From contig CALXMV010000009.1 in assembly GCA_944389565.1 (NCBI GenBank), positions 1 through 64,000 on the forward strand: 64,000 bases of DNA, read 5' to 3'. Within the stretch, counting starts at the first letter, position 1. The number at the start of each line of letters is the position of its first letter. The DNA comes from an uncultured Kiritimatiellota bacterium (GTDB taxonomy: Bacteria > Verrucomicrobiota > Kiritimatiellia > RFP12 > DVOR01). The translations under genes and the position numbers were made by a program. Under the pieces are notes generated by a model that made no database searches, was not told the DNA's origin, and saw only the letters and a list, made by a program, of their open reading frames with translations. Below, piece by piece: positions 1-64,000 of this stretch.

Positions 1-81
1 GGGATCCTCGGGGCCTATCTCGCCAAGACCTATCTGGAGGCCAAGCGCCGCCCGCTCTATCTCGTCAGGGAGGAAAAGTAA
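1..81 (+). CDS. C-terminal end of a GT2 glycosyltransferase (GtrB/DPM1-like), partial
   Basis: Only the last 26 codons are in the window. Frame 1 reads ...LAKTYLEAKRRPLYLVREEK and then TAA. The ending (a Y-L/I-x3-Y-x-E-x-K-x-RPLY-x-VRE pattern) is typical of polyprenyl-phosphate glucosyl- or mannosyltransferases of the GtrB/ArnC/dolichol-phosphate-mannose-synthase group. These load a sugar onto the lipid carrier at the inner face of the membrane. The stop codon directly abuts the ATG of the next gene, a GtrII-like membrane transferase that would use the lipid-linked sugar, so the two probably form one functional pair. The family call rests on a short tail plus context. Confidence 0.6.
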   Translation, partial: GILGAYLAKTYLEAKRRPLYLVREEK

Positions 82-1800
82 ATGTTCCGCGCATTGCAAG
101 CATCTTGGGATTCCTTGAAAAAGGAACTTCTGGATTATAGATGGTGGGAGCTTGGCGCCATCGCGACATTGCTTTTCGCCTGTTACGGGCTTTTGGTCAC
201 CTTCCCGACCGCGCCGTATGACTTTGCCGCGGCGAAGGGCGATGGGTTTCAGGTCTTTCTGACCTACTTTTTCATGCGTCGGTGGATGCAAGGGATCGTT
301 GCCGCGTGCTTCCATGATTTTTCCCCGCTGTGGAATGCTTCCATCGGCTTGGCGGCGTTCTTCGTGGCGTTGTTGCTTCTCGGGGTGCTGTGCAAACGCG
401 CAGGCATCAGCCGTGGGGGACGGTTTTTCTTTCTGGCGTTGTGGGTGACAGCCCCTTTCTTTTACAATCGCACGATTTATCAGCATGCGTTGCCGGGCGA
501 GTTCGTCATGCTCGCGGCGGATGCGTTGGCGTTGTTGCTTTTCCAACGATTGCGCAAGATGTGGTCGTGGTGGAAGATTGTCGCCATCGCGTTTCTTGCG
601 GCTTGTTCGATCGCGATGTATCAAGCCCATGCCAATCTTTTGCTCACCGCGATGCTCGGAGTCTGCTTGCTTGAGCCGAGAGCGTCGTGGCGGGAGGTTT
701 TTCGCGACTTGGGGGCGATCGCCCTTTCGCTTGGGATGGGCGTGGCCCTTTGGGGGGCGCTGACGTATGGGCCTATCGTGCTCGCAACGCTCGTCGGCGT
801 GCATATCCCGGCGTCTGGCGGTGCGCACGACGCGATTTACTGGCTGACCGGGGAACATGGCTTCCGCGATAACCTGATGGGCTTTTTAGCCGGTCTCGCC
901 ATAAACTGGGGGTACAACGCCTTTTTTGTCGTGGGGCTTCGCCTCGTGCTCATTGCCGTCTGTGGGATGCTTATCGCGAGCGTCGTGCTTGCCTGCCGGC
1001 GACGGTGGGGCGCGATGGCGGCCACGCTTTGCTTTCTGCTCTCGATTTTCGCGTTTCCCGTGCTCCAATGCGCCTCCGCCGTCCTGCGCACGTATTATTG
1101 CCTTGTGCCGTTCATCGCCTTTTCGGGTTTGGCGCTTTGGCAATGGGCGCGTGGGCGATGTGTCGCACGGTGGGGTGTGGCGGTGGCGCTTTTGCTCGCC
1201 ATCGGCGCTGCGGGGCATGAGACCGCGACGCTTTACTATTTCCGTTGGAAGACGCGCGAACTCGATCGTGCGCATATGGCCACCGTCTCCCGGGATCTCT
1301 GGCGGCGATACGGCACCGCCATCGACCGCCCTGTCGCCATCCTCGGCGGGTTCTCCCATTATCCCACGCTTTGGCAGGACCATCGCCCCTTCCGATTCCT
1401 GCCACTCCTCTCCATGCCCTTCTCGCTCTATTCCAACGTGACGTCTCACAACGTCCCACGCGAGTTTTACATGATTGCCCGCGAACTGAATGGCACTGTC
1501 CTTCGGATGCCGGAATGGGATTGCCATCAAGCGCTTCGGGCACGCCAGGATGAGATTGTCTCCGAACACCCGGCCTATCCGCGCCCTGGCTACATCTTCG
1601 AGCAAGAGGGCGTGGTCATCGTCAATCTCGGCAAGCCTCAAACGCAATGGCGCGCGTTTCGGTTCGAGGATTACCGTTCGCCCAACGAGATCCTTCTTTG
1701 CCACACCCTGCACACGGAGGCGTTCGCTCAGGCGCTTCTCAGGGCCACGCGCCCGTTCCGCGATTGGGCGGCGCGTTACCCATGGGCGTTGGAACGTTGA
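82..1800 (+). CDS. GtrII-like integral membrane glucosyltransferase
   Basis: 572 aa polytopic protein with roughly ten hydrophobic segments in residues 25-380 and a soluble C-terminal part of about 190 aa. The N-terminal region (a DYRWWELGA-type start, a GDGFQVF loop, then FFYNRTIYQHALPGEF) resembles the GtrII-type glucosyltransferase domain of O-antigen modification systems. Such enzymes move a sugar from a polyprenyl-phosphate carrier to a surface polysaccharide outside the inner membrane. The ATG follows the preceding GT2 stop codon with no gap, which suggests translational coupling. The acceptor glycan cannot be told from sequence. A general GT-C type membrane transferase is the main alternative. 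Confidence 0.6.
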   Translation: MFRALQASWDSLKKELLDYRWWELGAIATLLFACYGLLVTFPTAPYDFAAAKGDGFQVFLTYFFMRRWMQGIVAACFHDFSPLWNASIGLAAFFVALLLLGVLCKRAGISRGGRFFFLALWVTAPFFYNRTIYQHALPGEFVMLAADALALLLFQRLRKMWSWWKIVAIAFLAACSIAMYQAHANLLLTAMLGVCLLEPRASWREVFRDLGAIALSLGMGVALWGALTYGPIVLATLVGVHIPASGGAHDAIYWLTGEHGFRDNLMGFLAGLAINWGYNAFFVVGLRLVLIAVCGMLIASVVLACRRRWGAMAATLCFLLSIFAFPVLQCASAVLRTYYCLVPFIAFSGLALWQWARGRCVARWGVAVALLLAIGAAGHETATLYYFRWKTRELDRAHMATVSRDLWRRYGTAIDRPVAILGGFSHYPTLWQDHRPFRFLPLLSMPFSLYSNVTSHNVPREFYMIARELNGTVLRMPEWDCHQALRARQDEIVSEHPAYPRPGYIFEQEGVVIVNLGKPQTQWRAFRFEDYRSPNEILLCHTLHTEAFAQALLRATRPFRDWAARYPWALER

Positions 1801-1846
1801 GACGCGAATGGCAAGACACGTGTGGGACGCGTGAGGGGAAAGCAAA

Positions 1847-1868
1847 GAAGCCCCCTAGCGGGGGCTTC
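1847..1868. terminator. Intrinsic terminator between convergent genes
   Basis: Perfect 10-bp stem (GAAGCCCCC with its complement, 2-4 nt loop). On the minus strand it is followed by a T-rich run (TTCTTTGCTTT), so it best serves the nucleotidyltransferase gene that ends at 1895. Confidence 0.75.
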
Positions 1869-1894
1869 CTGCGGGATGTGCCGCGGGGCAATGG

Positions 1895-2815
1895 TCAGGG
1901 CCAGAGCGTGGCGGGATACTCGCCGGCGGCGACCATCTTCTTGATGGCCTCGACCACGACGGGTTTGTCCTCGCGGTAGGTGACGCCGAACCACGTGCTG
2001 TCGGTGGGGAGGACGTCGACGGTGGCCTGTCCCTCCTTGACGAGTTCGTCGACATAGAAGGGGATGTACCATTCGGCCTTGAGCTGGCCCTCGTGCTGAT
2101 GGAACCAGGTGGCGAAGCGTTCTTCCATGCCGTCGAAGAGCGCGGGGGTGAACCCCCAGAGGTTGAGGGAGACGCGGCAATCGCCCCGCAGGGGGACGGG
2201 GTTGGCGGGGTCTTCCTCGTTTTGGATGGCGCCGTCGGGCTTGCGCGCGATCTTGGTCATTTCGGTGACGCCGAGGAGGCGGCCTTGGGGCGTGACCTCG
2301 CAGATGCCACGGGCGACGGAGCCGTTGTCGGAGAGGGTCTGGTCGAGGCGGTAGCCGACCATGGCGAACTGTTTGGGGGTGGCGGCGACGTCGACCTTGG
2401 AGAGGAAGTCCGCGAGGCGGCGGAAGGCATCGGCGCCGTAGAAATCGTCGGCGTTGATGGCGGCGAAGGGGGCGTCGATGACGGAGCGTGCGGAGCGGAT
2501 CGCGTGCGCGGTGCCCCAGGGCTTTTCACGCCCTTCGGGGAATGCGCACCCGGGCGGCAGGTCAAGCGGGTCTTGGAAGGCCAGCTCGATCTTGATCTTG
2601 CCTTCGTATTTGGCGACGATTTTTTCGCGGAAAGCCTCCTCGAAGTCGTGCCGAATGATGAAGACGACCTTGTCGAAGCCCGCTCGGATGGCGTCATAGA
2701 TGGAATAATCCATGATGGTCTCGCCGGAGGGGCCGACGGAGTCGATCTGCTTGAGCCCGCCGTATCGGCTGCCCATGCCGGCGGCCAGGATGAGAAGTGT
2801 CGGTTTCTTGTTCAT
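1895..2815 (-). CDS. Sugar-phosphate nucleotidyltransferase family protein
   Basis: 306 aa. The N-terminus shows the nucleotidyltransferase signature (LLILAAGMGSRYGGLKQ, about residues 7-23), followed by residues GPSGETIMDYS and a metal-site region INADDFYG near residue 122. This fold joins a sugar 1-phosphate to an NTP to give an NDP-sugar. The start ATG has GAGGAA upstream and a near-consensus promoter at 2845-2873. Galactokinase and a phosphohexomutase lie 5-8 kb away, and the neighbouring gene is a GlcNAc-releasing GH84 enzyme, so a role in handling galactose or amino-sugar phosphates is plausible. No galT or galE is visible here. The substrate is not deducible. Confidence 0.75.
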   Translation of the reverse strand: MNKKPTLLILAAGMGSRYGGLKQIDSVGPSGETIMDYSIYDAIRAGFDKVVFIIRHDFEEAFREKIVAKYEGKIKIELAFQDPLDLPPGCAFPEGREKPWGTAHAIRSARSVIDAPFAAINADDFYGADAFRRLADFLSKVDVAATPKQFAMVGYRLDQTLSDNGSVARGICEVTPQGRLLGVTEMTKIARKPDGAIQNEEDPANPVPLRGDCRVSLNLWGFTPALFDGMEERFATWFHQHEGQLKAEWYIPFYVDELVKEGQATVDVLPTDSTWFGVTYREDKPVVVEAIKKMVAAGEYPATLWP

Positions 2816-2844
2816 GTCGTTCCTCGGATGATTGAAACACCGTT

Positions 2845-2873
2845 AGTATAGCGCACCGCGCACGCGGTGTCAA
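2845..2873 (-). promoter_or_regulatory. Promoter of the nucleotidyltransferase gene
   Basis: Minus strand TTGACA (2868-2873), 17-bp spacer, TATACT (2845-2850). This is the closest match to the sigma-70 consensus in the window. The predicted transcript start is about 23 nt before the ATG. Confidence 0.8.
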
Positions 2874-2951
2874 AGCGGTTGTCGCGGGGTGCGGCTGTCG
2901 TGGGCGGGACGATCCTGTCGTGCGCCGTTTTTTGCTTGCGCCGCGCGGAAA

Positions 2952-2962
2952 TGTGTTATACT
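2952..2962 (+). promoter_or_regulatory. Extended -10 promoter of the GH84 operon
   Basis: TGTGT precedes TATACT (2957-2962). TTGC-type -35 candidates lie upstream at non-ideal spacing (15 or 19 bp). The leader would be about 27 nt and carries an AAAGG ribosome-binding site. Confidence 0.5.
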
Positions 2963-2995
2963 TGCGCCATCGATCAAACAAGAAAGGCCGAAGAG

Positions 2996-5407
2996 ATGAA
3001 GACGATCCTCTGTGCAGTGATGGCGGCGTGTTGCGTGGTGACGCTGCGCGCCGATGAGCTTCCGGCTCCGATGCGCGTCTGGCCGACGCCGCAGGAGGTG
3101 TCGCTGAAGGGCGGGGATTTCCCGACCCCGGCGGAAATCGCGGTGGCCCCCGCGGAGGGGTTTGACGCCGCGGCGCGGGAGGCGTTGGCCAAGCGTTTCC
3201 GGTTGGCGAAGGAGGCGCCCTTCACGCTGACGTGGAAGGTCGAGGCCAAACTCCCCGCCGAGGGGTACACGCTGACGTTGGGCGAGAGCGGCGCGACGTT
3301 GGCGGCCTCGGATGACCGCGGGTTCTTTTATGGGGCGCAGACGCTGCGCCAGCTCCTGGCGGGTGACCGCTACACGGGCGTGACGATCAAGGATTGGCCG
3401 GATGTCGCCTTCCGTGGGACGGTCGAGGGGTTCTACGGCCTGCCGTGGAGCTTCGAGTCGCGCGTGAGCCAGTTCCGCTTCTATGGCGAGGTGAAGCTGA
3501 ACACGTACATCTATGGGCCGAAGGACGATCCCTTCCATGGGTTCTCGAACCGTTGGCGCGACCCATACCCCGCGGAGAAGGCCAAGGAAATCGCCGCGTT
3601 GGTGAAGGAGGCGCAGGCGAACAAGGTCAATTTCGTCTGGGCCGTCCATCCCGGGCGTGACATCCATTGGAAGGATGACAGCGACATCAAGGCGTGCATC
3701 AAGAAGTTCGAGATGATGTACGATCTGGGCGTGCGGTCCTTCGCGGTCTTTTTCGACGACATCGGCGGTGAGGGCGCGCGCGCCGAGAAGCAGGTCGAGC
3801 TGCTCAATGCCGTGAACCGCGAGTTCGTGCGCAAGAAAGGCGACGTTACGCCGCTCATCATGTGCCCCACCGATTACAACGCCTCGTGGGCGGGGCCGCG
3901 CTACCTGCCCACCCTCGGCAAAGGGCTCGACCCGGACATTCGCGTGATGTGGACGGGCGACTCGGTCTGCTGCCCCATCACCAAGGGCACGGTGGAGACC
4001 TTCAAGAAGCGGGTGGGGCGCAAGCCTTTCATTTGGTGGAACTGGCCCGTGAACGATTATTGCAAGAGCCGCCTGTTGCTCGGCCGTTGCTACGGCAACG
4101 ACCCTTCCAACGGGCCGGATTACTCCGGGTTCGTCTCCAATCCGATGGATAAGCCCGAGGCCTCGAAGATCGCCCTTTTCGGCGTGGCCGCCTATGCGTG
4201 GAACCCGGACGACTTCGACTCGAATCTGGCGTGGCAGGACGGCATCCGCCGTCTCTTCCCGCACGTCGCCGGGGCCGTGCAGGTCCTCGCCAACCACAAC
4301 TCCGCGCCCGCGGGGCATGGGTTCACCCGTGAGGAATCCGTCGCCACCGCGTCCGTCGCCAAGCGCGTCACCCAGGCGCTCGACGCCGGGAAGGCCCCGG
4401 CCAAGGAGGATGTCGACGCCATGACCGCCGAACTCGCGAAGGTGCGCCAGTCCGGGCAGGACATCGTGGAGAAGTGCAAGAACCCGCTCTTCATGAACGA
4501 GATCCGCGATTGGGCGTATCTCTTCGGGCGTCTGGGCGAGGTGGGCGTGACGCTGAACGCCGCGCTGGAGGGGAACGGCGCGGCCGAGGACGCGCTCGCC
4601 GCTCTCCTGGCCTATCGTGCCGAGCAGGCCGCGCTCTCCAAGCTCAACGGGCAGAAGCCCTTCCAGCAGGGGGCCGCCATCGAGGTCGGCAGCCAGGTGC
4701 TCACGCCCTACGTCAATCGCATCGGCGCCGCCCTCTACGACCGCCTTTGGCGGGAGACCGCCGGCAAGCCCGCGCCCAAGGGCGAGGCCAAGCTCTATGA
4801 GTTCATCACCAATGTCGAGGCGTTGAAGAACCTGCGCGTCTCGCGCAAGGGGCAATTCGTGCAGTTGCCGCGCATCATGGAGCCCAAGACCCTCGCCCCC
4901 GGCGACTGGATCGGCATCCGCCTTCCCGCCGGCGTCACCGCCACGTGGGTGCATTTCATCCTCGAATCCGCCGACGCGCCTAAGCAGGGACGCATCCAGG
5001 TCTCCACCGATGGTGGGAAAACGTGGTCCGAACGCGCCACCGTCGTCCGCGGGAATGGCCAGGAGGGCGAGATGGAGATCCGCCACATCAACGCGAAGGA
5101 CGGCATCGACGCCGCGCGCTACATCAACGTCTCCGACAAGCCTGTCACCATCACGCTCCGCCAGTTCAAGGTCGATGTGCCGAAGGATGCCCAGGCGAAC
5201 GTCCCCGCCGCGATGACCGACGGCGTGCTTGACAACGGTTACACCCTGGCGCCCGGCCAGAGCGTCCGCGTCGCCCTTGCCGCGCCCGTCACCGAGAAGA
5301 ACACCAAGGTGCTCGCCTCCGGGAAGGTCTCGGTGACGCTTGAGGCCGATGGCGTCACGCTCACCGCCGGCGACAAGCCGGTCATCGTCCACGAGATCAT
5401 CCACTGA
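2996..5407 (+). CDS. Exported GH84 beta-N-acetylglucosaminidase
   Basis: 803 aa from the ATG at 2996. This start is preferred over upstream in-frame codons because it has AAAGG upstream and begins a clear signal peptide (MKTILCAVMAACCVVTLRA). Residues about 25-135 form the GH20b-like N-terminal domain. The GH84 barrel follows, with GFYGLPWS at 145-152 and the paired catalytic aspartates D254-D255 in FFDDIGG, the hallmark of substrate-assisted GH84 hydrolases. The C-terminal 300 aa is helical and then beta-rich, as in related gut enzymes. It should release terminal beta-GlcNAc outside the cytoplasm. It is the first gene of an apparent operon with a DUF362 protein and a polyferredoxin, an unusual partnership. 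Confidence 0.88.
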   Translation: MKTILCAVMAACCVVTLRADELPAPMRVWPTPQEVSLKGGDFPTPAEIAVAPAEGFDAAAREALAKRFRLAKEAPFTLTWKVEAKLPAEGYTLTLGESGATLAASDDRGFFYGAQTLRQLLAGDRYTGVTIKDWPDVAFRGTVEGFYGLPWSFESRVSQFRFYGEVKLNTYIYGPKDDPFHGFSNRWRDPYPAEKAKEIAALVKEAQANKVNFVWAVHPGRDIHWKDDSDIKACIKKFEMMYDLGVRSFAVFFDDIGGEGARAEKQVELLNAVNREFVRKKGDVTPLIMCPTDYNASWAGPRYLPTLGKGLDPDIRVMWTGDSVCCPITKGTVETFKKRVGRKPFIWWNWPVNDYCKSRLLLGRCYGNDPSNGPDYSGFVSNPMDKPEASKIALFGVAAYAWNPDDFDSNLAWQDGIRRLFPHVAGAVQVLANHNSAPAGHGFTREESVATASVAKRVTQALDAGKAPAKEDVDAMTAELAKVRQSGQDIVEKCKNPLFMNEIRDWAYLFGRLGEVGVTLNAALEGNGAAEDALAALLAYRAEQAALSKLNGQKPFQQGAAIEVGSQVLTPYVNRIGAALYDRLWRETAGKPAPKGEAKLYEFITNVEALKNLRVSRKGQFVQLPRIMEPKTLAPGDWIGIRLPAGVTATWVHFILESADAPKQGRIQVSTDGGKTWSERATVVRGNGQEGEMEIRHINAKDGIDAARYINVSDKPVTITLRQFKVDVPKDAQANVPAAMTDGVLDNGYTLAPGQSVRVALAAPVTEKNTKVLASGKVSVTLEADGVTLTAGDKPVIVHEIIH

Positions 5408-5427
5408 CATTCCGGGGGCGCGAGGCC

Positions 5428-6327
5428 ATGAATCGGAGGGACTTCCTGAAGGGCGGCGCGGCTTTGGCCGCGCTCGCGCCCGCCGCCGGCACGCTCGCGG
5501 ACGCGCCGCCCGCCGGCAAAAGCAAGGTCGTCGTCGTGCGCAACGGCGAGCCAGCCGCGCTCTTCCAGCGGGGCATCGTGGCGCTTGGCGGGATGACGGC
5601 TTTCGTCAAGCCGGGGCAGAAGGTGGTCGTCAAGCCGAACATCGGGTGGGACCTCCCGCCCGAGCGCGGCGCCAACACCGACCCTGGCCTGGTGGCCGAG
5701 ATCGTCCGCCAATGCATTGCCGCCGGCGCGGCGCAGGTGGAGGTCTTCGACCACACGTGCAATGCGTGGGCGCCGTGTTACCGCAACTCCGGCATCCAGG
5801 AGGCCGTCGAGAAGGCCGGCGGGAAGATGGTGCGCGCCGATCGCGAGGAGGATTACCGCGAGGTCACGCGCCCGCAGGCGCTCAGCATGAAAAAGGCGGC
5901 GATCCATCGCGCCATCCTGGATGCGGACGTCTTCATCAACGTCCCCATCCTGAAGAACCACGGCGGCGCCAAGATGACCGCGTGCCTCAAGAACTTCATG
6001 GGGCTGGTCTGGGATCGCCAGTTCATGCACCGGCACAATCTCACGCAATGCATCGCCGACGCCGCGCTTTACCGAAAGCCCGACCTGAATGTCGTCGACG
6101 CGTATCGCGTCATGCAGACGAATGGCCCGCGCGGCGTTTCCGTGAACGACATCCGCACGTTGCGCTACCAGATCCTCTCCACCGACCCCGTCGCCGCGGA
6201 CGCGCTCGCCACCAAACTGTTGCGTTTCCCGCTCGACAGCGTGCCCTACATCCATCTCGCGGCCTCCAAGCATGGCCTCGGCACCGATGAGGACGCGCGG
6301 ATGGAAATCGTGCGCTTGGAGGCGTGA
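5428..6327 (+). CDS. DUF362 domain protein with Tat signal
   Basis: 299 aa. The N-terminus MNRRDFLKGGAALAALAP is a twin-arginine signal (RRDFL motif), implying export of a folded, probably cofactor- or metal-bearing protein. The rest matches the DUF362 family: VVVKPNIGWD near residue 73, NVPILKNHGG near residue 172 and the NFMGLVWDRQ segment. DUF362 has no settled activity but often sits beside or is fused to 4Fe-4S ferredoxins. Here it lies 20 nt after the GH84 gene and overlaps the next gene, a membrane polyferredoxin, by GTGA. An envelope redox complex is the reasonable inference. Confidence 0.8.
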   Translation: MNRRDFLKGGAALAALAPAAGTLADAPPAGKSKVVVVRNGEPAALFQRGIVALGGMTAFVKPGQKVVVKPNIGWDLPPERGANTDPGLVAEIVRQCIAAGAAQVEVFDHTCNAWAPCYRNSGIQEAVEKAGGKMVRADREEDYREVTRPQALSMKKAAIHRAILDADVFINVPILKNHGGAKMTACLKNFMGLVWDRQFMHRHNLTQCIADAALYRKPDLNVVDAYRVMQTNGPRGVSVNDIRTLRYQILSTDPVAADALATKLLRFPLDSVPYIHLAASKHGLGTDEDARMEIVRLEA

Positions 6328-7787
6328 GGATGGGCAGGTCGCGCGTGTGGCGCGTCCTTAGGGGCGTTCGCGTGGCGCTGGCCGTGATCGCCTTCGCGGC
6401 CACGACGCTCGCGTTCGGATATGCCGCAGACCTCATGGGGTTGCTTGGGCAATGGTGGATGGGGGCGCCGTTGCCCGAGGAGACGCGCTTTCTGGCCGGC
6501 ATCGCCAAAGGGAATCTGGGGCCCACGCTCATGGCGGCGGCCGCACGCACGTCGTGGGCCGCCCTTGTCGCGGCGGCCGCCATCCTGGCGCTCACGGCGC
6601 TCCTCGGGCGTGCCTATTGCGCCATCGTCTGCCCGCTCGGCATTCTGCAGGATCTTGTCGGCGCGCTTGCCTTCTGGCGCAAAAACGCGCCTCGCCCGCG
6701 GCTGTTCGCTTTGCGCAAGGGGCTTGGCGTCGCCGTCTGGGGTGTCGCGCTTGTCGGTGGCTGGACGGTGGGGCTGCGTTTTCTCGACCCGTTCACCGTC
6801 TACGGCGCCATCGCCGCCGGGGGATGGTTGCCCCTGCTCCTCATCGTGGCGCTCACGGTGTGGCGGCGGCGTGTCTTCTGCAACAGTCTCTGCCCCGTCG
6901 GCGCGTTGCTTGCCTGCGAATCCGCGATGGCGCCCTTGGGGTTGCGCTTCACGGATGCCTGCGTGAAGTGCGGCAAGTGCGTGCAGGTCTGCCCGGTCGG
7001 TTGCCTGGACCCCAAGACGGCGACGCTTGACAACGGCCGTTGCGTCCGTTGCCTGGATTGTGCCGCGGTATGCCCCGTCGGGGCGATCACGTATGGCCGC
7101 AACAAGGGTTTCCGTCTGCCAGGGCGCCGGGAGGCGCTGCGTGCCGGCGCGCTCGTCGCCGGCGGCGTGGCGTTGGGTGGCGCGGCGCGTGTCGCCAAAC
7201 CGCTTTATCCGGCCTATGGGCCGCGTGCCGCCATCGCCAAGGAGGGCATCTACCCTCCGGGTGCGGGGTCGCGCCAACGGTTCCTCACCAAATGCACCGA
7301 TTGCCGGCTGTGCGTCACCCAATGCGTCGGCAAGGTGCTTCAGCCGGCCGGGACCTTCGGGGCGGTCCATCTCGATTTCGATGCCGGGATGTGCGAGTTC
7401 TATTGCAATCGCTGTGTCGAGGTCTGCCCGACAGGTGCCCTTCTGCCGCTGGATTTGGCGGCCAAGCAACGGACGCGCCTTGGCATCGCCGCCATTGATC
7501 TGGGCATCTGCGTCGCCGGGGTCGAAGGGTACGAATGCGGCGCTTGCGCCGAGCATTGCCCGACCGGCGCTTTGCGGATGAAGGAGGATGCCGAGGGAAT
7601 CCGCGTCCCGACGCTTGACGCGCGACTCTGCATCGGGTGTGGGAGCTGCGAGCATCCATGCCCCACGCGCCCGATCAAGGCCGTCCGCGTCTGGCCCGTG
7701 GATGTCCAGACGTTGGCCGCCGACCCCGCCGACGTTTTCAGGCCGACCGCGCCGACCCCGACCGTCTCCGACGATTGGCTGATCTGA
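6324..7787 (+). CDS. NapH/NapG-like membrane polyferredoxin
   Basis: 487 aa. The GTG at 6324 overlaps the DUF362 stop (GTGA); an ATG at 6330 is an alternative. The first 200 residues hold about five membrane segments with two NapH-type cysteine motifs (CAIVCPLG near 94, CNSLCPVG near 192). Two 4Fe-4S motifs follow (CVKCGKCVQVCP and CVRCLDCAAVCP), then a second hydrophobic segment of signal-anchor type and four more cysteine clusters, including CTDCRLCVTQC, CGACAEHCP and CIGCGSCEHPCP. The layout equals NapH fused to NapG, which pass electrons from quinol to periplasmic acceptors. No nitrate reductase is present. The presumed partner is the DUF362 protein. Confidence 0.85.
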   Translation: MRMGRSRVWRVLRGVRVALAVIAFAATTLAFGYAADLMGLLGQWWMGAPLPEETRFLAGIAKGNLGPTLMAAAARTSWAALVAAAAILALTALLGRAYCAIVCPLGILQDLVGALAFWRKNAPRPRLFALRKGLGVAVWGVALVGGWTVGLRFLDPFTVYGAIAAGGWLPLLLIVALTVWRRRVFCNSLCPVGALLACESAMAPLGLRFTDACVKCGKCVQVCPVGCLDPKTATLDNGRCVRCLDCAAVCPVGAITYGRNKGFRLPGRREALRAGALVAGGVALGGAARVAKPLYPAYGPRAAIAKEGIYPPGAGSRQRFLTKCTDCRLCVTQCVGKVLQPAGTFGAVHLDFDAGMCEFYCNRCVEVCPTGALLPLDLAAKQRTRLGIAAIDLGICVAGVEGYECGACAEHCPTGALRMKEDAEGIRVPTLDARLCIGCGSCEHPCPTRPIKAVRVWPVDVQTLAADPADVFRPTAPTPTVSDDWLI

Positions 7788-7796
7788 CGATGAGGT

Positions 7797-7840
7797 AGGC
7801 ACAAAAAAAGCACCGCATGGGCGGTGCTTTTTTTGTGCCT
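7797..7840. terminator. Bidirectional terminator
   Basis: Long inverted repeat: AGGCAC, seven A and GCACCGC, a 4-nt loop, then the exact complement with seven T. It works in both directions and ends both the polyferredoxin operon (plus) and galK (minus). Confidence 0.9.
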
Positions 7841-7853
7841 TGGCGAAGGCTTG

Positions 7854-9020
7854 TCAGAGGACGGACGCCCCTTTGCTGGGGACGATCCGATCGACGTCGC
7901 AGGGCTTTCCGGTTTGCTCTTGGTAGTGCTTGGCGATGGCGGCCTTCGCCGCGTCGGCCTGGTCGGCCCTGACGAGGACGACGACGGACCCTCCGAAGCC
8001 ACCGCCGGAGATGCGCGCGCCGAGGACGCCGGGCGTCGCTTGGGCGATGGCGACGACGCGATCGATCTCCGGGTGGGAGTTTTCGAAGTAGGTCTGCGAG
8101 CTGGCGTGTGAGGCGTTGAGCAACTTGCCGAACCCGTCCAGATCGCCTTTTTCGAGGAGGGCGGCGCCTTCGATCACGCGCTCATCCTCGCCGATCGGGT
8201 GGGCGGCGCGTTTGGCGACGATCGGGTCGAGACCGGCATGGTGAGCCTCCCATTCGGCCCAGGAGACATCGCGCAGGGCGGTGACGGGGTGGGGGAGGAC
8301 TTTGGCGAAATAGGCGGCGGCCTCCTCGCAAGCCTGGCGGCGGCTGTTGTATTGACCATCGACGAGGGCGTGTTTGGCGTGCGGGTTGCACATGAGGAAG
8401 CAGACGTCGGCCCCCATGTCGACGGTCTCGACCTTGAGCGTGCGGAAATCCGTTTTCACGAGTTTCCCCTGTTCGCCGCAGAGGGAGGAGATCTGGTCGA
8501 GCAGGCCGCAGGAGCAGCCGGCGTAATCGTGCTCGGCCTTCTGGCCGATTTTCGCGAGGGTCACGTTGTCGGCCGTGATGCCCCAGAGCGCGCAGAGCGC
8601 CTTGGCGGTGCACATTTCGAGCGCGGCGGAGGAGGAGAGGCCGGAGCCGAGAGGGATGTTGCCGAGGAACATGGCGTCGAACCCGGCGGTCTGCGGCCTG
8701 ATGACCGTGAGGCCGGCGACGGTGCCGATGACGTAATTGGCCCAGGTGTCCTCCTTCACGGGGGTGGCGGAGGCGAGGGGGAAGGTGACCTCGTGCATGA
8801 GGTCGCCGGCGACGACGCGGTTTTTGCCCAGATCGTTCGGCGCCACGGCGAAGAAGGTGCCGTAGTTGATGGCCGCGGAGAAGACGTATCCCTCGTTGTA
8901 GTCGGTGTGGTTGCCCAAGACCTCGATGCGGCCGGGGGCGTAGGCGACGACGGTCGGGGCTTTGGCGTAATGCGCACGGAACTTGGCGAGAAGCTCGTCG
9001 TGGACGGTTTGGTTGATCAT
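7854..9020 (-). CDS. galK: Galactokinase
   Basis: 388 aa GHMP kinase that phosphorylates galactose to galactose 1-phosphate. The galactokinase signature GRIEVLGNHTDYNEG (about 29-43) and the ATP-binding glycine/serine loop LGSGLSSSAALE (about 121-132) are clear, and a third motif (SGGGFGGSVV) lies near the C-terminus. The signature has Asn where most galactokinases have Glu before HTDY. It is second in a two-gene minus-strand operon, 15 nt after the phosphohexomutase stop. No galT or galE lies in the window, so the fate of galactose 1-phosphate is open; the nucleotidyltransferase at 1895-2815 is one candidate. An N-acetylhexosamine kinase of the same superfamily is less likely. Confidence 0.88.
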   Translation of the reverse strand: MINQTVHDELLAKFRAHYAKAPTVVAYAPGRIEVLGNHTDYNEGYVFSAAINYGTFFAVAPNDLGKNRVVAGDLMHEVTFPLASATPVKEDTWANYVIGTVAGLTVIRPQTAGFDAMFLGNIPLGSGLSSSAALEMCTAKALCALWGITADNVTLAKIGQKAEHDYAGCSCGLLDQISSLCGEQGKLVKTDFRTLKVETVDMGADVCFLMCNPHAKHALVDGQYNSRRQACEEAAAYFAKVLPHPVTALRDVSWAEWEAHHAGLDPIVAKRAAHPIGEDERVIEGAALLEKGDLDGFGKLLNASHASSQTYFENSHPEIDRVVAIAQATPGVLGARISGGGFGGSVVVLVRADQADAAKAAIAKHYQEQTGKPCDVDRIVPSKGASVL

Positions 9021-9035
9021 GGGAGGGATTTCCTT

Positions 9036-10361
9036 TCAGGCGCGGATGATGGCGAGGATCTCGTCGCGACGGGCTTCCATCTCGGCTTGGCTCGCGGTGC
9101 TTTCAAGGTTCAGGCGGACGAGCGGCTCGGTGTTGGAGCAGCGGACGTTGAACCACCAGGTGGGATATTCCACGCTCACGCCGTCGAGCTCGAAGACGTG
9201 GCCGTCGGCGTATTTCGCCTTGAGCGCGGCCAGGATTTCCTTCGGGTCACGGGCGACCTTGGTGTTGATCTCGCCGGAGCACCAGTATTTGCGCAAGGGC
9301 GCGATGAGCGCGGAGAGTGGCTTGCCGCTCTGGGTCACGATGTTGGCCAAGGCGATGGCGGCCATCGAGGAGGATTCGGCCACGTAGTTGTCGCGGAAGT
9401 AGTAGTGCCCCGAGAGCTCCCCGGCGAAGATGGCGTTGTGCTCACGCATCTGGGCCTTGATGAAGGCATGGCCCACGCGGCTCATCATCGGCGTGCCGCC
9501 GGCGGCCTCGATCGTCTCCTTGACCACGCGGCTGGAACGCAGATCGTAGAAGATGACGCCTTTCTCGCGGCGCAACACGTCTTGCGCGATCAAGGCCGTC
9601 ACCAGATCCATCGGGATGATCTCGCCCTTCTCGTCGATGAAGCCGGCGCGATCGGCGTCGCCATCGAAGGCCACGCCGAAGTCGTAGTCGCCCTGGCGGA
9701 TGGTCTCCTGGAGCTTGGCCAGGGTGGCGTGGTGGAGGGGATTGGCCTCGTGGTTGGGGAAGGAGCCGTCGATGTCGCCATAGAGCGCCGTCTGGTCGAT
9801 GGCGTCAACGAAGGTCTTGGCCTCGATGATGCCCATGCCGTTGGCGTAGTCGATGGCCAGGCGCGGTTTGCGGGCGAAGGCCATGACCGGGCGGATGTGC
9901 TCGCGGTAGGCCGGGAGGATGTCATGCGCGGTCACGGTGCCGGGCGTGGCGGCGGGTGCGGCGAACGCGCGCTCGGTCACGATGCGCTCGATGTCGGCGA
10001 TGCCGGTGGCGCCGGAAATCGGCACCGCTTGGGCACGGCAGAGCTTGAAACCGTTCCATTCCGCCGGGTTGTGCGAGGCGGTGATCATCACCGAGCCATC
10101 CGCCTGCAAGGAGCCGTTGGCGTAATAGTTCATCGGGGTCGAGCATTGGCCGATGTCGATGACGTCCGCACCCAGCTCCGTGATGCCGCGCGTCAGCGCC
10201 TCCTGCAACGGCACCGAGTGGGGCCGGCAATCACGCCCGATGACGACCTTCTTGGCGTGTGTGAGGGTCACGTAGGCCCGCCCGATGTCGTAGGCGATCG
10301 CCTCCGTCAAATCCTGGCCATAGATGCCGCGAATGTCGTACGCTTTGTAGATTCCGCTCAT
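9036..10361 (-). CDS. Phosphomannomutase/phosphoglucomutase
   Basis: 441 aa from the ATG at 10361, chosen over an upstream codon because MSGIYKAYDIRGIYG is the family N-terminus and AAGGAGAA precedes it. The phosphoserine loop TASHNP lies near residue 98 and the metal loop DGDADR near residue 233. A C-terminal substrate-binding domain follows. It interconverts hexose 1- and 6-phosphates, linking galK products and mannose or glucose nucleotide synthesis to glycolysis. It is the first gene of the operon with galK. Confidence 0.88.
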   Translation of the reverse strand: MSGIYKAYDIRGIYGQDLTEAIAYDIGRAYVTLTHAKKVVIGRDCRPHSVPLQEALTRGITELGADVIDIGQCSTPMNYYANGSLQADGSVMITASHNPAEWNGFKLCRAQAVPISGATGIADIERIVTERAFAAPAATPGTVTAHDILPAYREHIRPVMAFARKPRLAIDYANGMGIIEAKTFVDAIDQTALYGDIDGSFPNHEANPLHHATLAKLQETIRQGDYDFGVAFDGDADRAGFIDEKGEIIPMDLVTALIAQDVLRREKGVIFYDLRSSRVVKETIEAAGGTPMMSRVGHAFIKAQMREHNAIFAGELSGHYYFRDNYVAESSSMAAIALANIVTQSGKPLSALIAPLRKYWCSGEINTKVARDPKEILAALKAKYADGHVFELDGVSVEYPTWWFNVRCSNTEPLVRLNLESTASQAEMEARRDEILAIIRA

Positions 10362-10390
10362 GATACGGTTCTCCTTGGTTGGTTGAGAGT

Positions 10391-10419
10391 AGCATAACAA
10401 ACGTCCCCGCCGATGGCAA
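10391..10419 (-). promoter_or_regulatory. Promoter of the phosphomutase-galK operon
   Basis: Minus strand TTGCCA (10414-10419), 17-bp spacer, TATGCT (10391-10396). The predicted transcript start is about 20 nt before the ATG at 10361. Confidence 0.7.
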
Positions 10420-10452
10420 GCCTGTTCGCCGCCGTTTTCCCGTTGGGCAATA

Positions 10453-10461
10453 TGTTATAAT
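10453..10461 (+). promoter_or_regulatory. Extended -10 element at the start of the exosortase operon
   Basis: TGT followed by TATAAT (10456-10461), with no good -35. Transcription would start at or next to the ATG at 10469. The message would then be almost leaderless, or the true start codon lies further in. Confidence 0.5.
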
Positions 10462-10468
10462 GGGGGGC

Positions 10469-11911
10469 ATGAGCAAAACGTTCGTGACGTTGCTTGAGTG
10501 CGTGGCGTTCGTGGCGGTGGTGGCCGTCGCGGCGTGGGTGCGCGCGCGGTGTCAGAACGCGCCGATGCCGGCGGTGTGGGAGGCCCCCCATCTGGCGGCC
10601 TCCGCGGCGTGGGGGGAGGAGCTCCCGACGGCCGCCTGGCCGAAGGGCGCGGTGGCGCGGCAGACTCCATTCCATGTGTTGGCGGGGGAGGGCGCGCGCT
10701 TCGTCGGGGAGGCGGAGCCGTATCGGACGCGTTGCTACAGGCTCTTCACGTTCGCCCTGTCGGTGCTCTTCGTGGCGTGCATCCCCGTTTTGGGGCTGCG
10801 CCGTCGCGGCGGGGTGTTCGAGACGGCGGATGGGCCGTTGTGGGCGATGGGGGTGGCGGCGCTGTCGGCGGCGTTGGTGTGGCATGGGTGCTTCTTTGGG
10901 CCGTTCTCGGGGCAGGCGTTCGCCTTTCTGGCGCTGTTGGCGACGGCGCGGGCATACGCGCAGTGGCCAGGCTATTGTGCGGCGGCGGCGATGGGGGCGA
11001 TCGTGGCGTTGGCCGCGGCGGTGGAGCCGGATGTGCTGTGGGTGGTGGCGGCGTTGACGCCCGCGGTGGCGATCGGGGTGGGGTGGACGCGTCTGTGCCT
11101 GTACTGGCGGACGTTGCACGCGGCCTTGGCCTTGGCGGTGGCGGTGGGCGTAGGGACGGCTCTTGCGCATTTCGGGCTGTGGGGGGGATGGCCATCGAGC
11201 CCGGTGCTGCCGGAATCCTTGGGGGATTGGGTGCGCGGGCCGGCATGGCGCTTGGTGTGGTTGGGTGCGGGGGGCATCGGCGCCCTGGCATGGGTGGGGC
11301 TGACGGCGTGGGGCGGTTGGCGGCCGAACCGGCGTTGGGCGCGGGTGCTGACGGTGGCCGTGCCGTTTCTCTTGGTGGGGTCCTTTTTCTTCTCGGAAGG
11401 CGGCGCTTTCGCCGTGCCCTTGGCGTGCCTGACGCCAATCCTGGCTGGATTGGCGCTCACGACGATCCCGAAGGCGTGGGTGCGCGGGGCGCTGGGGGCG
11501 GCGATGCTGCTCTTTCTGGCCGCTTGGACGGCCTGGTGGCTGCGCACGGCATGGGCGCCTCTCCCCTCGCGCGGACAGGTGGCGGAGGCCTCGACGCTCC
11601 TGGGCGCGGCACAGGACGCTCCGGCGCGCAAAGGGGTTCGGGTGCGGGTGGTGTCGGCGCGGACGGACGCGGTGGGGGCCGCGGAGTGCGCGGCGTTGCT
11701 GTGGCCGCTCAGGGCCACGGCGCATCGCGTGGCTTTCGGCTCGGAGCCGGTCTTCGACGACGCGGACATCGTGATCGTGGACGAGGCATTTTTGGATGGG
11801 GTCCCGCCGAGTGTGGGGCGGTCGGTTCGAGCGGGGGTGGTACGTTTCGGCGAAGGGCGGACCTTCCGTGTCTTCGCCCAGAGCCCAAAAGGCGTGGAGG
11901 AGGCGTTGTGA
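10469..11911 (+). CDS. Polytopic membrane protein of the exosortase operon, function unknown
   Basis: 480 aa from the ATG at 10469 (GGGGGG upstream). It has about nine or ten hydrophobic segments: one at residues 5-22, then clusters from about 85 to 360. A soluble C-terminal domain of about 110 aa follows, with a VVSARTDAVG... VFDDADIVIVDEAF pattern. The long extracytoplasmic loop after the first segment recalls GT-C type transferases, but I see no decisive DxD/ExD motif, so the family is not recognised. The stop overlaps the exosortase GTG by four bases, so the two are probably translated together. Codon use is very GC-rich, like its neighbours. Confidence 0.7.
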   Translation: MSKTFVTLLECVAFVAVVAVAAWVRARCQNAPMPAVWEAPHLAASAAWGEELPTAAWPKGAVARQTPFHVLAGEGARFVGEAEPYRTRCYRLFTFALSVLFVACIPVLGLRRRGGVFETADGPLWAMGVAALSAALVWHGCFFGPFSGQAFAFLALLATARAYAQWPGYCAAAAMGAIVALAAAVEPDVLWVVAALTPAVAIGVGWTRLCLYWRTLHAALALAVAVGVGTALAHFGLWGGWPSSPVLPESLGDWVRGPAWRLVWLGAGGIGALAWVGLTAWGGWRPNRRWARVLTVAVPFLLVGSFFFSEGGAFAVPLACLTPILAGLALTTIPKAWVRGALGAAMLLFLAAWTAWWLRTAWAPLPSRGQVAEASTLLGAAQDAPARKGVRVRVVSARTDAVGAAECAALLWPLRATAHRVAFGSEPVFDDADIVIVDEAFLDGVPPSVGRSVRAGVVRFGEGRTFRVFAQSPKGVEEAL

Positions 11912-13533
11912 GCGCGTGGTTTCGCCATATTCCGTTCGTTTTTCTGTTTCTGACGGGGCTGACTTGGCTTTGGCCGGCGGTGGAGGGGACGCGCGACACG
12001 ATGGGTGACGCCTCGCAGCACATGGAGTATGTGTGGCTCGTGCCGTGCTTGGCGGCGGCCGTGCTGTGGGCGCGGCGGCAGACGGTGGCGCGTGCGCTGG
12101 GCTCGCCCGCGCCGTTGCGGGCGTTGCCGCTCGTCCTGCTCGCGGCGGCCCTGCTTTTCTTGGGGTTGCGCGGGGGGCAGACGCGTTTCCTGCAGGCCTC
12201 GGCGGTGTGTCTGCTTTTGGCGATGCCGTTGGCATGTTATGGGTGGCGGGCTTTCAAGGCGACCTGGTTCCCGATCGTGCTCCTGGCCTTTGTGATGCCG
12301 GTGGGCTTCTTGGACAACTTCACGGTGCCTTTGCGTCGGGCCTCGGTGGCGGTGACGACGGTGATCCTGAACGGGCTCGGCGTGGACGTGCGCCAGATGG
12401 GCACGGCCATCATCTCCATGGGCGAGCCGCCCTTCCAGCTCGACGTGGCGGATCCTTGCAGCGGCATTCGGTCGCTGGTGGCGCTCTTTGTCGGCACGGC
12501 GGCGTATGGGGCGTTCGCCCTGAAGGGCGTGTGGCGACGGTGGGCGCTTTTCTTGGCGAGTGTGCCGATCGCTTTCGTGGGCAACGTGTTGCGGCTGCTG
12601 CTGACGGCGCTGACGTGCCAGTGGTTCGGCCAGGCCGCGGGGATGACCCTGCATGACAACGCGCTCTTCATCGTGGCGCCCATCTACGCGGTGGCGGTCT
12701 TTGGCTTGGCCGATTGGCTGCGGCGCGGCGACCAAGCCCCCCGTGACGCGGAAACGGAGGTCCCGCCCTCCGCGATCGCACCGCACGCGGCGCGATGGGC
12801 GATTGTGGCGGTCTTCGTGATGGGCGCGTTGCTGCCTCCCTTCCGGTGGTGGGCCGGGCAGATGCCGCCGCTGGTGTATGAGGACGATGCGTTTCTGTCG
12901 CCGACCTTCGCGGCCCTGCCCGGGGCGACGCGGCGCTATCCGTGGTTTTGCCAGGACCGCTCCTGCCTTTGGTCGCAGGAGTTCGCTGAGGACGCGACGC
13001 CGCCGACGGCGTGTCCGCGGTGCGGCGGCGAAGTGCGCCGGGTGACGCGCGCGGAGCTCGACATCCTGCCGGCGGACACGCAGTCACGGAAGGTGACCTA
13101 CCGCCTGCCGACCGGCGACACCTTCACGGTGGCGGTGGTGGTGGCAGGCCGGCAGCGGATCTCCATCCACCGACCGGAGCTTTGCCTTCCGGCGCAAGGG
13201 TTCGTGATGAGCGCGCGGCACGTGCGGCAGATCCTGCCTGGCCTGCCCATGGCGTGTTTCTCGCTGAACCGCAAGGGCGAATCGCGGACAAGCGGGTTCG
13301 CCTATGTCTTCCTCAACGCGCGCGGGGCGACGGTCTCGAACCTTCGGCGCGTGGTGGGCGACAGTGTGGAACGGTCGCTGCGCAATCGGATCCAGCGTTG
13401 GGCGATGGTCACGGTGAGCAGCCCGCAGAACGATTTCCTGACGCCTGAGGGCGAGGCCGCGTTGCGTGATTTCATGCGCGTGTGGTGGCCGACGCTTTGG
13501 GCCTCCGGGGAGGCGCCGCATGGCGACGAGTGA
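11908..13533 (+). CDS. Exosortase with fused EpsI domain
   Basis: 541 aa from a GTG overlapping the previous stop (GTGA). Residues 1-270 form an eight-helix exosortase core with the transpeptidase triad C184 (ADPCSGIRS), R229 (GNVLR) and H249 (LHDN). Exosortases recognise C-terminal sorting signals (PEP-CTERM type) and process exported proteins. A further membrane segment at about 297-312 leads to a periplasmic EpsI/DUF3485-type domain with the HRPELCLPAQG motif at 421-431. Between them sits a four-cysteine patch (C349, C353, C369, C372) that looks like a small zinc ribbon, not a standard part of the fold. No protein in this window shows a clear PEP-CTERM tail. Confidence 0.88.
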   Translation: MSAWFRHIPFVFLFLTGLTWLWPAVEGTRDTMGDASQHMEYVWLVPCLAAAVLWARRQTVARALGSPAPLRALPLVLLAAALLFLGLRGGQTRFLQASAVCLLLAMPLACYGWRAFKATWFPIVLLAFVMPVGFLDNFTVPLRRASVAVTTVILNGLGVDVRQMGTAIISMGEPPFQLDVADPCSGIRSLVALFVGTAAYGAFALKGVWRRWALFLASVPIAFVGNVLRLLLTALTCQWFGQAAGMTLHDNALFIVAPIYAVAVFGLADWLRRGDQAPRDAETEVPPSAIAPHAARWAIVAVFVMGALLPPFRWWAGQMPPLVYEDDAFLSPTFAALPGATRRYPWFCQDRSCLWSQEFAEDATPPTACPRCGGEVRRVTRAELDILPADTQSRKVTYRLPTGDTFTVAVVVAGRQRISIHRPELCLPAQGFVMSARHVRQILPGLPMACFSLNRKGESRTSGFAYVFLNARGATVSNLRRVVGDSVERSLRNRIQRWAMVTVSSPQNDFLTPEGEAALRDFMRVWWPTLWASGEAPHGDE

Positions 13534-13855
13534 GCCAACGGCGCGACGCCTCGTGGAGGAGGCGCGCACGCCGCTCGCGCGGATGCGCGGGTTGTTGGGG
13601 CGCGCGGGGTTGCCGCCGGGGCACGCCCTGTTGCTGACGCCTTGCTCCGCCATCCACACGCTGGGGATGCGCTTCGGCATCGATGTGCGCTTTTACGACC
13701 GTGAGGGCCGCCTGACACGGACGGTGGAGGCGGTTCGCCCAGGGCGGTGGCTGGTTTGGGGCGGGTGGCGCGCCTATTGCGCGTTGGAATGCGCGGCGGG
13801 GGATCCGGCTTTCTCCGGCTGCGCGACTTTGGAGGAGGCACGAAAGCCATGCTGA
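13520..13855 (+). CDS. DUF192 domain protein
   Basis: 111 aa from the ATG at 13520, which overlaps the exosortase gene by 14 nt. The sequence shows the DUF192 pattern: ARMRGLLGR near the start, then HTLGMRFGIDVRFYD and a VRPGRW segment. DUF192 proteins are small beta-rich proteins of unknown role, often exported or next to envelope genes. No signal peptide is visible in this one. Its position inside the exosortase/glycosyltransferase operon points to an envelope-related job. Confidence 0.78.
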   Translation: MATSEPTARRLVEEARTPLARMRGLLGRAGLPPGHALLLTPCSAIHTLGMRFGIDVRFYDREGRLTRTVEAVRPGRWLVWGGWRAYCALECAAGDPAFSGCATLEEARKPC

Positions 13856-14643
13856 TTTCCCTGATCACCGTCTGCTACAACTCCAAGCCGCTCTTGCCGA
13901 CGGCTTTCGAGAGCGTCTTGCGGCAGCGCGACGCGGATTACGAGTATTTGGTGGTGGACGGCGCAAGCACGGATGGCACGGTCGATCTGCTTCGGGAGTG
14001 GGAGCCGCGCTTCGGCGGGCGGATGCGTTGGACGAGTGAGCCCGACCGTGGGCTCTACGACGCCATCAACAAGGGCATCGCCCGAGCCCGGGGCGACCTC
14101 ATCGCGTTGCTCCATGCCGACGACATGCTGGATGCCGACGATGTGTTGGCACGTTGGTGCGCCCCGTTCCGGGAGGACCCCGCGTTGCAGGCCGTCTATG
14201 GCGACATCCGCTTCGTGCCGCAGGGGGCCACGGGGCGTGATGCGCCGACCATGCGTTACTATTCCGGCGCGTTCTGGCGGCCGTGGATGTTCCGATGGGG
14301 GCTCATGCCGCCGCACCCGAGCTTCGCCATTCGTCGCGGGCGTTTCGCGGAGTTGGGCGGCTATCTGCCGGACGTCTTCCGTATCGCGGCGGACCATGAG
14401 CTGTTGGTGCGGTATCTCTACAAGGCACGGCTGAGGGCGCGTTATCTGCCGCTTTGCACCACGGCGATGCGGCTGGGCGGGCTTTCGACCGATGGCGTGC
14501 AGGCTCGGATCCGTCTGAACCGCGAGATCGTACGTGCCAACCGTATGAATGGGTTGTGGTGTTGCCTGCCGATGATGGCGCCGAAATATGCCTATAAGGT
14601 CTTCGAGGTGCTCCTGCCGCGCTTCCGGGGAGGACGCCGATGA
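13849..14643 (+). CDS. GT2 family glycosyltransferase
   Basis: 264 aa from the ATG at 13849, which overlaps DUF192 by 7 nt. It has a classical GT-A fold start (LISLITVCYNS), VVDGASTDGT near residue 42, the EPDRGLYDAINKG segment and the metal-binding HADD at about 88-91. The MPPHPSFAIRRG region and a helical C-terminus place it with the WcaA/PglI-like GT2 enzymes that add single sugars to lipid-linked oligosaccharides. Its location suggests it builds the glycan that exosortase substrates carry or cross. Confidence 0.85.
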   Translation: MLISLITVCYNSKPLLPTAFESVLRQRDADYEYLVVDGASTDGTVDLLREWEPRFGGRMRWTSEPDRGLYDAINKGIARARGDLIALLHADDMLDADDVLARWCAPFREDPALQAVYGDIRFVPQGATGRDAPTMRYYSGAFWRPWMFRWGLMPPHPSFAIRRGRFAELGGYLPDVFRIAADHELLVRYLYKARLRARYLPLCTTAMRLGGLSTDGVQARIRLNREIVRANRMNGLWCCLPMMAPKYAYKVFEVLLPRFRGGRR

Positions 14644-15320
14644 CGCTCCGCGTCCATTCCTACGAAAGCTTCGGCGCGGTCGATGGCCCGGGCATCCGCT
14701 TGGTCGTCTTTTTGCAGGGGTGCCCGTTGCGGTGCGTCTTCTGCCATAATCCGGACACCTGGGCGGTCGATGGGGGGACGGAAACGCCGGTCGAGGAAAT
14801 CGTGCGCAAGGCCAGGCGGATGCGCCCCTACCTGGGGGAGGATGGTGGGGTCACCTTCTCGGGCGGGGAGCCGCTTGCCCAGGCGAGGGCCGTCTTGGAG
14901 GCGACGCAGGCGCTCCAGCGCGAAGGGTTCCATGTGGCGCTCGACACCTCCGGGGCGATTGACACGCCGGAGGCGCTGGCCCTGCTCGATGCCGTGGATT
15001 TGGTGCTGTTGGACGTGAAGAGCCCAGACCCGGCGCGCTTCCGTGCCGTGACCGGGCAGGATCACGCCCCCGCGTGGCATGTCTTTGACCATCTCCGCCG
15101 CACGCGGAAGCCCGTCTGGATCCGCCAGGTCGTGGCGCATGGACTCAACGACACGCCGGCCGAGAAAGCCGCCACCAAGGCCTTCGTGGACGGCCTCAAC
15201 GTGCAGCGTTTCGACCGCTTGCCGTATCATGAGCTTGGCGTGCACAAATACGAGGCGCTGGGGATCCCCTATCGCGGCGCGGCGTTGTCGCCCCCTTCCC
15301 CGGAGGAACTGGCGTTATGA
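14640..15320 (+). CDS. pflA: Pyruvate formate-lyase activating enzyme
   Basis: 226 aa radical-SAM protein whose ATG overlaps the GT2 stop (ATGA). The iron-sulfur site is CPLRCVFC (C28, C32, C35: C-x3-C-x2-C), and the GG-E motif (TFSGGEPL) lies near residue 75. HSYESFGAVDGPGIR is the PflA family start. It makes the glycyl radical on pyruvate formate-lyase or a related glycyl-radical enzyme in anaerobic metabolism. No such partner is in the window, and sitting between a glycosyltransferase and a K+ transporter is odd. Confidence 0.88.
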   Translation: MTLRVHSYESFGAVDGPGIRLVVFLQGCPLRCVFCHNPDTWAVDGGTETPVEEIVRKARRMRPYLGEDGGVTFSGGEPLAQARAVLEATQALQREGFHVALDTSGAIDTPEALALLDAVDLVLLDVKSPDPARFRAVTGQDHAPAWHVFDHLRRTRKPVWIRQVVAHGLNDTPAEKAATKAFVDGLNVQRFDRLPYHELGVHKYEALGIPYRGAALSPPSPEELAL

Positions 15321-16891
15321 CCGATCGCACCGAGGCCGAGAGCGCGCAGTGTTATCGCGACCGTCTGCGGGACGTCGGGGACACGCCAGGCGCGGAGGCT
15401 CCATTTCTCACGCGGTCGCCACGGAAGTCGTCGTTCAACCCTTACCGGATGCTGGCCGGGACCTTTCTGGCGCTGATCGCGGTGGGGGCCTTTCTCCTGA
15501 ACACGCCTTGGGCGCAGACGAGCGGTTTGTGGGCGTGGGAACGCGTGGGGATGCCCTTTTCGTGGTCGGTCTGTTGGCGGGCGGCGCTCGACAATCTCTT
15601 CATGGCCACCTCGGCCTCGTGCGTCACGGGGCTGGCGGTCGTGGACGTGCCCTCCACGTACACGGGCTTCGGCCAGGCGGTGCTTCTGGGGTGCATCCAG
15701 GTCGGCGGCCTGAGCTTGGTGACGCTGGGCACGATGATTGTCTCCATCCTGTTGGGGCGCGTGCCGTTCGGCGGGGAAAAACAGTTGGTGCTGAGCTTCG
15801 GCACCGATGCCTCCGGCGGCAGGACGCGCAGCCTGCTGGCGCAGACTTTCTATTACGTCTTCGGGTTCGAGGCTTTCGGCACGTTCGTCCTCTTCCTGTG
15901 TTACCGTTTCCACCATGGCTATGCGGTGGGGGAGGGGCTGTGGCACGCGCTCTTCCATTCGGTGAGCGCCTTCTGCAACGCGGGCATCTCGCTGCATTCG
16001 GCCAATCTCTTGGCCATGCGCGGCGACGTGCTCTACATGCTGACGATCGCGGTCCTCGTGGCGGCCGGCGGGCTTGGCTTCCTTGTCCTCTCGAACGTCT
16101 TTCAGTATCGGTTCTGGCGGCGTGACCTGCGGCGGCGCGGACGCATCTCCCTGCATACGCGGATCGTCCTGTGGATGTCGCTGATTCTGAGTGTCGGCGG
16201 CGGCCTGCTTTTCTGCGCGCTGGAGTGGAATGGCTCGCTCAGTCTGCAGGACAATCCCTCGCTCCTCTCCTGCCTCGTGGCCGGGGATTGGGGGACCGCC
16301 AAAACCGTTTTCCTGTGCGATATCGACGAGGCCGTCGCGGGCATCTCCCAAGCGGTCTTTTTCCGCACGGCCGGCTTCAACGCCATCCCGATGGGTGAGG
16401 TCTCCTCCCCAGCCAACATCCTTTCCGTCCTGCTGATGCTCATCGGCGGGGCGCCAGGCTCCATGGCCGGCGGGATCAAGACGACCACGCTCGTCGTCGT
16501 CCTGCTCACCATCCGCGCCTATATCCGCGGCAACCCCGAGGTGCAGGTGCACCGTCGCACCATTTCCGACGCCATCTGCCGTGAGGCGATGGTCATCCTC
16601 TTCTTCTATCTCGCCACCGTCTTCCTCTTTTACTTCATCCTGCTCTTCACCGAACAGGCGCTGATCGCCGAAAAAGGGGAGTTCGCCCTCTTCTATGAGG
16701 TCACCTCCGCCATCGGCACCGTCGGGGTCACGCTTGACTCCACGCCGTTGCTCTCGCCCATCGGTCGCTTCCTGATTTCCTTGGCCATGTTTTTGGGGCG
16801 CATCGGCCCCATCTCGTTGGCCTTCATGATGGCCGGGCGCAACGTCGCCAGACACATTCGCTATCCGGAGGAGACGATTTCCGTCGGCTGA
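15317..16891 (+). CDS. trkH: TrkH/KtrB-type potassium transporter subunit
   Basis: 524 aa whose ATG overlaps pflA (ATGA). After a soluble N-terminal stretch of 45 aa, four repeats of membrane-pore-membrane type follow. Selectivity-filter-like segments are TSASCVTGL near residue 97, HSVSAFCNAGIS near residue 215, FRTAGFNA near residue 352 and TSAIGTVGVT near residue 470. This is the K+-conducting subunit; the cytosolic regulator TrkA/KtrA is not in this window. A terminator follows at once, so this is the last gene of the operon that begins at 10469. Confidence 0.87.
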   Translation: MTDRTEAESAQCYRDRLRDVGDTPGAEAPFLTRSPRKSSFNPYRMLAGTFLALIAVGAFLLNTPWAQTSGLWAWERVGMPFSWSVCWRAALDNLFMATSASCVTGLAVVDVPSTYTGFGQAVLLGCIQVGGLSLVTLGTMIVSILLGRVPFGGEKQLVLSFGTDASGGRTRSLLAQTFYYVFGFEAFGTFVLFLCYRFHHGYAVGEGLWHALFHSVSAFCNAGISLHSANLLAMRGDVLYMLTIAVLVAAGGLGFLVLSNVFQYRFWRRDLRRRGRISLHTRIVLWMSLILSVGGGLLFCALEWNGSLSLQDNPSLLSCLVAGDWGTAKTVFLCDIDEAVAGISQAVFFRTAGFNAIPMGEVSSPANILSVLLMLIGGAPGSMAGGIKTTTLVVVLLTIRAYIRGNPEVQVHRRTISDAICREAMVILFFYLATVFLFYFILLFTEQALIAEKGEFALFYEVTSAIGTVGVTLDSTPLLSPIGRFLISLAMFLGRIGPISLAFMMAGRNVARHIRYPEETISVG

Positions 16892-16931
16892 GCCATGCCG
16901 CGCGAAACGGCAAAGGCCTGCGCGAGAAGAG

Positions 16932-16958
16932 GGCCCGTCCGCAAGGACGGGCCTTTTT
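16932..16958 (+). terminator. Terminator after trkH
   Basis: 9-bp GC stem (GGCCCGTCC, 4-nt loop, complement) followed by five T on the plus strand. It may partly serve the convergent Nif3 gene too. Confidence 0.85.
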
Positions 16959-16963
16959 GCGTC

Positions 16964-17722
16964 TCAATAGGGCAGATCCAGGTCGATGAACGTGCACGGC
17001 AGGGCGGTCTCCCCCGCCAGCCACTCGCCGAGCGCACGCGGGCCGAAGCGCTCCGTGGCGTAATGGCCGGCGAAACAGGCGTTCTGCCCCCACTGACGGG
17101 CGAGGTTGTATCCTTGGAGCGTGGCCTCGCCGGAGAGGTAGAGATCCAACCCCTCCCGGGCCGCGGCGTCGATCCCCTCCGCCGCGCCGCCGGAGCAGAC
17201 GCCCACGGTGCGGATGGTCTCGGGGCCGAAGTCGAAGCGTTCCAGTCGGCGCGGGCGGACGGCCGCGCGGACCTTTTCGGCAAAGGCGTCGCGGCCGAGC
17301 GGCTCCGGAAGAACCCCGGCGAAGCCGATTTTCTGCCCGTGATACGCCATGAACGGGCGGATGCGCGTGAGGCCGAGCGCGGCGGCGAGCCGGGCGTTGT
17401 TGCCGAGGGTGGGGTGGGCGTCGAGCGGGAGGTGCGAGGCGTAGAGCGCGAGGTCGTGCCGCAACGCATAGGCCAGACACTTGCGGTTGAGGCCATCGAT
17501 GCGCGCAAGCGAGTCCCCCCAGGAGAGGCCGTGGTGGACGATCAGAAAGCGCGCGCCACAGGCAACGGCACGCTCGAACGTCTCCAAGGAGGCGTCGACC
17601 GCGGCGGCGATCCGCTCGATCGCGCCCTCGTTCTCGATCTGCAGGCCGTTGTTGGAGGCGTCCCGAAAGTTCTGGGGCCGGAGCGTTTCGTCCAACCGCG
17701 CGGCGAGTTCGTGGCAGGTCAT
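16964..17722 (-). CDS. Nif3-like dinuclear metal centre protein
   Basis: 252 aa. It matches the Nif3/DUF34 family: NNGLQIE near residue 24, the metal-binding pair HHGLSWGD (H63-H64), then SHLPLDAH and NNARLAAALGL. The C-terminal GHYATERFGP supplies the last metal ligands. Family members form hexamers with two metal ions; a GTP-cyclohydrolase-like activity has been suggested, but the role is unsettled. Its ATG overlaps the stop of the upstream oxidoreductase (ATGA), giving a two-gene operon. Confidence 0.85.
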   Translation of the reverse strand: MTCHELAARLDETLRPQNFRDASNNGLQIENEGAIERIAAAVDASLETFERAVACGARFLIVHHGLSWGDSLARIDGLNRKCLAYALRHDLALYASHLPLDAHPTLGNNARLAAALGLTRIRPFMAYHGQKIGFAGVLPEPLGRDAFAEKVRAAVRPRRLERFDFGPETIRTVGVCSGGAAEGIDAAAREGLDLYLSGEATLQGYNLARQWGQNACFAGHYATERFGPRALGEWLAGETALPCTFIDLDLPY

Positions 17723-18912
17723 GCGAGCAACTCGACCTTGGGCACCTCGAAATCAAGCCATTTGGCGGTGGGGTCGTCGGTGCCGGGATTGATGGAGCGG
17801 GCGGCCAGGTCGTTGAAGGTCGCGACGCGCAACGCCGGATCCACCCCGATGCAACGCGTCTCATAGGGTTCGCCCGCGCGATCCGCGACGACGAACCGCG
17901 CGAAGTCGGCGTATGCCTCCGTGAGCGCGGCCACATAGGTGGCGTCGTCACCGTAGGGCTCGCCGAATCGGCCTGGCCCAGGCTTGGGCACAGGCGCCTT
18001 CTTCACGACCGTTTCCGTGCGCGAGCCGTCCGGCGTGACAAGCGTCCATACGTTGGCGGCGCATTGCCTCCAGTGGACGGCGCCCTTGTCGCCATAGACG
18101 GAGAGCTGAATGCCATCGGCCTCGCCCAGGGCGATTTGGCTGACGGCGATGGTGCCGAGCGCGCCATTCCCAAAACGGAGCAGGACGGTCGCGTCGTCAT
18201 CTAGGATGCGCCCGGGCACGGCCGGCCGGCCAACGGCGCAGAGCGCGGCGATCTCCAGCCCCGTCGCCCATTCCGCGAGGAAGGCGCAGGGGCCGGCCAG
18301 GTCATAGACCGCGCCGGCGGCGCCGCAACGGCGCGGGTCGGTGCGCCATCCGGCGGAGCGGTTCCCGGAGGCCTCCAGACGGATGCCCATCCAGCCGTGG
18401 TAATAACGTGCGTCCACGCGGCGCAGATTGCCGATCTTGCCTTGGAGCACGGCGTCGCGCAGCTGGCACAGCGCCGGATAGAACGGGAAGACGTACGCCG
18501 AGACGTATAGCTCGTGGCTCATGAGCGTGCGGCGCTTGAGGTTTTGCGCCTCGTCCATGTTGCAGCTCATGGGCTTTTCCGAGAAGACGGGGAACCCCGC
18601 GTCGAATGCCGCCATCGTCACGGGATAATGCATGTTGTTGGGGGCGAGCACGGTCACGAAGTCCGGGCGGTCCGGCCCCGTCGCCTTGCCCTCGCGGCGG
18701 AACATGTCGCGGTAGACGCCGTAGACGCGCTTGGGGTCGAGCCCCAACGCCTTCCCGGTCTCGAACGAACGCTGCCGGGTGGAGCCGAAAGCCCCGCAGA
18801 CGAGTTCCAAACACCCCGTCGCCTCGATGGCCGCGCGGTGGATGCGCCCCATGAAGGACTCATTCCCCCCGCCGACCATCGCGACCTTTAGTTTTTGCGT
18901 TTCTTTAGCCAT
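17719..18912 (-). CDS. Gfo/Idh/MocA family oxidoreductase
   Basis: 397 aa from the ATG at 18912, chosen because AAGGAG precedes it and a good promoter lies just upstream. The Rossmann start (KVAMVGGGNESFMGRIHR) and the catalytic-lysine motif (SEKPMSCN, near residue 112) identify an NAD(P)-dependent sugar or polyol oxidoreductase. The C-terminal half is the usual alpha/beta substrate domain. Many gut glycan degraders carry large numbers of these; one such group removes N-acetylgalactosamine or other sugars by an oxidative mechanism. The substrate is unknown. Confidence 0.85.
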   Translation of the reverse strand: MAKETQKLKVAMVGGGNESFMGRIHRAAIEATGCLELVCGAFGSTRQRSFETGKALGLDPKRVYGVYRDMFRREGKATGPDRPDFVTVLAPNNMHYPVTMAAFDAGFPVFSEKPMSCNMDEAQNLKRRTLMSHELYVSAYVFPFYPALCQLRDAVLQGKIGNLRRVDARYYHGWMGIRLEASGNRSAGWRTDPRRCGAAGAVYDLAGPCAFLAEWATGLEIAALCAVGRPAVPGRILDDDATVLLRFGNGALGTIAVSQIALGEADGIQLSVYGDKGAVHWRQCAANVWTLVTPDGSRTETVVKKAPVPKPGPGRFGEPYGDDATYVAALTEAYADFARFVVADRAGEPYETRCIGVDPALRVATFNDLAARSINPGTDDPTAKWLDFEVPKVELLA

Positions 18913-18932
18913 CACGACTCCTTGTGCCATTA

Positions 18933-18961
18933 ATATTACATGAAGTCGGGACGAAACGCAA
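18933..18961 (-). promoter_or_regulatory. Promoter of the oxidoreductase-Nif3 operon
   Basis: Minus strand TTGCGT (18956-18961), 17-bp spacer, TAATAT (18933-18938), about 20 nt before the ATG. Confidence 0.75.
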
Positions 18962-19059
18962 GCCCGCGGGGCGAAGATGGCGAAAGTGCGATTCGCATGA
19001 TGCGCTCGCGGGGTGTTAGGTCGGCATGGCGCTAGCTCGAGAACGGCGTTCGTCAAGAC

Positions 19060-19091
19060 GGCGAGGGCCCCGCGGACGCGGGGACCTCGCC
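19060..19091 (-). terminator. Probable terminator after clpC
   Basis: Strong GC hairpin (GGCGAGG, one mismatch, CCCCGCG, 2-3 nt loop, complement) just downstream of clpC on the minus strand. The following T-run is poor, so this is less certain than the other terminators. The rest of the gap to 18962 shows nothing else. Confidence 0.5.
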
Positions 19092-19106
19092 AACGACGCC
19101 GTCGTC

Positions 19107-21728
19107 TCACGCGTGGGCGTCAGGGGTGGCGCGAGGCGCGGGGATGGGCTTGCGGCGACGGGCGGCGGGCGACTTGCGCGGGAGTTTGCGCGCGGCGGTC
19201 ATGGGTGCGGGTTTGGGAACGGCGCGGAGGGTCTTCTCCCCCTCGGGCGTGTCCGGCCCGACGGTGAGGAGGAAGGGGGCCTGCTGCGGGCCGTCGCGGA
19301 GGACGGCGTCGGCCAACGGGTCCTCGACGAGGCGCTCGATGGCGCGGCGCAGGGGGCGAGCGCCTTGCTCGGGTTTCATGCCCTGGTCCAGGATGAGGTC
19401 GGTCGCGGCGGCGTCGAGCTCGAAGTGGACGCCGTTCGCGGCGAGACGCTTGCGGACGCTTTCGAGCTCCAGCGCCAAGATTTTCCCGAGCGCGACGCGG
19501 TCGAGCGCATGGAAGACGATCAGCTCGTCGAAGCGGTTGAGCAATTCGGGCTTGAGCGTCTTGCGGACCTCGGTCAGGATCTTGGTGCGGAGGGCGTCGT
19601 GCGCCATGAGGACGCCTTTGGCGCCATCGCCGGGGATGAAGCCGACGGTCGGGGCCTCGCCGGCGAAGTTGCACCCGAGATTGGAGGTGAGGATGACGAC
19701 CGTGTTGCGGAAGTCGACGCGCCGGCCAAGGCCATCGGTGAGGCAACCTTCCTCCAGGATCTGGAGGAGCGTGTTGGTGACATCGGGGTGGGCCTTTTCG
19801 ATTTCGTCGAAGAGCACCACGGAATACGGACGGCGGCGGACACGCTCGGTGAGCTGGCCGCCCTCCTCGTGGCCGACGTAACCGGGGGGCGACCCGACCA
19901 GTCGGCTGACGGTGTGCTTCTCCATGTACTCGGACATATCGAGCTGGATGAGCGCCTTGGCGTCGCCGAAAAGCGCGGTGGCCAGAGCCTTGGCCAAGAG
20001 GGTCTTGCCCACGCCGCTGGGCCCCAGAAAGAGGAACGAGCCGATGGGGCGGGCCGGATCCTTCATGCCGGCACGGGCCCGGCGCAACGAGCGCGCCACG
20101 GCGGCCACGGCGTCATGCTGGCCCACGACACGCGTCTCCAGCTCGCCCTCCAGCGCCAACATCCGCCGCCGGTCCCCCTCGGTCATCTGGTTCACCGGCA
20201 CGCCGGTCATCGCCGCCACCGTCTGCGCCACGGCGTCCGCGGTGACGATGAGGGTGTGGGCGCCGTGGCGTGCCTGCCATTTGGCCAGCGCGGACTCGAA
20301 GCGTTCGGCCGAGGCGTTCTCCTTGGCGCGGTAATCGGCGGCGGAGTCGAAGTCGTCGCTTGCCACGGCGGCTTCCTTCAGCGCGCGGAAACGCTTGGCC
20401 TCACGCTCCAGTTTGCGGAGCGCCGGAGGCCGCATGGCGGCGGAGAGGCGCAGACGGGAGCCGGTCTCGTCGATGGCGTCGATCGCCTTGTCGGGGAGTT
20501 GGCGCGCGGGCTGGTAGCGGGCGGTGAGCCGCACGGCCGCCTCCAAGGCCGCCGGGGCGTACCGCACGCCATGATGCTCGGCATACCGCGGGGCGATGCC
20601 TTTGAGGATGTCGATGGCCTGGGCGATGGTGGGCTCCTCGACCATGACGGTCTGGAACCGGCGCTCCAAGGCCGCGTCGGTCTCGATGCCCTTGCGGTAT
20701 TCGTTGAGGGTCGTCGCGCCGATGCACTGGAACTCGCCACGCGCGAGCGCCGGCTTGATGATATTGGCCGCGTCCATCGCGCCTTGGGCGCCGCCCGCAC
20801 CGACGATGGTGTGCAGCTCGTCAAGGAAGAGGATCACGCGGCGGCTCCTGGCCACCTCGTCGATGACGCGCTTGAGGCGTTCCTCGAACTGTCCGCGGTA
20901 CTGCGTGCCCGCGACCATGAGCGCCATGTCCAAGGCGATGACCCGCTTGCCGAGCATGGACTCGGGCACCTCGCCGCCGGCGATGGCCTGGGCGAGCCCC
21001 TCCACCACGGCGGTCTTGCCCACGCCGGCCTCGCCGATCAGCACGGCGTTGTTCTTGCTTCGGCGGCACAGGATCTGGATGAGCCGGCGCAGCTCGGCGT
21101 CACGCCCGATCACGGGGTCAAGCTTGCCCTTCGCGGCGGCCTCGGTGAGATCGCGCCCGAACGTGTCCAAGGCGGGCGTCTTGCTCTGCGCGGCGGGGCC
21201 CTGGGCGCGCGGCCGCTCCGCTTCCTGCTCGGCCGGTCGCTCCGCCCTTTCGGCGCGCGGCCGCCCGGCCTCGTCCCCGTCCTCCCGCGCTTGCGGCATA
21301 TGCGGCTCCAGGGTCTCCGGCGTCACGTTCAGCTGGCGCAGGACCAGGGCACCCAACCCGCCCTCCGAGACGATCGCGTGGAGCAAGAACATCGCGTCCA
21401 CCTCAGGGCGGTGGCGGCGTGCGGCCTCCAAACGGGCCACGTCGCAGATCTTGAGGACGCGTTGCGACCACGGCAACCCGCCCGGCGGGGGCGTCTCCGC
21501 CACGCCGCCCTCGGCCGACTGCGCCTCCACGCGCACCCGCAGATCCTCCTCCGAGGTCTTGAAGACGCTCTTCAGCACCGTCTGCGCCTGGCTCGGCACC
21601 GCGGCCAACGCCACCACCACGTGCTCGCTGCCCACATGGTCGTGCCGCATGGACTGCGCCTCCACCTGCGCCTGGCGCATCACGCGTCGCGTCTCCGTCG
21701 AAAAACCTTCCAGATTGGGTTGTTCCAT
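19107..21728 (-). CDS. clpC: ClpC-type AAA+ protease ATPase
   Basis: 873 aa from the ATG at 21728 (AAAGGAGG upstream). Domains in order: N-terminal Clp_N repeats (1-145), a charged linker rich in Arg/Glu/Pro (about 150-185), AAA module 1 with GEAGVGKT and LDELHTIVG, a short middle region with a UVR-like [10 protein letters not shown] segment, then AAA module 2 with GPSGVGKT and LFDEIEKAH. The short middle domain and UVR-like stretch fit ClpC rather than the disaggregase ClpB. ClpC unfolds substrates for ClpP, which is not here. The C-terminal 60 aa is a basic, Pro/Ala/Arg-rich tail that looks disordered. Confidence 0.85.
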
Positions 21729-21762
21729 CACACTTGGCCTCCTTTTGATTTCCAAATTGGCG

Positions 21763-21774
21763 CGTAGTATACCA
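21763..21774 (-). promoter_or_regulatory. -10 element of clpC
   Basis: Minus strand TGG then TATACT (21766-21771), an extended -10 about 38 nt before the ATG. No convincing -35 at 16-18 bp. Confidence 0.5.
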
Positions 21775-21854
21775 TAATTTGGCCGCACGCACGTTTCTCC
21801 TTTCTATCCCGAAACGCGTGCGGGTCGCCGAAGGGCGTGCCGCATGGGAAAGGC

Positions 21855-21881
21855 ACCGCTCGCCCTGTTTGGGGGAGCGGT
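21855..21881 (-). terminator. Possible terminator after the GH89 gene
   Basis: 7-bp stem ACCGCTC/GAGCGGT with a 13-nt loop, followed on the minus strand by a short T-rich stretch (GCCTTTCCC). Weak but suitably placed between GH89 and the clpC promoter. Confidence 0.4.
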
Positions 21882-21924
21882 ACGCGTGCCGTCCCCTTGC
21901 GGGGCGTTGGCTCGGCCGGTGCGG

Positions 21925-24390
21925 TCAGTCGCCCACGCGTCGGACGATCGCCACGCCCGCGGAGCGGTCGCCCCCATCGCCCGTGGCGGTGATCCTCAGC
22001 GTGTAGGCACTGAGGTTTTCGCGGTAGGCGGGGAGTCTGAGGGTGTAGACGTTGTCTTTCGTGCGCAGACCCGTGTAGCCCGGGTGGGCGTCCGCGGCGA
22101 CAAGCGTGTCGTCCTCGAAAAGCTCCACCTTCTCGATCTTGAGGGCATGGGGGCCGCTCTTCCACTGGATGGTGGCGGTGTAGGTGCCGGCTTGGGTGAT
22201 GGCGTCGGAGACGTCGAGCGTCATCGCGTCGGCGGCGAGATCCCACGGCGTGCCTGGGTCGTAGTCGAAGGCGTTGGCCCAGCGGGCGTGGCAGTCGCGG
22301 GCGAAGGCCAGCGCGTCGGCGACGTCGTCCGCCAGCGGGCGGGTGGGCGTGGCGATCGCGGCGCCATTCGCCTCGAAGTCCCGATTCAACGCCTCCAGAT
22401 CGCCGGCGATGGCCTTGGGATCCGGATTGGCGAAGAAGATCGCCCACCGTTTTCCGTAGTAGCCCGCCATGAGGCCGGCGAGCTGGCGGTAGGCGTAATC
22501 GTTGAGCGAGCCACGGCTCCGGCCGGTCCAGGTGGTGACCATGCGGCGATAGGCGCGGGCGGCGGCTTCACCGCCTTGGCGGGCGGCGCGGGCCTCATGC
22601 CAATCCAGGCGGAAACGCGGTTCCTGCGCCAGCACGGCCTCGGTGTGCGCGATGGCCTTGAGGAAGGCCTCGCGGGCGGCGGGATCCGCCTTGGCTTGGG
22701 CGAGCAACGGGCGGGCGAGGTCGGCCAACGCCTGGCGCGTCACGTTCGCCAGGTCGTAGCGGAAGGTCGCGACCTGCAGGAGCGCGGGCGTCGTTCGCGC
22801 GGCGCGAAGGTATGCCTCGGCGGCGCGGAGGGTGGCGGCGGGGGCGTAGTAAAGCGAGCCCGTGGACCAGGTGGAGACCTTGTTGGCGGTCCAGGAAGGC
22901 CGTGCGCAGAGGACATTCTCGGAGCTTGCCTCTTGGTCGCGCGAATAGGTGTGGACGGAGTCGAGGAGGGTGACGAGGGCATCGTGGAGCGCGGGCGTGC
23001 AGAGGCCGTAGCGGCGTGTGGCGTAGAGCGCGAGCCAGTCCGTGAGATCCGCGCGATCCATCACCTTGTCGGCGGGCATGAAGAAGCGCTCGGCGAAGAG
23101 TTCGTAATACATGGGGTTGGTCTCCAGCCCCTCGGAGATGAAGCCGTAGCCCGCGAGGGTCTTGCCGCCGGGGCTTTTCGGCACGTTGCCCAGTTTGCCC
23201 ACTTGCGGCAAGCCGCCATACAGCCCCTGGCGCCCGCCGAAGTTGATCAGTTCGCACCACAGCCACGGGATGTCGCCATAGGCGCGGCAGTCCGTGTTGT
23301 CGGAGGATTGGTTGCGTGCCAGGTATTCGATGATGGTGAGCGTGGGATCGAGGCCCTTCAGCAATGCGTCACGCGGGTTGGCCCCCCACGCCTGAACGAG
23401 CCAGCGCGCGCCCGGCGCGGCGGCTTGCTGCGCGGCTTGGACGGCACGCGCGCACGCCGTCACGTCCAGCCCGCCCGTGCGGCCGCCCTCGTGGAAGAGG
23501 TCGCCGGCGAAATACTCCGTCCGCTCGATGCCGTAGACCGCGAAGAGGTTGCGGTACCAGATGGCCGCGAGATCGCGGAAGGTCTGCGTGGTGGGGTCGA
23601 GCACCGCTGGGCGCACAAAGCCGTCGCACCACGTGCCCTGCCCGACGAACCGCGCGTCGGGGAAACGCTTTTTGTCGAGATACTCCCCGAGGTCGTGCGG
23701 CACCAAGCCGGTGAAGGCCTGCAGGATGGGCCTCATGCCCAACGCCATGGCCTCCTGCACGATGAAGCGCCCGATTTCCGCGTTGCGGTCGATGGCCGCC
23801 TGCGGGAGCGGCCCGCCGAGTCCCTCCAGGTTGCCCATGTTCCACCATGCGGCGGCGGCCTCGTCGGGCAGGAAGGCGGCGATGCGCGCCTCGGGGTAGC
23901 CCACCTCGCGCAGGGTGAGCTGCCAGACGCGTTGCAGGCCGGCTTGCACCAACGGCATCTCCACGCCGAAAAGCGCCAGGCGGTCGAGCTCCTCGCGCCA
24001 GGCCGCCTGATCCCAGAAAGCCATCGTGTAAGAGAGCGTGCAGTAGTTGTAGGCCTGGACGTGCGGATAGGCCGGCGTGAAGGTGAGCGTCCGATTCGGC
24101 ACGGGCCATGGCCCCTCCAGGCGGTTGCCGCACCATGACCAATGCGCGTCCGCCACCTCGCGCAGATACAGGCCCAGCCCCGCCGCCGCCAAGCGAGTCT
24201 CCGGCGCCGTGATCGCGATGCCGTCCCGCCCCGAGGGCGCGACCGTGACGGCCTTCGCCTTCCGGTCCACGCGGAAACGCACCCGCCCCGCCAGATCCGG
24301 CGCGACGCGCCCCGCCAATTCCTCCAACGGCCCGGCCAGCGCGGCCTCCGCCGCGAGCAACCCAAACAACGCAATCGTCAGGCACTTCAT
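21925..24390 (-). CDS. Exported GH89 alpha-N-acetylglucosaminidase
   Basis: 821 aa from the ATG at 24390, which begins a signal peptide (MKCLTIALFGLLAAEAALAG). It matches the NAGLU/GH89 family: small N-terminal domain, barrel region with the NYCTLSYTMAFWDW-like segment near 115-126, an acid/base glutamate candidate E301 in GDLFHEGG, and a nucleophile candidate E420 in GFISEGLETNP. A helical domain and a short beta-rich C-terminal domain follow. The enzyme removes alpha-linked terminal GlcNAc, as in gastric mucin caps or heparan-type chains, outside the cytoplasm. It stands alone between clpC and the ribosomal cluster. Confidence 0.88.
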   Translation of the reverse strand: MKCLTIALFGLLAAEAALAGPLEELAGRVAPDLAGRVRFRVDRKAKAVTVAPSGRDGIAITAPETRLAAAGLGLYLREVADAHWSWCGNRLEGPWPVPNRTLTFTPAYPHVQAYNYCTLSYTMAFWDQAAWREELDRLALFGVEMPLVQAGLQRVWQLTLREVGYPEARIAAFLPDEAAAAWWNMGNLEGLGGPLPQAAIDRNAEIGRFIVQEAMALGMRPILQAFTGLVPHDLGEYLDKKRFPDARFVGQGTWCDGFVRPAVLDPTTQTFRDLAAIWYRNLFAVYGIERTEYFAGDLFHEGGRTGGLDVTACARAVQAAQQAAAPGARWLVQAWGANPRDALLKGLDPTLTIIEYLARNQSSDNTDCRAYGDIPWLWCELINFGGRQGLYGGLPQVGKLGNVPKSPGGKTLAGYGFISEGLETNPMYYELFAERFFMPADKVMDRADLTDWLALYATRRYGLCTPALHDALVTLLDSVHTYSRDQEASSENVLCARPSWTANKVSTWSTGSLYYAPAATLRAAEAYLRAARTTPALLQVATFRYDLANVTRQALADLARPLLAQAKADPAAREAFLKAIAHTEAVLAQEPRFRLDWHEARAARQGGEAAARAYRRMVTTWTGRSRGSLNDYAYRQLAGLMAGYYGKRWAIFFANPDPKAIAGDLEALNRDFEANGAAIATPTRPLADDVADALAFARDCHARWANAFDYDPGTPWDLAADAMTLDVSDAITQAGTYTATIQWKSGPHALKIEKVELFEDDTLVAADAHPGYTGLRTKDNVYTLRLPAYRENLSAYTLRITATGDGGDRSAGVAIVRRVGD

Positions 24391-24409
24391 CGCACGTTCC
24401 TTTCTCCCC

Positions 24410-24418
24410 GACACTCTA
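24410..24418 (-). promoter_or_regulatory. -10 element of the GH89 gene
   Basis: Minus strand TGC then TAGAGT (24413-24418), an extended -10 about 20 nt before the ATG. No clear -35. Confidence 0.4.
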
Positions 24419-24515
24419 GCATTTTCCCTTGCCGGCCGTGGCGTGTCGCGTGCGAAAAAACACGGGGTGCGTACGCGTGTCGCGCCGCCGCGCCACGCGG
24501 CCGCGATGGCAGACG

Positions 24516-24543
24516 AAAAAGCCCCGCGGGGAGCGGGGCTTTT
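24516..24543. terminator. Terminator after rpsG
   Basis: AAAAAGCCCCGC, 5-nt loop, GCGGGGCTTTT. It lies 20 nt downstream of rpsG on the minus strand and ends the ribosomal cluster. Confidence 0.85.
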
Positions 24544-24564
24544 GGGCGTTCCGGGCGCGAGGCC

Positions 24565-25032
24565 TCAGAAGGCGTAGTGCGCGAAGGCCTTGTTGGCCTG
24601 GGCCATCTTGTGGGTGTCGTCGCGTTTCTTGAGGACGTTGCCGGTGTTGTTGTAGGCATCGATGAGCTCAAGGGCGACGGCGCGGGGCATAGGCACGCCA
24701 CGACGCGCGGAGGCGAACTGGGCCATCCAGCGGAGGGCGAGGGCCAGCTGACGGCCGGGGCGGATCTCGACGGGGACGGGGTAGGTGGCGCCGCCGACGC
24801 GACGGCTCTTGACCTCGACTTTCGGCTTCATGTTGTTGATGGCCGCGTCCATGACCTCGAGGGGATCCTTGCCGGTCTCCTTGGCCAGCTCGTCGATGGC
24901 GCCGTAGACGATACGCTCGGCGGTGGTCTTCTTGCCGGACTTCATGAGGGTGCGGATGACCTTGGCGACGAGCTCGCTGTTGAAGCGGGGGTCGGTCTGA
25001 TGGGTGCGCTTGATGGCCTGACGACGTCTCAT
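24565..25032 (-). CDS. rpsG: 30S ribosomal protein S7
   Basis: 155 aa with the S7 start (MRRRQAIKR) and the conserved AELIVYGAID-like and VGGATYPVPVEI segments. S7 nucleates assembly of the 30S head on 16S rRNA. The start has AAGGAGG. It follows rpsL by 15 nt as in the classical str operon, but a terminator comes directly after it instead of fusA and tuf. Confidence 0.95.
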   Translation of the reverse strand: MRRRQAIKRTHQTDPRFNSELVAKVIRTLMKSGKKTTAERIVYGAIDELAKETGKDPLEVMDAAINNMKPKVEVKSRRVGGATYPVPVEIRPGRQLALALRWMAQFASARRGVPMPRAVALELIDAYNNTGNVLKKRDDTHKMAQANKAFAHYAF

Positions 25033-25047
25033 GGTTCAGTGGCCTCC

Positions 25048-25440
25048 TTATTTCTTCTTGGCGTTGGCGGCGGCGTCCTTCTTGACACCGTACTTGGAGC
25101 GGGAACGGCCACGGCCATTGACGCCGAGGCTGTCGAGCGCGCCGCGGACGATGTGATAGCGCACACCGGGAAGGTCCGCCACACGGCCGCCGCGCACGAG
25201 CACCACGGAGTGCTCTTGGAGGTTGTGCCCCTCGCCGGGGATGTAGGCGGTGACCTCGTAGCCGCTGGTGAGGCGGACACGGGCGACCTTGCGGAGCGCC
25301 GAGTTCGGCTTCTTCGGGGTCTGGGTTTTGACGACGGTGCAGACGCCGCGGCGCTGGGGGCAACCGACGAGCGCGGGGGATTTGCTCTTCTTGCGCTGGG
25401 GGGTACGCCCCTTGCGCACAAGCTGATTGATGGTAGGCAT
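25048..25440 (-). CDS. rpsL: 30S ribosomal protein S12
   Basis: 130 aa from [12 protein letters not shown] (ATG at 25440, AAGGAT upstream). It carries the decoding-centre loop [17 protein letters not shown] and [11 protein letters not shown]. The lysine of the KPNSA motif, the usual streptomycin-resistance site, is the wild-type Lys. A short basic C-terminal extension ends in [10 protein letters not shown]. Confidence 0.95.
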
Positions 25441-25534
25441 GCGTTCGATCCTTGGATGAAGCACTGGGTTCGGGTTTCGGTTTCGCTCGCCATCGGCGGA
25501 GGCCTTGGGACGGTGGCTCTCGTCCTCCTGCCGC

Positions 25535-25593
25535 AGAGCCCCGCTACATGGCTCTGGGTCCTCGCCGGTCGGCTTTCAGAAAGGGATGGACCC
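25535..25593 (-). promoter_or_regulatory. Structured leader upstream of rpsL, role uncertain
   Basis: The 183-nt gap between rpmB and rpsL can form two adjacent stems on the minus strand: GGGTCC with GGACCC (25588-25593 with 25556-25561) and AGAGCC with GGCTCT. No convincing promoter is visible in the gap, so readthrough from the rplU promoter is likely. A GC-rich hairpin right after rpmB (25597-25620) could cause partial termination. Autogenous control by S7 or S12 is possible but unproven. Confidence 0.3.
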
Positions 25594-25623
25594 GCCGCGC
25601 GCGAGGCGCGGCGGCGCGCCTCC

Positions 25624-25854
25624 TTAGGCCTTCGTCACGCGGCCGGCCTTGAGGCAGGCGGCGCAGACCGTCATGTGGCAGGTGGTGCCGTTGGCGGTGC
25701 GGACGTGGACGTTGCGGAGGTTCGGGGTGAAGCGGCGCTTGGAGATGCCGGTGGTGTGCAGGCCGATGCCGCCCTTGGCCTTCTTGAGGCCGTGGCGCAC
25801 GATACGGCTGCCGACGATGGGCTTCTTGCCGCAGACTTCGCAGATTCGGGACAT
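25624..25854 (-). CDS. rpmB: 50S ribosomal protein L28 (zinc-binding form)
   Basis: 76 aa. It begins MSRICEVCGKKP and has a second cysteine pair in CAACLKAG, so both CxxC pairs of the zinc-bearing L28 form are present. Zinc-free paralogues in other bacteria lack them. It sits between obgE and rpsL, 30 nt after obgE. Confidence 0.92.
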   Translation of the reverse strand: MSRICEVCGKKPIVGSRIVRHGLKKAKGGIGLHTTGISKRRFTPNLRNVHVRTANGTTCHMTVCAACLKAGRVTKA

Positions 25855-25884
25855 GATTGACTCCTTGGTGAGATGAGAGTGGTT

Positions 25885-26982
25885 TCAGGGTTTGAGGAAG
25901 GTCGCCGCGCGAAGGCGTTCGGGGGTGACCTCGGCGTGGTCGAAGGATTTCTCGGGGAGGGCCGTGGCCCGGCCCGGCGCGACGGGCTTGAGGATGTCGC
26001 GCAGGGCTTGGCGCACGGCGTCGAGACCGGGGCGGCCCTCGGCGGCGAGGGAGAGGCGCACGGGCTCGAAGCCCAGCGCCTCGGCCACCTCGGCGTACCG
26101 CGCCTGGGCCTCGGGCAGATCCATCTTGTTGGCGATGACGAGCGCGGGGCGTGCGGCGAGCTGGGGGTCGTAGGTCTCCACCTCGGCGCGGAGGATGCGG
26201 TAGGCCTCCTCCGGCGCTTTCGCGGTGTCGGCCATGTCAAGCACGTACACGAGCATCCGCGAGCGGGAGATGTGCCGCAGGAAGGTGAGCCCCAGGCCCA
26301 CGCCGTCGGCCGCGCCCTCGATGATGCCCGGGATGTCCGCCACGCGGAGCGTCGCGTAATCCGGGTATTCGACGGTGCCGACGATCGGATGAAGGGTGGT
26401 GAAGGGGTAATTGGCGATTTTGGGCTTGGCGGCGCTGAGCGCGGCCAGCAGGGAGGATTTGCCGGCGTTGGGGAACCCCACGAGCCCGGCGTCCGCGATG
26501 GTCTTCAGCTCGAAGCGCGCGTTGAAGGCCTCACCCTCGGAGCCGGGGATGAACTTCTCGGGTGCCTGGTTCGTGGAGCTCTTGAAGTGCACGTTGCCCC
26601 AGCCGCCGCGGCCGCCCTGCGCAATCGTGATCTCCTGGCCATGCTCGAGCACCTCGCCCAGCCAGGCGCCGGTGTCGGCGTTGTAGACCTCCGTGCCGCA
26701 GGGCACGTCGACCACCAAATCCTTGCCGTTCCGGCCGTGCATCTTCTGCCCGGAGCCGTTCACGCCGTTCTCCGCGAAGAGCCGCGGCTCGTAGAAGACG
26801 CGCAACAGGCTGTCGGCGTGCGTGCTGGCGCGGACGATCACGTTGCCGCCGCGCCCGCCGTCGCCGCCGTCGGGGCCGCCCTCGGGCACGTGCGACTCGC
26901 GCCGGAAGCTCCCGCTCCCGGCGCCGCCGCGCCCGGCGCGAACCTCGGCCGTCGCCGAATCCACGAACACCCTGGTCTTCAC
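25885..26982 (-). CDS. obgE: Obg family GTPase
   Basis: 365 aa. The N-terminal glycine-rich Obg fold ([25 protein letters not shown]) spans 1-158. The G domain follows with G1 [10 protein letters not shown]3 DIPGIIEGA and G4 NKMD. The C-terminal 35 residues are a short tail in place of the larger OCT domain of some Obg proteins. It acts in late 50S assembly and stress control. The rplU-rpmA-obgE order is widely conserved. Confidence 0.93.
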
Positions 26983-27007
26983 GCGGATACCTTCCCGGAT
27001 CGCCTGG

Positions 27008-27250
27008 TTACTCGGCCACGGGCAAGGGCTTGATCGCCACGACCTTGCCGTTCTTCTGGAACTCGACGATGCCGTCGATGAGGGCGAAGAGGGTGAAGTC
27101 GCGCCCGCACCCCACGTTCGCCCCAGGGGCGAACTTCGTGCCGCGCTGACGGACGATGATGGAGCCGGCCGTCACGACCTGCCCCGCGTAGCGCTTGACG
27201 CCCAGCCGCTTGGACTTGCTGTCGCGGCCATTACCGGTGCTGCCTGCCAT
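27008..27250 (-). CDS. rpmA: 50S ribosomal protein L27
   Basis: 80 aa. The start [20 protein letters not shown] and the [14 protein letters not shown] segment are diagnostic. The N-terminal tail is already in mature form, without the cleavable extension found in Firmicutes. It lies 19 nt downstream of rplU. Confidence 0.95.
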
Positions 27251-27269
27251 GAGAGTGGTTCCTTTCCGT

Positions 27270-27584
27270 TTAAGCGATGGACTTGATCTTCAGCACCGTC
27301 AGCTCCTGGCGATGCCCCACGCGGCGCTCATAGCCTTTGCGGCGGTTCTTGCGGAAATGGATGAGCTTGTCGCCGCGCTTGTGCCCCAGAACGGTGGCCA
27401 CGACCTTCGCGCCCTCGACCTTCGGCATGCCGATCTTCAGCTCGTCGCCCGTGTTCACGGCCAGGATGTCCGTCAGCTCGATGTCCGCGCCAGGCTCGCC
27501 GGCCATCCGGTTCACCTCGATCACGGCGCCGACGGTCACGCGGCACTGCGTGCCACCGGCCTCAACGACTGCATATGCTTCCAT
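27270..27584 (-). CDS. rplU: 50S ribosomal protein L21
   Basis: 104 aa from the ATG at 27584 (AGGAG upstream). It has the L21 start [15 protein letters not shown] and the C-terminal [16 protein letters not shown]-binding motif. First gene of the rplU-rpmA-obgE-rpmB-rpsL-rpsG run, behind a good promoter. Confidence 0.93.
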
Positions 27585-27649
27585 GGATATCTCCTCTGGA
27601 GGTTGATGAAATCCGTTTTCGTTGCCCCTTTGGCAAAGAAAGTCCTCAT

Positions 27650-27678
27650 ACAATACCAAATCCTTTCCGCGGATGCAA
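27650..27678 (-). promoter_or_regulatory. Promoter of the rplU ribosomal cluster
   Basis: Minus strand TTGCAT (27673-27678), 17-bp spacer, TATTGT (27650-27655). A second candidate -10 (TATACA) with TTTCCC 17 bp upstream lies about 55 bp further up. The 66-nt leader before the ATG contains a small TTGCC/GGCAA stem and could host L21 feedback. Confidence 0.7.
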
Positions 27679-27786
27679 CTATTTTTGCGGAAGGGTGTCT
27701 TGCAAAATGTATAACGCACTGTCTTTGTGTGGGAAATCGTGCGCGAGAAGGGCTGTGCCAAAATGCATAAGTCGCGTTTTGCCGCG

Positions 27787-28980
27787 TCAGACGGTGGCCA
27801 GGCCGCCGGTGGAGGTCTCCTTGTAGAGGCTGGGGAGGTCGTGGCCGGTCTCGAGCATGGCGCGGACGACCTTGTCGAAGGAGATGCTGTGCTGGCCGTC
27901 GGAAAGAGCGGCGTACATGTTCGCGTCCATGGCGCGCGCGGCGGCGAAGGCGTTGCGCTCGATGCAGGGGATCTGGACGAGCCCGCCGATGGGGTCGCAC
28001 GTGAGGCCGAGGTGGTGCTCCAGCCCCATCTCCGCCGCGTATTCGATCTGGTGCGGGGAACCGCCGAAGATCTGGTTGACGGCACCGGCGGCCATCGCGC
28101 AGGCCACGCCGATTTCGCCCTGGCAGCCGACCTCCGCGCCGCTGATGGAGGCGTTTTCCTTGACGATCGCGCCGATGAGGCCGGCGGTGGCAAGGGCGCG
28201 GATGATGCGTTTCTCGGAAAGGTCGTGGTGCTTGTAAAGGTAATAGAGGCAGGCGGGGAGCACGCCCGCGCTGCCGCAGGTGGGCGCGGTGACGATGAGG
28301 CCGGAGCCCGCGGCGTTCTCCTCGGCCACGGCGAGGGCGTAGGCATAGAGCAGGCCGCGGCCGCGGATCCCCTCGCGCATGCCCATGGCCCGGCGATGGT
28401 AGGCGCTGGCCTTGCGCTGGAGGCCGAGCCCGCCGGGGAGGACGCCCTCGGCGTCAAGGCCGCGCTCGACGGCGTCGCGCATGACGGCCCAGACCTCGCG
28501 CATATGGTCGAAGACCGGCTGGCCCTCGTATTCCAGCACGTACTCCCAGAGGATCTTGCCCGTCTCGGCATACCATTTCAGGACGCCGCCCATCGTCGTG
28601 TGGGGGTAGGGGACGGCCGTGGTCTGAATCTTGCCCGGCCCCTCGCTCAGGAACCCGCCGCCGATGCTGTAGACCTCCCAATCGCCGAGCGCCTCGCCGC
28701 CGGCGCCGAGCGCGTGGAAGCGCATCCCGTTCGGGTGGAAGGGGAGGAAGACGGTGGGCTGCCAATCGATCTCCGTGCGGTCGCGGCCGAGCACGTCCAA
28801 GATCGCCTTGTCCGTGAGGTGCCCCTTCCCCGTCGCGGCCAAGGAGCCATAGAGCGAGACGCGGAAACGCGCGGCGTCGGGGTGGCGGCCCAAGAAGGCC
28901 TCGGCGGCGCGGCGCGGGCCCATCGTGTGCGAACTCGAGGGCCCCACGCCGATTTTGAAAATGTCCCGGATGGAATCCAT
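27787..28980 (-). CDS. sdaA: L-serine ammonia-lyase (iron-sulfur type)
   Basis: 397 aa single-chain serine dehydratase that turns serine into pyruvate and ammonia. The beta-domain start (IFKIGVGPSSSHTMGP) is fused to the alpha domain. Cysteines for the 4Fe-4S cluster are in APTCGSAG, VGCQGEIG and LTCDPIGG/IPCIERN. It is shorter than the E. coli enzymes (about 455 aa). It is the last gene after moxR and the DUF58 gene, 14 nt downstream, and so is probably read from the moxR promoter. Confidence 0.92.
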   Translation of the reverse strand: MDSIRDIFKIGVGPSSSHTMGPRRAAEAFLGRHPDAARFRVSLYGSLAATGKGHLTDKAILDVLGRDRTEIDWQPTVFLPFHPNGMRFHALGAGGEALGDWEVYSIGGGFLSEGPGKIQTTAVPYPHTTMGGVLKWYAETGKILWEYVLEYEGQPVFDHMREVWAVMRDAVERGLDAEGVLPGGLGLQRKASAYHRRAMGMREGIRGRGLLYAYALAVAEENAAGSGLIVTAPTCGSAGVLPACLYYLYKHHDLSEKRIIRALATAGLIGAIVKENASISGAEVGCQGEIGVACAMAAGAVNQIFGGSPHQIEYAAEMGLEHHLGLTCDPIGGLVQIPCIERNAFAAARAMDANMYAALSDGQHSISFDKVVRAMLETGHDLPSLYKETSTGGLATV

Positions 28981-28994
28981 GATGGTCGAGCCTT

Positions 28995-29879
<885 letters not shown>

Positions 29880-29933
29880 GGGCATCCTCCCTCGCTTCGC
29901 GCCCATGTGGGGCGCACTCGCGGGAAATCCGCG

Positions 29934-30920
29934 TCATGGCACGGGGATCTCGGCGAGGAGGCGGTCGATGATGGCGTCCGGGGTGAGGTCTTCGGCCTCG
30001 GCCTCGTACGTCAGCAGGATACGGTGACGGAGCACGTCATGCGCGGTCTCCTTCACGTCCTGCGGGGTGGCGTAGGCGCGGCCGCGCAGGAGCGCGTTGG
30101 CGCGGGCGGCGCGTTTGAGGCAGATTGAGCCGCGCGGCGAGACGCCCAGCTGGATGGCGCCCTTGAGCGAGGCCAGCCCCTTGAAGGCCTCGGGCTCGCG
30201 CGTGGCGAAGACGAGGTCGAGGATGTAATCGTCCACCTTCGCGTCGCAGTAGACCCGCTCGGCGGCGGAGAGCAGGAGCGTGATGTCCTCCTGCGAGACG
30301 CAGCATTTGGGCTCCACGCCCATGGCGGCGGGCTGGGTGAGGCGGTTCATGATCCGGCGCTCATCCTCCCGCCCCGGGTGGCGCACCACGCACTTGAGCA
30401 TGAAACGGTCCGTCTGCGCCTCGGGGAGCGGGTAAGTGCCCTCCTGCTCGATGGGGTTCTGCGTGGCCATCACCAGGAAGGGCCGCGGCAGGGGATAGGT
30501 CTCGTCGCCCAGGGTCACCTGCCGCTCCTGCATGGCCTCGAGAAGGGCCGACTGCACCTTCGCGGGGGCGCGGTTGATCTCGTCGGCGATGAGCAGGTTG
30601 GCGAAGACGGGCCCTTTGTGCGGCGTGAACGTCCCCTCGCGCTGATTGTAGATCAGGCTGCCCACCACGTCCGCGGGGAGCAGATCCGGCGTGAACGAGA
30701 TCCGGCGCGTCTCGAGCCCGAGCGCGGCGGCCAACGCCCGCACGGCCGTCGTCTTCGCCAACCCCGGCACGCCCTCCAGCAGGATATGCCCCCCCGTCAG
30801 CAAGGCGATCAGCAACCCATCGACCATCCGCTCCTGCCCCACCAACGCCTTGTTCACCTCGCCGCGGATGGCGGCCAAAAGCGGCGTGCAGCGGGAAATC
30901 GTCTCATCGGTCTCTGCCAT
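29934..30920 (-). CDS. MoxR family AAA ATPase
   Basis: 328 aa. Walker A GVPGLAKTT (about 50-58), Walker B LLIADEINRAP, the sensor MATQNPIEQEGTYPLPEAQTDRF-type region (split around residue 155) and a C-terminal lid ending in DAIIDRLLAEIPVP. MoxR ATPases act as chaperones with vWA/DUF58 partners, here the next gene. The gene heads a minus-strand operon behind a very good promoter. Confidence 0.92.
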   Translation of the reverse strand: MAETDETISRCTPLLAAIRGEVNKALVGQERMVDGLLIALLTGGHILLEGVPGLAKTTAVRALAAALGLETRRISFTPDLLPADVVGSLIYNQREGTFTPHKGPVFANLLIADEINRAPAKVQSALLEAMQERQVTLGDETYPLPRPFLVMATQNPIEQEGTYPLPEAQTDRFMLKCVVRHPGREDERRIMNRLTQPAAMGVEPKCCVSQEDITLLLSAAERVYCDAKVDDYILDLVFATREPEAFKGLASLKGAIQLGVSPRGSICLKRAARANALLRGRAYATPQDVKETAHDVLRHRILLTYEAEAEDLTPDAIIDRLLAEIPVP

Positions 30921-30949
30921 AAAATGAAATCCTTTCGTCAGTGCCCGCC

Positions 30950-30978
30950 ATTATACTTCATTCCCGCCGCCTCCGCAA
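30950..30978 (-). promoter_or_regulatory. Promoter of the moxR-DUF58-sdaA operon
   Basis: Minus strand TTGCGG (30973-30978), 17-bp spacer, TATAAT (30950-30955). It is an ideal -10 and the clearest case of the TTGCGN -35 seen repeatedly in this window. Confidence 0.85.
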
Positions 30979-31027
30979 GAAAACCGAGTGGCTGTTCGGC
31001 CGATTGGGGACGCCCCGCCAGGGGCGC

Positions 31028-31058
31028 CAGTGGGCCCGGATGTCCCAGTGGGCCCGGT
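31028..31058. repeat. Short direct repeat near repeat locus A
   Basis: The 13-mer CCAGTGGGCCCGG occurs twice (31028-31040 and 31046-31058) with an 18-bp period, between the moxR promoter and the 22-bp repeat array. Confidence 0.7.
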
Positions 31059-31083
31059 GCCCTCCCCCCTCGCACAGCCGGGA

Positions 31084-31171
31084 GGGTCCGACCCGAAACC
31101 CTAAAGGGTCCGACCCGAAACCCTAAAGGGTTCGGCCCGAAAGTCGGGAGGGTTTGGGGCGAAACGCCCGC
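31084..31171 (+). repeat. 22-bp tandem repeat array, locus A (4 units)
   Basis: Four 22-bp units start with GGGT at 31084, 31106, 31128 and 31150. The first two are identical (GGGTCCGACCCGAAA then CCCTAAA); the others are diverged. Each joint makes the palindrome ACCCTAAAGGGT, or a related form. The array lies between the divergent moxR and Type ISP genes, just before the extended -10 at 31180. The same unit occurs at loci B (43861-43952) and C (56139-56226). Not coding: 22 bp breaks any reading frame and no ORF is supported here. Confidence 0.85.
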
Positions 31172-31176
31172 GTTTT

Positions 31177-31185
31177 TGCTATCAT
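31177..31185 (+). promoter_or_regulatory. Extended -10 promoter before the folded RNA
   Basis: TTTTTGC then TATCAT (31180-31185). The same TTTGC-TATCAT core forms the tRNA-Lys promoter in this window. No good -35. Predicted start near 31192. Confidence 0.5.
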
Positions 31186-31191
31186 GGTGGC

Positions 31192-31380
31192 ACGCGATGG
31201 GCAAGCCATCGCAATCGTTGCGCTTTGCGCGAACAAGTTGCTTACCGAAAATTAGGACCTTTCGAGTGCTGAGCAACGTGTCGGGCGAGGTGCGCCGTCT
31301 CGGCGCACTTCCTTTTCACGTATTCAGCACGGGCCGTCCTAAGCCTTCGGTAAGTACGTGGATTGGAAGTGCGTTTTCTT
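31192..31380 (+). ncRNA. Candidate structured RNA, 6S-like rod or long leader
   Basis: After a perfect 7-bp hairpin (31194-31212), positions 31241-31354 fold into one long interrupted rod. Its helices are 31241-31249 with 31346-31354 (CTTACCGAA/TTCGGTAAG), 31252-31258 with 31336-31342, 31266-31272 with 31324-31330, 31276-31280 with 31317-31321, and 31290-31297 with 31301-31308. That is 36 pairs, with a 9/8-nt bubble below the apical stem. The size (about 185 nt) and rod-with-bubble form recall 6S RNA, but no conserved sequence proves it. It could instead be a regulatory leader of the Type ISP gene, which starts 40 nt later. The apical stem followed by TTCCTTTT could also act as a terminator. 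Confidence 0.5.
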
Positions 31381-31419
31381 GTGCCGGCCGGCCGAGGGGG
31401 CGCGGGAAAGGACCGAGCG

Positions 31420-34400
31420 ATGGACATGACGTTGGACGAGGTGTTGGCGCGTTTCCGCGAAGAGGCGCAAGGGGACAAAACCGCGCTGGGGACGCGGTTC
31501 GAACGTCTGGTCAAGGCGTTGCTCACGCGTCTGCCGCTCTATCAGGGGCGTTTCCGCCGCGTCTGGCTCTGGTCGGAGCTCGATCTCGGCCATGACACAG
31601 GCATCGATCTGGTGGCGGAGGATCACGAGGGCGCGCTCTACGGCATCCAGGCCAAGTGCTACGAGGATGGGCACGTCGTCTCCAAGCCCGACATCGACAC
31701 CTTTTTGGCGCGGCTCGGCGCCTTCATCCCCTTCGCGGGCGCTTCGCGCGCCTTCGCCCATGGCCTTCTCTTCGCCACCACCGACGCCTTCGGCCCCCAC
31801 GCCGAGGAGACACTCGCCGCGCGCCACATCCCCGTGCAGGTGATGACCCTCACGCGTCTGCGGGACCTCGACGCCAACTGGGCCGCCCTCGCGGGCTACG
31901 CCGAGGGGCCCGCCGTGGCGCCCAAGGCCCTGCGCGACTACCAGCGCGAGGCACTCGCCGCCGCCGCCGCGCACTACGCCGCCCACGACCGCGGCAAGCT
32001 CATCATGGCCTGCGGCACGGGCAAGACCTTCACCTCCCTGCGGCTCATCGAGCAGGAGACCGGCGGCAAGGGTCTCGTCCTCTTCCTCGTCCCCTCCATC
32101 GCGCTCCTCAACCAGACCCTCGTGGCGTGGTGCGACGACGCGCAGGGCCCCATCCACGCCGTCTGCGTTTGCTCCGACATCCAGGCCAACCAACGCGCCA
32201 GGCGCGACGACGACGCCCCCGCCGAGGATCCGAACGCCCTCGCCCTGCCCCCCACCACCGACCCCGACCGCCTCGCCAAGCGCATCCGCTACCACCGCGA
32301 ACGCCACCCCGACGCCCTCACCGTCGTCTTCTCCACCTACCAATCCATCGCCGTCGTCGAGGAGGCCCAGCGCCGCCTCGGCCGCGACGCCTACGCCTTC
32401 GACTTCGCCGTCTGCGATGAGGCCCACCGCACCACCGGCGCCATCGCCAAGGAAGAGAAGGAACCTGCCTTCACCTACATCCACGACGACGCCCACGTCC
32501 TCGCCCGCAAGCGCCTCTACATGACCGCCACCCCGCGCCTCTACGCCGAAACCGCCAAAAAGAAGGCCGCCGAGCGCTCCATCGAGCTCTGCTCCATGGA
32601 CGACGCCGCGCTCTACGGCGACACCTTCTACCGCATCGGCTTCGGCGCCGCCGTCGCCAAAGGATGCCTTGCCGACTACAAGGTCCTCGTCCTCACCCTG
32701 CCCGAGGGGGCACTCCCCGAGGGCGACTCCCCCTACGACCGGCTCACCGACGCCGAGCGCAAGACCCTGACCGGCGCCAACGACGACGGCCGCACCACCG
32801 CCGTCAAGCTCCTCGGTTGCATCAACGCGCTGGCCAAGCGCCTCGCGGATTCCCCCCTCGTCACCCAGGCCGACCGCGCCCCCGCCCGCCGCGCCGTCGC
32901 CTTCTGCCGCACCATCGCCGTCTCCAAGGCCACCACCGCCCTCTTCCGCAAGTTCGCCGAGGACCCGCGCTTCGGCGCCCCCCTGCGCGTCGAGGCCCGG
33001 CACGTGGACGGCGAGATGGGCGCACTGGCGCGCAACGACGCCCTCGCCTGGCTCAAGGCTCCCGCCGGCGACGGCGCCTGCCACCTCCTCACCAACGTCC
33101 GCTGCCTCTCCGAAGGCGTCGACGTCCCCTCCCTCGACGCCGTCCTCTTCCTCTCCAAGCGCAACTCCCAGATCGACGTCGTCCAATCCGTCGGCCGCGT
33201 CATGCGCGTCGCCCCCGGCAAGCGCTACGGCTACATCGTCATCCCCGTCGTCATCCCCGCCGGCGAGGACCCCAAGGCCGAGCTCGACAACTCCGACACC
33301 TTCGGCGTCGTCTGGACCGTCCTCAACGCCTTGCGCGCCCACGACGACCGCTTCGAGGCCACCATCAACAAACTCCGCTTCGACAAGCCCCTGCCCGCGA
33401 CGGTCGCCCCCACCGCCCCCATCGACGGCGCCGAGCCCCCCGCCATCACCCTCTCCAGCGGCCTGGCCGCCGGCGACCCCGCCGCCCTCCCCCTCCCCAT
33501 CCAAGACACCTTCGACCTCCGCTTCCCCGAGAAGATGGAGCAATACCGCGACCTCCTCTACGGCCGCATCGTCAAAAACTGCGGCGACCGCAGATACTTC
33601 GAGCGCTGGGCCGCCGACGTCGCCGCGATCGCCAAACGCATGGCCGAGACCCTCCGCGCCCGCTGCGACGCCGACCCCAAGGCCGCCGACACCTTCCGCC
33701 GTTTCCACGCCCTCCTCCAGACCGCCGTCTACGCCGCCGTCTCCGAGGAGGACGCCCGCCTCATGCTCGTCCAGCAGCGCCTCACCGGCCCCATCTTCGA
33801 CGCCCTCTTCGGCGAAAGCGGCTTCACCGCCCACAACCCTGTCTCCCAGGCCCTCGACCACGCCGCCGACCTCCTCAACGCCCTCAACACCGACGCCGAC
33901 CGAAAGACCCTCGCCCGCTTCTACGAGGATGTCCGCACCCGCGTCGGCGATATCCAGAGCGCCGACGGCAAGCTCGAGATCATCCGCACCCTCTACGACA
34001 CCTTCTTCGCCGCCGCCTTCAAGACCACCGTCGAGAAACTCGGCATCGTCTTCACCCCCATCGAGGTCGTCGACTTCATCCTCCGCTCCGCCGACGGCGC
34101 CCTCCGAAAATACTTCAACCAACGCCTCACCGACAAAGGCGTCCACATCCTCGACCCCTTCACCGGCACCGGCACCTTCATCGCGCGCCTCCTCCAGAAG
34201 GACCTCGCCCTCATCCGCGACGACGACCTCTACCGCAAATACGCCCACGAGCTCCACGCCAACGAGATCGTCCTCCTCTCCTACTACATCGCCGCCATCA
34301 ACATCGAGAACGTCTTCCACGACCGCGCCGCCCGCAAGGAAAAATACGCCCCCTTCCCCGGCATCGTCCTCGGCGACACCTTCCGAATGCGCCAGGTCAA

Positions 34401-36249
34401 GCCCGGCGACCTCCTCGACGATGCCGGCTTCACCGAAAACTCCCAGCGCATCCTCGCCCAAAACAACGCCCCCATCTCCGTCATCGTCGGCAATCCGCCA
34501 TACTCCATCGGGGCGAAGAGCGACACCGCCAACCGTACAACAGCAAACGAAGCGTATCCGTATCTTAATGAGCGCATAGCGCAAACATACGCGGGTGAGA
34601 GCGCGACTTCATCCAGTTTGCGCGCTGTTTATGATGCATACATCAAGGCTTTTCGGTGGTCGTCCGACCTGATTGAGAACGAACGCGGAGGCGTCCTCTG
34701 TTTCGTCACCAACGGCGGGTGGCTTGACTCCAACGCCGGTGCCGGCTTCCGCCGATGCATCGTCCGTGAGTTCGACGAGATCTACTGCTACAACCTGCGC
34801 GGGAACCAACTGACCCAAGGCGAGACCTCCCGCCGGGAGGGTGGGAAAATCTTCGACTCCGGGTGCCGTTGTCCTATCACCATCCTTTGCCTCGTCCGCC
34901 TTCCTGCCGATCGCCACCGCGGCAACGCCACCATCCACTACCGTGACATCGGCGACTACCTCTCCCGCGAGGAGAAACTCCACACCATCGACCTCTGCAA
35001 CTCCTTCGTCAATCCCACCTGGTTGGAGACCGCCACCGTCATCACCCCCAACGATCACGGCGACTGGATCAACCAGCGCAACGACGCCTTCGCCGCACTC
35101 CACCCCTTAGCGCCCGAGAAGAAGTTCGACGAGCAGGCGCACGCCATCTTTGTTACCTATTCATTGGGGTTGACCACAAATCGTGATCCGTGGTGCTACA
35201 GTTTTTCTAACGCTCAGTTGGCTGAGCAAATGCGGAGGACAACGTGTGCCTACCTCGCCCAATTGGAACAAGGTACTCGCGAAGACGATGAAACTGCCAT
35301 CCATTGGACTCGTGCGTTACGTGGTCATTTTGAGAAGGGCCAACGCCCTCCAGAGGCGAACAGGTGGCAGACTTCCATTCGGCTTGTTACCTATCGTCCT
35401 TTTCAGAGACAGTTTGGCTTCATGAATCGCTTCTGGAATGAAGATGTGCGTCTTCTTCCCTCTCTCTTCCCGACGGGCGAGCGGGGGGAGAATGTGGTGA
35501 TTTGCACAGGAGGATTGGGGAGTACGAAGTCGCGGACTTGCCTTATCACGGATGTCACGCCAGACCTCAACATGATGGACGCGGGCACGCAGTGTTTCCC
35601 ATTGTATTGGTATGAAGAGAAGGATGTTGACCTCTTCGGGAAGAAGACGTTGGTGCGGCATGATGGGGTGAGCGACTGGGTACAGCGGTTGGCGGAGCGG
35701 CAATATCGGGCGACCGTGGGGAAGGAGGAGATCTTCTATTATGTCTATGGGTTCCTCCATCAGCCGGCGTATCGGGAGGCCTTCGCGGCGGATCTGAAGA
35801 AGTCGTTGCCGCGAATCCCTTTGGTGGAGCGGTATGAGGACTTCAAGGCGACCGCCGACATCGGGCGGAAACTGGCGGCGCTCCACCTGAACTATGAGAC
35901 GCTCGACCCGTACCCGCTGGAGGAGGTCGGGGACTTCGCGGACACGCGGGTCGTGAAGATGAGGTTCGGCGGGAAGGACCGGTCGCAGATCGTGGTGAAC
36001 GGGTCGCTGACGCTGGCGGGCATCCCGCCCGAGGCCTACGACTACGTGGTGAACGGGCGCAGCCCGCTGGAGTGGGCGGTGGATCGTTACCAGGTGCGGC
36101 AGGACAAGGCGAGCGGCATCGTGAACGACCCGAACCTGTGGGCGCCGGAGGCCCCGCGCCACATCCCCGACCTGCTCAGGCGCCTAGTGACGCTCGCGCT
36201 CCGGACGCGGGCGCTCGTGCGCGCCCTCCCCGCCTGGCGGGCGGAGTGA
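31420..36249 (+). CDS. Type ISP restriction-modification enzyme (single chain)
   Basis: 1609 aa from the ATG at 31420 (AAAGGA upstream). Domains in order, as in LlaGI/LlaBIII: Mrr-like nuclease (GIDLVA with D63, then QAK 77-79); SF2 helicase with Walker A ACGTGKT 197-203, DEAH 333-336, MTATPR 368-373 and QSVGRVMR 589-596; a helical coupler about 690-870; an adenine methyltransferase with DPFTGTG 912-918 and NPPYS 1025-1029; and a target-recognition domain from about 1180 to the end. It should methylate one strand of an asymmetric site and, on unmodified DNA, translocate and cleave. All key motifs are intact. Base composition falls sharply at about 34500-34660 and 35140-35640, that is, just after NPPY and inside the recognition domain, unlike the very GC-rich remainder. 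Confidence 0.92.
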   Translation: MDMTLDEVLARFREEAQGDKTALGTRFERLVKALLTRLPLYQGRFRRVWLWSELDLGHDTGIDLVAEDHEGALYGIQAKCYEDGHVVSKPDIDTFLARLGAFIPFAGASRAFAHGLLFATTDAFGPHAEETLAARHIPVQVMTLTRLRDLDANWAALAGYAEGPAVAPKALRDYQREALAAAAAHYAAHDRGKLIMACGTGKTFTSLRLIEQETGGKGLVLFLVPSIALLNQTLVAWCDDAQGPIHAVCVCSDIQANQRARRDDDAPAEDPNALALPPTTDPDRLAKRIRYHRERHPDALTVVFSTYQSIAVVEEAQRRLGRDAYAFDFAVCDEAHRTTGAIAKEEKEPAFTYIHDDAHVLARKRLYMTATPRLYAETAKKKAAERSIELCSMDDAALYGDTFYRIGFGAAVAKGCLADYKVLVLTLPEGALPEGDSPYDRLTDAERKTLTGANDDGRTTAVKLLGCINALAKRLADSPLVTQADRAPARRAVAFCRTIAVSKATTALFRKFAEDPRFGAPLRVEARHVDGEMGALARNDALAWLKAPAGDGACHLLTNVRCLSEGVDVPSLDAVLFLSKRNSQIDVVQSVGRVMRVAPGKRYGYIVIPVVIPAGEDPKAELDNSDTFGVVWTVLNALRAHDDRFEATINKLRFDKPLPATVAPTAPIDGAEPPAITLSSGLAAGDPAALPLPIQDTFDLRFPEKMEQYRDLLYGRIVKNCGDRRYFERWAADVAAIAKRMAETLRARCDADPKAADTFRRFHALLQTAVYAAVSEEDARLMLVQQRLTGPIFDALFGESGFTAHNPVSQALDHAADLLNALNTDADRKTLARFYEDVRTRVGDIQSADGKLEIIRTLYDTFFAAAFKTTVEKLGIVFTPIEVVDFILRSADGALRKYFNQRLTDKGVHILDPFTGTGTFIARLLQKDLALIRDDDLYRKYAHELHANEIVLLSYYIAAINIENVFHDRAARKEKYAPFPGIVLGDTFRMRQVKPGDLLDDAGFTENSQRILAQNNAPISVIVGNPPYSIGAKSDTANRTTANEAYPYLNERIAQTYAGESATSSSLRAVYDAYIKAFRWSSDLIENERGGVLCFVTNGGWLDSNAGAGFRRCIVREFDEIYCYNLRGNQLTQGETSRREGGKIFDSGCRCPITILCLVRLPADRHRGNATIHYRDIGDYLSREEKLHTIDLCNSFVNPTWLETATVITPNDHGDWINQRNDAFAALHPLAPEKKFDEQAHAIFVTYSLGLTTNRDPWCYSFSNAQLAEQMRRTTCAYLAQLEQGTREDDETAIHWTRALRGHFEKGQRPPEANRWQTSIRLVTYRPFQRQFGFMNRFWNEDVRLLPSLFPTGERGENVVICTGGLGSTKSRTCLITDVTPDLNMMDAGTQCFPLYWYEEKDVDLFGKKTLVRHDGVSDWVQRLAERQYRATVGKEEIFYYVYGFLHQPAYREAFAADLKKSLPRIPLVERYEDFKATADIGRKLAALHLNYETLDPYPLEEVGDFADTRVVKMRFGGKDRSQIVVNGSLTLAGIPPEAYDYVVNGRSPLEWAVDRYQVRQDKASGIVNDPNLWAPEAPRHIPDLLRRLVTLALRTRALVRALPAWRAE

Positions 36250-36270
36250 GCGGCGGGCCGCGGAAAAGGC

Positions 36271-36299
36271 TTGCGTTGGGGGGCGATGTGTGGTAAGGT
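36271..36299 (+). promoter_or_regulatory. Promoter of the gltA operon
   Basis: TTGCGT (36271-36276), 17-bp spacer, TAAGGT (36294-36299), with a leader of about 34 nt to the ATG at 36340. Confidence 0.7.
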
Positions 36300-36339
36300 T
36301 GCGGCTTGTTTTCATCAGTGAGACAGGAGTGTGGCAAGC

Positions 36340-37737
36340 ATGGTGACACGGAACAAGAAGGACAGCCCTGACACGCGGACCGAGCCGGTTCTGACGGCGG
36401 AGCGGTTGGGGCGGTATGAGGGGATGGCGCGGGAGTGCGCGCAGATCGACCCGCAATTGTTCCGCCGTTACAACGTGAAGCGCGGCCTGCGCAACGAGGA
36501 TGGCTCGGGCGTCTTGGTCGGGCTCACGCGCGTCGGTTCGGTGCACGGTTACGTGGTGGACGAGAACGAGATCGTCCCGGTGCCCGGCAAGCAGTATTAC
36601 CGCGGCGTGGACGTGCAGGATCTGGTGCATGGATTCCAGGGGGAGGGGCGGCCCGGCTTCGAGGAGACGGCGTTCCTCCTGCTCTTCGGGCGGCTGCCGG
36701 GCGAGGCGGAGCTGGCGGAGTGGAACGCGGTGCTGGACGCGAAGCGGACGTTGCCCTACCAATTGTTGGAGAAGATCATCCGCGAGCCGAGCCGGGACAT
36801 CATGAACTCCCTGGCGCGGTCGGTGCTGGCGGCGTACAGCGACGACGAGACGCCCGACGCGGTGAGCATCCCGGCGGTGCTGCGCCAGAGCATCGACCTG
36901 GTGGCGCGTTTCCCCGCGATGGCGGCCTATGCCTATCAGGCGAAGATGCATTATTACCATGGGGAGTCGCTCTTCGTGCGCAACCCGGTGCCGGGGCGCT
37001 CGACGGCGGAGAACTTCCTGATGATGATGCGCGAGGACGCCGCCTACACGCCGCTTGAGGCGGAGTTGCTGGATCTCTGCCTGGTGCTCCACGCGGAGCA
37101 TGGCGGCGGCAACAACTCGGCCTTCACCACGCACGTGGTCACCTCCGCGGCCACGGACACTTATTCGGCCATCGCCGCGGCCATCCTATCGCTCAAGGGC
37201 CCGCGCCACGGCGGCGCGAACCTGCGCGTGATGCACCAGATGGACGAGATCAAGGACGCGCTCCCGGATTGGGCGGACGAGGGTGCGGTGGCCGATTATC
37301 TGCGCAAGATCCTGCGCAAGGAGGCCGGCGACGGCTCGGGGCTCATCTATGGCCTCGGACACGCGGTCTATACGCTCTCAGACCCCCGCGCGGTGCTCCT
37401 GAAGGAGAAGGCGCGCGAGTTGGCGGAGACGAAAGACCGCATGGAGGAGTTCGCCCTTTACGAGAGCATCGAGCGCCTCGGGCCGGCCGTCTTCAATGAG
37501 TGCCGTGGGAAAAACAAGGAGCTCTGCGCGAACGTCGACTTCTATTCCGGCTTTGTCTATGACATGCTCAACATCCCGACGGACCTCTACACGCCGCTCT
37601 TCGCGATCTCGCGCGTGGTGGGGTGGTGCGCGCACCGTCTGGAGGAGCTGGTGAACGGCGGCCCGATCGTCCGCCCCGCCTTCAAGGCCGTCGGCAAGGC
37701 GCATCTGCCTTACGTGCCGCTCGACGCGCGGGGGTGA
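36340..37737 (+). CDS. gltA: Citrate synthase
   Basis: 465 aa from the ATG at 36340 (AGGAG 11 nt upstream); a GTG at 36331 is too close to that site. It has the citrate synthase fold with active-site histidines in LHAEHGGGNNSAF and the GLGHAVYTLSDPR segment, and FSGFVYDMLN-like residues near 410. It condenses oxaloacetate and acetyl-CoA. The length (465 aa) and an N-terminal extension fit a large variant found in clostridia and other anaerobes rather than the compact hexameric form. It leads a five-gene operon. Confidence 0.88.
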   Translation: MVTRNKKDSPDTRTEPVLTAERLGRYEGMARECAQIDPQLFRRYNVKRGLRNEDGSGVLVGLTRVGSVHGYVVDENEIVPVPGKQYYRGVDVQDLVHGFQGEGRPGFEETAFLLLFGRLPGEAELAEWNAVLDAKRTLPYQLLEKIIREPSRDIMNSLARSVLAAYSDDETPDAVSIPAVLRQSIDLVARFPAMAAYAYQAKMHYYHGESLFVRNPVPGRSTAENFLMMMREDAAYTPLEAELLDLCLVLHAEHGGGNNSAFTTHVVTSAATDTYSAIAAAILSLKGPRHGGANLRVMHQMDEIKDALPDWADEGAVADYLRKILRKEAGDGSGLIYGLGHAVYTLSDPRAVLLKEKARELAETKDRMEEFALYESIERLGPAVFNECRGKNKELCANVDFYSGFVYDMLNIPTDLYTPLFAISRVVGWCAHRLEELVNGGPIVRPAFKAVGKAHLPYVPLDARG

Positions 37738-37740
37738 GCC

Positions 37741-38832
37741 GTGGAGCGCGAAAGGGAGACCGCCCTGGCGTCGCCGTTGCCAGATCCGATCCTCGTGACG
37801 GGCGGCAGCGGGTTTCTGGGCATCAATCTCATCCGCCATCTCTTGGCGCATGGCGCACGGGAGGTCCGCTCCCTGGATCTCGTGCCGTTCGATTACCCGG
37901 AGCGCGGCGACGCGCGCGTGCGGACGGTGGTGGGCGACGTGCGCGACCGCGAGGCCGTCCGCGCGCTCATGGCTGGGTGCCGGGCGGTCGTCCATTGTGC
38001 CGCCGCGCTGCCCCTGTGCGATGAGGCTGAAATCCGATCGACGGACGTGGACGGGGCGCGGATCGTGGCCGAGGAGGCGAAGGCCGCCGGCGTGCGGCGC
38101 TTCGTCTACATCTCCTCCACCGCGGTCTATGGGATCCCTGACCACCACCCCATCGCCGAGACCGACCGGCTGGAGGGCGTCGGCCCGTACGGCGAAAGCA
38201 AGATCGCCGCCGAGGGGATCGTGCGTGGGCTGGACGCGCCGGACTTCGCGGTATCGGTCCTGCGCCCCAAGACTTTCGTGGGGCCCGAGCGGCTGGGCGT
38301 CTTCGCCCTGCTCTACGACTGGGCCCACACGGGGCACGACTTCCCGATGATCGGCAACGGGCGGAACCGTTACCAATTGCTCGACGTGGAGGATCTGTGC
38401 GACGCGATCGGCCTGTGCCTCACGCACCCGGCGCTCGACCGCGTGCGCGACACGTACAACGTCGGCGCGCGCCATTTCGCCACCATGCGCGAGGATTGGC
38501 AGGCCGTGCTCGACGCCGCGGGGCATCGGCGTCGGGTCCGGGGCACGCCGGCGTGGCTGGTCATCCCCGCGCTTCGGGCGTTGGAGGCGCTCCGGCTCTC
38601 GCCGCTCTACCGATGGGTCTACGAGACGGCCCCGCAGGACAGTTATGTCTCGGTGGAGAAGTTGCGTGCCGCGCTCGGGTGGGAGCCGCGCTTCTCGAAC
38701 CGCGACGCGCTCCTGCGCAATTACGCGTGGTACGTCGCCAACATCGACCGTTTCCGCGGGCGGAGCGGGACGACCCACCGCGTGCCTTGGAAGCAGGGCA
38801 TCCTCACGCTCATCAAGCATCTTTTCTTTTGA
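37741..38832 (+). CDS. NAD-dependent epimerase/dehydratase family protein
   Basis: 363 aa starting with GTG only 3 nt after gltA. It is an extended SDR: TGGSGFLG nucleotide loop near residue 20, catalytic Ser in VYISSTAVYG, and YGESK (Tyr-x3-Lys) near residue 157. The C-terminal half resembles sugar-nucleotide or 3-beta-hydroxysteroid-type dehydrogenases. The substrate is not recognisable. It may act on an NDP-sugar for surface glycan synthesis, but the neighbours are housekeeping genes. Confidence 0.82.
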   Translation: MERERETALASPLPDPILVTGGSGFLGINLIRHLLAHGAREVRSLDLVPFDYPERGDARVRTVVGDVRDREAVRALMAGCRAVVHCAAALPLCDEAEIRSTDVDGARIVAEEAKAAGVRRFVYISSTAVYGIPDHHPIAETDRLEGVGPYGESKIAAEGIVRGLDAPDFAVSVLRPKTFVGPERLGVFALLYDWAHTGHDFPMIGNGRNRYQLLDVEDLCDAIGLCLTHPALDRVRDTYNVGARHFATMREDWQAVLDAAGHRRRVRGTPAWLVIPALRALEALRLSPLYRWVYETAPQDSYVSVEKLRAALGWEPRFSNRDALLRNYAWYVANIDRFRGRSGTTHRVPWKQGILTLIKHLFF

Positions 38833-38839
38833 GGCCGAG

Positions 38840-39412
38840 ATGAACCCGACGCTTGCGATTGACCGTTCGTCCGCACGGACGCTGGTGGCCTTCGGCGACG
38901 AGACCATCGAACTGGAGGGGCGCGATCCCGCATGGCCCGTGCGCGTCCGCGACCTGCTGGCCGGGCGGCGCCCGGGGGCGATCGCCGTCGGCCTTGGGCC
39001 CGGCTCGTTCGCCGGGATCCGTTCCGCCATCGCCTTCGCCCAGGGGCTCGGGCTCGGGCTCGGGCTTCGGCCGATGGGGTTCCGCTCGGCGGAGCTGTGC
39101 GCCTTGGCCGCGGGCGCGCCGGAGGTGACGGTGGTGGGCGACGCCCGGCGCGGCACGCTCTGGCTCATCCGCTATGCGATGACGGCGGGGCGGCTCGCGT
39201 CAAGCGGGGATTTCCGCCTTGTCGCGCGGGGGCATTTCGCGCCGGACGCCACGTGCGTCTCGCCGGATGCCGCGCGGCTCACGGAGTTCGCCATGCGGCC
39301 GGTCACCCTCACGGCGCGGTCGCTCGCCCGTGCCTTGCCGTGCCTGACGCTGACCGAGGATCCCACGCCCATTTACCTCCATCCCGCCGTGGGGGCCGCG
39401 CCGGCGGAGTGA
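38840..39412 (+). CDS. tsaB: tRNA t6A synthesis protein TsaB
   Basis: 190 aa, ATG at 38840. The ASKHA-fold start (TLAIDRSSA) and the GLGPGSFAGIRSAIAFAQGL motif near residue 51 are diagnostic of TsaB (YeaZ). It scaffolds TsaD in making threonylcarbamoyladenosine at A37 of tRNAs reading ANN codons. It lacks an intact ATP site, as usual for TsaB. It lies 7 nt after the SDR gene. Confidence 0.87.
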   Translation: MNPTLAIDRSSARTLVAFGDETIELEGRDPAWPVRVRDLLAGRRPGAIAVGLGPGSFAGIRSAIAFAQGLGLGLGLRPMGFRSAELCALAAGAPEVTVVGDARRGTLWLIRYAMTAGRLASSGDFRLVARGHFAPDATCVSPDAARLTEFAMRPVTLTARSLARALPCLTLTEDPTPIYLHPAVGAAPAE

Positions 39413-39419
39413 GCCTTCC

Positions 39420-40772
39420 ATGACGATCGACATGACCCACGGCCCGCCCCTGCGGCTGTTGGTGAGGTTCTCGTGGCCGCTTCTGGTCGGGAACGTCATC
39501 CAGATGGCCTATTCGCTGGCGGACATGGTGATTGTGGGGCGGTTGTTGGGGGAGCACGCCTTGGCGGCGGTCGGCGGGGTGGGGTCCACACTCTTCGCGG
39601 TGTTGGGGTTCGTCTTCGGCATCACGGCGGGCGTCTCGGTGCTCACCGCGCAGCGTTTCGGCGCGGGCGACCCGCGCGGGGTGAGGATCTCGGTGGGCAC
39701 GGGCGTGTGGGTGAGCGCGGCCATCGCGGCGGCCGTGACCGTGGGATGCTGGCTCGGCACCGACGCCATCCTGCGGCTGCTGCGGACGCCGGCGGACGTC
39801 TTTCCCTTGGCGCATGAGTATCTCGCGATCAGTTTCCTGGGCACGCCCTGCATGGTCTTCTTCAATTTCCAGAGCGCGACCCTGCGGGCGTTGGGGGACA
39901 GCCGCACGCCTCTCTTCTTCCTGGCCGGCGCGAGCCTGCTGAACGTCGTGCTCGACGTGCTGTTCATCAAGGTGTTCGGGATGGGCGTGGCGGGCGCGGC
40001 CTGGGCCACCAACGCCGCCATCCTCGCCTCCGCGCTCACGTGCCTGCTCGCGGTCACGCGGCGGCTCCCGGAGCTTCGGCTGAGGCCGGAGGACTGGCGT
40101 CCGCGGTGGCGCATGGCTTGCCGCCAGCTCGCCGTCGCGCTGCCGATGGGGCTGCAGTTCTCCGTCACGGCCTTGGGCGCGATGGTGCTGCAGACGGCGA
40201 TCAACAGTTTCGGCGTGGCGCAGATGGCCGGCATGACCGCCGCGCGCGGCGTGGAGAACGTCGCATGCCAGGTGCCGGTGGCGCTGGGGCAGGCGATGGC
40301 CACCTACGCCGCGCAGAACTACGGCGCCGGGCGGTTGGGGCGCATCCGCGCGGGGGTCCGCGCCAGCGTGGTCGTCGTCTTCGCCGTGGGGGTGGCGATG
40401 ACGGCGTTGGCCTTGCTCTTCGGTGATTGCTTCGTGGCGGCCTTCCTGTCCGAGCGCGCGCCGGAGATGCTGGCCGTGGGGCGGCGGATGCTTTGGGTGA
40501 CGGCACCCTTTTTCGTGCCGCTGGGGCTGATTTTCATCTTCCGGAACACGCTTCAGGGCATCGGCCGCTCGATGTTGCCGATGCTCGCGGGGGTGGTCGA
40601 GATGGCGATGCGCGCCGGCGTCGCGCTGGGGTTGCTCCGTCTGCTCGGCGTCAACGCCGTGTATTGGGGCGACCCCGCGGCCTGGGTCGGCGCGGCGGCG
40701 CTGCTGCTCGCCGCCTACTGCGTGTATTCGCGCGGTTGGCCGCATGAACGGGAGCCTGAGCCATGCCCGTGA
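39420..40772 (+). CDS. MATE family efflux transporter
   Basis: 450 aa with twelve predicted membrane segments in two related halves. Family features include VGNVIQMAYSLADMVIVGRLLG near the start (quoted residues 22-43 in pieces: VGNVIQ, ADMVIVG) and FFNFQSATLRALGDSRTP near residue 150. It probably exports drugs or metabolites using an Na+ or H+ gradient. It overlaps the next gene by 10 nt. Confidence 0.88.
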   Translation: MTIDMTHGPPLRLLVRFSWPLLVGNVIQMAYSLADMVIVGRLLGEHALAAVGGVGSTLFAVLGFVFGITAGVSVLTAQRFGAGDPRGVRISVGTGVWVSAAIAAAVTVGCWLGTDAILRLLRTPADVFPLAHEYLAISFLGTPCMVFFNFQSATLRALGDSRTPLFFLAGASLLNVVLDVLFIKVFGMGVAGAAWATNAAILASALTCLLAVTRRLPELRLRPEDWRPRWRMACRQLAVALPMGLQFSVTALGAMVLQTAINSFGVAQMAGMTAARGVENVACQVPVALGQAMATYAAQNYGAGRLGRIRAGVRASVVVVFAVGVAMTALALLFGDCFVAAFLSERAPEMLAVGRRMLWVTAPFFVPLGLIFIFRNTLQGIGRSMLPMLAGVVEMAMRAGVALGLLRLLGVNAVYWGDPAAWVGAAALLLAAYCVYSRGWPHEREPEPCP

Positions 40773-41890
40773 GCCTCCGCGAGGTTTGGGGGTTCTTGCG
40801 GCGGAACGCGGTCATGTGCGTGTCGCTCGCGGCCGCCGTGCTGTCGGTCCTCCTCGTGGAGGAGCCCGGGGAGTGGTGGCACGCCATCGATTTGCGCACG
40901 CTCAACCTGCTTTTCTGCCTGATGTTCGTCGTGGCCGGATGGCGTGGGTGCAACCTGTTCCGCGTGTTGGCGCAGGCGTTGCTGGCCGGGCGCGCCCACT
41001 ACCGCGCGCTCGCCCACACGTTGGTCCAGCTCACGTTCCTGGTCTCCATGGTCGCGACCAACGACGTGGCGCTGATCGCCTTGGTGCCCTTCGCCGTCTA
41101 CGCGCTCGACCGTCTGGGGCTGCGGCGGCGCCTCCCCGCGCTCATCGCCCTGCAGACCCTTGCCGCGAATCTGGGCTCGATGGCCACGCCCGTCGGCAAC
41201 CCGCAGAACCTTTTCCTTTACACCGCGTATCTCGTCCCGGCGGGCGACTTCTTCGCCGTCATGCTGCCCGTCACCCTCTTCGGCGAGGCGCTCCTCATCG
41301 CCTTCACCCATCTGTTGCCCGACGAGCCGATCGCGTTCCGCTTCGAGCACCGCCGGCCGCTCACGCATCCCCGCCACGCGGTGCTCTATGGTGTCCTCTT
41401 CGTCCTGTGCCTGTTGGCCGTCTTCCGCGCGTTCCCGCAAGCCTGGCTTTTCAGCCTGACGGTCGCGGTCGCGCTTTTGGCGGCCCGCACCATCCTGCGG
41501 AGGGTCGATTACGCGCTTCTGCTCACGTTCGTCGGCTTCTTCGTCTTTTCCCACAATCTTGGCCAGGTCGATGCCGTGCGCCAGTTGCTCACGCGGTTGC
41601 TGGAGGGGCACACGCAGGCGACCGCCGCGATCGCCAGCCAGGTGTTCTCGAACGTCCCGGCGGCCATCCTGCTCTCGCCGTTCACCGATGATTGGCGCGG
41701 GTTGCTCTGGGGGGTGGACATCGGCGCGTTCGGCACGCCGATCGCCTCGTTGGCGTCGCTGATCTCGCTGGGGCTTTACCTCCACGAGCCGGATGCCCGC
41801 CCGTGGCGCTACCTGTTCCTCTTCACCCTGTTCAATCTCGCCTTCCTGGTCGCGCTCACGGCCTTCACCGCGTTTGTCCCGATGCCCTGA
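40763..41890 (+). CDS. Ion transporter superfamily permease (ArsB/CitM/SLC13-like)
   Basis: 375 aa with about ten membrane segments. It shows paired IT-superfamily re-entrant motifs: SMVATNDVALIALVPF near residue 93 and the NLGSMATPVGNPQNLFLY loop near residue 135 in the first half, and SNVPAAILLSPF near residue 295 in the second half. Family members move anions or dicarboxylates. The cargo here is unknown. The 3' end overlaps the convergent lyase gene by 26 nt. Confidence 0.8.
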   Translation: MPVSLREVWGFLRRNAVMCVSLAAAVLSVLLVEEPGEWWHAIDLRTLNLLFCLMFVVAGWRGCNLFRVLAQALLAGRAHYRALAHTLVQLTFLVSMVATNDVALIALVPFAVYALDRLGLRRRLPALIALQTLAANLGSMATPVGNPQNLFLYTAYLVPAGDFFAVMLPVTLFGEALLIAFTHLLPDEPIAFRFEHRRPLTHPRHAVLYGVLFVLCLLAVFRAFPQAWLFSLTVAVALLAARTILRRVDYALLLTFVGFFVFSHNLGQVDAVRQLLTRLLEGHTQATAAIASQVFSNVPAAILLSPFTDDWRGLLWGVDIGAFGTPIASLASLISLGLYLHEPDARPWRYLFLFTLFNLAFLVALTAFTAFVPMP

Positions 41891-43754
41891 AGCGCACCCG
41901 CACGGCGCCTTGCGCGGCGGGGGCGTCGAGCCGGATGGCGATGCGCTTGGGGGTGAGCGCCTTCCATTTGCCCCCCTGCGGGTTCCCCTCCAGCGTCGTC
42001 CCGACGAGCGACCACGGGGCGGAAGCCTCGATTTTCGCCTCCAGAGTTTTGCCCTCGAACGAGACACGCAGGGTGTCCGGGCCGGTGCGCTCCCAGTCCC
42101 CCCAGGTGGTCAGGGCCGTCTCGAAGGGCTGGGGGGTCTCGAAGACGAAGCGATCCTCCACGGCGAGGAAGGCCCCGTCGCCCTGGCGCGTCCACGTGAA
42201 ACGGCGCGTGAGCGCGGTGAGCCCCGGCGCGTCGGGGTAGGCCGCGGCGAGATCGAGGAGCAGGTCGTCGCGCGCGGGCGAGAAGTCCGTCGCGAGCACC
42301 TTGGCCGCGGCCTTCGTCCCGGCGGCCTGCAGGGTGTCCGCCGGGCGTGGCACCGGGTGCCCGAAGGAGTTCAGCAGCTGCCCCTCGTAACGGCGCGACG
42401 AGAAGGTCCTGGCGGTGTACTCCTCGCCGCCGAGGTCGCCCAAGAGCGGGGTGCCGCCGAGCGCGAGCAGGAAGGTCCCCGCGTCGTTGTGGTTGTGGGG
42501 GACGCCGTTGTCCCCGCCCATCGCCATGAAGCAGAGGGTGGGGGAGCGGCCGATGAAGACCTGCGCGTCCGGGAACCACGTGCGCGCCGGGAGCGTTTGC
42601 GTGGTCGGGCGGCGCTCTTTCGGGAGCCTGGCGGGGTCGAAAAGGTAAGCCTCGGGGAAATCGATCCGCCCCTTCAGCGAGGGCTCCTCCTGCGTGGGGA
42701 AGCCGACACGCGCCCCGATCCAGGCGATCAGGCGCGCGTTCGCCGAGACGTCCACCCGGCAATCGGCCACCGGCGGATAGAGGTTGCCGCAGATCCGCGA
42801 GAGCGGCACGCCGGCGGCGGGGCGGCGCGCCTCGGGCCAGAGCAGCCAATCCTCGCGGCCGCGCGTGGCCAGGCGAACCGTCTCGGCCAAGCGCGTGAAA
42901 TGCCCGAAGCCGTAGTCCCAATACCCCACGCCCTCGCCGGTCCAGCCATCGGGCGTGAACCCGCCCAGGAAGCGGCGGACGAAGACCCGCGCGGACCCCA
43001 CGATCTTGGCGCGTTCCTCCGGCGTGAGCCCGGGCAACGCCAACGCCGCGCCGACGACGCCCGCGTGGCAGACCGGGTTCCAGTTCGCGTCGGAAAGCGC
43101 CCACCAGTTGTTGTAGTTCCCCGTCTCGACCATCTTGAGATAGGGGTCGATCGCCCGTGCGCGGATGGCGGCGATGGCCTTCTCGCGCGTCGCTTTCGGG
43201 AGCGCGTCGCCGAAGCTGGCGACGATCTCGGCCATCTGCCATGCGTAGTTGGAGGAGGCCAGGTCGATGGTGACGCGGCGCCCTTCCAGATTGTCCCGCC
43301 TGACGTCATGTGCGGAGAGCACCCACGTCGGGTCGTCGCACAGCGCGTCGATCGTCTCGGCCAAGGCCTTGAGGAAACGGCCCTTGCCCTCGACCCATTC
43401 CGCCTGCGACAGCACCGTCAGCCGGCGCCAACGGGCGCCGTTCTCCCGCCCGAAACGCGAGCGGTCGCCATTGGTCGTGAAGTCCAGGAAGCGTTCGCGC
43501 GGAAAGTGCGGCATCGGCTTGCCGAGGGCCTCCTCGCCCCACCGCACCACGCGGTCGGCCTTTAGATCCCGGGCCCGCACGAAGGTCTCCCATGCGGCCC
43601 GGTCCGCGTAGGCGGGCACGATCCGCGCACCGTCGCGCGGCAACATGGCGGCCATCCGCCGTACCGTGGGCGCGACCTCCGGATACTCCTTGGGCGGCGC
43701 GGCGAGAAGCGTCGCGGCCATCAGGGCGAACATCGTGACCAATCCCATACGCAT
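41865..43754 (-). CDS. Exported heparinase II/III-like polysaccharide lyase
   Basis: 629 aa from the ATG at 43754 (AAAGGAAG upstream), with a signal peptide (RMGLVTMFALMAATLLAAPP). The first half is an alpha/alpha toroid with NYNNWWALSDANWNPVCHAG, split here as NYNNWW near 190 and NWNPVCHAG near 200, and a GVGYWDYGFGHF segment. The second half is a beta-sandwich with the HNHNDAGTF motif (about 431), typical of heparinase II/III-type lyases. Such enzymes cut uronic-acid chains by beta-elimination. The true substrate could be heparan, alginate, ulvan or similar. It stands alone, facing the transporter gene. Confidence 0.83.
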   Translation of the reverse strand: MRMGLVTMFALMAATLLAAPPKEYPEVAPTVRRMAAMLPRDGARIVPAYADRAAWETFVRARDLKADRVVRWGEEALGKPMPHFPRERFLDFTTNGDRSRFGRENGARWRRLTVLSQAEWVEGKGRFLKALAETIDALCDDPTWVLSAHDVRRDNLEGRRVTIDLASSNYAWQMAEIVASFGDALPKATREKAIAAIRARAIDPYLKMVETGNYNNWWALSDANWNPVCHAGVVGAALALPGLTPEERAKIVGSARVFVRRFLGGFTPDGWTGEGVGYWDYGFGHFTRLAETVRLATRGREDWLLWPEARRPAAGVPLSRICGNLYPPVADCRVDVSANARLIAWIGARVGFPTQEEPSLKGRIDFPEAYLFDPARLPKERRPTTQTLPARTWFPDAQVFIGRSPTLCFMAMGGDNGVPHNHNDAGTFLLALGGTPLLGDLGGEEYTARTFSSRRYEGQLLNSFGHPVPRPADTLQAAGTKAAAKVLATDFSPARDDLLLDLAAAYPDAPGLTALTRRFTWTRQGDGAFLAVEDRFVFETPQPFETALTTWGDWERTGPDTLRVSFEGKTLEAKIEASAPWSLVGTTLEGNPQGGKWKALTPKRIAIRLDAPAAQGAVRVRFRASGQTR

Positions 43755-43860
43755 GGCAGAACTTCCTTTCTCACCCGTATCAAACCATTTTTCCAACCCC
43801 GCTTACAAGCACCTATTTTAGTCGTGCCGTTTTCTGCATACGACTGGAACCAAGGCGCAC

Positions 43861-43952
43861 ACCCTAGAGGGTTCGCCCCCTAACCCTTGCAGGTTTCGCC
43901 CCGAACCCTCCCGACTTCCGCCCCAGACCCTTGCGGGTTCCGATCCGGGGAT
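43861..43952 (-). repeat. 22-bp tandem repeat array, locus B
   Basis: On the minus strand, full 22-bp units starting GGGT cover 43909-43930, 43887-43908 and 43865-43886, flanked by partial units. Example unit: GGGTTCGGGGCGAAACC then TGCAA. They lie in the 293-bp divergent gap between the heparinase-like gene and tilS, upstream of the tilS promoter. The rest of the gap holds the lyase leader (43755-43860) and nothing else I can identify. Confidence 0.8.
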
Positions 43953-44012
43953 GGCGCGGGTGCGGGGAAGATGCCTTTTCGGTCCGGGGCATGGCGGAAC
44001 GTCCCCGGAGGG

Positions 44013-44041
44013 TTGCGAAGGGTGGGGGAATGTGCTAGTGT
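44013..44041 (+). promoter_or_regulatory. Promoter of tilS
   Basis: TTGCGA (44013-44018), 17-bp spacer, extended TGTGC then TAGTGT (44036-44041). Transcription would begin at about 44048, the tilS ATG itself, implying a leaderless message. Confidence 0.65.
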
Positions 44042-44047
44042 GGCGCC

Positions 44048-44935
44048 ATGCGATTGCCGGGAATGGACGATGGGGCGCGATGGGCGCTTGGGCTGAGCGG
44101 CGGCGCCGACTCGACGGCGCTGCTGCACAAACTGTTGGAGCACGGCGTGCGCCCGATCGCGCTCCATCTCAACCATGGGTTCGCGGACGAGAACGGCGAC
44201 GAGGCGGAGGCGTTCTGCCGTGAGCTGTGCGCGGGGCTCGGGGTGTCGATTCGCGTGGGGCGCGCCCCTGGCGACGCCAGGCCTGCCGGTGGCTCGAAGG
44301 AGGCGCGCGCGCGCGGGTGGCGGATGGCCTTCTTCGCCGCGGAGATGCGGGCCGTCGGCACGACGGGGCTCTTCTTGGCGCATCAGGCGGACGATCGGGC
44401 GGAGAATCTGGTCTTGCGGCTGGCGCGGGGGTGCGGCGCGGAGGGGCTGACCTCCTTCGGCGTCGCGGGGAGGCTTCCGGGCGCGTCGGATCTGAGGGTC
44501 TGGCGGCCTTTGCTGGACGAGACGCACGCCGCGCAGGTGGCGTGGTTGCGGGCGCGGGGGCTGCCGTGGGTGGAGGATGTCTCGAACGCCGACCTCACCA
44601 TCCCGCGCAACGCCATCCGCCGCGTGTTGGTGCCCTTGCTCCCGCATTTCGTCTCGGGGGCGAATGTCTCGGCTGATCTGCTGGCTGAGGAATCCGCCTG
44701 CCTGGCCCGTTTGGCCGAGGCGGCGGTTCTGTCGCGCTCGCGTGACGTGCTCCGATTGCGTCCGGGCGTGGATCCCGTGTTGGCGCGGCGGGCGATTCGC
44801 GCGTGGCTCGCGCCGATCGCGCTCACGCGCCGCCAGGTGGAGGCGCTTTTGGCTTTGCCGGAAGGGACGCGCACGCAGGTCGGGGGGGCGACGCTCGTCC
44901 GCAGGCTCGCCGCCGCCGCGTGGCGCCGCGAGTGA
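44048..44935 (+). CDS. tilS: tRNA(Ile)-lysidine synthase
   Basis: 295 aa. The PP-loop ATPase motif GLSGGADSTALL is near residue 15, the HLNHGF motif near residue 39 and the HQADDRAENLVLRLARG segment near residue 115. TilS attaches lysine to C34 of tRNA-Ile(CAU), switching it to AUA decoding; it is essential. It is shorter than E. coli TilS (432 aa) and lacks the C-terminal substrate-recognition domains, like the short forms in several phyla. The stop lies 9 nt from that of the convergent thiouridylase-like gene. Confidence 0.88.
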   Translation: MRLPGMDDGARWALGLSGGADSTALLHKLLEHGVRPIALHLNHGFADENGDEAEAFCRELCAGLGVSIRVGRAPGDARPAGGSKEARARGWRMAFFAAEMRAVGTTGLFLAHQADDRAENLVLRLARGCGAEGLTSFGVAGRLPGASDLRVWRPLLDETHAAQVAWLRARGLPWVEDVSNADLTIPRNAIRRVLVPLLPHFVSGANVSADLLAEESACLARLAEAAVLSRSRDVLRLRPGVDPVLARRAIRAWLAPIALTRRQVEALLALPEGTRTQVGGATLVRRLAAAAWRRE

Positions 44936-44944
44936 ACGCGCGGC

Positions 44945-45934
44945 TCAGAGCATCCAAGGTTGGAAGTCGTCGCGGGGGAGGGGGGCGACGGCGAATTCGC
45001 GGGAATCCGTGGGGGTGACGTGCCTGACGATGACCTCGGTGAGCGCGCCACGGTCGCCATAGGCGGCGATGATGCGGGCGGCCCGGTCGAGGTCGCCGGG
45101 GGTGAGGGCGTTGAGGATGAGGGCGGTGGGGCCGGGGATGTTGACGGTGTGGAGGATGGCGTACCCCTTGTCGCGGTAGGCCTTGAGGGCCTGGTTGTCG
45201 GCGCGGTTGCGGCCGACGATGATTCGTCCCCCCTCGGGCAGCCGGAATTGGCGCGCGTAACGCAGGAGGGCGAGGTCGTCGGCCGTGGGCTGGGCGGGCT
45301 CGGGCACGCGATCGAGGAGATCCCGAAGCTTGCGGCAATACCCTTTCTCGGTGAGGCGGCATCCGCCCGCCGGGGATGGGTATTCGACCAAGCCGAAGCG
45401 TTTGGCGAGGGCGATTTGCTCGACGCGTTGGCGGCCTTGGATGGCGCCGAGGCGCGAACGGTCGACGCGGCCGTCGCGTTCGGGCTCGGTGGGGTCGAGG
45501 AGTTGCGCGGAGAGGGGGCGCAGGAGGTGGCCGGCGAGACCGGAGGTCTGGGCGACGACCTCCAGACTGCGGCGGTTCTGCGACATGGGGCGCTGATTGA
45601 GCACCTCGCCGGTGGAGACGAAGGCATAGCCGTGCTCGCGCATGAAGTCGCCCGCGCGGCGGATCATCGCCGCGTGGCAATCGATGCATGGGTTCATCGC
45701 GCCGCCGAAGCCGTGGGGCGGATGGCGGAGGAGCGGGAGGATCTCGGGGGTGAAGTCGACCTCATGGAGGGTGACGCCGAGCTGCCGCGCGGCCTTGCGG
45801 GCCGGGCGCACGTCAAAGAAGGGGCTGACGAAGACGATGCCGTCCATGGCGATGCCTTGATCGCGCAGGAGGCAGATGGCGAGCATACTGTCAAGCCCGC
45901 CGGAGAGCAGGGAGATGCCACGGGTTTCGCTCAT
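44945..45934 (-). CDS. PP-loop thiouridylase-like protein with NFACT-R domain
   Basis: 329 aa from the ATG at 45934. An MnmA/ThiI-like PP-loop ATPase (SGGLDS, 11-16) is followed by a CxxC pair (C83, C86) and a further Cys in SPAGGCRLTE (C192), where MnmA-type enzymes have their persulfide cysteine. The C-terminal part (about 232-275, GGRIIVGRNRADNQAL and HTVNIPGPTALI) matches the NFACT-R type RNA-binding domain. The predicted role is sulfur insertion into tRNA. It differs from standard MnmA, and the exact target base is unknown. It is the last gene of the ackA operon, 14 nt after parC. Confidence 0.75.
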   Translation of the reverse strand: MSETRGISLLSGGLDSMLAICLLRDQGIAMDGIVFVSPFFDVRPARKAARQLGVTLHEVDFTPEILPLLRHPPHGFGGAMNPCIDCHAAMIRRAGDFMREHGYAFVSTGEVLNQRPMSQNRRSLEVVAQTSGLAGHLLRPLSAQLLDPTEPERDGRVDRSRLGAIQGRQRVEQIALAKRFGLVEYPSPAGGCRLTEKGYCRKLRDLLDRVPEPAQPTADDLALLRYARQFRLPEGGRIIVGRNRADNQALKAYRDKGYAILHTVNIPGPTALILNALTPGDLDRAARIIAAYGDRGALTEVIVRHVTPTDSREFAVAPLPRDDFQPWML

Positions 45935-45948
45935 GGTGTTCGCTCCGA

Positions 45949-48087
45949 TCAGGGGAAGAGCGCGCCTTTGGTGGAGCCCTCGGCGTCGGCCCACCAGGCG
46001 GCTTTGTGGGTGGCGATGCGTTCGATCTGCTTGGGGGTCATCTGGATGCCCTTGGAGGAGGCGGAGGTGACACGCGTCTCGGCGGGGTCGAAGACCTGCT
46101 GGGTGATGCGCTGCCCCTTCATGTATTTGTACTTGACGTAGAGCGCCTCGGGGGTGCCCTTGCAGAAGAGGATGATGGTGGCGCCTTCGGGGACGAGGGC
46201 GTAGTCCTTGTTCATGATCATGCCGCCCCACGTGAAGCGCTTGAAGTAGGTGAAGCCGTAGAGCGGCTCGTAGTAGACGCAGGTGAAGACGTCGTCGCGG
46301 TTGTAGATGCCGATGTCGAAGAATCGGATGGGGGCGCGGGGGCGGAGCGCGTCGAGCCAGTCCTTGTTGGGGGCGTAGGTGGCGTCGGCGAGGAGTTTCT
46401 CGGGCGGCGGCATGAAGCGGTATTTGCCATCGCTCCAGAGGATGTACACCTTGTCGAGGCTGGAGCAGGGGAAGAGGACTTCGCCCTGCTTGAGCGCGTG
46501 GCCCACGTAGCCATCCTCGGAGAGGCGCAGGGTGAGCTCGGTGGAGGTGAGGGCGCGTTCGTCGATCTCTTGGAAGCCGTCCGTGACGTGGGTGAGGCGT
46601 GGGTATTGGGGGGCGTATTCCTTGATGAGGCCTTTGAGGTACTTGACCGCGTAACGGGCGAGGTGGGCGAGGTCGTCGTTGATCTGGCCGTATTCCTTGC
46701 GCAGGGCCTCCATCTCCTCGTTGTGGCGATTGATGTCGTAGAGGGAGATCCGGCGGATCGGGATCTTGAGGAGCATGGCGATCTCGTCGTCGGTGAGGTC
46801 GTGCTCCAACTGGTCGCGGTAGGGCTCGAAACCGGTGCGGATGGCGGCGTCGACGGCCTCGGCGGTCCTGACCTCCTCGATACGCTTGTAGATGCGTTTC
46901 TCGATGAAGAGCGCCTCAAGCGTCTTGCGGCGAATCAGTTCGTCGATCTCGGCGAGGCGGACGAGGAACTCGCGGCGGAAGATGTCTTGCAGCAACTCGG
47001 CATGGCGGGCGAGAATCTCGGAGACCGTCATCTCGCAGGGCCGGTTCTCGGAGAGGACGACGATACGGCTGGGAATGCGGCGTTCGCAGTCGGTGAAGGC
47101 GTAGAGCGCCTTGCGCACCTTCTCGGGGTCGGAGCCGGGATTGAGGGTGAGCTCGATCTCCACCTCCTTGGCCGTGAAGTTGTCGATGTGCCGGATGGGG
47201 AGGCGCTTGCTCTTGATGGCCTTCTCGATGGATTCGGCGAGGCGGTCGGTCGTCACGCCATAGGGCACGGAGGTCACGAAAAGTTTGTTCTTCTCGCCCT
47301 TGCGCTCCTCGATGCGGGCGCGCACGCGCACGCTGCCGCGGCCGTCGTCGTAATCCGCCGCGTCCATCTCGCCGCCGGTGATGAAGTCGGGCGTCAGGGT
47401 GGGGCAGGGCTTCTTTTGGAGAATGGCGATCTCGGCCTCCAGCAACTCGATGAAGTTGTGCGGGAGGACAGCCGTGGAAAGCCCCACCGCGATGCCGTCG
47501 ATGCCGAGCATGAGGCAAAGGGGGATCTTGGCGGGGAGGAGGACGGGCTCCCGATTGCGGCCGTCGTAACTGGGGACGTATTCGGTGATTTTCGGGGAGA
47601 AGAGCTGCTCGCGGGCGAGCTTGGTGAGGCGGCACTCGATGTAACGGCCGGCGGCCGCCTCATCGCCTGTGAGGATGTTGCCGAAGTTGCCCTGGCCCTG
47701 GATGGGATAGCGCTTGTTGGCGAGGGTGACGATGGCGTCCTTGATGGCGGCGTCGCCATGCGGATGATAGTGCATGGTGTTGCCGACGACGCCGGCGACC
47801 TTGGTGAAGCGGCCGTCATCCTTCTCCCACATGGCGTGGAGGATGCGGCGCTGGACGGGCTTGAGACCGTCCTCGACGGTCGGGAGCGCACGGTCGCAGA
47901 TGGAGTAGGCGGCGAACTTGAGGAAGTTGTCATCCATCAGGCGCCCGAAGGGGCCGCGGTCGCGGATGTCGGGCGCGGCGTCCGCGGAGGTGTCCGGGGC
48001 GGCGGGCGTGGGGGCGGGTTGCTCGGGGCGGGCGGGGGCGTCGAAGAGGTCGTCTTGGCGGGAAAGGTCGTCGGGGTCGTTGGGCAT
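45949..48087 (-). CDS. parC: DNA topoisomerase IV subunit A
   Basis: 712 aa. After a Pro/Ala-rich N-terminal extension (1-40) comes the GyrA/ParC breakage-reunion domain with PVQRRILHAMWE and the catalytic tyrosine Y149 in GRYIECRLTKLARE. The C-terminal region (about 500-712) is short and lacks the GyrA box, so ParC is preferred over GyrA. The likely partner ParE is at 56363-58186, 8 kb away in a separate operon. Its start lies 8 nt downstream of the solute-binding protein gene. Confidence 0.87.
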   Translation of the reverse strand: MPNDPDDLSRQDDLFDAPARPEQPAPTPAAPDTSADAAPDIRDRGPFGRLMDDNFLKFAAYSICDRALPTVEDGLKPVQRRILHAMWEKDDGRFTKVAGVVGNTMHYHPHGDAAIKDAIVTLANKRYPIQGQGNFGNILTGDEAAAGRYIECRLTKLAREQLFSPKITEYVPSYDGRNREPVLLPAKIPLCLMLGIDGIAVGLSTAVLPHNFIELLEAEIAILQKKPCPTLTPDFITGGEMDAADYDDGRGSVRVRARIEERKGEKNKLFVTSVPYGVTTDRLAESIEKAIKSKRLPIRHIDNFTAKEVEIELTLNPGSDPEKVRKALYAFTDCERRIPSRIVVLSENRPCEMTVSEILARHAELLQDIFRREFLVRLAEIDELIRRKTLEALFIEKRIYKRIEEVRTAEAVDAAIRTGFEPYRDQLEHDLTDDEIAMLLKIPIRRISLYDINRHNEEMEALRKEYGQINDDLAHLARYAVKYLKGLIKEYAPQYPRLTHVTDGFQEIDERALTSTELTLRLSEDGYVGHALKQGEVLFPCSSLDKVYILWSDGKYRFMPPPEKLLADATYAPNKDWLDALRPRAPIRFFDIGIYNRDDVFTCVYYEPLYGFTYFKRFTWGGMIMNKDYALVPEGATIILFCKGTPEALYVKYKYMKGQRITQQVFDPAETRVTSASSKGIQMTPKQIERIATHKAAWWADAEGSTKGALFP

Positions 48088-48095
48088 GGCTGGGG

Positions 48096-49982
48096 TCAGG
48101 GGGCGGGTTGCTTTTGGGGCGTGGGCTGCTTCTGCGGCGTCGCGGGGGCGGGTTTGCGGAGTTGCTCAGGCGGCATGACCTCGTCGAAGTAGACCTCCGG
48201 GGTGCGGCCGGGCAGGGGGGTGCCCTCCTCCATCGCCTCCTCCAGCTCGCGGGCGGAGTCGGCGTCGTACCACCAATAGATCGGCACGGAGAGTTCGTCG
48301 CCATATTTGCCGAGGACCGTGTCGGGCGTGCCGAACTTGTTCCAGTAGAGCAGGCGAGTGGAGTCGGTGCCCCAAGTGAGGACGTTGGGGACGGCCTCGG
48401 TGACGATGGCGTCGATCTGGCGCATGATCGCGTTGCGCTTGGGGAGGGAGAACTCGGTCTTCTGCGCGTTGATGAGGGCATCGACGCGCTCGTCGCGGAA
48501 GCCGGGCAGGTTGATGCCGTTGGGCGTGTTGGCGTATTCGCTCGACCACATGGCCTCGGGGTCGCGGAAGATGGAGCCTGAGAAGGCGGAAGTGGTGACC
48601 TCGAAGTTGTATTTGCCCGTCTCGCGCATCCAGGTGGCGAAGTCTTTCTGCGAGATCTCCAGGTCGATGCCCAGACGGTCGAGCGACTCCTTGAAGAGGG
48701 CTAGGTAGACGCTGTCGTTGGTGGAGCGGGTGAGCAGACGGACGACGAAGGGCTGGCCGTTGCGCTCCATCTTGCCGGTCGCCGGGTTGATCTCGAAGCC
48801 GGCATCCCGCAGGAGGCGCAGTGCGGCGTCGGGGTCATATTCGTAGAGCGGCGTCTCGCTGGGGTGCTCGGCGTCGTACAGGTCGGTGCAATACGAGCGG
48901 AGCATGAAGTAGGCGTTGTACATCAACGAACGCACCATGCGCCGACGGTCGAAGAGATGCGCCAGGGCTTTGCGCACGCGCACGTCGTCGTACGGTTTCT
49001 TGCGCATGTTGATGGCGAGACCTTGAAAGCCGATGGGGTTGTGGTTGTGGACGTTCTGCTTGACCACCCAGTTCTTCTCGAAGCGCTCGCCCACGCTCTC
49101 GGCGTTCCAGACGCGCGCGGAGTAGACGGCGTAGACGTCCACCTCGCCTTTCTTGAAGGCCTCGTAGGCGTTGTTTTGATCCATGAAGAAGCGGATCCGG
49201 ATACGGTCGAAGTTGTAGACGCCCCGGCCCATCGGCGTCTTGAACATCCACCAATCCGGGCGGCGCGTGAGGGTCATGTTCTGCCCCTCTTTGTGGTCGG
49301 AGATGTAATAGGGCCCGCCGACGATGGGGAGGTCGAAGTTGATCTCGTTGAAGGCCAACCCCTCGTCACGCCCCTCGGCGCGGCATTTCGCGCGGGCACG
49401 GTCGATGAGCTTCTTGGGCATGATGTAGAGACTGCCGCCCAGGTTGTTGAAGTTCCGCCAATGCACCTCGTTGCAGGGGAAGGCGATGGTGCGTTGGTCG
49501 ATGATGCGCGGCGAGTCGATGGCCGAGAAGAGCACCTTGTACTGCCCGGAGAGGGTCTTGGGGGCCATCACCGCGTCGAAGGTCGCCTTCACGTCCTCGG
49601 CCGTCACGGGGGAGCCGTCGCTCCAGGTCGCCCGCTCATCGATATGGAAGGTGTAGAGTTTCTTGTCGTCGCTGATCTCCCACCAGTCGGCCAGACTGGG
49701 GCCGTAATCCCCCGTTCGCGGGTCGATCGCCAACATCGACGGGTAAAGGATGCCGAAGATCATCATCGTGAACGTGTTGTTGTCGATGTAACCGTTGAAG
49801 CTCTTGGGTGGGTTGCTCCCGGCGTAGACGAGCGTCCCACCCGGTTGCGCGTAAGGCGAGGCGCATGGGTCGGGTTCCTCCACCCAGTCCGGCCCAGGGA
49901 AACGCTGCGCCGCCATACCCAAAGCCCCGGCCAACATCGCCGCCACCGCCAAAACGCCTCTGACCATCCCTGCTCCGCTCAT
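48096..49982 (-). CDS. ABC transporter family 5 solute-binding protein
   Basis: 628 aa from the ATG at 49982, which overlaps the tadA stop (ATGA). A signal peptide (MVRGVLAVAAMLAGALGMAA) precedes an SBP_bac_5 peptide-binding fold: YPSMLAIDPRTGDYGPSLADWW, cut here to LAIDPRTGDYGPSLA, then RATWSDGSPVTAEDVKATFDA and KALAHLFDR. Such proteins bind oligopeptides, nickel or sugars for ABC importers. No permease or ATPase gene is adjacent. The tail is a Pro/Gln-rich repeat (TPQKQP twice), possibly a periplasmic spacer. Being set among tRNA and topoisomerase genes is unusual. Confidence 0.87.
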   Translation of the reverse strand: MSGAGMVRGVLAVAAMLAGALGMAAQRFPGPDWVEEPDPCASPYAQPGGTLVYAGSNPPKSFNGYIDNNTFTMMIFGILYPSMLAIDPRTGDYGPSLADWWEISDDKKLYTFHIDERATWSDGSPVTAEDVKATFDAVMAPKTLSGQYKVLFSAIDSPRIIDQRTIAFPCNEVHWRNFNNLGGSLYIMPKKLIDRARAKCRAEGRDEGLAFNEINFDLPIVGGPYYISDHKEGQNMTLTRRPDWWMFKTPMGRGVYNFDRIRIRFFMDQNNAYEAFKKGEVDVYAVYSARVWNAESVGERFEKNWVVKQNVHNHNPIGFQGLAINMRKKPYDDVRVRKALAHLFDRRRMVRSLMYNAYFMLRSYCTDLYDAEHPSETPLYEYDPDAALRLLRDAGFEINPATGKMERNGQPFVVRLLTRSTNDSVYLALFKESLDRLGIDLEISQKDFATWMRETGKYNFEVTTSAFSGSIFRDPEAMWSSEYANTPNGINLPGFRDERVDALINAQKTEFSLPKRNAIMRQIDAIVTEAVPNVLTWGTDSTRLLYWNKFGTPDTVLGKYGDELSVPIYWWYDADSARELEEAMEEGTPLPGRTPEVYFDEVMPPEQLRKPAPATPQKQPTPQKQPAP

Positions 49983-50554
49983 GCTCTGGGCTCCTTCCTG
50001 CGTGCCTTGAAAAACGTCGTGAACTGCTCCCGGCAACGGGCTTCCGCCACGCCGGCCAGCAACCGTGGGCGATGGTTCACCCGTTTGTCCCCAAGTATAC
50101 CAAAAGCGTGCTCCCCGCCGCGTTCCGGATCGCTCATCCCCCACACCACCAGCGCCGGCCTCGCCCACACCAGGGCCCCCGCGCACATCGGGCAGGGCTC
50201 TTTCGTCACATACACCGCCACCCGCCCGAGCCGCCAATCGCCCACCGCCGCCGCGGCCGCCGTTATGGCGATCATCTCCGCGTGCGCCGTCGGGTCGCGC
50301 AGCAGCTCCGTCTGATTGTGCCCGCGCGCCAAGACCCTCGCCTCCCAGATATCCTCCGGCGGTCTGGGCTTCGCCACCCCGGGCTCCAGACACCCCTCCG
50401 GCAGACGCACGATCACGCACCCGCACGGCACCTCCCCCGCCTCCGCGGAGGCCTCCGCCTCGCGCAACGCCATCGCCATGAAGTGCTCATGGAAGCGCCG
50501 CTCCCCTTCCGACAGGCCGTCCACACCGGCGATCGTCTCCTTCCGCGTCTCCAC
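49979..50554 (-). CDS. tadA: tRNA adenosine(34) deaminase
   Basis: 191 aa from a GTG at 50554, with GGAGGG seven bases upstream; an ATG at 50578 overlaps the previous gene and has no such site. Zinc ligands are in HAEM and PCPMCAGA, as in TadA, which makes inosine at the wobble position of tRNA-Arg(ACG). An insertion of about 25 aa (EGCLEPGVAKPRPPED) sits between the first strand and the HAE motif and is not typical of E. coli TadA. It overlaps the solute-binding gene and follows the GT4 stop by one base. Confidence 0.87.
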   Translation of the reverse strand: METRKETIAGVDGLSEGERRFHEHFMAMALREAEASAEAGEVPCGCVIVRLPEGCLEPGVAKPRPPEDIWEARVLARGHNQTELLRDPTAHAEMIAITAAAAAVGDWRLGRVAVYVTKEPCPMCAGALVWARPALVVWGMSDPERGGEHAFGILGDKRVNHRPRLLAGVAEARCREQFTTFFKARRKEPRA

Positions 50555-50555
50555 G

Positions 50556-51716
50556 TCAGGCCCTCCGTGACAGTTCATGCGCCAAGGCGAACGACTCCCG
50601 CACCGTCCGCTCCCACGTCCGCTCCGCCGCGCACGCTTCCCCCCGCGCCCTCAGCCGATCGCGCAACGGCGCCGAGAGCGTCAGCGCCACGAACGCCTTG
50701 GCCCATTCCGCCGTGTCGGTGGGATGCACGCTCAGGACGGCGTTCCCGTAGAGCTCACGGTTCGTCGCCGAGGCCGCGCAGATCACCGGCGTGCCGCACG
50801 CCAGGCTGCGGATCACCGATGGCGTGTACCCCGCGCCGCGCGCCGGCTCGAACGTCGCCGCCGCGCCGCCATAAAGCGCCGAGAGCGCCTCCGCGCCGAT
50901 CGCCTCCGCGTCGATGAAGCGCACCATGCCCTCCAGATGGCAGGCGCGGATGGTCTCGCGCAACGCCGCCGGCAACCCCTTGTCGCCCACGATCACGCAT
51001 GCCGCCGCCGGCACCTCCTCGTTGCGCGCCAAGGCCCGCAACGGCACGGCCAGTTCGTCGGCGCGTTCGGTCTCGCCCGCCACGATCACGTAACGGCGCG
51101 GCACGAGCCAGGCCCGGCGGGCCTCCAGGATCTCTTCTTCCGAGTGCCGACGGAAGAGCGGGTGCACGCCATTGAGGATGACCCGCGTGCGTCGCCTGGC
51201 GCGCAATCCCAGCCGCGCCACCACGCGCACTTCCAGCGCATGGCTCGGGCAGACCAAGGCATCCGCCGCCAAAAGCCGCGGGTATACCGTCAGCCGCCGG
51301 TGTGCCCGCTCCAACCACGCCACGAGGCCCCGCCGGTCCGAGTGCCGGGGGAACCCCTCGATTGCAAAAACCGTCCGCAGTTTGCGCCGGCGCCACGCAT
51401 GCGTCGGCGGATGCACCGTGGCGTCCGCCGACCAGTAGACGTCAGGCTTCAGGCGCCGTGCCAACATGGCCAGCTCGGCCGCGCCGGCGGCTGTCCGCGC
51501 CGGGTGCTCCGTCTCCACGTAGACCACGCCGGGATGTTCGATGGGTTTCAGGGGGAAGGGCTCGCCGCGCGTCAGGAGCACCGTCGCGCGGTCGCCCCCC
51601 AGCAACGCCGGCAACAGGCTGTCCGCCATCGCCGACAAATACGTCCGCGCGCCGGGGCGCAGTCGCCCCAGCGTGCGAAGGTCGAAGAGGACGTGTGCCG
51701 GCGCGGCGCGGTTCAC
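50556..51716 (-). CDS. GT4 family glycosyltransferase
   Basis: 386 aa from a GTG overlapping the ackA stop (GTGA). GT-B architecture: N-terminal acceptor domain starting HVLFDLRTLGRLRPG, then the nucleotide-sugar domain with VILNGVHPLF near residue 188 and the EPARGAGYTPSVIRSLACGTPV motif (given in parts: EPARGAGYTPS, LACGTPV), including the donor-binding Glu/Gly pattern of GT4. It resembles mannosyltransferases of surface polysaccharide synthesis. The substrate is unknown. Confidence 0.82.
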   Translation of the reverse strand: MNRAAPAHVLFDLRTLGRLRPGARTYLSAMADSLLPALLGGDRATVLLTRGEPFPLKPIEHPGVVYVETEHPARTAAGAAELAMLARRLKPDVYWSADATVHPPTHAWRRRKLRTVFAIEGFPRHSDRRGLVAWLERAHRRLTVYPRLLAADALVCPSHALEVRVVARLGLRARRRTRVILNGVHPLFRRHSEEEILEARRAWLVPRRYVIVAGETERADELAVPLRALARNEEVPAAACVIVGDKGLPAALRETIRACHLEGMVRFIDAEAIGAEALSALYGGAAATFEPARGAGYTPSVIRSLACGTPVICAASATNRELYGNAVLSVHPTDTAEWAKAFVALTLSAPLRDRLRARGEACAAERTWERTVRESFALAHELSRRA

Positions 51717-52924
51717 GGGTTGAGGATCGTGAAGGTCTCGCGGGCGATCATGAGCTCCTCGTTCGTCGGCACGACGATCACGGGGATGGCGGAATCCTTG
51801 CCGGAGATGGTCGCCTCCACGCCGCGGGTGGCACGGTTGGCCGCCTCGTCGAGCGTGATGCCCAGGCCGGAGAGCGCCTTGAGGAAGGCTTGGCGGGTCT
51901 CCCAGCTGTTCTCGCCGATACCGCCCGTGAGGATGATCGCGTCCGTGCGCCCCAGGAGCGCCACATACCCGCCGACGTACATCGCGTAACTGTGCACCAA
52001 TCGGGCCAACGCCACCTGCGCGTCGCGGTTGCCCGCCTCGCAGGCGGAGCAGACGTCGCGCATGTCGCTGGAGCCGCAGAGCGCCTTCACGCCGCCCTGC
52101 TTGTTGAAGAGGGCGTCCACGTCGTCGGCCGAGTAGCCGTTTTTCATCAGGTAGAAGGCGATCGCGGGATCCACGTCGCCCGAGCGCGTGCCCATCACCA
52201 CGCCCGCGAGCGGCGTCATGCCCATCGAGGTGTCGAAGCATTTGCCGCCTTTCACCGCGGTGATGGAGGAGCCGTTGCCCAGATGGCAGGTCACCAGGTT
52301 CACCTGATCCGAAGGCTTGCCGAGAATCTCCGCCGCGCGCTCCGTCACGAAGCGATGGCTGGTGCCATGGAAACCGTATTTGCGCACGCCCAGCTTGTCG
52401 TGCAGTTCGCGCGGCAGGGCGTAGAGATAGCTCTCCTCGGGCATCGTCTGATGGAAGGCCGTGTCGAAGACGGCCACGTGCGGCACGCCGGGGAGCACCT
52501 GCTCGCACCCGCGGATACCCTGCAACGCGCCCGGGTTGTGGAGCGGCGCCAAGGGCGAGAGCTTCTCGATTTCCTTCAGCGCGTGCTCATCCAGCCGCAC
52601 CGGCTTGGAGTACTTCTCGCCGCCATGCACGATACGGTGTCCCACCGCGTCGATGTCGGCGAAGCTCTTCAGGCAGCCGCCCTTCGCAGGGGCCGTCAGC
52701 GCGTCGCACGCCAACCGGATCGCCGCCGCGTGGTTGGGCGCCTCGCACGGCGTCTGCTTCTCGGAGAAACCTTCCGTCGAGAAGGTGAACAACGCATCGC
52801 CGATCCCGATGCGCTCCACCTGCCCCTTTGCCAACATGCGCTCCTGGCTCATGTCGAAGAGCATGAACTTCAGCGAGGAGCTTCCCGCGTTGACGACCAA
52901 CACATTGCGAACGGTATGCGACAT
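51713..52924 (-). CDS. ackA: Acetate kinase
   Basis: 403 aa. The ASKHA signature VVNAGSSSLKFMLFD is at the N-terminus, YGFHGTSHRFV near residue 175 and VTCHLGNGSSI near residue 200. It makes ATP from acetyl phosphate, the energy-yielding end step of fermentation. The usual partner pta is not adjacent. It is the first gene of a six-gene minus-strand operon that runs to 44945. Confidence 0.95.
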   Translation of the reverse strand: MSHTVRNVLVVNAGSSSLKFMLFDMSQERMLAKGQVERIGIGDALFTFSTEGFSEKQTPCEAPNHAAAIRLACDALTAPAKGGCLKSFADIDAVGHRIVHGGEKYSKPVRLDEHALKEIEKLSPLAPLHNPGALQGIRGCEQVLPGVPHVAVFDTAFHQTMPEESYLYALPRELHDKLGVRKYGFHGTSHRFVTERAAEILGKPSDQVNLVTCHLGNGSSITAVKGGKCFDTSMGMTPLAGVVMGTRSGDVDPAIAFYLMKNGYSADDVDALFNKQGGVKALCGSSDMRDVCSACEAGNRDAQVALARLVHSYAMYVGGYVALLGRTDAIILTGGIGENSWETRQAFLKALSGLGITLDEAANRATRGVEATISGKDSAIPVIVVPTNEELMIARETFTILNP

Positions 52925-52969
52925 GACGACCTCTTCTCAGAATGGGCGAACAGGAAAACGAAAGTGCTT

Positions 52970-52999
52970 AGTATAACCGCTTCACCCCCCGAAAGTCAA
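52970..52999 (-). promoter_or_regulatory. Promoter of the ackA operon
   Basis: Minus strand TTGACT (52994-52999), 18-bp spacer, TATACT (52970-52975), giving a leader of about 38 nt. Confidence 0.75.
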
Positions 53000-53073
53000 A
53001 CCGCCCACCTTGCGTACAGGCGTGTGCGTGGGGCGGTACGCGTGGGGAAATGCCCCCCGGCTTCTTCTCCACG

Positions 53074-53082
53074 TGCTAGACT
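53074..53082 (+). promoter_or_regulatory. Extended -10 of the GH35 gene
   Basis: GTGC then TAGACT (53077-53082), about 60 nt before the ATG. No clear -35. Confidence 0.45.
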
Positions 53083-53141
53083 GTTTGCCGAGGTGGCGCA
53101 CGATTGCCGTGCGCCGGCACGTCTGAACCTTGGGATACGCC

Positions 53142-55439
53142 ATGCGACTGTTTGCCACCCTGCTCTGCGCCGCCGCGGCGGTCGCGCTCCTCGCCAAGCC
53201 GGAGACCTTCGAGGTCGGCAAAGGCGCCTTCCTGCTCAACGGCGAGCCCTTCGTCGTCAGGGCCGCCGAGCTCCACTACCCACGCATCCCGGCTCCGTAT
53301 TGGGAGCATCGCATCCGAATGTGCAAGGCTTTGGGCATGAATGCCATCTGCCTGTACGTCTTTTGGAACTTCCATGAGCGCGAACCGGGGGTGTTCGACT
53401 TCTCCGGCAATGCCGACGTGGCCCGCTTCTGCCGCCTGGCGCAGAAGCACGGGATGTACGTCATCGTCCGCCCCGGCCCGTACGTTTGCGCGGAGTGGGA
53501 GATGGGGGGCCTGCCATGGTGGCTCCTCAGGAAAAAAGACGTCCGCCTGCGCTCCAACGATCCCTTTTATCTGGACCGCGTGGGCCGCTTCCTGAAGCGT
53601 CTGGGGCGGGAGCTCGCCCCGTTGCAGCTTCCTCGCGGCGGCAACATCATCATGGTCCAGGTGGAAAACGAATACGGCGCCTACGCCACCGACAAATCCC
53701 ATGTCGCCAACATCCGCGATTCGCTCCGTGCCGCCGGCTTCACCGACGTGCCCCTGTTCCAATGCGACTGGGCCAGCACCTTCAGGCGCAATGCGTTGGA
53801 CGACCTCGTCTGGACGCTCAATTTCGGCACGGGCACGGACATCGATGGGCAATTCCGTGCCCTTCGGGAGGCCCGCCCCGACACCCCGCTCATGTGCAGC
53901 GAATATTGGAGTGGCTGGTTCGACCATTGGGGGCGCCGGCATGAGACCCGCGATGCCGACACGATGGTGCGCGGCATCCGCGACATGCTCGACCGCGGCA
54001 TCTCCTTCTCCCTTTACATGACCCATGGCGGCACCACCTTCGGCTGGTGGGGTGGGGCGAACAACCCCGCCTATTCGGCCATGTGCTCCTCCTATGACTA
54101 CGACGCGCCCATCGACGAGGCCGGCCACGCCACCCCGAAATACGCGAAACTCCGCGCCCTGCTCCAAAAGCACGTCAAACACCCGCTCCCAGAACCACCC
54201 GCACCGCCGCCGGTCATCACCGTGCCCACTTTCACGCTTGATCGCGCCATTTCCCTCTTCGACGCCCTCCCCGCGCCGCGCACCTCCCCGCAGATCCGCC
54301 CGATGGAAGACTTTGGCCAAGGCTGGGGTACGATCCTCTACGTCACCCACCTCCCCCGCGCCGCGAAGCAAGGCGAGACGCTTGCCTTGGACGAAGTGCA
54401 CGACTGGGCCCAGGTCTTCGCCGACGGCCGCCTCTTGGCCCGTCTCGACCGCCGAAAGAAGGAGTTCTCCCTCACCCTGCCCACCGACCTTCCCGCCGGC
54501 ACGCGCCTCGACATCCTCGTCGAGGCCATGGGGCGCGTGAACTTCGGCGCCTCCATCCACGACCGCAAAGGCATCACCGAGCGCGTCACCCTTGGCGGCG
54601 ATACGCTCACCGATTGGCAGGTCTTCAATCTTCCACCAGAACACGCCCTCGTCGCGGCCAAGGCAGCACAAGCCGGCGCCCGCCCCCAAGGCCCCGCTTA
54701 CTGGGTCGGCACCTTCGAGCTCGACGAGACGGGCGACACCTTCCTCGACCTCCGCGACTGGGGCAAAGGCATGGTCTGGGTCAACGGCATCGCCCTCGGA
54801 CGTTTCTGGGAGATCGGTCCGCAACAAACCCTCTTCCTGCCCGGGTGTTGGCTCCGAAAAGGCCGCAATGAAGTCATCGTCCTCGACCTCAAAGGCCCAC
54901 GAGCCCCCACGCTCCGAGGCTTCGATCGCCCGATTCTCGACCAATTGCGCACCCCCGACCTCTCCGTCCATCGCGAATCCGGGCGCACCCTAAACCTCTC
55001 CCGCGAGACACCCACGCTGGAGGCCGACCTCCCTCCCGGAGGCGGATGGCAGACCCTCGCCTTCCCCAAACCCGCCCGAGGTCGCCACCTCTGCGTCGAG
55101 ATCCGCTCCGCTTGGCAGGAAGGGCCTGTCGCCATCGCCGAGATCGAGCTTCTCGGCCCCGACGGCACGCCACTGCCACGCGAGGACTGGGGCGTCACCT
55201 TTGCCTCGTCCGTGGATCCCCAAGTCGCCAACGCCACCGCCGACAAAGTCTACGACCTCCAGGAATCCACATTCTGGCAGACCTCCCCCCACGCGAAAGC
55301 CCCACACGCCATCGTTCTCGATCTCGGCGCCGCCGTCGAAGCCTCCGCCATCCGCCTTCTCCCCCGCGTCGAGCAAGGCTCCCCCGGCCAACCCAAGCGC
55401 CTCCGCGTCTTCCTCAAACCCGCCCCCTTCCGCCTCTGA
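53142..55439 (+). CDS. Exported GH35 beta-galactosidase
   Basis: 765 aa from the ATG at 53142. The ribosome-binding site is weak; a TTG at 53130 is an alternative. A signal peptide (MRLFATLLCAAAAVALLA) precedes the GH35 barrel: HYPRIPAPYW near residue 45, VFWNFHEREPG, acid/base E177 in VENEYG and nucleophile E254 in SEYWSGW. Beta-sandwich domains follow, including the ALGRFWEIGPQQTLFLPG segment of GH35 enzymes. A C-terminal discoidin-like domain comes from about residue 610. It should remove terminal beta-galactose from exported or host glycans. Confidence 0.9.
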   Translation: MRLFATLLCAAAAVALLAKPETFEVGKGAFLLNGEPFVVRAAELHYPRIPAPYWEHRIRMCKALGMNAICLYVFWNFHEREPGVFDFSGNADVARFCRLAQKHGMYVIVRPGPYVCAEWEMGGLPWWLLRKKDVRLRSNDPFYLDRVGRFLKRLGRELAPLQLPRGGNIIMVQVENEYGAYATDKSHVANIRDSLRAAGFTDVPLFQCDWASTFRRNALDDLVWTLNFGTGTDIDGQFRALREARPDTPLMCSEYWSGWFDHWGRRHETRDADTMVRGIRDMLDRGISFSLYMTHGGTTFGWWGGANNPAYSAMCSSYDYDAPIDEAGHATPKYAKLRALLQKHVKHPLPEPPAPPPVITVPTFTLDRAISLFDALPAPRTSPQIRPMEDFGQGWGTILYVTHLPRAAKQGETLALDEVHDWAQVFADGRLLARLDRRKKEFSLTLPTDLPAGTRLDILVEAMGRVNFGASIHDRKGITERVTLGGDTLTDWQVFNLPPEHALVAAKAAQAGARPQGPAYWVGTFELDETGDTFLDLRDWGKGMVWVNGIALGRFWEIGPQQTLFLPGCWLRKGRNEVIVLDLKGPRAPTLRGFDRPILDQLRTPDLSVHRESGRTLNLSRETPTLEADLPPGGGWQTLAFPKPARGRHLCVEIRSAWQEGPVAIAEIELLGPDGTPLPREDWGVTFASSVDPQVANATADKVYDLQESTFWQTSPHAKAPHAIVLDLGAAVEASAIRLLPRVEQGSPGQPKRLRVFLKPAPFRL

Positions 55440-55527
55440 CCCTCCCATCCCCGGCGGCACACGCCACAACGGGAGGTGCCACGTTCCGCGCTTCCGGGTT
55501 TGACGTCGTCTCCGTGTCCCGAGACGG

Positions 55528-55818
55528 ATGAAGATGGACGCTGAGGCGGGGCTTGATCGTCTGTCCGAGCTTGCCGCGCGGTACGACAACATCTCTGGCG
55601 GCGGGCCGGGCATCCGCATGAACGTCACGTACATGGCACTCGCGGAAATGCCGGTGATGGACGCGGACGGCGTGGAACCCATCACGGACAAGGCAACGCT
55701 GAAGGCGGCGTTCCGCGCTTTCGGCGATGTGCGAAATGCGGATGACGGGCGCGTGGCGCGGTTCCCGATGATGACGTGGCAGAGGGTGCGCTCGCTTGTC
55801 TTGCCAAACGTTGTCTAA
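55528..55818 (+). CDS. Small hypothetical protein
   Basis: 96 aa ORF with no clear ribosome-binding site; a second ATG at 55534 is equally possible. I recognise no family. The sequence is acidic to neutral with no signal peptide or membrane segment and ends in MMTWQRVRSLVLPNVV. The DNA around it, and the stretch to 55930, is less GC-rich than neighbouring genes. It lies next to the 3' end of tRNA-Lys, a usual integration site for mobile elements, so it could be an element remnant. It may also not be translated. Confidence 0.35.
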   Translation: MKMDAEAGLDRLSELAARYDNISGGGPGIRMNVTYMALAEMPVMDADGVEPITDKATLKAAFRAFGDVRNADDGRVARFPMMTWQRVRSLVLPNVV

Positions 55819-55895
55819 AATCGCGTATTTGGTGGTCGTTTCTGGTCACTTCTGGGATTTTCGCGCGTCTCCGACTTTCTGCCCGAAAAACAAAT

Positions 55896-55928
55896 AACCC
55901 CGTCAAATCACTGGATTTGACGGGGTTT
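55896..55928. terminator. Terminator after tRNA-Lys
   Basis: 14-bp perfect stem AACCCCGTCAAATC with its complement and a 4-nt loop. On the minus strand it is followed by ATTTGTTTTT, so it ends the tRNA transcript 5 nt downstream of the CCA; it may also stop plus-strand reads. Confidence 0.9.
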
Positions 55929-55933
55929 TAAGA

Positions 55934-56009
55934 TGGTCGGCCTCGCGGGGGTCGAACCCGCGACCCCAGCATTAAAAGTGCCGTGCTCTACCAACTGAGC
56001 TAGAGGCCG
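55934..56009 (-). tRNA. tRNA-Lys (anticodon TTT)
   Basis: 76 nt with the full cloverleaf: acceptor CGGCCTC/GAGGCCG, D arm GCTC...GAGC, anticodon stem CGGCA/TGCTG with loop CTTTTAA (anticodon TTT), T arm GCGGG-TTCGACC-CCCGC, discriminator A and encoded CCA. The anticodon stem has one G-T pair. Confidence 0.97.
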
Positions 56010-56022
56010 CAAAAACGCGCAT

Positions 56023-56050
56023 ATGATAGCAAATCTTGCGCGGAATGCAA
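56023..56050 (-). promoter_or_regulatory. Promoter of tRNA-Lys
   Basis: Minus strand TTGCAT (56045-56050), 16-bp spacer ending TTTGC, TATCAT (56023-56028), a few bases before the mature 5' end. Confidence 0.75.
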
Positions 56051-56138
56051 TTGTTTTTTGCGTTGCGATCGATCGGGCGGGCGGTGGCGGGGATGGCAAC
56101 GGCGCACGCCCACAGGCCATCCCATGCCCATCGCGGCA

Positions 56139-56226
56139 CCCCCGGCTCTCGGGCAAACCCCTTAGGGTTTCGGGTCAGACCCTTTAGGGTTTCGCCCCAA
56201 ACCCTCCCGATTCGCGCTCCCAGCCA
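56139..56226 (-). repeat. 22-bp tandem repeat array, locus C
   Basis: On the minus strand, 22-bp units lie at 56183-56204 (GGGTTTGGGGCGAAA then CCCTAAA) and 56161-56182 (GGGTCTGACCCGAAA then CCCTAAG), with more degenerate units on both sides (56205-56226, 56139-56160). The array sits in the 353-bp divergent gap between tRNA-Lys and parE. The remainder of the gap holds the two promoters and otherwise unremarkable GC-rich sequence. Confidence 0.8.
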
Positions 56227-56327
56227 TCCGTTCCGGCACGGGAAGCGGATCGCGGTCTGGAAGTGGTGTCCGAAAGGGGTATGAGACTGCGGGGTGGGGC
56301 GAGGTGCGCGCCGTCGGGTACGCACTT

Positions 56328-56337
56328 GTGCTATAAT
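56328..56337 (+). promoter_or_regulatory. Extended -10 promoter of parE
   Basis: TGTGC then TATAAT (56332-56337). No good -35 at 16-18 bp. The leader is about 19 nt and carries AAGGAG. Confidence 0.6.
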
Positions 56338-56362
56338 CCCCCGCGTTTTTCAAGGAGCAAGC

Positions 56363-58186
56363 ATGGCGAAAAATCCCGCGGAATACACGGCCGACAGTAT
56401 CAAGACGCTCGATCCGATGGAGCATATCCGGCTCCGTCTGGGCATGTACATCGGGCGTCGGGGCGACGGCTCGCAGTATGACGATGGCATTTACATCCTG
56501 CTGAAGGAGGTGTTGGACAACGCGATCGACGAGTTCATCATGGGGTTCGGCAAGCGGGTGTCGGTGCGGTTGGATTTCGCGACGGGTGAGGTTTGCGTGC
56601 GCGACTACGGGCGCGGGATCCCCTTGGAGAAGGTTGTCGATTGCGTGAGCAAGATGAACACGGGCGGGAAGTACAATGACGATGTCTTCCAGTTTTCCGT
56701 GGGCATGAACGGCGTGGGGACGAAGGCGGTGAACGCGCTGTCGGAGCGTTTCACGGTGCGTTCGCATCGTGACGGGCGTTTCGTGGAGGCGGTCTTCGCG
56801 CGGGGCAAGCCGGTGGCGCGGCGCGAGGGGGAGACGAAGGAGCGCAACGGCACGTTCATGGCGTTTTTGCCCGATGTGGAGATTTTCCCGCGGTTTGCTT
56901 TCCGTGAGGAGCATGTGCGGCGGCGGCTGAAGATGTATGCCTATCTGAACGCGGGGCTGACGCTGGAGCTCAACGGCGAGCCGATCCGTTCGGAGAACGG
57001 GCTGATGGATCTCATCGGGGCGGAGGCGGACGGGGGAGAACTTTACGGGCCGCTCCATTATCGCTCGAAGATGCTGGAGATTGCCTTCACGCACACCAAT
57101 CACATGGGCGAGGAGTATTACACGTTCGTCAACGGGCAGTACACCAACGAGGGCGGCACGCATCTGACGGCGTTCAAGGAGGGGTTCCTGCGGGGCGTCC
57201 AGGAGTTCGCGAAGAAGAAATACGAGGGCGAGGTGGCGCGCGATGGCATCATCGCCGCGGTCGCCATCCGGCTCAAGGATCCGCAGTTCGAGGGGCAGAC
57301 GAAGAACAAGTTGGGCAATCCGGATATCCGCGCCGCGCTCGTCGCCGAGATCAAGAAGGTGGTGGAGGAGGAATTGCACCGCCATCCCGAGGATGCCACG
57401 CGCCTGCTCAACAAAATCGAGGAGACGGCGAAGTTCCGCGCCGCCAGCAAGGATCTGCAGAAGACCATCCGCGAGCGCGCCAAGCAGTCGGCCGTGCGCG
57501 TGGAGGAGCTCATCGACTGCAAGCGGCATTTCGACAAGGCCAAGGGCAAGAACGAGGACACGATGATCTTCCTGGTGGAGGGCAAGTCCGCGGGGGGCAC
57601 CGTCGGCGCGGCGCGCAACACGCAGAACCAGGCGGTCTTCAAGCTTCGCGGCAAACCGCTCAACGTTTGCGACCTCAAGCGCGATGCCATCTACAAGAAC
57701 AAGGAGTTCTATGATTTGGTCAAGACCCTTGGCATCGAGCAGACGCCCGACACGCTCCGTTACGCCAAGGTGGTCCTCGCCACCGATGCCGATGTCGACG
57801 GCCTTCACATCCGCAATCTGCTCATCACGTTCTTTCTGCGCTTTTTCGACCACATCATCAAGGAGGGGCGCCTGTTCATCCTTGAGACGCCCCTTTTCCG
57901 CGTGCGCAACAACACCAAATCGTTCTATTGTTATGACGACGCCGAGCGTGAGGCCGCCATCAAGGCCTGCGGCGCCAAGGCCGAGATCACCCGGTTCAAG
58001 GGGCTCGGCGAGATCAACGACCAAGAGTTCAAGGACTTCATCGGCGAGGGGATCCGTCTCACCCCCGTGAACGTCCACGCCGACACCCGGGTGTGGGACA
58101 CTGTGCAGTTCCTCATGGGCGCCAACACCCCCGAGCGCCGCAAGTACATCTTCCAGAACCTTTTCGTGGACAACACGGACGTCTGA
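56363..58186 (+). CDS. parE: DNA topoisomerase IV subunit B
   Basis: 607 aa from the ATG at 56363 (AAGGAG upstream). GHKL ATPase motifs are LKEVLDNAIDEF near residue 48, the DYGRGIP loop and GMNGVGTKAVNALS. The TOPRIM region has the catalytic acid E406 in LVEGKSAGGT and DADVDG at 475-480. In nearly all type II topoisomerase B subunits the first TOPRIM motif reads EGDSA; here Lys replaces the Asp. The protein is compact and resembles the ParE branch that ends shortly after TOPRIM. The partner is the ParC at 45949-48087. The stop lies 3 nt from that of the convergent orphan gene. Confidence 0.88.
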   Translation: MAKNPAEYTADSIKTLDPMEHIRLRLGMYIGRRGDGSQYDDGIYILLKEVLDNAIDEFIMGFGKRVSVRLDFATGEVCVRDYGRGIPLEKVVDCVSKMNTGGKYNDDVFQFSVGMNGVGTKAVNALSERFTVRSHRDGRFVEAVFARGKPVARREGETKERNGTFMAFLPDVEIFPRFAFREEHVRRRLKMYAYLNAGLTLELNGEPIRSENGLMDLIGAEADGGELYGPLHYRSKMLEIAFTHTNHMGEEYYTFVNGQYTNEGGTHLTAFKEGFLRGVQEFAKKKYEGEVARDGIIAAVAIRLKDPQFEGQTKNKLGNPDIRAALVAEIKKVVEEELHRHPEDATRLLNKIEETAKFRAASKDLQKTIRERAKQSAVRVEELIDCKRHFDKAKGKNEDTMIFLVEGKSAGGTVGAARNTQNQAVFKLRGKPLNVCDLKRDAIYKNKEFYDLVKTLGIEQTPDTLRYAKVVLATDADVDGLHIRNLLITFFLRFFDHIIKEGRLFILETPLFRVRNNTKSFYCYDDAEREAAIKACGAKAEITRFKGLGEINDQEFKDFIGEGIRLTPVNVHADTRVWDTVQFLMGANTPERRKYIFQNLFVDNTDV

Positions 58187-58189
58187 GGC

Positions 58190-60274
58190 TTACGCCTTCA
58201 CGAAGCCGTCGCGGACGTAATCCATGAAGCGTTCGCGTAGCTCGGGGAGTCCCTCCGCCGCGCGCTCCATCGCCCACAGCGCGAACGCCCACTTGGCGCG
58301 GAAGCCGTAGACCTTGCGCAGGGCGGGGTCGAACCCATCGAAGTGCGCGCGCGAACGGTTGTAGGCCCAATGCATGGTCTCGATCTTGCGCTCGAACCCG
58401 TCGAAGAAGGCCGTCGCGCACTCGTTGAGCGTGCAGGCCTCCTTGTGGTCGTTCCAGTAACGGCCGAGCGCCGCGGCGTAACTGCGCAGGTAGAAGCGAT
58501 GGGCGTCGCGCAGGTTGGCCTCCGTGCGTGAGAGGTTGGGCCATCCCATCGTGCCGCGGATGGAGCAGACCTGCACGTGCGCGGGCATCAGGCGGTGCAT
58601 GGCGGAATCATAGGCGAACTCGAAGATCTCCTTGCCGATGCCGAAGCGACACGTGGGCGGCGGGCCGGCGAGGTATTTCTTGGCCACCATGTTTTGCGCG
58701 GCGGCCGAGCCATAGAGCCCGGCAAGCGCCAGGACCACGGCGGGTTCCTCGGGGCTCTCCGGGTTGGAGGGGTTGCAGCGGAACCGCTCCGGCGCGATCG
58801 CGGGCAAGGGGTCTCCCGGCGCGCGCGTTCGCAGAAAGAAGGGGCTTTGCGCGCGCATCCGCCCATGCGCGATGACCGTGAGCAACTGGAAGGCGGGATA
58901 ATCCGCGCCCAACGCGCGGAAAGCGTTGGCACGCGTGAGCAGGTAATCGGCGTAGCCGGCGCGCACGCTGCCCAACCGTTTCTGGATATAGGAGATCGGC
59001 GTGGGCGTGCGGTTGGTTTTGAGGACAATCTCGCGTGTGAGCGCCGAGGCGGTGGTCATCGTCTTGGTCGACCGCAGGTCGTAGACGTTGAGGTACTCGG
59101 CGCGTTCGTTGACGCTCAGGCGGCGGGTCAGGAAGTCGACGACCGCCAAGACCTGGCGGTCGACGCCGGGGTGCGGGATGGGCAGGCCCGCGCGGAAGGT
59201 CACGCCCGGCAAGGCCACGCGCCGTGCGTCGAAGTCCGTCCGGGCCAGCCCATCCTCCGGCGTGTCATCGGAAATCCGCGCGTGCAGGAGGTCAATCGTC
59301 CGCGCGTCGTCGAGGTCGGCATAGCACGCGTCCTCCAAGCGTCTGCGGAAGAGGATGGCGATGCCCGCCAACGTGTCCGCCATGTCCATGGCATCCATGC
59401 GCCCGAGGGTGACCCCTTCGAGCAGACGTTCCAGGGCGGGGATCAGGAGGGTTTCCGCGTCGGCGTGGGCGATGCCGAAGAACTCGATGGCGCATCGCCC
59501 CCCGCTTTTGGGGCGGCGCAGGGCGGAGGCGGTCTCGCCGGGGGGCAGGGCGGCCCATTCGCGCAGGCACGCCACGGTTTCCGCGGGGCTTGTCCGCGCG
59601 AGGGCTGCCACCCGCGCGAAATCAGGATAGGTGAGCCAATGGACCCCCCGCACGCTGACAAAATAATGGGCGTATGTGTCGAGTCGCAGGCGCGCCCGCG
59701 CCACGGCTTCCCGTCGTTCGGCCTCGGTGTGCACCTGTGGGCGGGCGCGCCAGAGCTGCCCCCGGCATTCCAGATAGTTCAGGGCCTCCGGCGTGCGCTC
59801 GCCGAAGACGATCTCCTCGATCCCCAGCCGTTGCGCCTGCAACCAACGATCCGCCTCGACCAACAGCGAGAAATCCGTCTCGCGCTGGAGCAAGGTCACA
59901 CCCTGTTCCGAGACGCTCGCGAGCACCACCCGCCGTGCGATCGTCTCCGAACGCCTGTCATGCGGCACGCGGCAGAGGTCTTGGCCGAGCGCGCCGGAGA
60001 AGAGGGGCGTCAGGATCGTGCCGAAATAACCCGTCCCCCCCGCGCACAGCCATCCCGTCCGCCCCAAACGCAGATCCGCGCGGCGGATCAGCACCATCGA
60101 CCGCCGGCGCTCCCGCCCGTCCGAGCCGGAACGGTCGAAAAGGAAGAGATCCCGGTCATGCTCGTAGATATCGAAGATGCGCCGCTCCGCCGAGGATTCC
60201 GCCAGCGCGGTGCCGCGCCGCCGCGCCATCGCGCGGACCCGCCGAACCAATCTGTCATAAGCGCTTCGTGCCAT
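58190..60274 (-). CDS. Large soluble protein of unknown function
   Basis: 694 aa from the ATG at 60274 (GGAGG upstream). I do not recognise a family. There is no signal peptide or clear membrane segment. The N-terminal 60 residues are Arg-rich. A glycine-rich stretch (CAGGTGYFGTILTPLFSG, about 95-112) and a helical C-terminal half with many aromatic residues (AYNRSRAHFDGFDPALRKVYGF near 640) are visible. It has a promoter of its own and no co-directional partner beyond manC upstream. The codon use matches its neighbours, so it looks resident rather than recently acquired. Confidence 0.8.
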   Translation of the reverse strand: MARSAYDRLVRRVRAMARRRGTALAESSAERRIFDIYEHDRDLFLFDRSGSDGRERRRSMVLIRRADLRLGRTGWLCAGGTGYFGTILTPLFSGALGQDLCRVPHDRRSETIARRVVLASVSEQGVTLLQRETDFSLLVEADRWLQAQRLGIEEIVFGERTPEALNYLECRGQLWRARPQVHTEAERREAVARARLRLDTYAHYFVSVRGVHWLTYPDFARVAALARTSPAETVACLREWAALPPGETASALRRPKSGGRCAIEFFGIAHADAETLLIPALERLLEGVTLGRMDAMDMADTLAGIAILFRRRLEDACYADLDDARTIDLLHARISDDTPEDGLARTDFDARRVALPGVTFRAGLPIPHPGVDRQVLAVVDFLTRRLSVNERAEYLNVYDLRSTKTMTTASALTREIVLKTNRTPTPISYIQKRLGSVRAGYADYLLTRANAFRALGADYPAFQLLTVIAHGRMRAQSPFFLRTRAPGDPLPAIAPERFRCNPSNPESPEEPAVVLALAGLYGSAAAQNMVAKKYLAGPPPTCRFGIGKEIFEFAYDSAMHRLMPAHVQVCSIRGTMGWPNLSRTEANLRDAHRFYLRSYAAALGRYWNDHKEACTLNECATAFFDGFERKIETMHWAYNRSRAHFDGFDPALRKVYGFRAKWAFALWAMERAAEGLPELRERFMDYVRDGFVKA

Positions 60275-60294
60275 CTCGCCCTCCTTCTGCGCGT

Positions 60295-60323
60295 AGTCTA
60301 CCAAAATCCCCTCGGGCGGGCAA
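60295..60323 (-). promoter_or_regulatory. Promoter of the orphan gene
   Basis: Minus strand TTGCCC (60318-60323), 17-bp spacer, TAGACT (60295-60300), leaving a leader of about 14 nt with GGAGG. Confidence 0.65.
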
Positions 60324-60371
60324 ACGCAATCCTTCGCGTCGGCATGGCGACGGGGCCGGCGCGGCCGACGG

Positions 60372-61412
60372 TCAGCGCAGGTCGGGCGGGAGGGTGGCGA
60401 GAAGCGCTTTGAGGTTTTGCGCGGCGGCTTTCGTGGCCACGAGGGTGGCCTTGGCGGTATGGACGACGATAAGCCCTTCGACGCCGAGGAGCGCGGTCAC
60501 GCGGGCGTCGCCTTCGGCGGCGACGATGTTGCCGGTGGCGTCGAGGGCATAGGTGGGGGCGATGGCGACGTTGCCTTGGGCGTCGGCGGGGAACTGACGG
60601 CCCAGGGCGGGCAGGTTGCCCACGTCGTCCCACCCGAAGTCGCCCCGTGCGACGACGAGGTTGTCGCTCTTTTCCATGACCGCATAGTCGATGGACTTTT
60701 TGGGCAGGGTGGGGTAAAGCGCGTCGCGGGCGTCCGGGTCGGCGACGAGGGGGAGCCATTCGGGGGCGTGGCGGCGGAGTGCCTCGGCCATCACGGCGGG
60801 GCGGAAGACGAAGATTCCGGCATTCCAGACGAACGCGCCGGTCCGCAGGTAGCGTTGCGCGGTGGGCAGGTCGGGTTTCTCGACGAAGCGGCGGACGGCA
60901 CAGAGGGCAGGTTCACCGGGAAGCGGGTCGCCGCATTCGATGTAGCCGTAGCCGGTGGCGGGGAAGGTGGGGGCGATGCCGACCGTGGCGATGACGTCCG
61001 CCCGCGCGGCTTGGCGGGCCGCAAGGGCCAAGGTGGCGCGGAAGGCCGCCGCGTCGCCGATCACGGGGTCGGCGGGAAGGATGATGGCCGGCGCCTCGGG
61101 TGCGGTCCGCGCGAGGAGCCCGGCGGCGAGGGCGACGGCGGCCGCGGTGTCACGCCCCATCGGCTCGCCGATGATCTGCCCCGGTGGAACCCCTGGGAGC
61201 GCGGCACACGTGGCAGGGATCAGATCGGCGGAGGTGATGACGTGGACGCGTTCCGGGGGGACGAGCCCCGTGAGGCGGTCGACGGCGTGCGCTATGAGCG
61301 GTTTCCCCCCGAAAAGGGTGACGAATTGCTTGGGGCGATCATGCGTGGAGAGCGGCCAAAAGCGTTCGCCGCGGCCACCGGCGAGAATGAAGGCGTGCGG
61401 GGCGTGATCCAT
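60372..61412 (-). CDS. manC: Mannose-1-phosphate guanylyltransferase
   Basis: 346 aa single-domain enzyme making GDP-mannose from mannose 1-phosphate and GTP. The signature FILAGGRGERFWPLS near residue 8 and the LPADPVIGD, FVEKPD and FVWNAGIFVF motifs are those of the bacterial ManC family without the C-terminal isomerase domain. The metal loop has ADPVI where the usual motif has AD(H/Q)xI. It lies 9 nt after queA. The phosphohexomutase at 9036-10361 could supply its substrate. Confidence 0.9.
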   Translation of the reverse strand: MDHAPHAFILAGGRGERFWPLSTHDRPKQFVTLFGGKPLIAHAVDRLTGLVPPERVHVITSADLIPATCAALPGVPPGQIIGEPMGRDTAAAVALAAGLLARTAPEAPAIILPADPVIGDAAAFRATLALAARQAARADVIATVGIAPTFPATGYGYIECGDPLPGEPALCAVRRFVEKPDLPTAQRYLRTGAFVWNAGIFVFRPAVMAEALRRHAPEWLPLVADPDARDALYPTLPKKSIDYAVMEKSDNLVVARGDFGWDDVGNLPALGRQFPADAQGNVAIAPTYALDATGNIVAAEGDARVTALLGVEGLIVVHTAKATLVATKAAAQNLKALLATLPPDLR

Positions 61413-61421
61413 GGCAAGTCC

Positions 61422-62501
61422 TCACAGGATGAGCATGCAGTCGCCGTAGGAGAAGAAACGATAGCGGAGGCGGACGGCCTCACGGTAGGCTTCCAGGACA
61501 CGTTCGCGCCCGGCCAACGCGGCGACCATCATGATCAGGGTGGATTGGGGAAGGTGGAAGTTGGTGAGCATGGCATCCACGGCGCGGAAGCGGTAGGGCG
61601 GGTGGATGAACGCCGTGCTGCTCCCCGCGCAGGGGACGATCTCGCCGTCATGCTCGGCGGCGACCGTCTCAAGCGTGCGCACGGAGGTGGAGCCAACGGC
61701 GACGACGCGGCCCCCGGCTGCGCGGGTCTCGGCGATGAGCCGTGCCGTGGCCTCCGGCACGCGGTAACGCTCGGCGTCCATGCGGTGATCCTCCACGCGT
61801 TCGGCCTTCACGGGGCGGAAGGTGCCGGGGCCGACATGAAGCGTGACGAACGCCCGGCGGATCCCGCGGGTCTCCAACGCATCGAGCAGGGCCTGGGTGA
61901 AATGAAGCCCGGCCGTTGGCGCGGCCACGGCGCCCACCTCACGGGCGTAGACGGTCTGGTAGCGCTCGCGGTCGAGGCGCGCCATCGCTGGGTCGTCGCG
62001 ATCGCGACGGATGTAGGGGGGGACGGGGGTGAGGCCGTAGGTCTCCAAAACGTCCATCAGCGGGGCGTCGGAGCGAAGGCGCAGACGGGTGCGTCCCTCG
62101 GGCGCGGCGTCGAGGATGTCCGCCAGCAGATGGCCGTGCGCGGCGACGACGGTGTGCCCTTGGCGGGCCTTGCGGCCACTGCCGCACAGCGCCTGCCATT
62201 CGCTGACGTAATCGCCGCCATCCTCGCGGGTCTCGGGGTCAAGGGCGTCGGTGAGGAGAATCTCCGCGCCGCCGCCCGTATCCTGCCACACTCCGAGGAA
62301 CCGCGCGGGGAAGACGCGCGTGTCATTGAGGACGAGCAGATCGCCTGGGCGGAGGTAGTCGCCGATATCGCCGATGTGGCGATGGGCAAGCGTGCCTGCC
62401 GCACGGTCGAGCACCATCATGCGGGAGGTGCCGCGTGTCTCAGGAGGAGTTTGCGCGATGAGTTCGGGGGGGAGCGCGTAGTCGAAGTCGGCGGTGAGCA
62501 T
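61422..62501 (-). CDS. queA: S-adenosylmethionine:tRNA ribosyltransferase-isomerase
   Basis: 359 aa. QueA family features: FDYALPPELIAQTP at the start, VLNDTRVFPARF near residue 57, APTAGLHFT near residue 188, HVGPGTFRPVK near residue 220 and NFHLPQSTLIMMV near residue 316. It transfers the ribosyl part of SAM to 7-aminomethyl-7-deazaguanine in tRNA, giving epoxyqueuosine. It lies 7 nt after the TPR gene and 9 nt before manC. Confidence 0.95.
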   Translation of the reverse strand: MLTADFDYALPPELIAQTPPETRGTSRMMVLDRAAGTLAHRHIGDIGDYLRPGDLLVLNDTRVFPARFLGVWQDTGGGAEILLTDALDPETREDGGDYVSEWQALCGSGRKARQGHTVVAAHGHLLADILDAAPEGRTRLRLRSDAPLMDVLETYGLTPVPPYIRRDRDDPAMARLDRERYQTVYAREVGAVAAPTAGLHFTQALLDALETRGIRRAFVTLHVGPGTFRPVKAERVEDHRMDAERYRVPEATARLIAETRAAGGRVVAVGSTSVRTLETVAAEHDGEIVPCAGSSTAFIHPPYRFRAVDAMLTNFHLPQSTLIMMVAALAGRERVLEAYREAVRLRYRFFSYGDCMLIL

Positions 62502-62508
62502 GGCGTTT

Positions 62509-63999
62509 TCAGAGCGTTCTCAGATAGCGGTCGGCGGCTTCGTCGCCGGCCTGGCGGCGGAGCGCCTCGGCGAAGAGCCGGGTGGCGACGGGGTGGGTGG
62601 GGTAACGCGCCAGGCACTGCCGCATCTCATCCTCGGTGGCCTCGGGAAGGGTGAGGAGGCATTCCCAGAGGCCGGGTTGGGCCGGGTCGGCGGTGAGCCA
62701 CTCGCGCAGGAACGCGAGCGCGCGTGCGGGGTCTTGCGCGAGCAGGCGGTCGATGACGCGCAACCGCAGACTTTCCAGGAGGACGGGTGCGTCGGCCAGT
62801 CGGTCGGCGACGATGAAGTCGGAGACGAAGTCGAGCGCGTCGTCGAGCTTCCCCTCGGCGAGCAGGTGCGTGAGGTGGAAATACGCGTAAGCGAAGTGGC
62901 CGTCGCGGGCGAAGAAGGAGCCCACGCGATCGATCTGCTGGCGGCGGGTGTTGCGGCCATGGTTCAGGTAAAGCATCCCCAGGCAATCGTTTTGGGCCAG
63001 TCGCGTCGCGTGTTTCGCGAAAAGCGCGTTGGCCGCGTCGGTCCAGGGATAGGCGCACAGGAAAAACGTCAGCTCCTCCGTGGAAGGGGCGTCGCGGGCG
63101 AGAAGCGAGGCCGCGGCCTCCGCCTCGGGCAGATGGAGCAGCGCGATGATGCGCTCCTGCGCGCCGAGCGTCTCAGGGGCCTCGCGGTAGGCGGCGAGGA
63201 TCTGCCGGAGCACCGAGGCGCGATCACCGAGGTGTAACGCGCCGAGCCGGCCTGCGGCACGGAAGCCCGCGGTGAGAACCGGGCCGTAAAGCCGCTCATA
63301 CGCGGCGGCACGGTCGGGCGAGGGATCGCGAAGCCATGGATCCGCCTCGGCCACGGCCACGCCGCGGAGCCGCTCCTCCTTGGAGAGAGGGACTTTGCCG
63401 TCGAGCGCGGCGAGGCTCAGGCGCAGGCCGGGGTTTTCGGGATCGATGGCGATGGCGTGCCGCAGGATTCGCGCGGCCGCCTCCGGGTCGCCAGACGCTG
63501 TGCCGCACGCCTGCGCGGCAAGCAGCCTGGCGGCGAGCGCGTGCAACTTCCGCGTCGCGCGTTCGCCGATGGGGGTGCGCCCGAAGCGCGTGGCGGCGAC
63601 ATGGTCGGCCACGCTTTCGACGGTGGCCGCGGCATCTGGCGGCAGGGGGCCTTCACGGAACGCGTGGGCGGTGTCGGTGGCCAAAAGGTAGCGTCGGGTC
63701 GGCAGGGGGCCGGCGGCGTCGAGCGCGGCGAGCACGGGATCCTCCGACAAGCGTGTGTCGTAGGGGTGGCCATCAAGGGTGAGCAGGGCGTGCGCCCGCG
63801 TGAGGTCGGCCACGGGGATCAGAGGCGTGCCGTGCTCGGCCCGGTTGATGAGGAAGGGGGCCAAGCCGGGCTCCGGGTCGAACCACGCCGTGAGCGTCAC
63901 GGGCAGAACCGAGGCCAAGGGGTCCCAAGCGCCTGCGAGCGCACGCCGGGCCATGAGGCCGGGGCCATCATTGACGTTGAGGAGGCCCTGCCAGAGCAC
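62509..63999 (-). CDS. TPR-type C-terminal part of a large protein, 5' end outside the window
   Basis: About 497 aa in the window, open at the right edge, so the true start lies beyond 64000. The sequence is soluble and alpha-helical with tetratricopeptide-like helix pairs (AARILRHAIAIDPENPGLRLS near residue 175, in parts AARILRHAIAID and ENPGLRLS; ALAFLREWLTADPAQPGLW near 440). An Asp-rich N-terminal stretch (VNDGPGL, LATDTAHAF) resembles the segment that follows the membrane part in DUF2723-type proteins of Bacteroidota and PVC bacteria. That assignment is tentative. It is the first visible gene of the queA-manC run. Confidence 0.65.
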   Translation of the reverse strand: MLWQGLLNVNDGPGLMARRALAGAWDPLASVLPVTLTAWFDPEPGLAPFLINRAEHGTPLIPVADLTRAHALLTLDGHPYDTRLSEDPVLAALDAAGPLPTRRYLLATDTAHAFREGPLPPDAAATVESVADHVAATRFGRTPIGERATRKLHALAARLLAAQACGTASGDPEAAARILRHAIAIDPENPGLRLSLAALDGKVPLSKEERLRGVAVAEADPWLRDPSPDRAAAYERLYGPVLTAGFRAAGRLGALHLGDRASVLRQILAAYREAPETLGAQERIIALLHLPEAEAAASLLARDAPSTEELTFFLCAYPWTDAANALFAKHATRLAQNDCLGMLYLNHGRNTRRQQIDRVGSFFARDGHFAYAYFHLTHLLAEGKLDDALDFVSDFIVADRLADAPVLLESLRLRVIDRLLAQDPARALAFLREWLTADPAQPGLWECLLTLPEATEDEMRQCLARYPTHPVATRLFAEALRRQAGDEAADRYLRTL

Positions 64000-64000
64000 C

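Follow-up and report, generated by a model that had tools for sequence, protein, structure and literature searches.

A multi-copy leader RNA with two mutually exclusive predicted folds precedes restriction–modification and surface genes in Kiritimatiellota

What kind of RNA might be encoded directly ahead of a Type ISP restriction–modification gene, at positions 31192–31380 (+) of the 64-kb stretch of DNA analysed here (the window)? The initial annotation of this locus described a long rod-shaped RNA and offered two readings, a 6S-like RNA or a regulatory leader whose delay of the restriction enzyme would protect the host. Comparing the locus with its relatives, we consider it probable that the element acts in cis as a transcription attenuator with two states, that is, as a riboswitch-like leader, of a family that is absent from Rfam 15. 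The window derives from the genome, 95% complete, of an uncultured gut Kiritimatiellota-type bacterium, and the genomes used for comparison are draft MAGs.

The window copy is strongly structured. Its predicted minimum free energy on the + strand measured –87.9 kcal/mol, against –63 ± 4.5 kcal/mol for 200 dinucleotide shuffles, none of which was as stable (z –5.56). The reverse strand is likewise palindromic (z –5.0), so that the strand had to be decided by comparison. The nested helices of the initial annotation (31241–31354, 36 pairs) are indeed present, with about 37 pairs altogether. The 5′ strand of the rod (31242–31272) consists of S1 (31242–31249), S2 (31252–31258) and S3 (31266–31272), and the 3′ strand (31324–31353) of S3′ (31324–31330), S2′ (31336–31342) and S1′ (31346–31353). 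The three stems are separated by two conserved internal loops, a 2×3 AA/GCC loop between S1 and S2 and a TTTC/GGGC region between S2 and S3, with GAAA and TTTC as the conserved letters of the 5′ strand and GGGC and GCC as those of the 3′ strand. The rod is capped by the hairpin hA (31287–31311; arms GAGGTGCGCC at 31287–31296 and GGCGCACTTC at 31302–31311), and the fold of the window copy includes an inner 5-bp stem (31276–31280/31317–31321). Ahead of the rod lie a perfect leader hairpin, H1 (31194–31200/31206–31212, GNGAG-type loop), which had also been annotated correctly, and a second hairpin, H2 (31218–31232; TTGCGC-TTT-GCGCGA). We refer to the rod with its hA cap as state A.

Two features had been overlooked, the multi-copy nature of the element and an alternative pairing. 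Positions 31302–31322, on the side of the hA 3′ arm, are also complementary to 31355–31373, directly before the T-run TTTTCTT (31374–31380). This inverted repeat (I7) has the anatomy of an intrinsic terminator (31302–31373) with a stem of about 19 bp and a long loop, about 32 nt in the window copy, that is formed by the rod 3′ strand. In the 5′ half, H2 and the adjoining element a (GTTGC, 31237–31241) can pair with a′ (GCAAC, 31273–31277) and the hA 5′ arm, H2 then pairing with the hA 5′ arm instead of with itself. Together, this 5′ hairpin and the terminator constitute state B. As the two states share strands, the hA 3′ arm being common to rod and terminator, they cannot coexist.

The element recurs throughout the genome and beyond it. 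The window holds a single copy, and a DNA search of the genome returned 11 matches, ten of them full-length and all ten with the same order of parts: TTTTTGCTATnAT, H1, H2, rod, 3′ tail, T-run and start codon. A covariance model built on these ten (R1) found 21 copies in this genome and further copies in 46 of 59 relatives, with a maximum of 31 per genome in the genus. A second model, built on 91 diverse members (R2), placed the family in 125 of 162 genomes of the order and in 95 of 388 genomes sampled across the phylum, the other classes having fewer copies each. Model scores reach 100–200 bits in the genus and 40–70 bits outside the class; judged from these bit scores there is little doubt about the family membership of the matches, though the E-values are rough. 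Exact matches to one motif were carried by uncultured Kiritimatiellaeota and 'Lentisphaeraceae' genomes. One truncated copy (L018/L039, 24453–24530 on another contig of the genome set) retains only the promoter, H1, H2 and the beginning of the rod before a short CTTTTT end, and is a decayed or shortened form. Carriage by phages or plasmids was considered and set aside: the window copy had no match in phages or plasmids, and two core patterns found none in viral contigs, both being sequence searches that are blind to diverged copies. A viral-classed IMG/VR contig encodes a 44% identical Type ISP enzyme (2001–6896) without the RNA leader.

Covariation supports both folds. Across 91 distinct genus copies, 97.2% of cells in state A are paired (98.5% for hA) and 45 of 48 pairs show double changes, with a covariation score of 0.632 compared with 0.227 for shuffled and at most 0.124 for slid alignments. 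The same fold holds in 30 further members, all from other classes and left out of model building (92.7% paired, double changes in 47 of 48 pairs, score 0.776 versus 0.202). Compensatory changes in relatives, the check proposed in the initial annotation, are thus abundant. H1 is paired in 99.6% of cells within the genus and 5 of its 6 pairs carry double changes, while its sequence is not recognisable in other classes. The alignment was fitted without state B, and the model alignments are by construction biased to state A; in state B, the terminator is paired in 88.5% of cells in the 91 distinct copies (at most 66% when slid) with double changes in 17 of 19 pairs, and the 5′ hairpin in 89.9% with double changes in 14 of 21. 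In the 5′ hairpin, a and a′ appear as GTCGC/GCGAC or GTTGT/ACAAC; other copies have CTCGTAT/ATACGAG or a near-perfect terminator helix of about 20 bp. A terminator helix of at least 8 bp can be formed in all 72 non-redundant copies (median 19), and the T-run is kept in the copies read.

Because paralogous copies inflate such cell counts, slide controls were complemented by a swap test, in which the arms of the 72 non-redundant copies were compared with arms swapped between copies. The copy's own arms ranked in the best 5% for the rod in 71 of 72 copies, for the terminator in 35 and for the 5′ hairpin in 23, and two control pairings of the same relatedness had no effect. A pairing of H2 with the Shine-Dalgarno tail, proposed by RNAalifold, also gave no swap effect and was rejected.

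The unpaired letters behave differently from the stems. Whereas the stems take all pair types, the loop letters GAAA, TTT, GGG and CCTC are kept from the genus to other classes. This suggests an aptamer-like conserved unpaired core of the sort that riboswitches need. Given that the internal-loop letters are conserved while the stems vary, the rod would be the part that is read by a ligand or protein, and its two internal loops the putative binding site of a signal, be it a small molecule or a protein.

How would such an RNA be transcribed? A promoter-like sequence, TTTTTGCTATCAT (31173–31185, +), is conserved upstream of the genus copies and includes the extended –10 element TGCTATCAT (31177–31185), from which a transcription start at about 31191–31192 is predicted. 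The argument for a promoter here is one of conservation, because a generic terminator and promoter scan (sigma-70) makes no call at the element. In 70 of 72 genus copies the 22 nt upstream contain TAnnnT, and in 36 of 72 TGnTAnnY occurs upstream, compared with 0 of 72 in a control stretch. Of the promoter in the initial annotation, the extended –10 is retained; a –35 is lacking. Just upstream, a 22-nt tandem repeat, AGGGTCCGACCCGAAACCCTAA, occupies 31083–31126, and similar repeats lie upstream of one further locus (L013/L022) on another contig.

At the downstream end, the T-run is followed by AAAGGA (31407–31412) and by the codon at which the Type ISP gene probably begins (31420–31422), in line with Type ISP homologues, which start 36–40 nt past the T-run; in-frame alternatives are GTG at 31381 and ATG at 31426. 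The gene (31420–36249, +) encodes Type_ISP_C (Pfam, 6.9e-99), ISP_coupler, Mrr_cat_2 and ResIII domains, and judged from its sequence the product is a genuine Type ISP enzyme. Every full copy that was examined in this genome has a gene right behind it. Across the copies, a co-oriented gene begins 0–140 nt past the T-run: most start codons in the genus fall within 2 nt of the match end on either side (–2 to +2), and the distance from the match end is 36–40 nt for Type ISP genes and up to about 140 nt for PEP-CTERM proteins. A few distant matches are without a clear downstream open reading frame.

The genes behind the leader fall into marked classes. Among 113 downstream proteins there are 18 with a PEP-CTERM motif, 11 ResIII, 10 EcoRI-type methylase, 9 Mrr_cat_2, 8 acyltransferase 3, 7 GtrA, 4 glycosyltransferase group 1, 4 FrhB and 3 HsdM matches, and PADLOC is in agreement on the methylases and restriction enzymes. 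In an approximate background of 60 other window open reading frames, some of them antisense, none of these was among the 25 families listed, with 71 further families lying beyond that list. Outside the class the downstream genes are more mixed and include SNF2 helicases, Type ISP enzymes, a PLD/helicase protein and lipoproteins. PEP-CTERM proteins, the commonest genes behind the RNA, are the usual substrates of exosortase, and an exosortase (EpsH) gene lies within the window. The suggestion of a regulatory leader before a restriction enzyme is strongly supported by these homologous copies, which precede other restriction–modification genes and many genes besides. Since the same leader also stands before surface-sugar and PEP-CTERM genes, its general purpose cannot lie in protecting the host.

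The RNA behaves as an independent unit in these comparisons. RNA pairs that are 85–94% identical may have upstream flanks of only about 50–60% identity and unrelated downstream genes. L184 and L186, two RNAs of 94% identity, come from separate families within the phylum and precede different genes; their sequences part right after the T-run, a pattern suggestive of the RNA being transferred as one piece. Taken together, these comparisons point to an RNA under its own selection that has been copied between genes. Two identical tandem RNAs 3.5 kb apart (L114 and L115) precede GtrA-like genes that diverge after about 120 nt, which looks like gene replacement behind the leader. Two copies at contig ends (L010 and L011) have nearly the same glycosyltransferase gene behind them and differ in their rod stems, possibly through recent duplication followed by stem divergence.

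The predicted energies place both states far below chance. Summed over halves in the 72 copies, the states average –80.6 and –81.3 kcal/mol, about 27 kcal/mol below shuffled sequences cut alike (–53 and –54.7 kcal/mol). On average the states differ by 0.7 ± 5.8 kcal/mol, and they lie within 5 kcal/mol of each other in 45 of 72 copies, where nearest-neighbour energies carry errors of several kcal/mol. When folding was followed in the growing transcript, the 5′ hairpin formed first (70/72), hA next and then the rod (72/72 once S1′ was out). At full length the predicted minimum is the rod in 65 copies and the terminator in 7, and the predicted equilibrium probability of the terminator in the window copy is about 2%. 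The default at equilibrium is thus predicted to be readthrough. With the rod as the predicted ground state, the RNA would terminate only if it were kinetically trapped in the first hairpin or acted on by a factor.

From these models we propose the following mechanism. The polymerase would start at about 31192 and make H1, followed by the 5′ hairpin of H2 and a with a′ and the hA 5′ arm. The choice between the two states would fall while the 3′ half is emerging. In state A, hA would close and the S1–S2–S3 rod zip up, removing the 5′ strand of the terminator, so that transcription enters the gene. If instead the 5′ hairpin held (state B), the freed hA 3′ arm would pair with 31355–31373, stopping the polymerase at the T-run and leaving an RNA of about 190 nt. 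The rod would thus correspond to gene on and the terminator to gene off. On this model, termination would truly occur and the state would be regulated. In copies whose start codon touches the T-run, state B is predicted to bury the Shine-Dalgarno sequence as well; that of the window gene stays free because its start lies further downstream. A switch that mainly hides the ribosome site would therefore hold only where start codon and T-run adjoin. With 36–140 nt separating the starts of Type ISP and PEP-CTERM genes from the T-run, termination is left as the common feature.

Other explanations deserve consideration, and the near-balance of the two predicted energies bears on one of them directly. 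Without any ligand, balanced folding could leave the outcome to chance in each cell and produce mosaic expression of restriction–modification and surface genes, a form of RNA-based phase variation. These gene classes are often phase-varied in gut bacteria. Terminator-based stochastic expression of a pilus exists, by a different route (PMC3894217). The strict conservation of the internal loops across the phylum is more typical of a binding site, however, and the balance itself lies within the error of the energy model, so that we regard a purely stochastic switch as unlikely. A small RNA that acts in trans and stands on its own, 6S-like or otherwise, and to which the downstream gene is incidental, would account for the predicted promoter, discrete product of about 190 nt and terminator, and for near-identical copies before unrelated genes. 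It sits poorly with 20–30 copies per genome that nearly all have a co-oriented gene at or just past the T-run, with the strong bias in gene class, with the conservation of a second fold in which the terminator is dismantled and with the missing 6S match; we hold this reading to be improbable.

Processive antitermination, through a specialised NusG protein (RfaH, UpxY or LoaP type) or a factor-recruiting RNA of the EAR type, also serves polysaccharide operons. EPS genes have wcaG and epsC/EAR leaders ahead of them (PMC2864571). Here, by contrast, the state B terminator is local and alternative to the rod, this genome encodes a single NusG-domain protein, and the scanned library, which includes EAR (epsC, RF01735), gave no match to it, making this explanation very improbable. 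The geometry of terminator and antiterminator would suit a leader-peptide attenuator coupled to the ribosome, yet we found no conserved combination of start codon, ribosome site and short open reading frame (the best column reached 9 of 72 copies), and such a mechanism is hardly credible. Equally hard to sustain is a repetitive DNA element (MITE-, REP- or integron attC-like) whose inverted repeats merely resemble RNA. Its multi-copy, palindromic, near-identical units ahead of unrelated genes, with equally unrelated upstream flanks, would be expected of such DNA, but a young transposon would have identical stems; in this family the stems differ with pairing kept, the loop letters are conserved on one strand, and promoter and terminator lie in the sense of the gene. 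An attC-like recombination site was also discarded for lack of constant end motifs. A boxA/boxB (nut-like) reading of H1 and H2 was dropped, since covariation takes H2 to unrelated sequences, TACGC-TAA-GCGTA among them.

The two-state attenuator remains the reading that we favour. Beyond it, the elements could form an undescribed, phylum-wide class of switches, one regulon of restriction–modification/defence and surface genes in which one signal or balanced folding picks the phage-facing genes that are read; on the present comparisons, this wider proposal could equally well hold or fail. If true, the family would rank among the larger structured cis-regulatory RNAs that Rfam lacks, in a phylum for which little RNA biology has been described, and a single RNA control would tie defence genes to surface genes. 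The element is compact, is predicted to terminate transcription and comes in many natural variants with compensatory changes, which would make what it senses directly open to experiment.

Comparing the element with known RNAs, we found no described counterpart: gathering scans with Rfam 15 of the window and 20 diverse members returned only tRNAs, and we found no paper describing such an RNA. The resemblance to 6S RNA (RF00013) in the initial annotation lies in the length of about 190 nt and the rod with a bubble. However, 6S RNA is a stand-alone gene, usually present in one or two copies per genome, as opposed to the 21 gene-linked copies with a predicted terminator end found here. RF00013 matched neither at the site nor elsewhere in the genome, whereas it detected 6S RNA in control genomes, and we therefore reject the 6S reading.

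GEMM (c-di-GMP) riboswitches in Geobacter occur in tens of copies per genome before surface and exopolysaccharide genes. The present family shares this placement in many copies, but lacks an Rfam match, and no GGDEF protein was found in the 17 genus genomes examined (controls were positive), which disfavours c-di-GMP as the trigger. EAR/epsC and wcaG leaders are 5′ UTR RNAs of exopolysaccharide genes, and EAR is reported to antiterminate (PMC2864571). They differ in architecture and taxa and give no Rfam match here, and the present family serves restriction–modification and PEP-CTERM genes too. In the S. gallolyticus pil1 locus, a leader terminator likewise sets the expression of a surface structure, driven by a leader peptide of variable repeat length (PMC3894217), in contrast to the family described here, which has no conserved leader peptide.

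The closest likeness is to transcription-terminating riboswitches and attenuators in general, in which terminator and antiterminator share a strand, a conserved internal-loop core lies in the 5′ UTR, and several unrelated genes per genome are served. Sequence predictions for the present element include a terminator stem with a T-run, a conserved exclusive fold and a co-oriented downstream gene, as in that class. It departs from attenuators in general in that both halves rearrange, two long-loop hairpins being exchanged for one rod, and in having no Rfam match. The kind of element, a riboswitch-like attenuator, is thus known, whereas the family, the double rearrangement and the set of genes behind it appear to be new.
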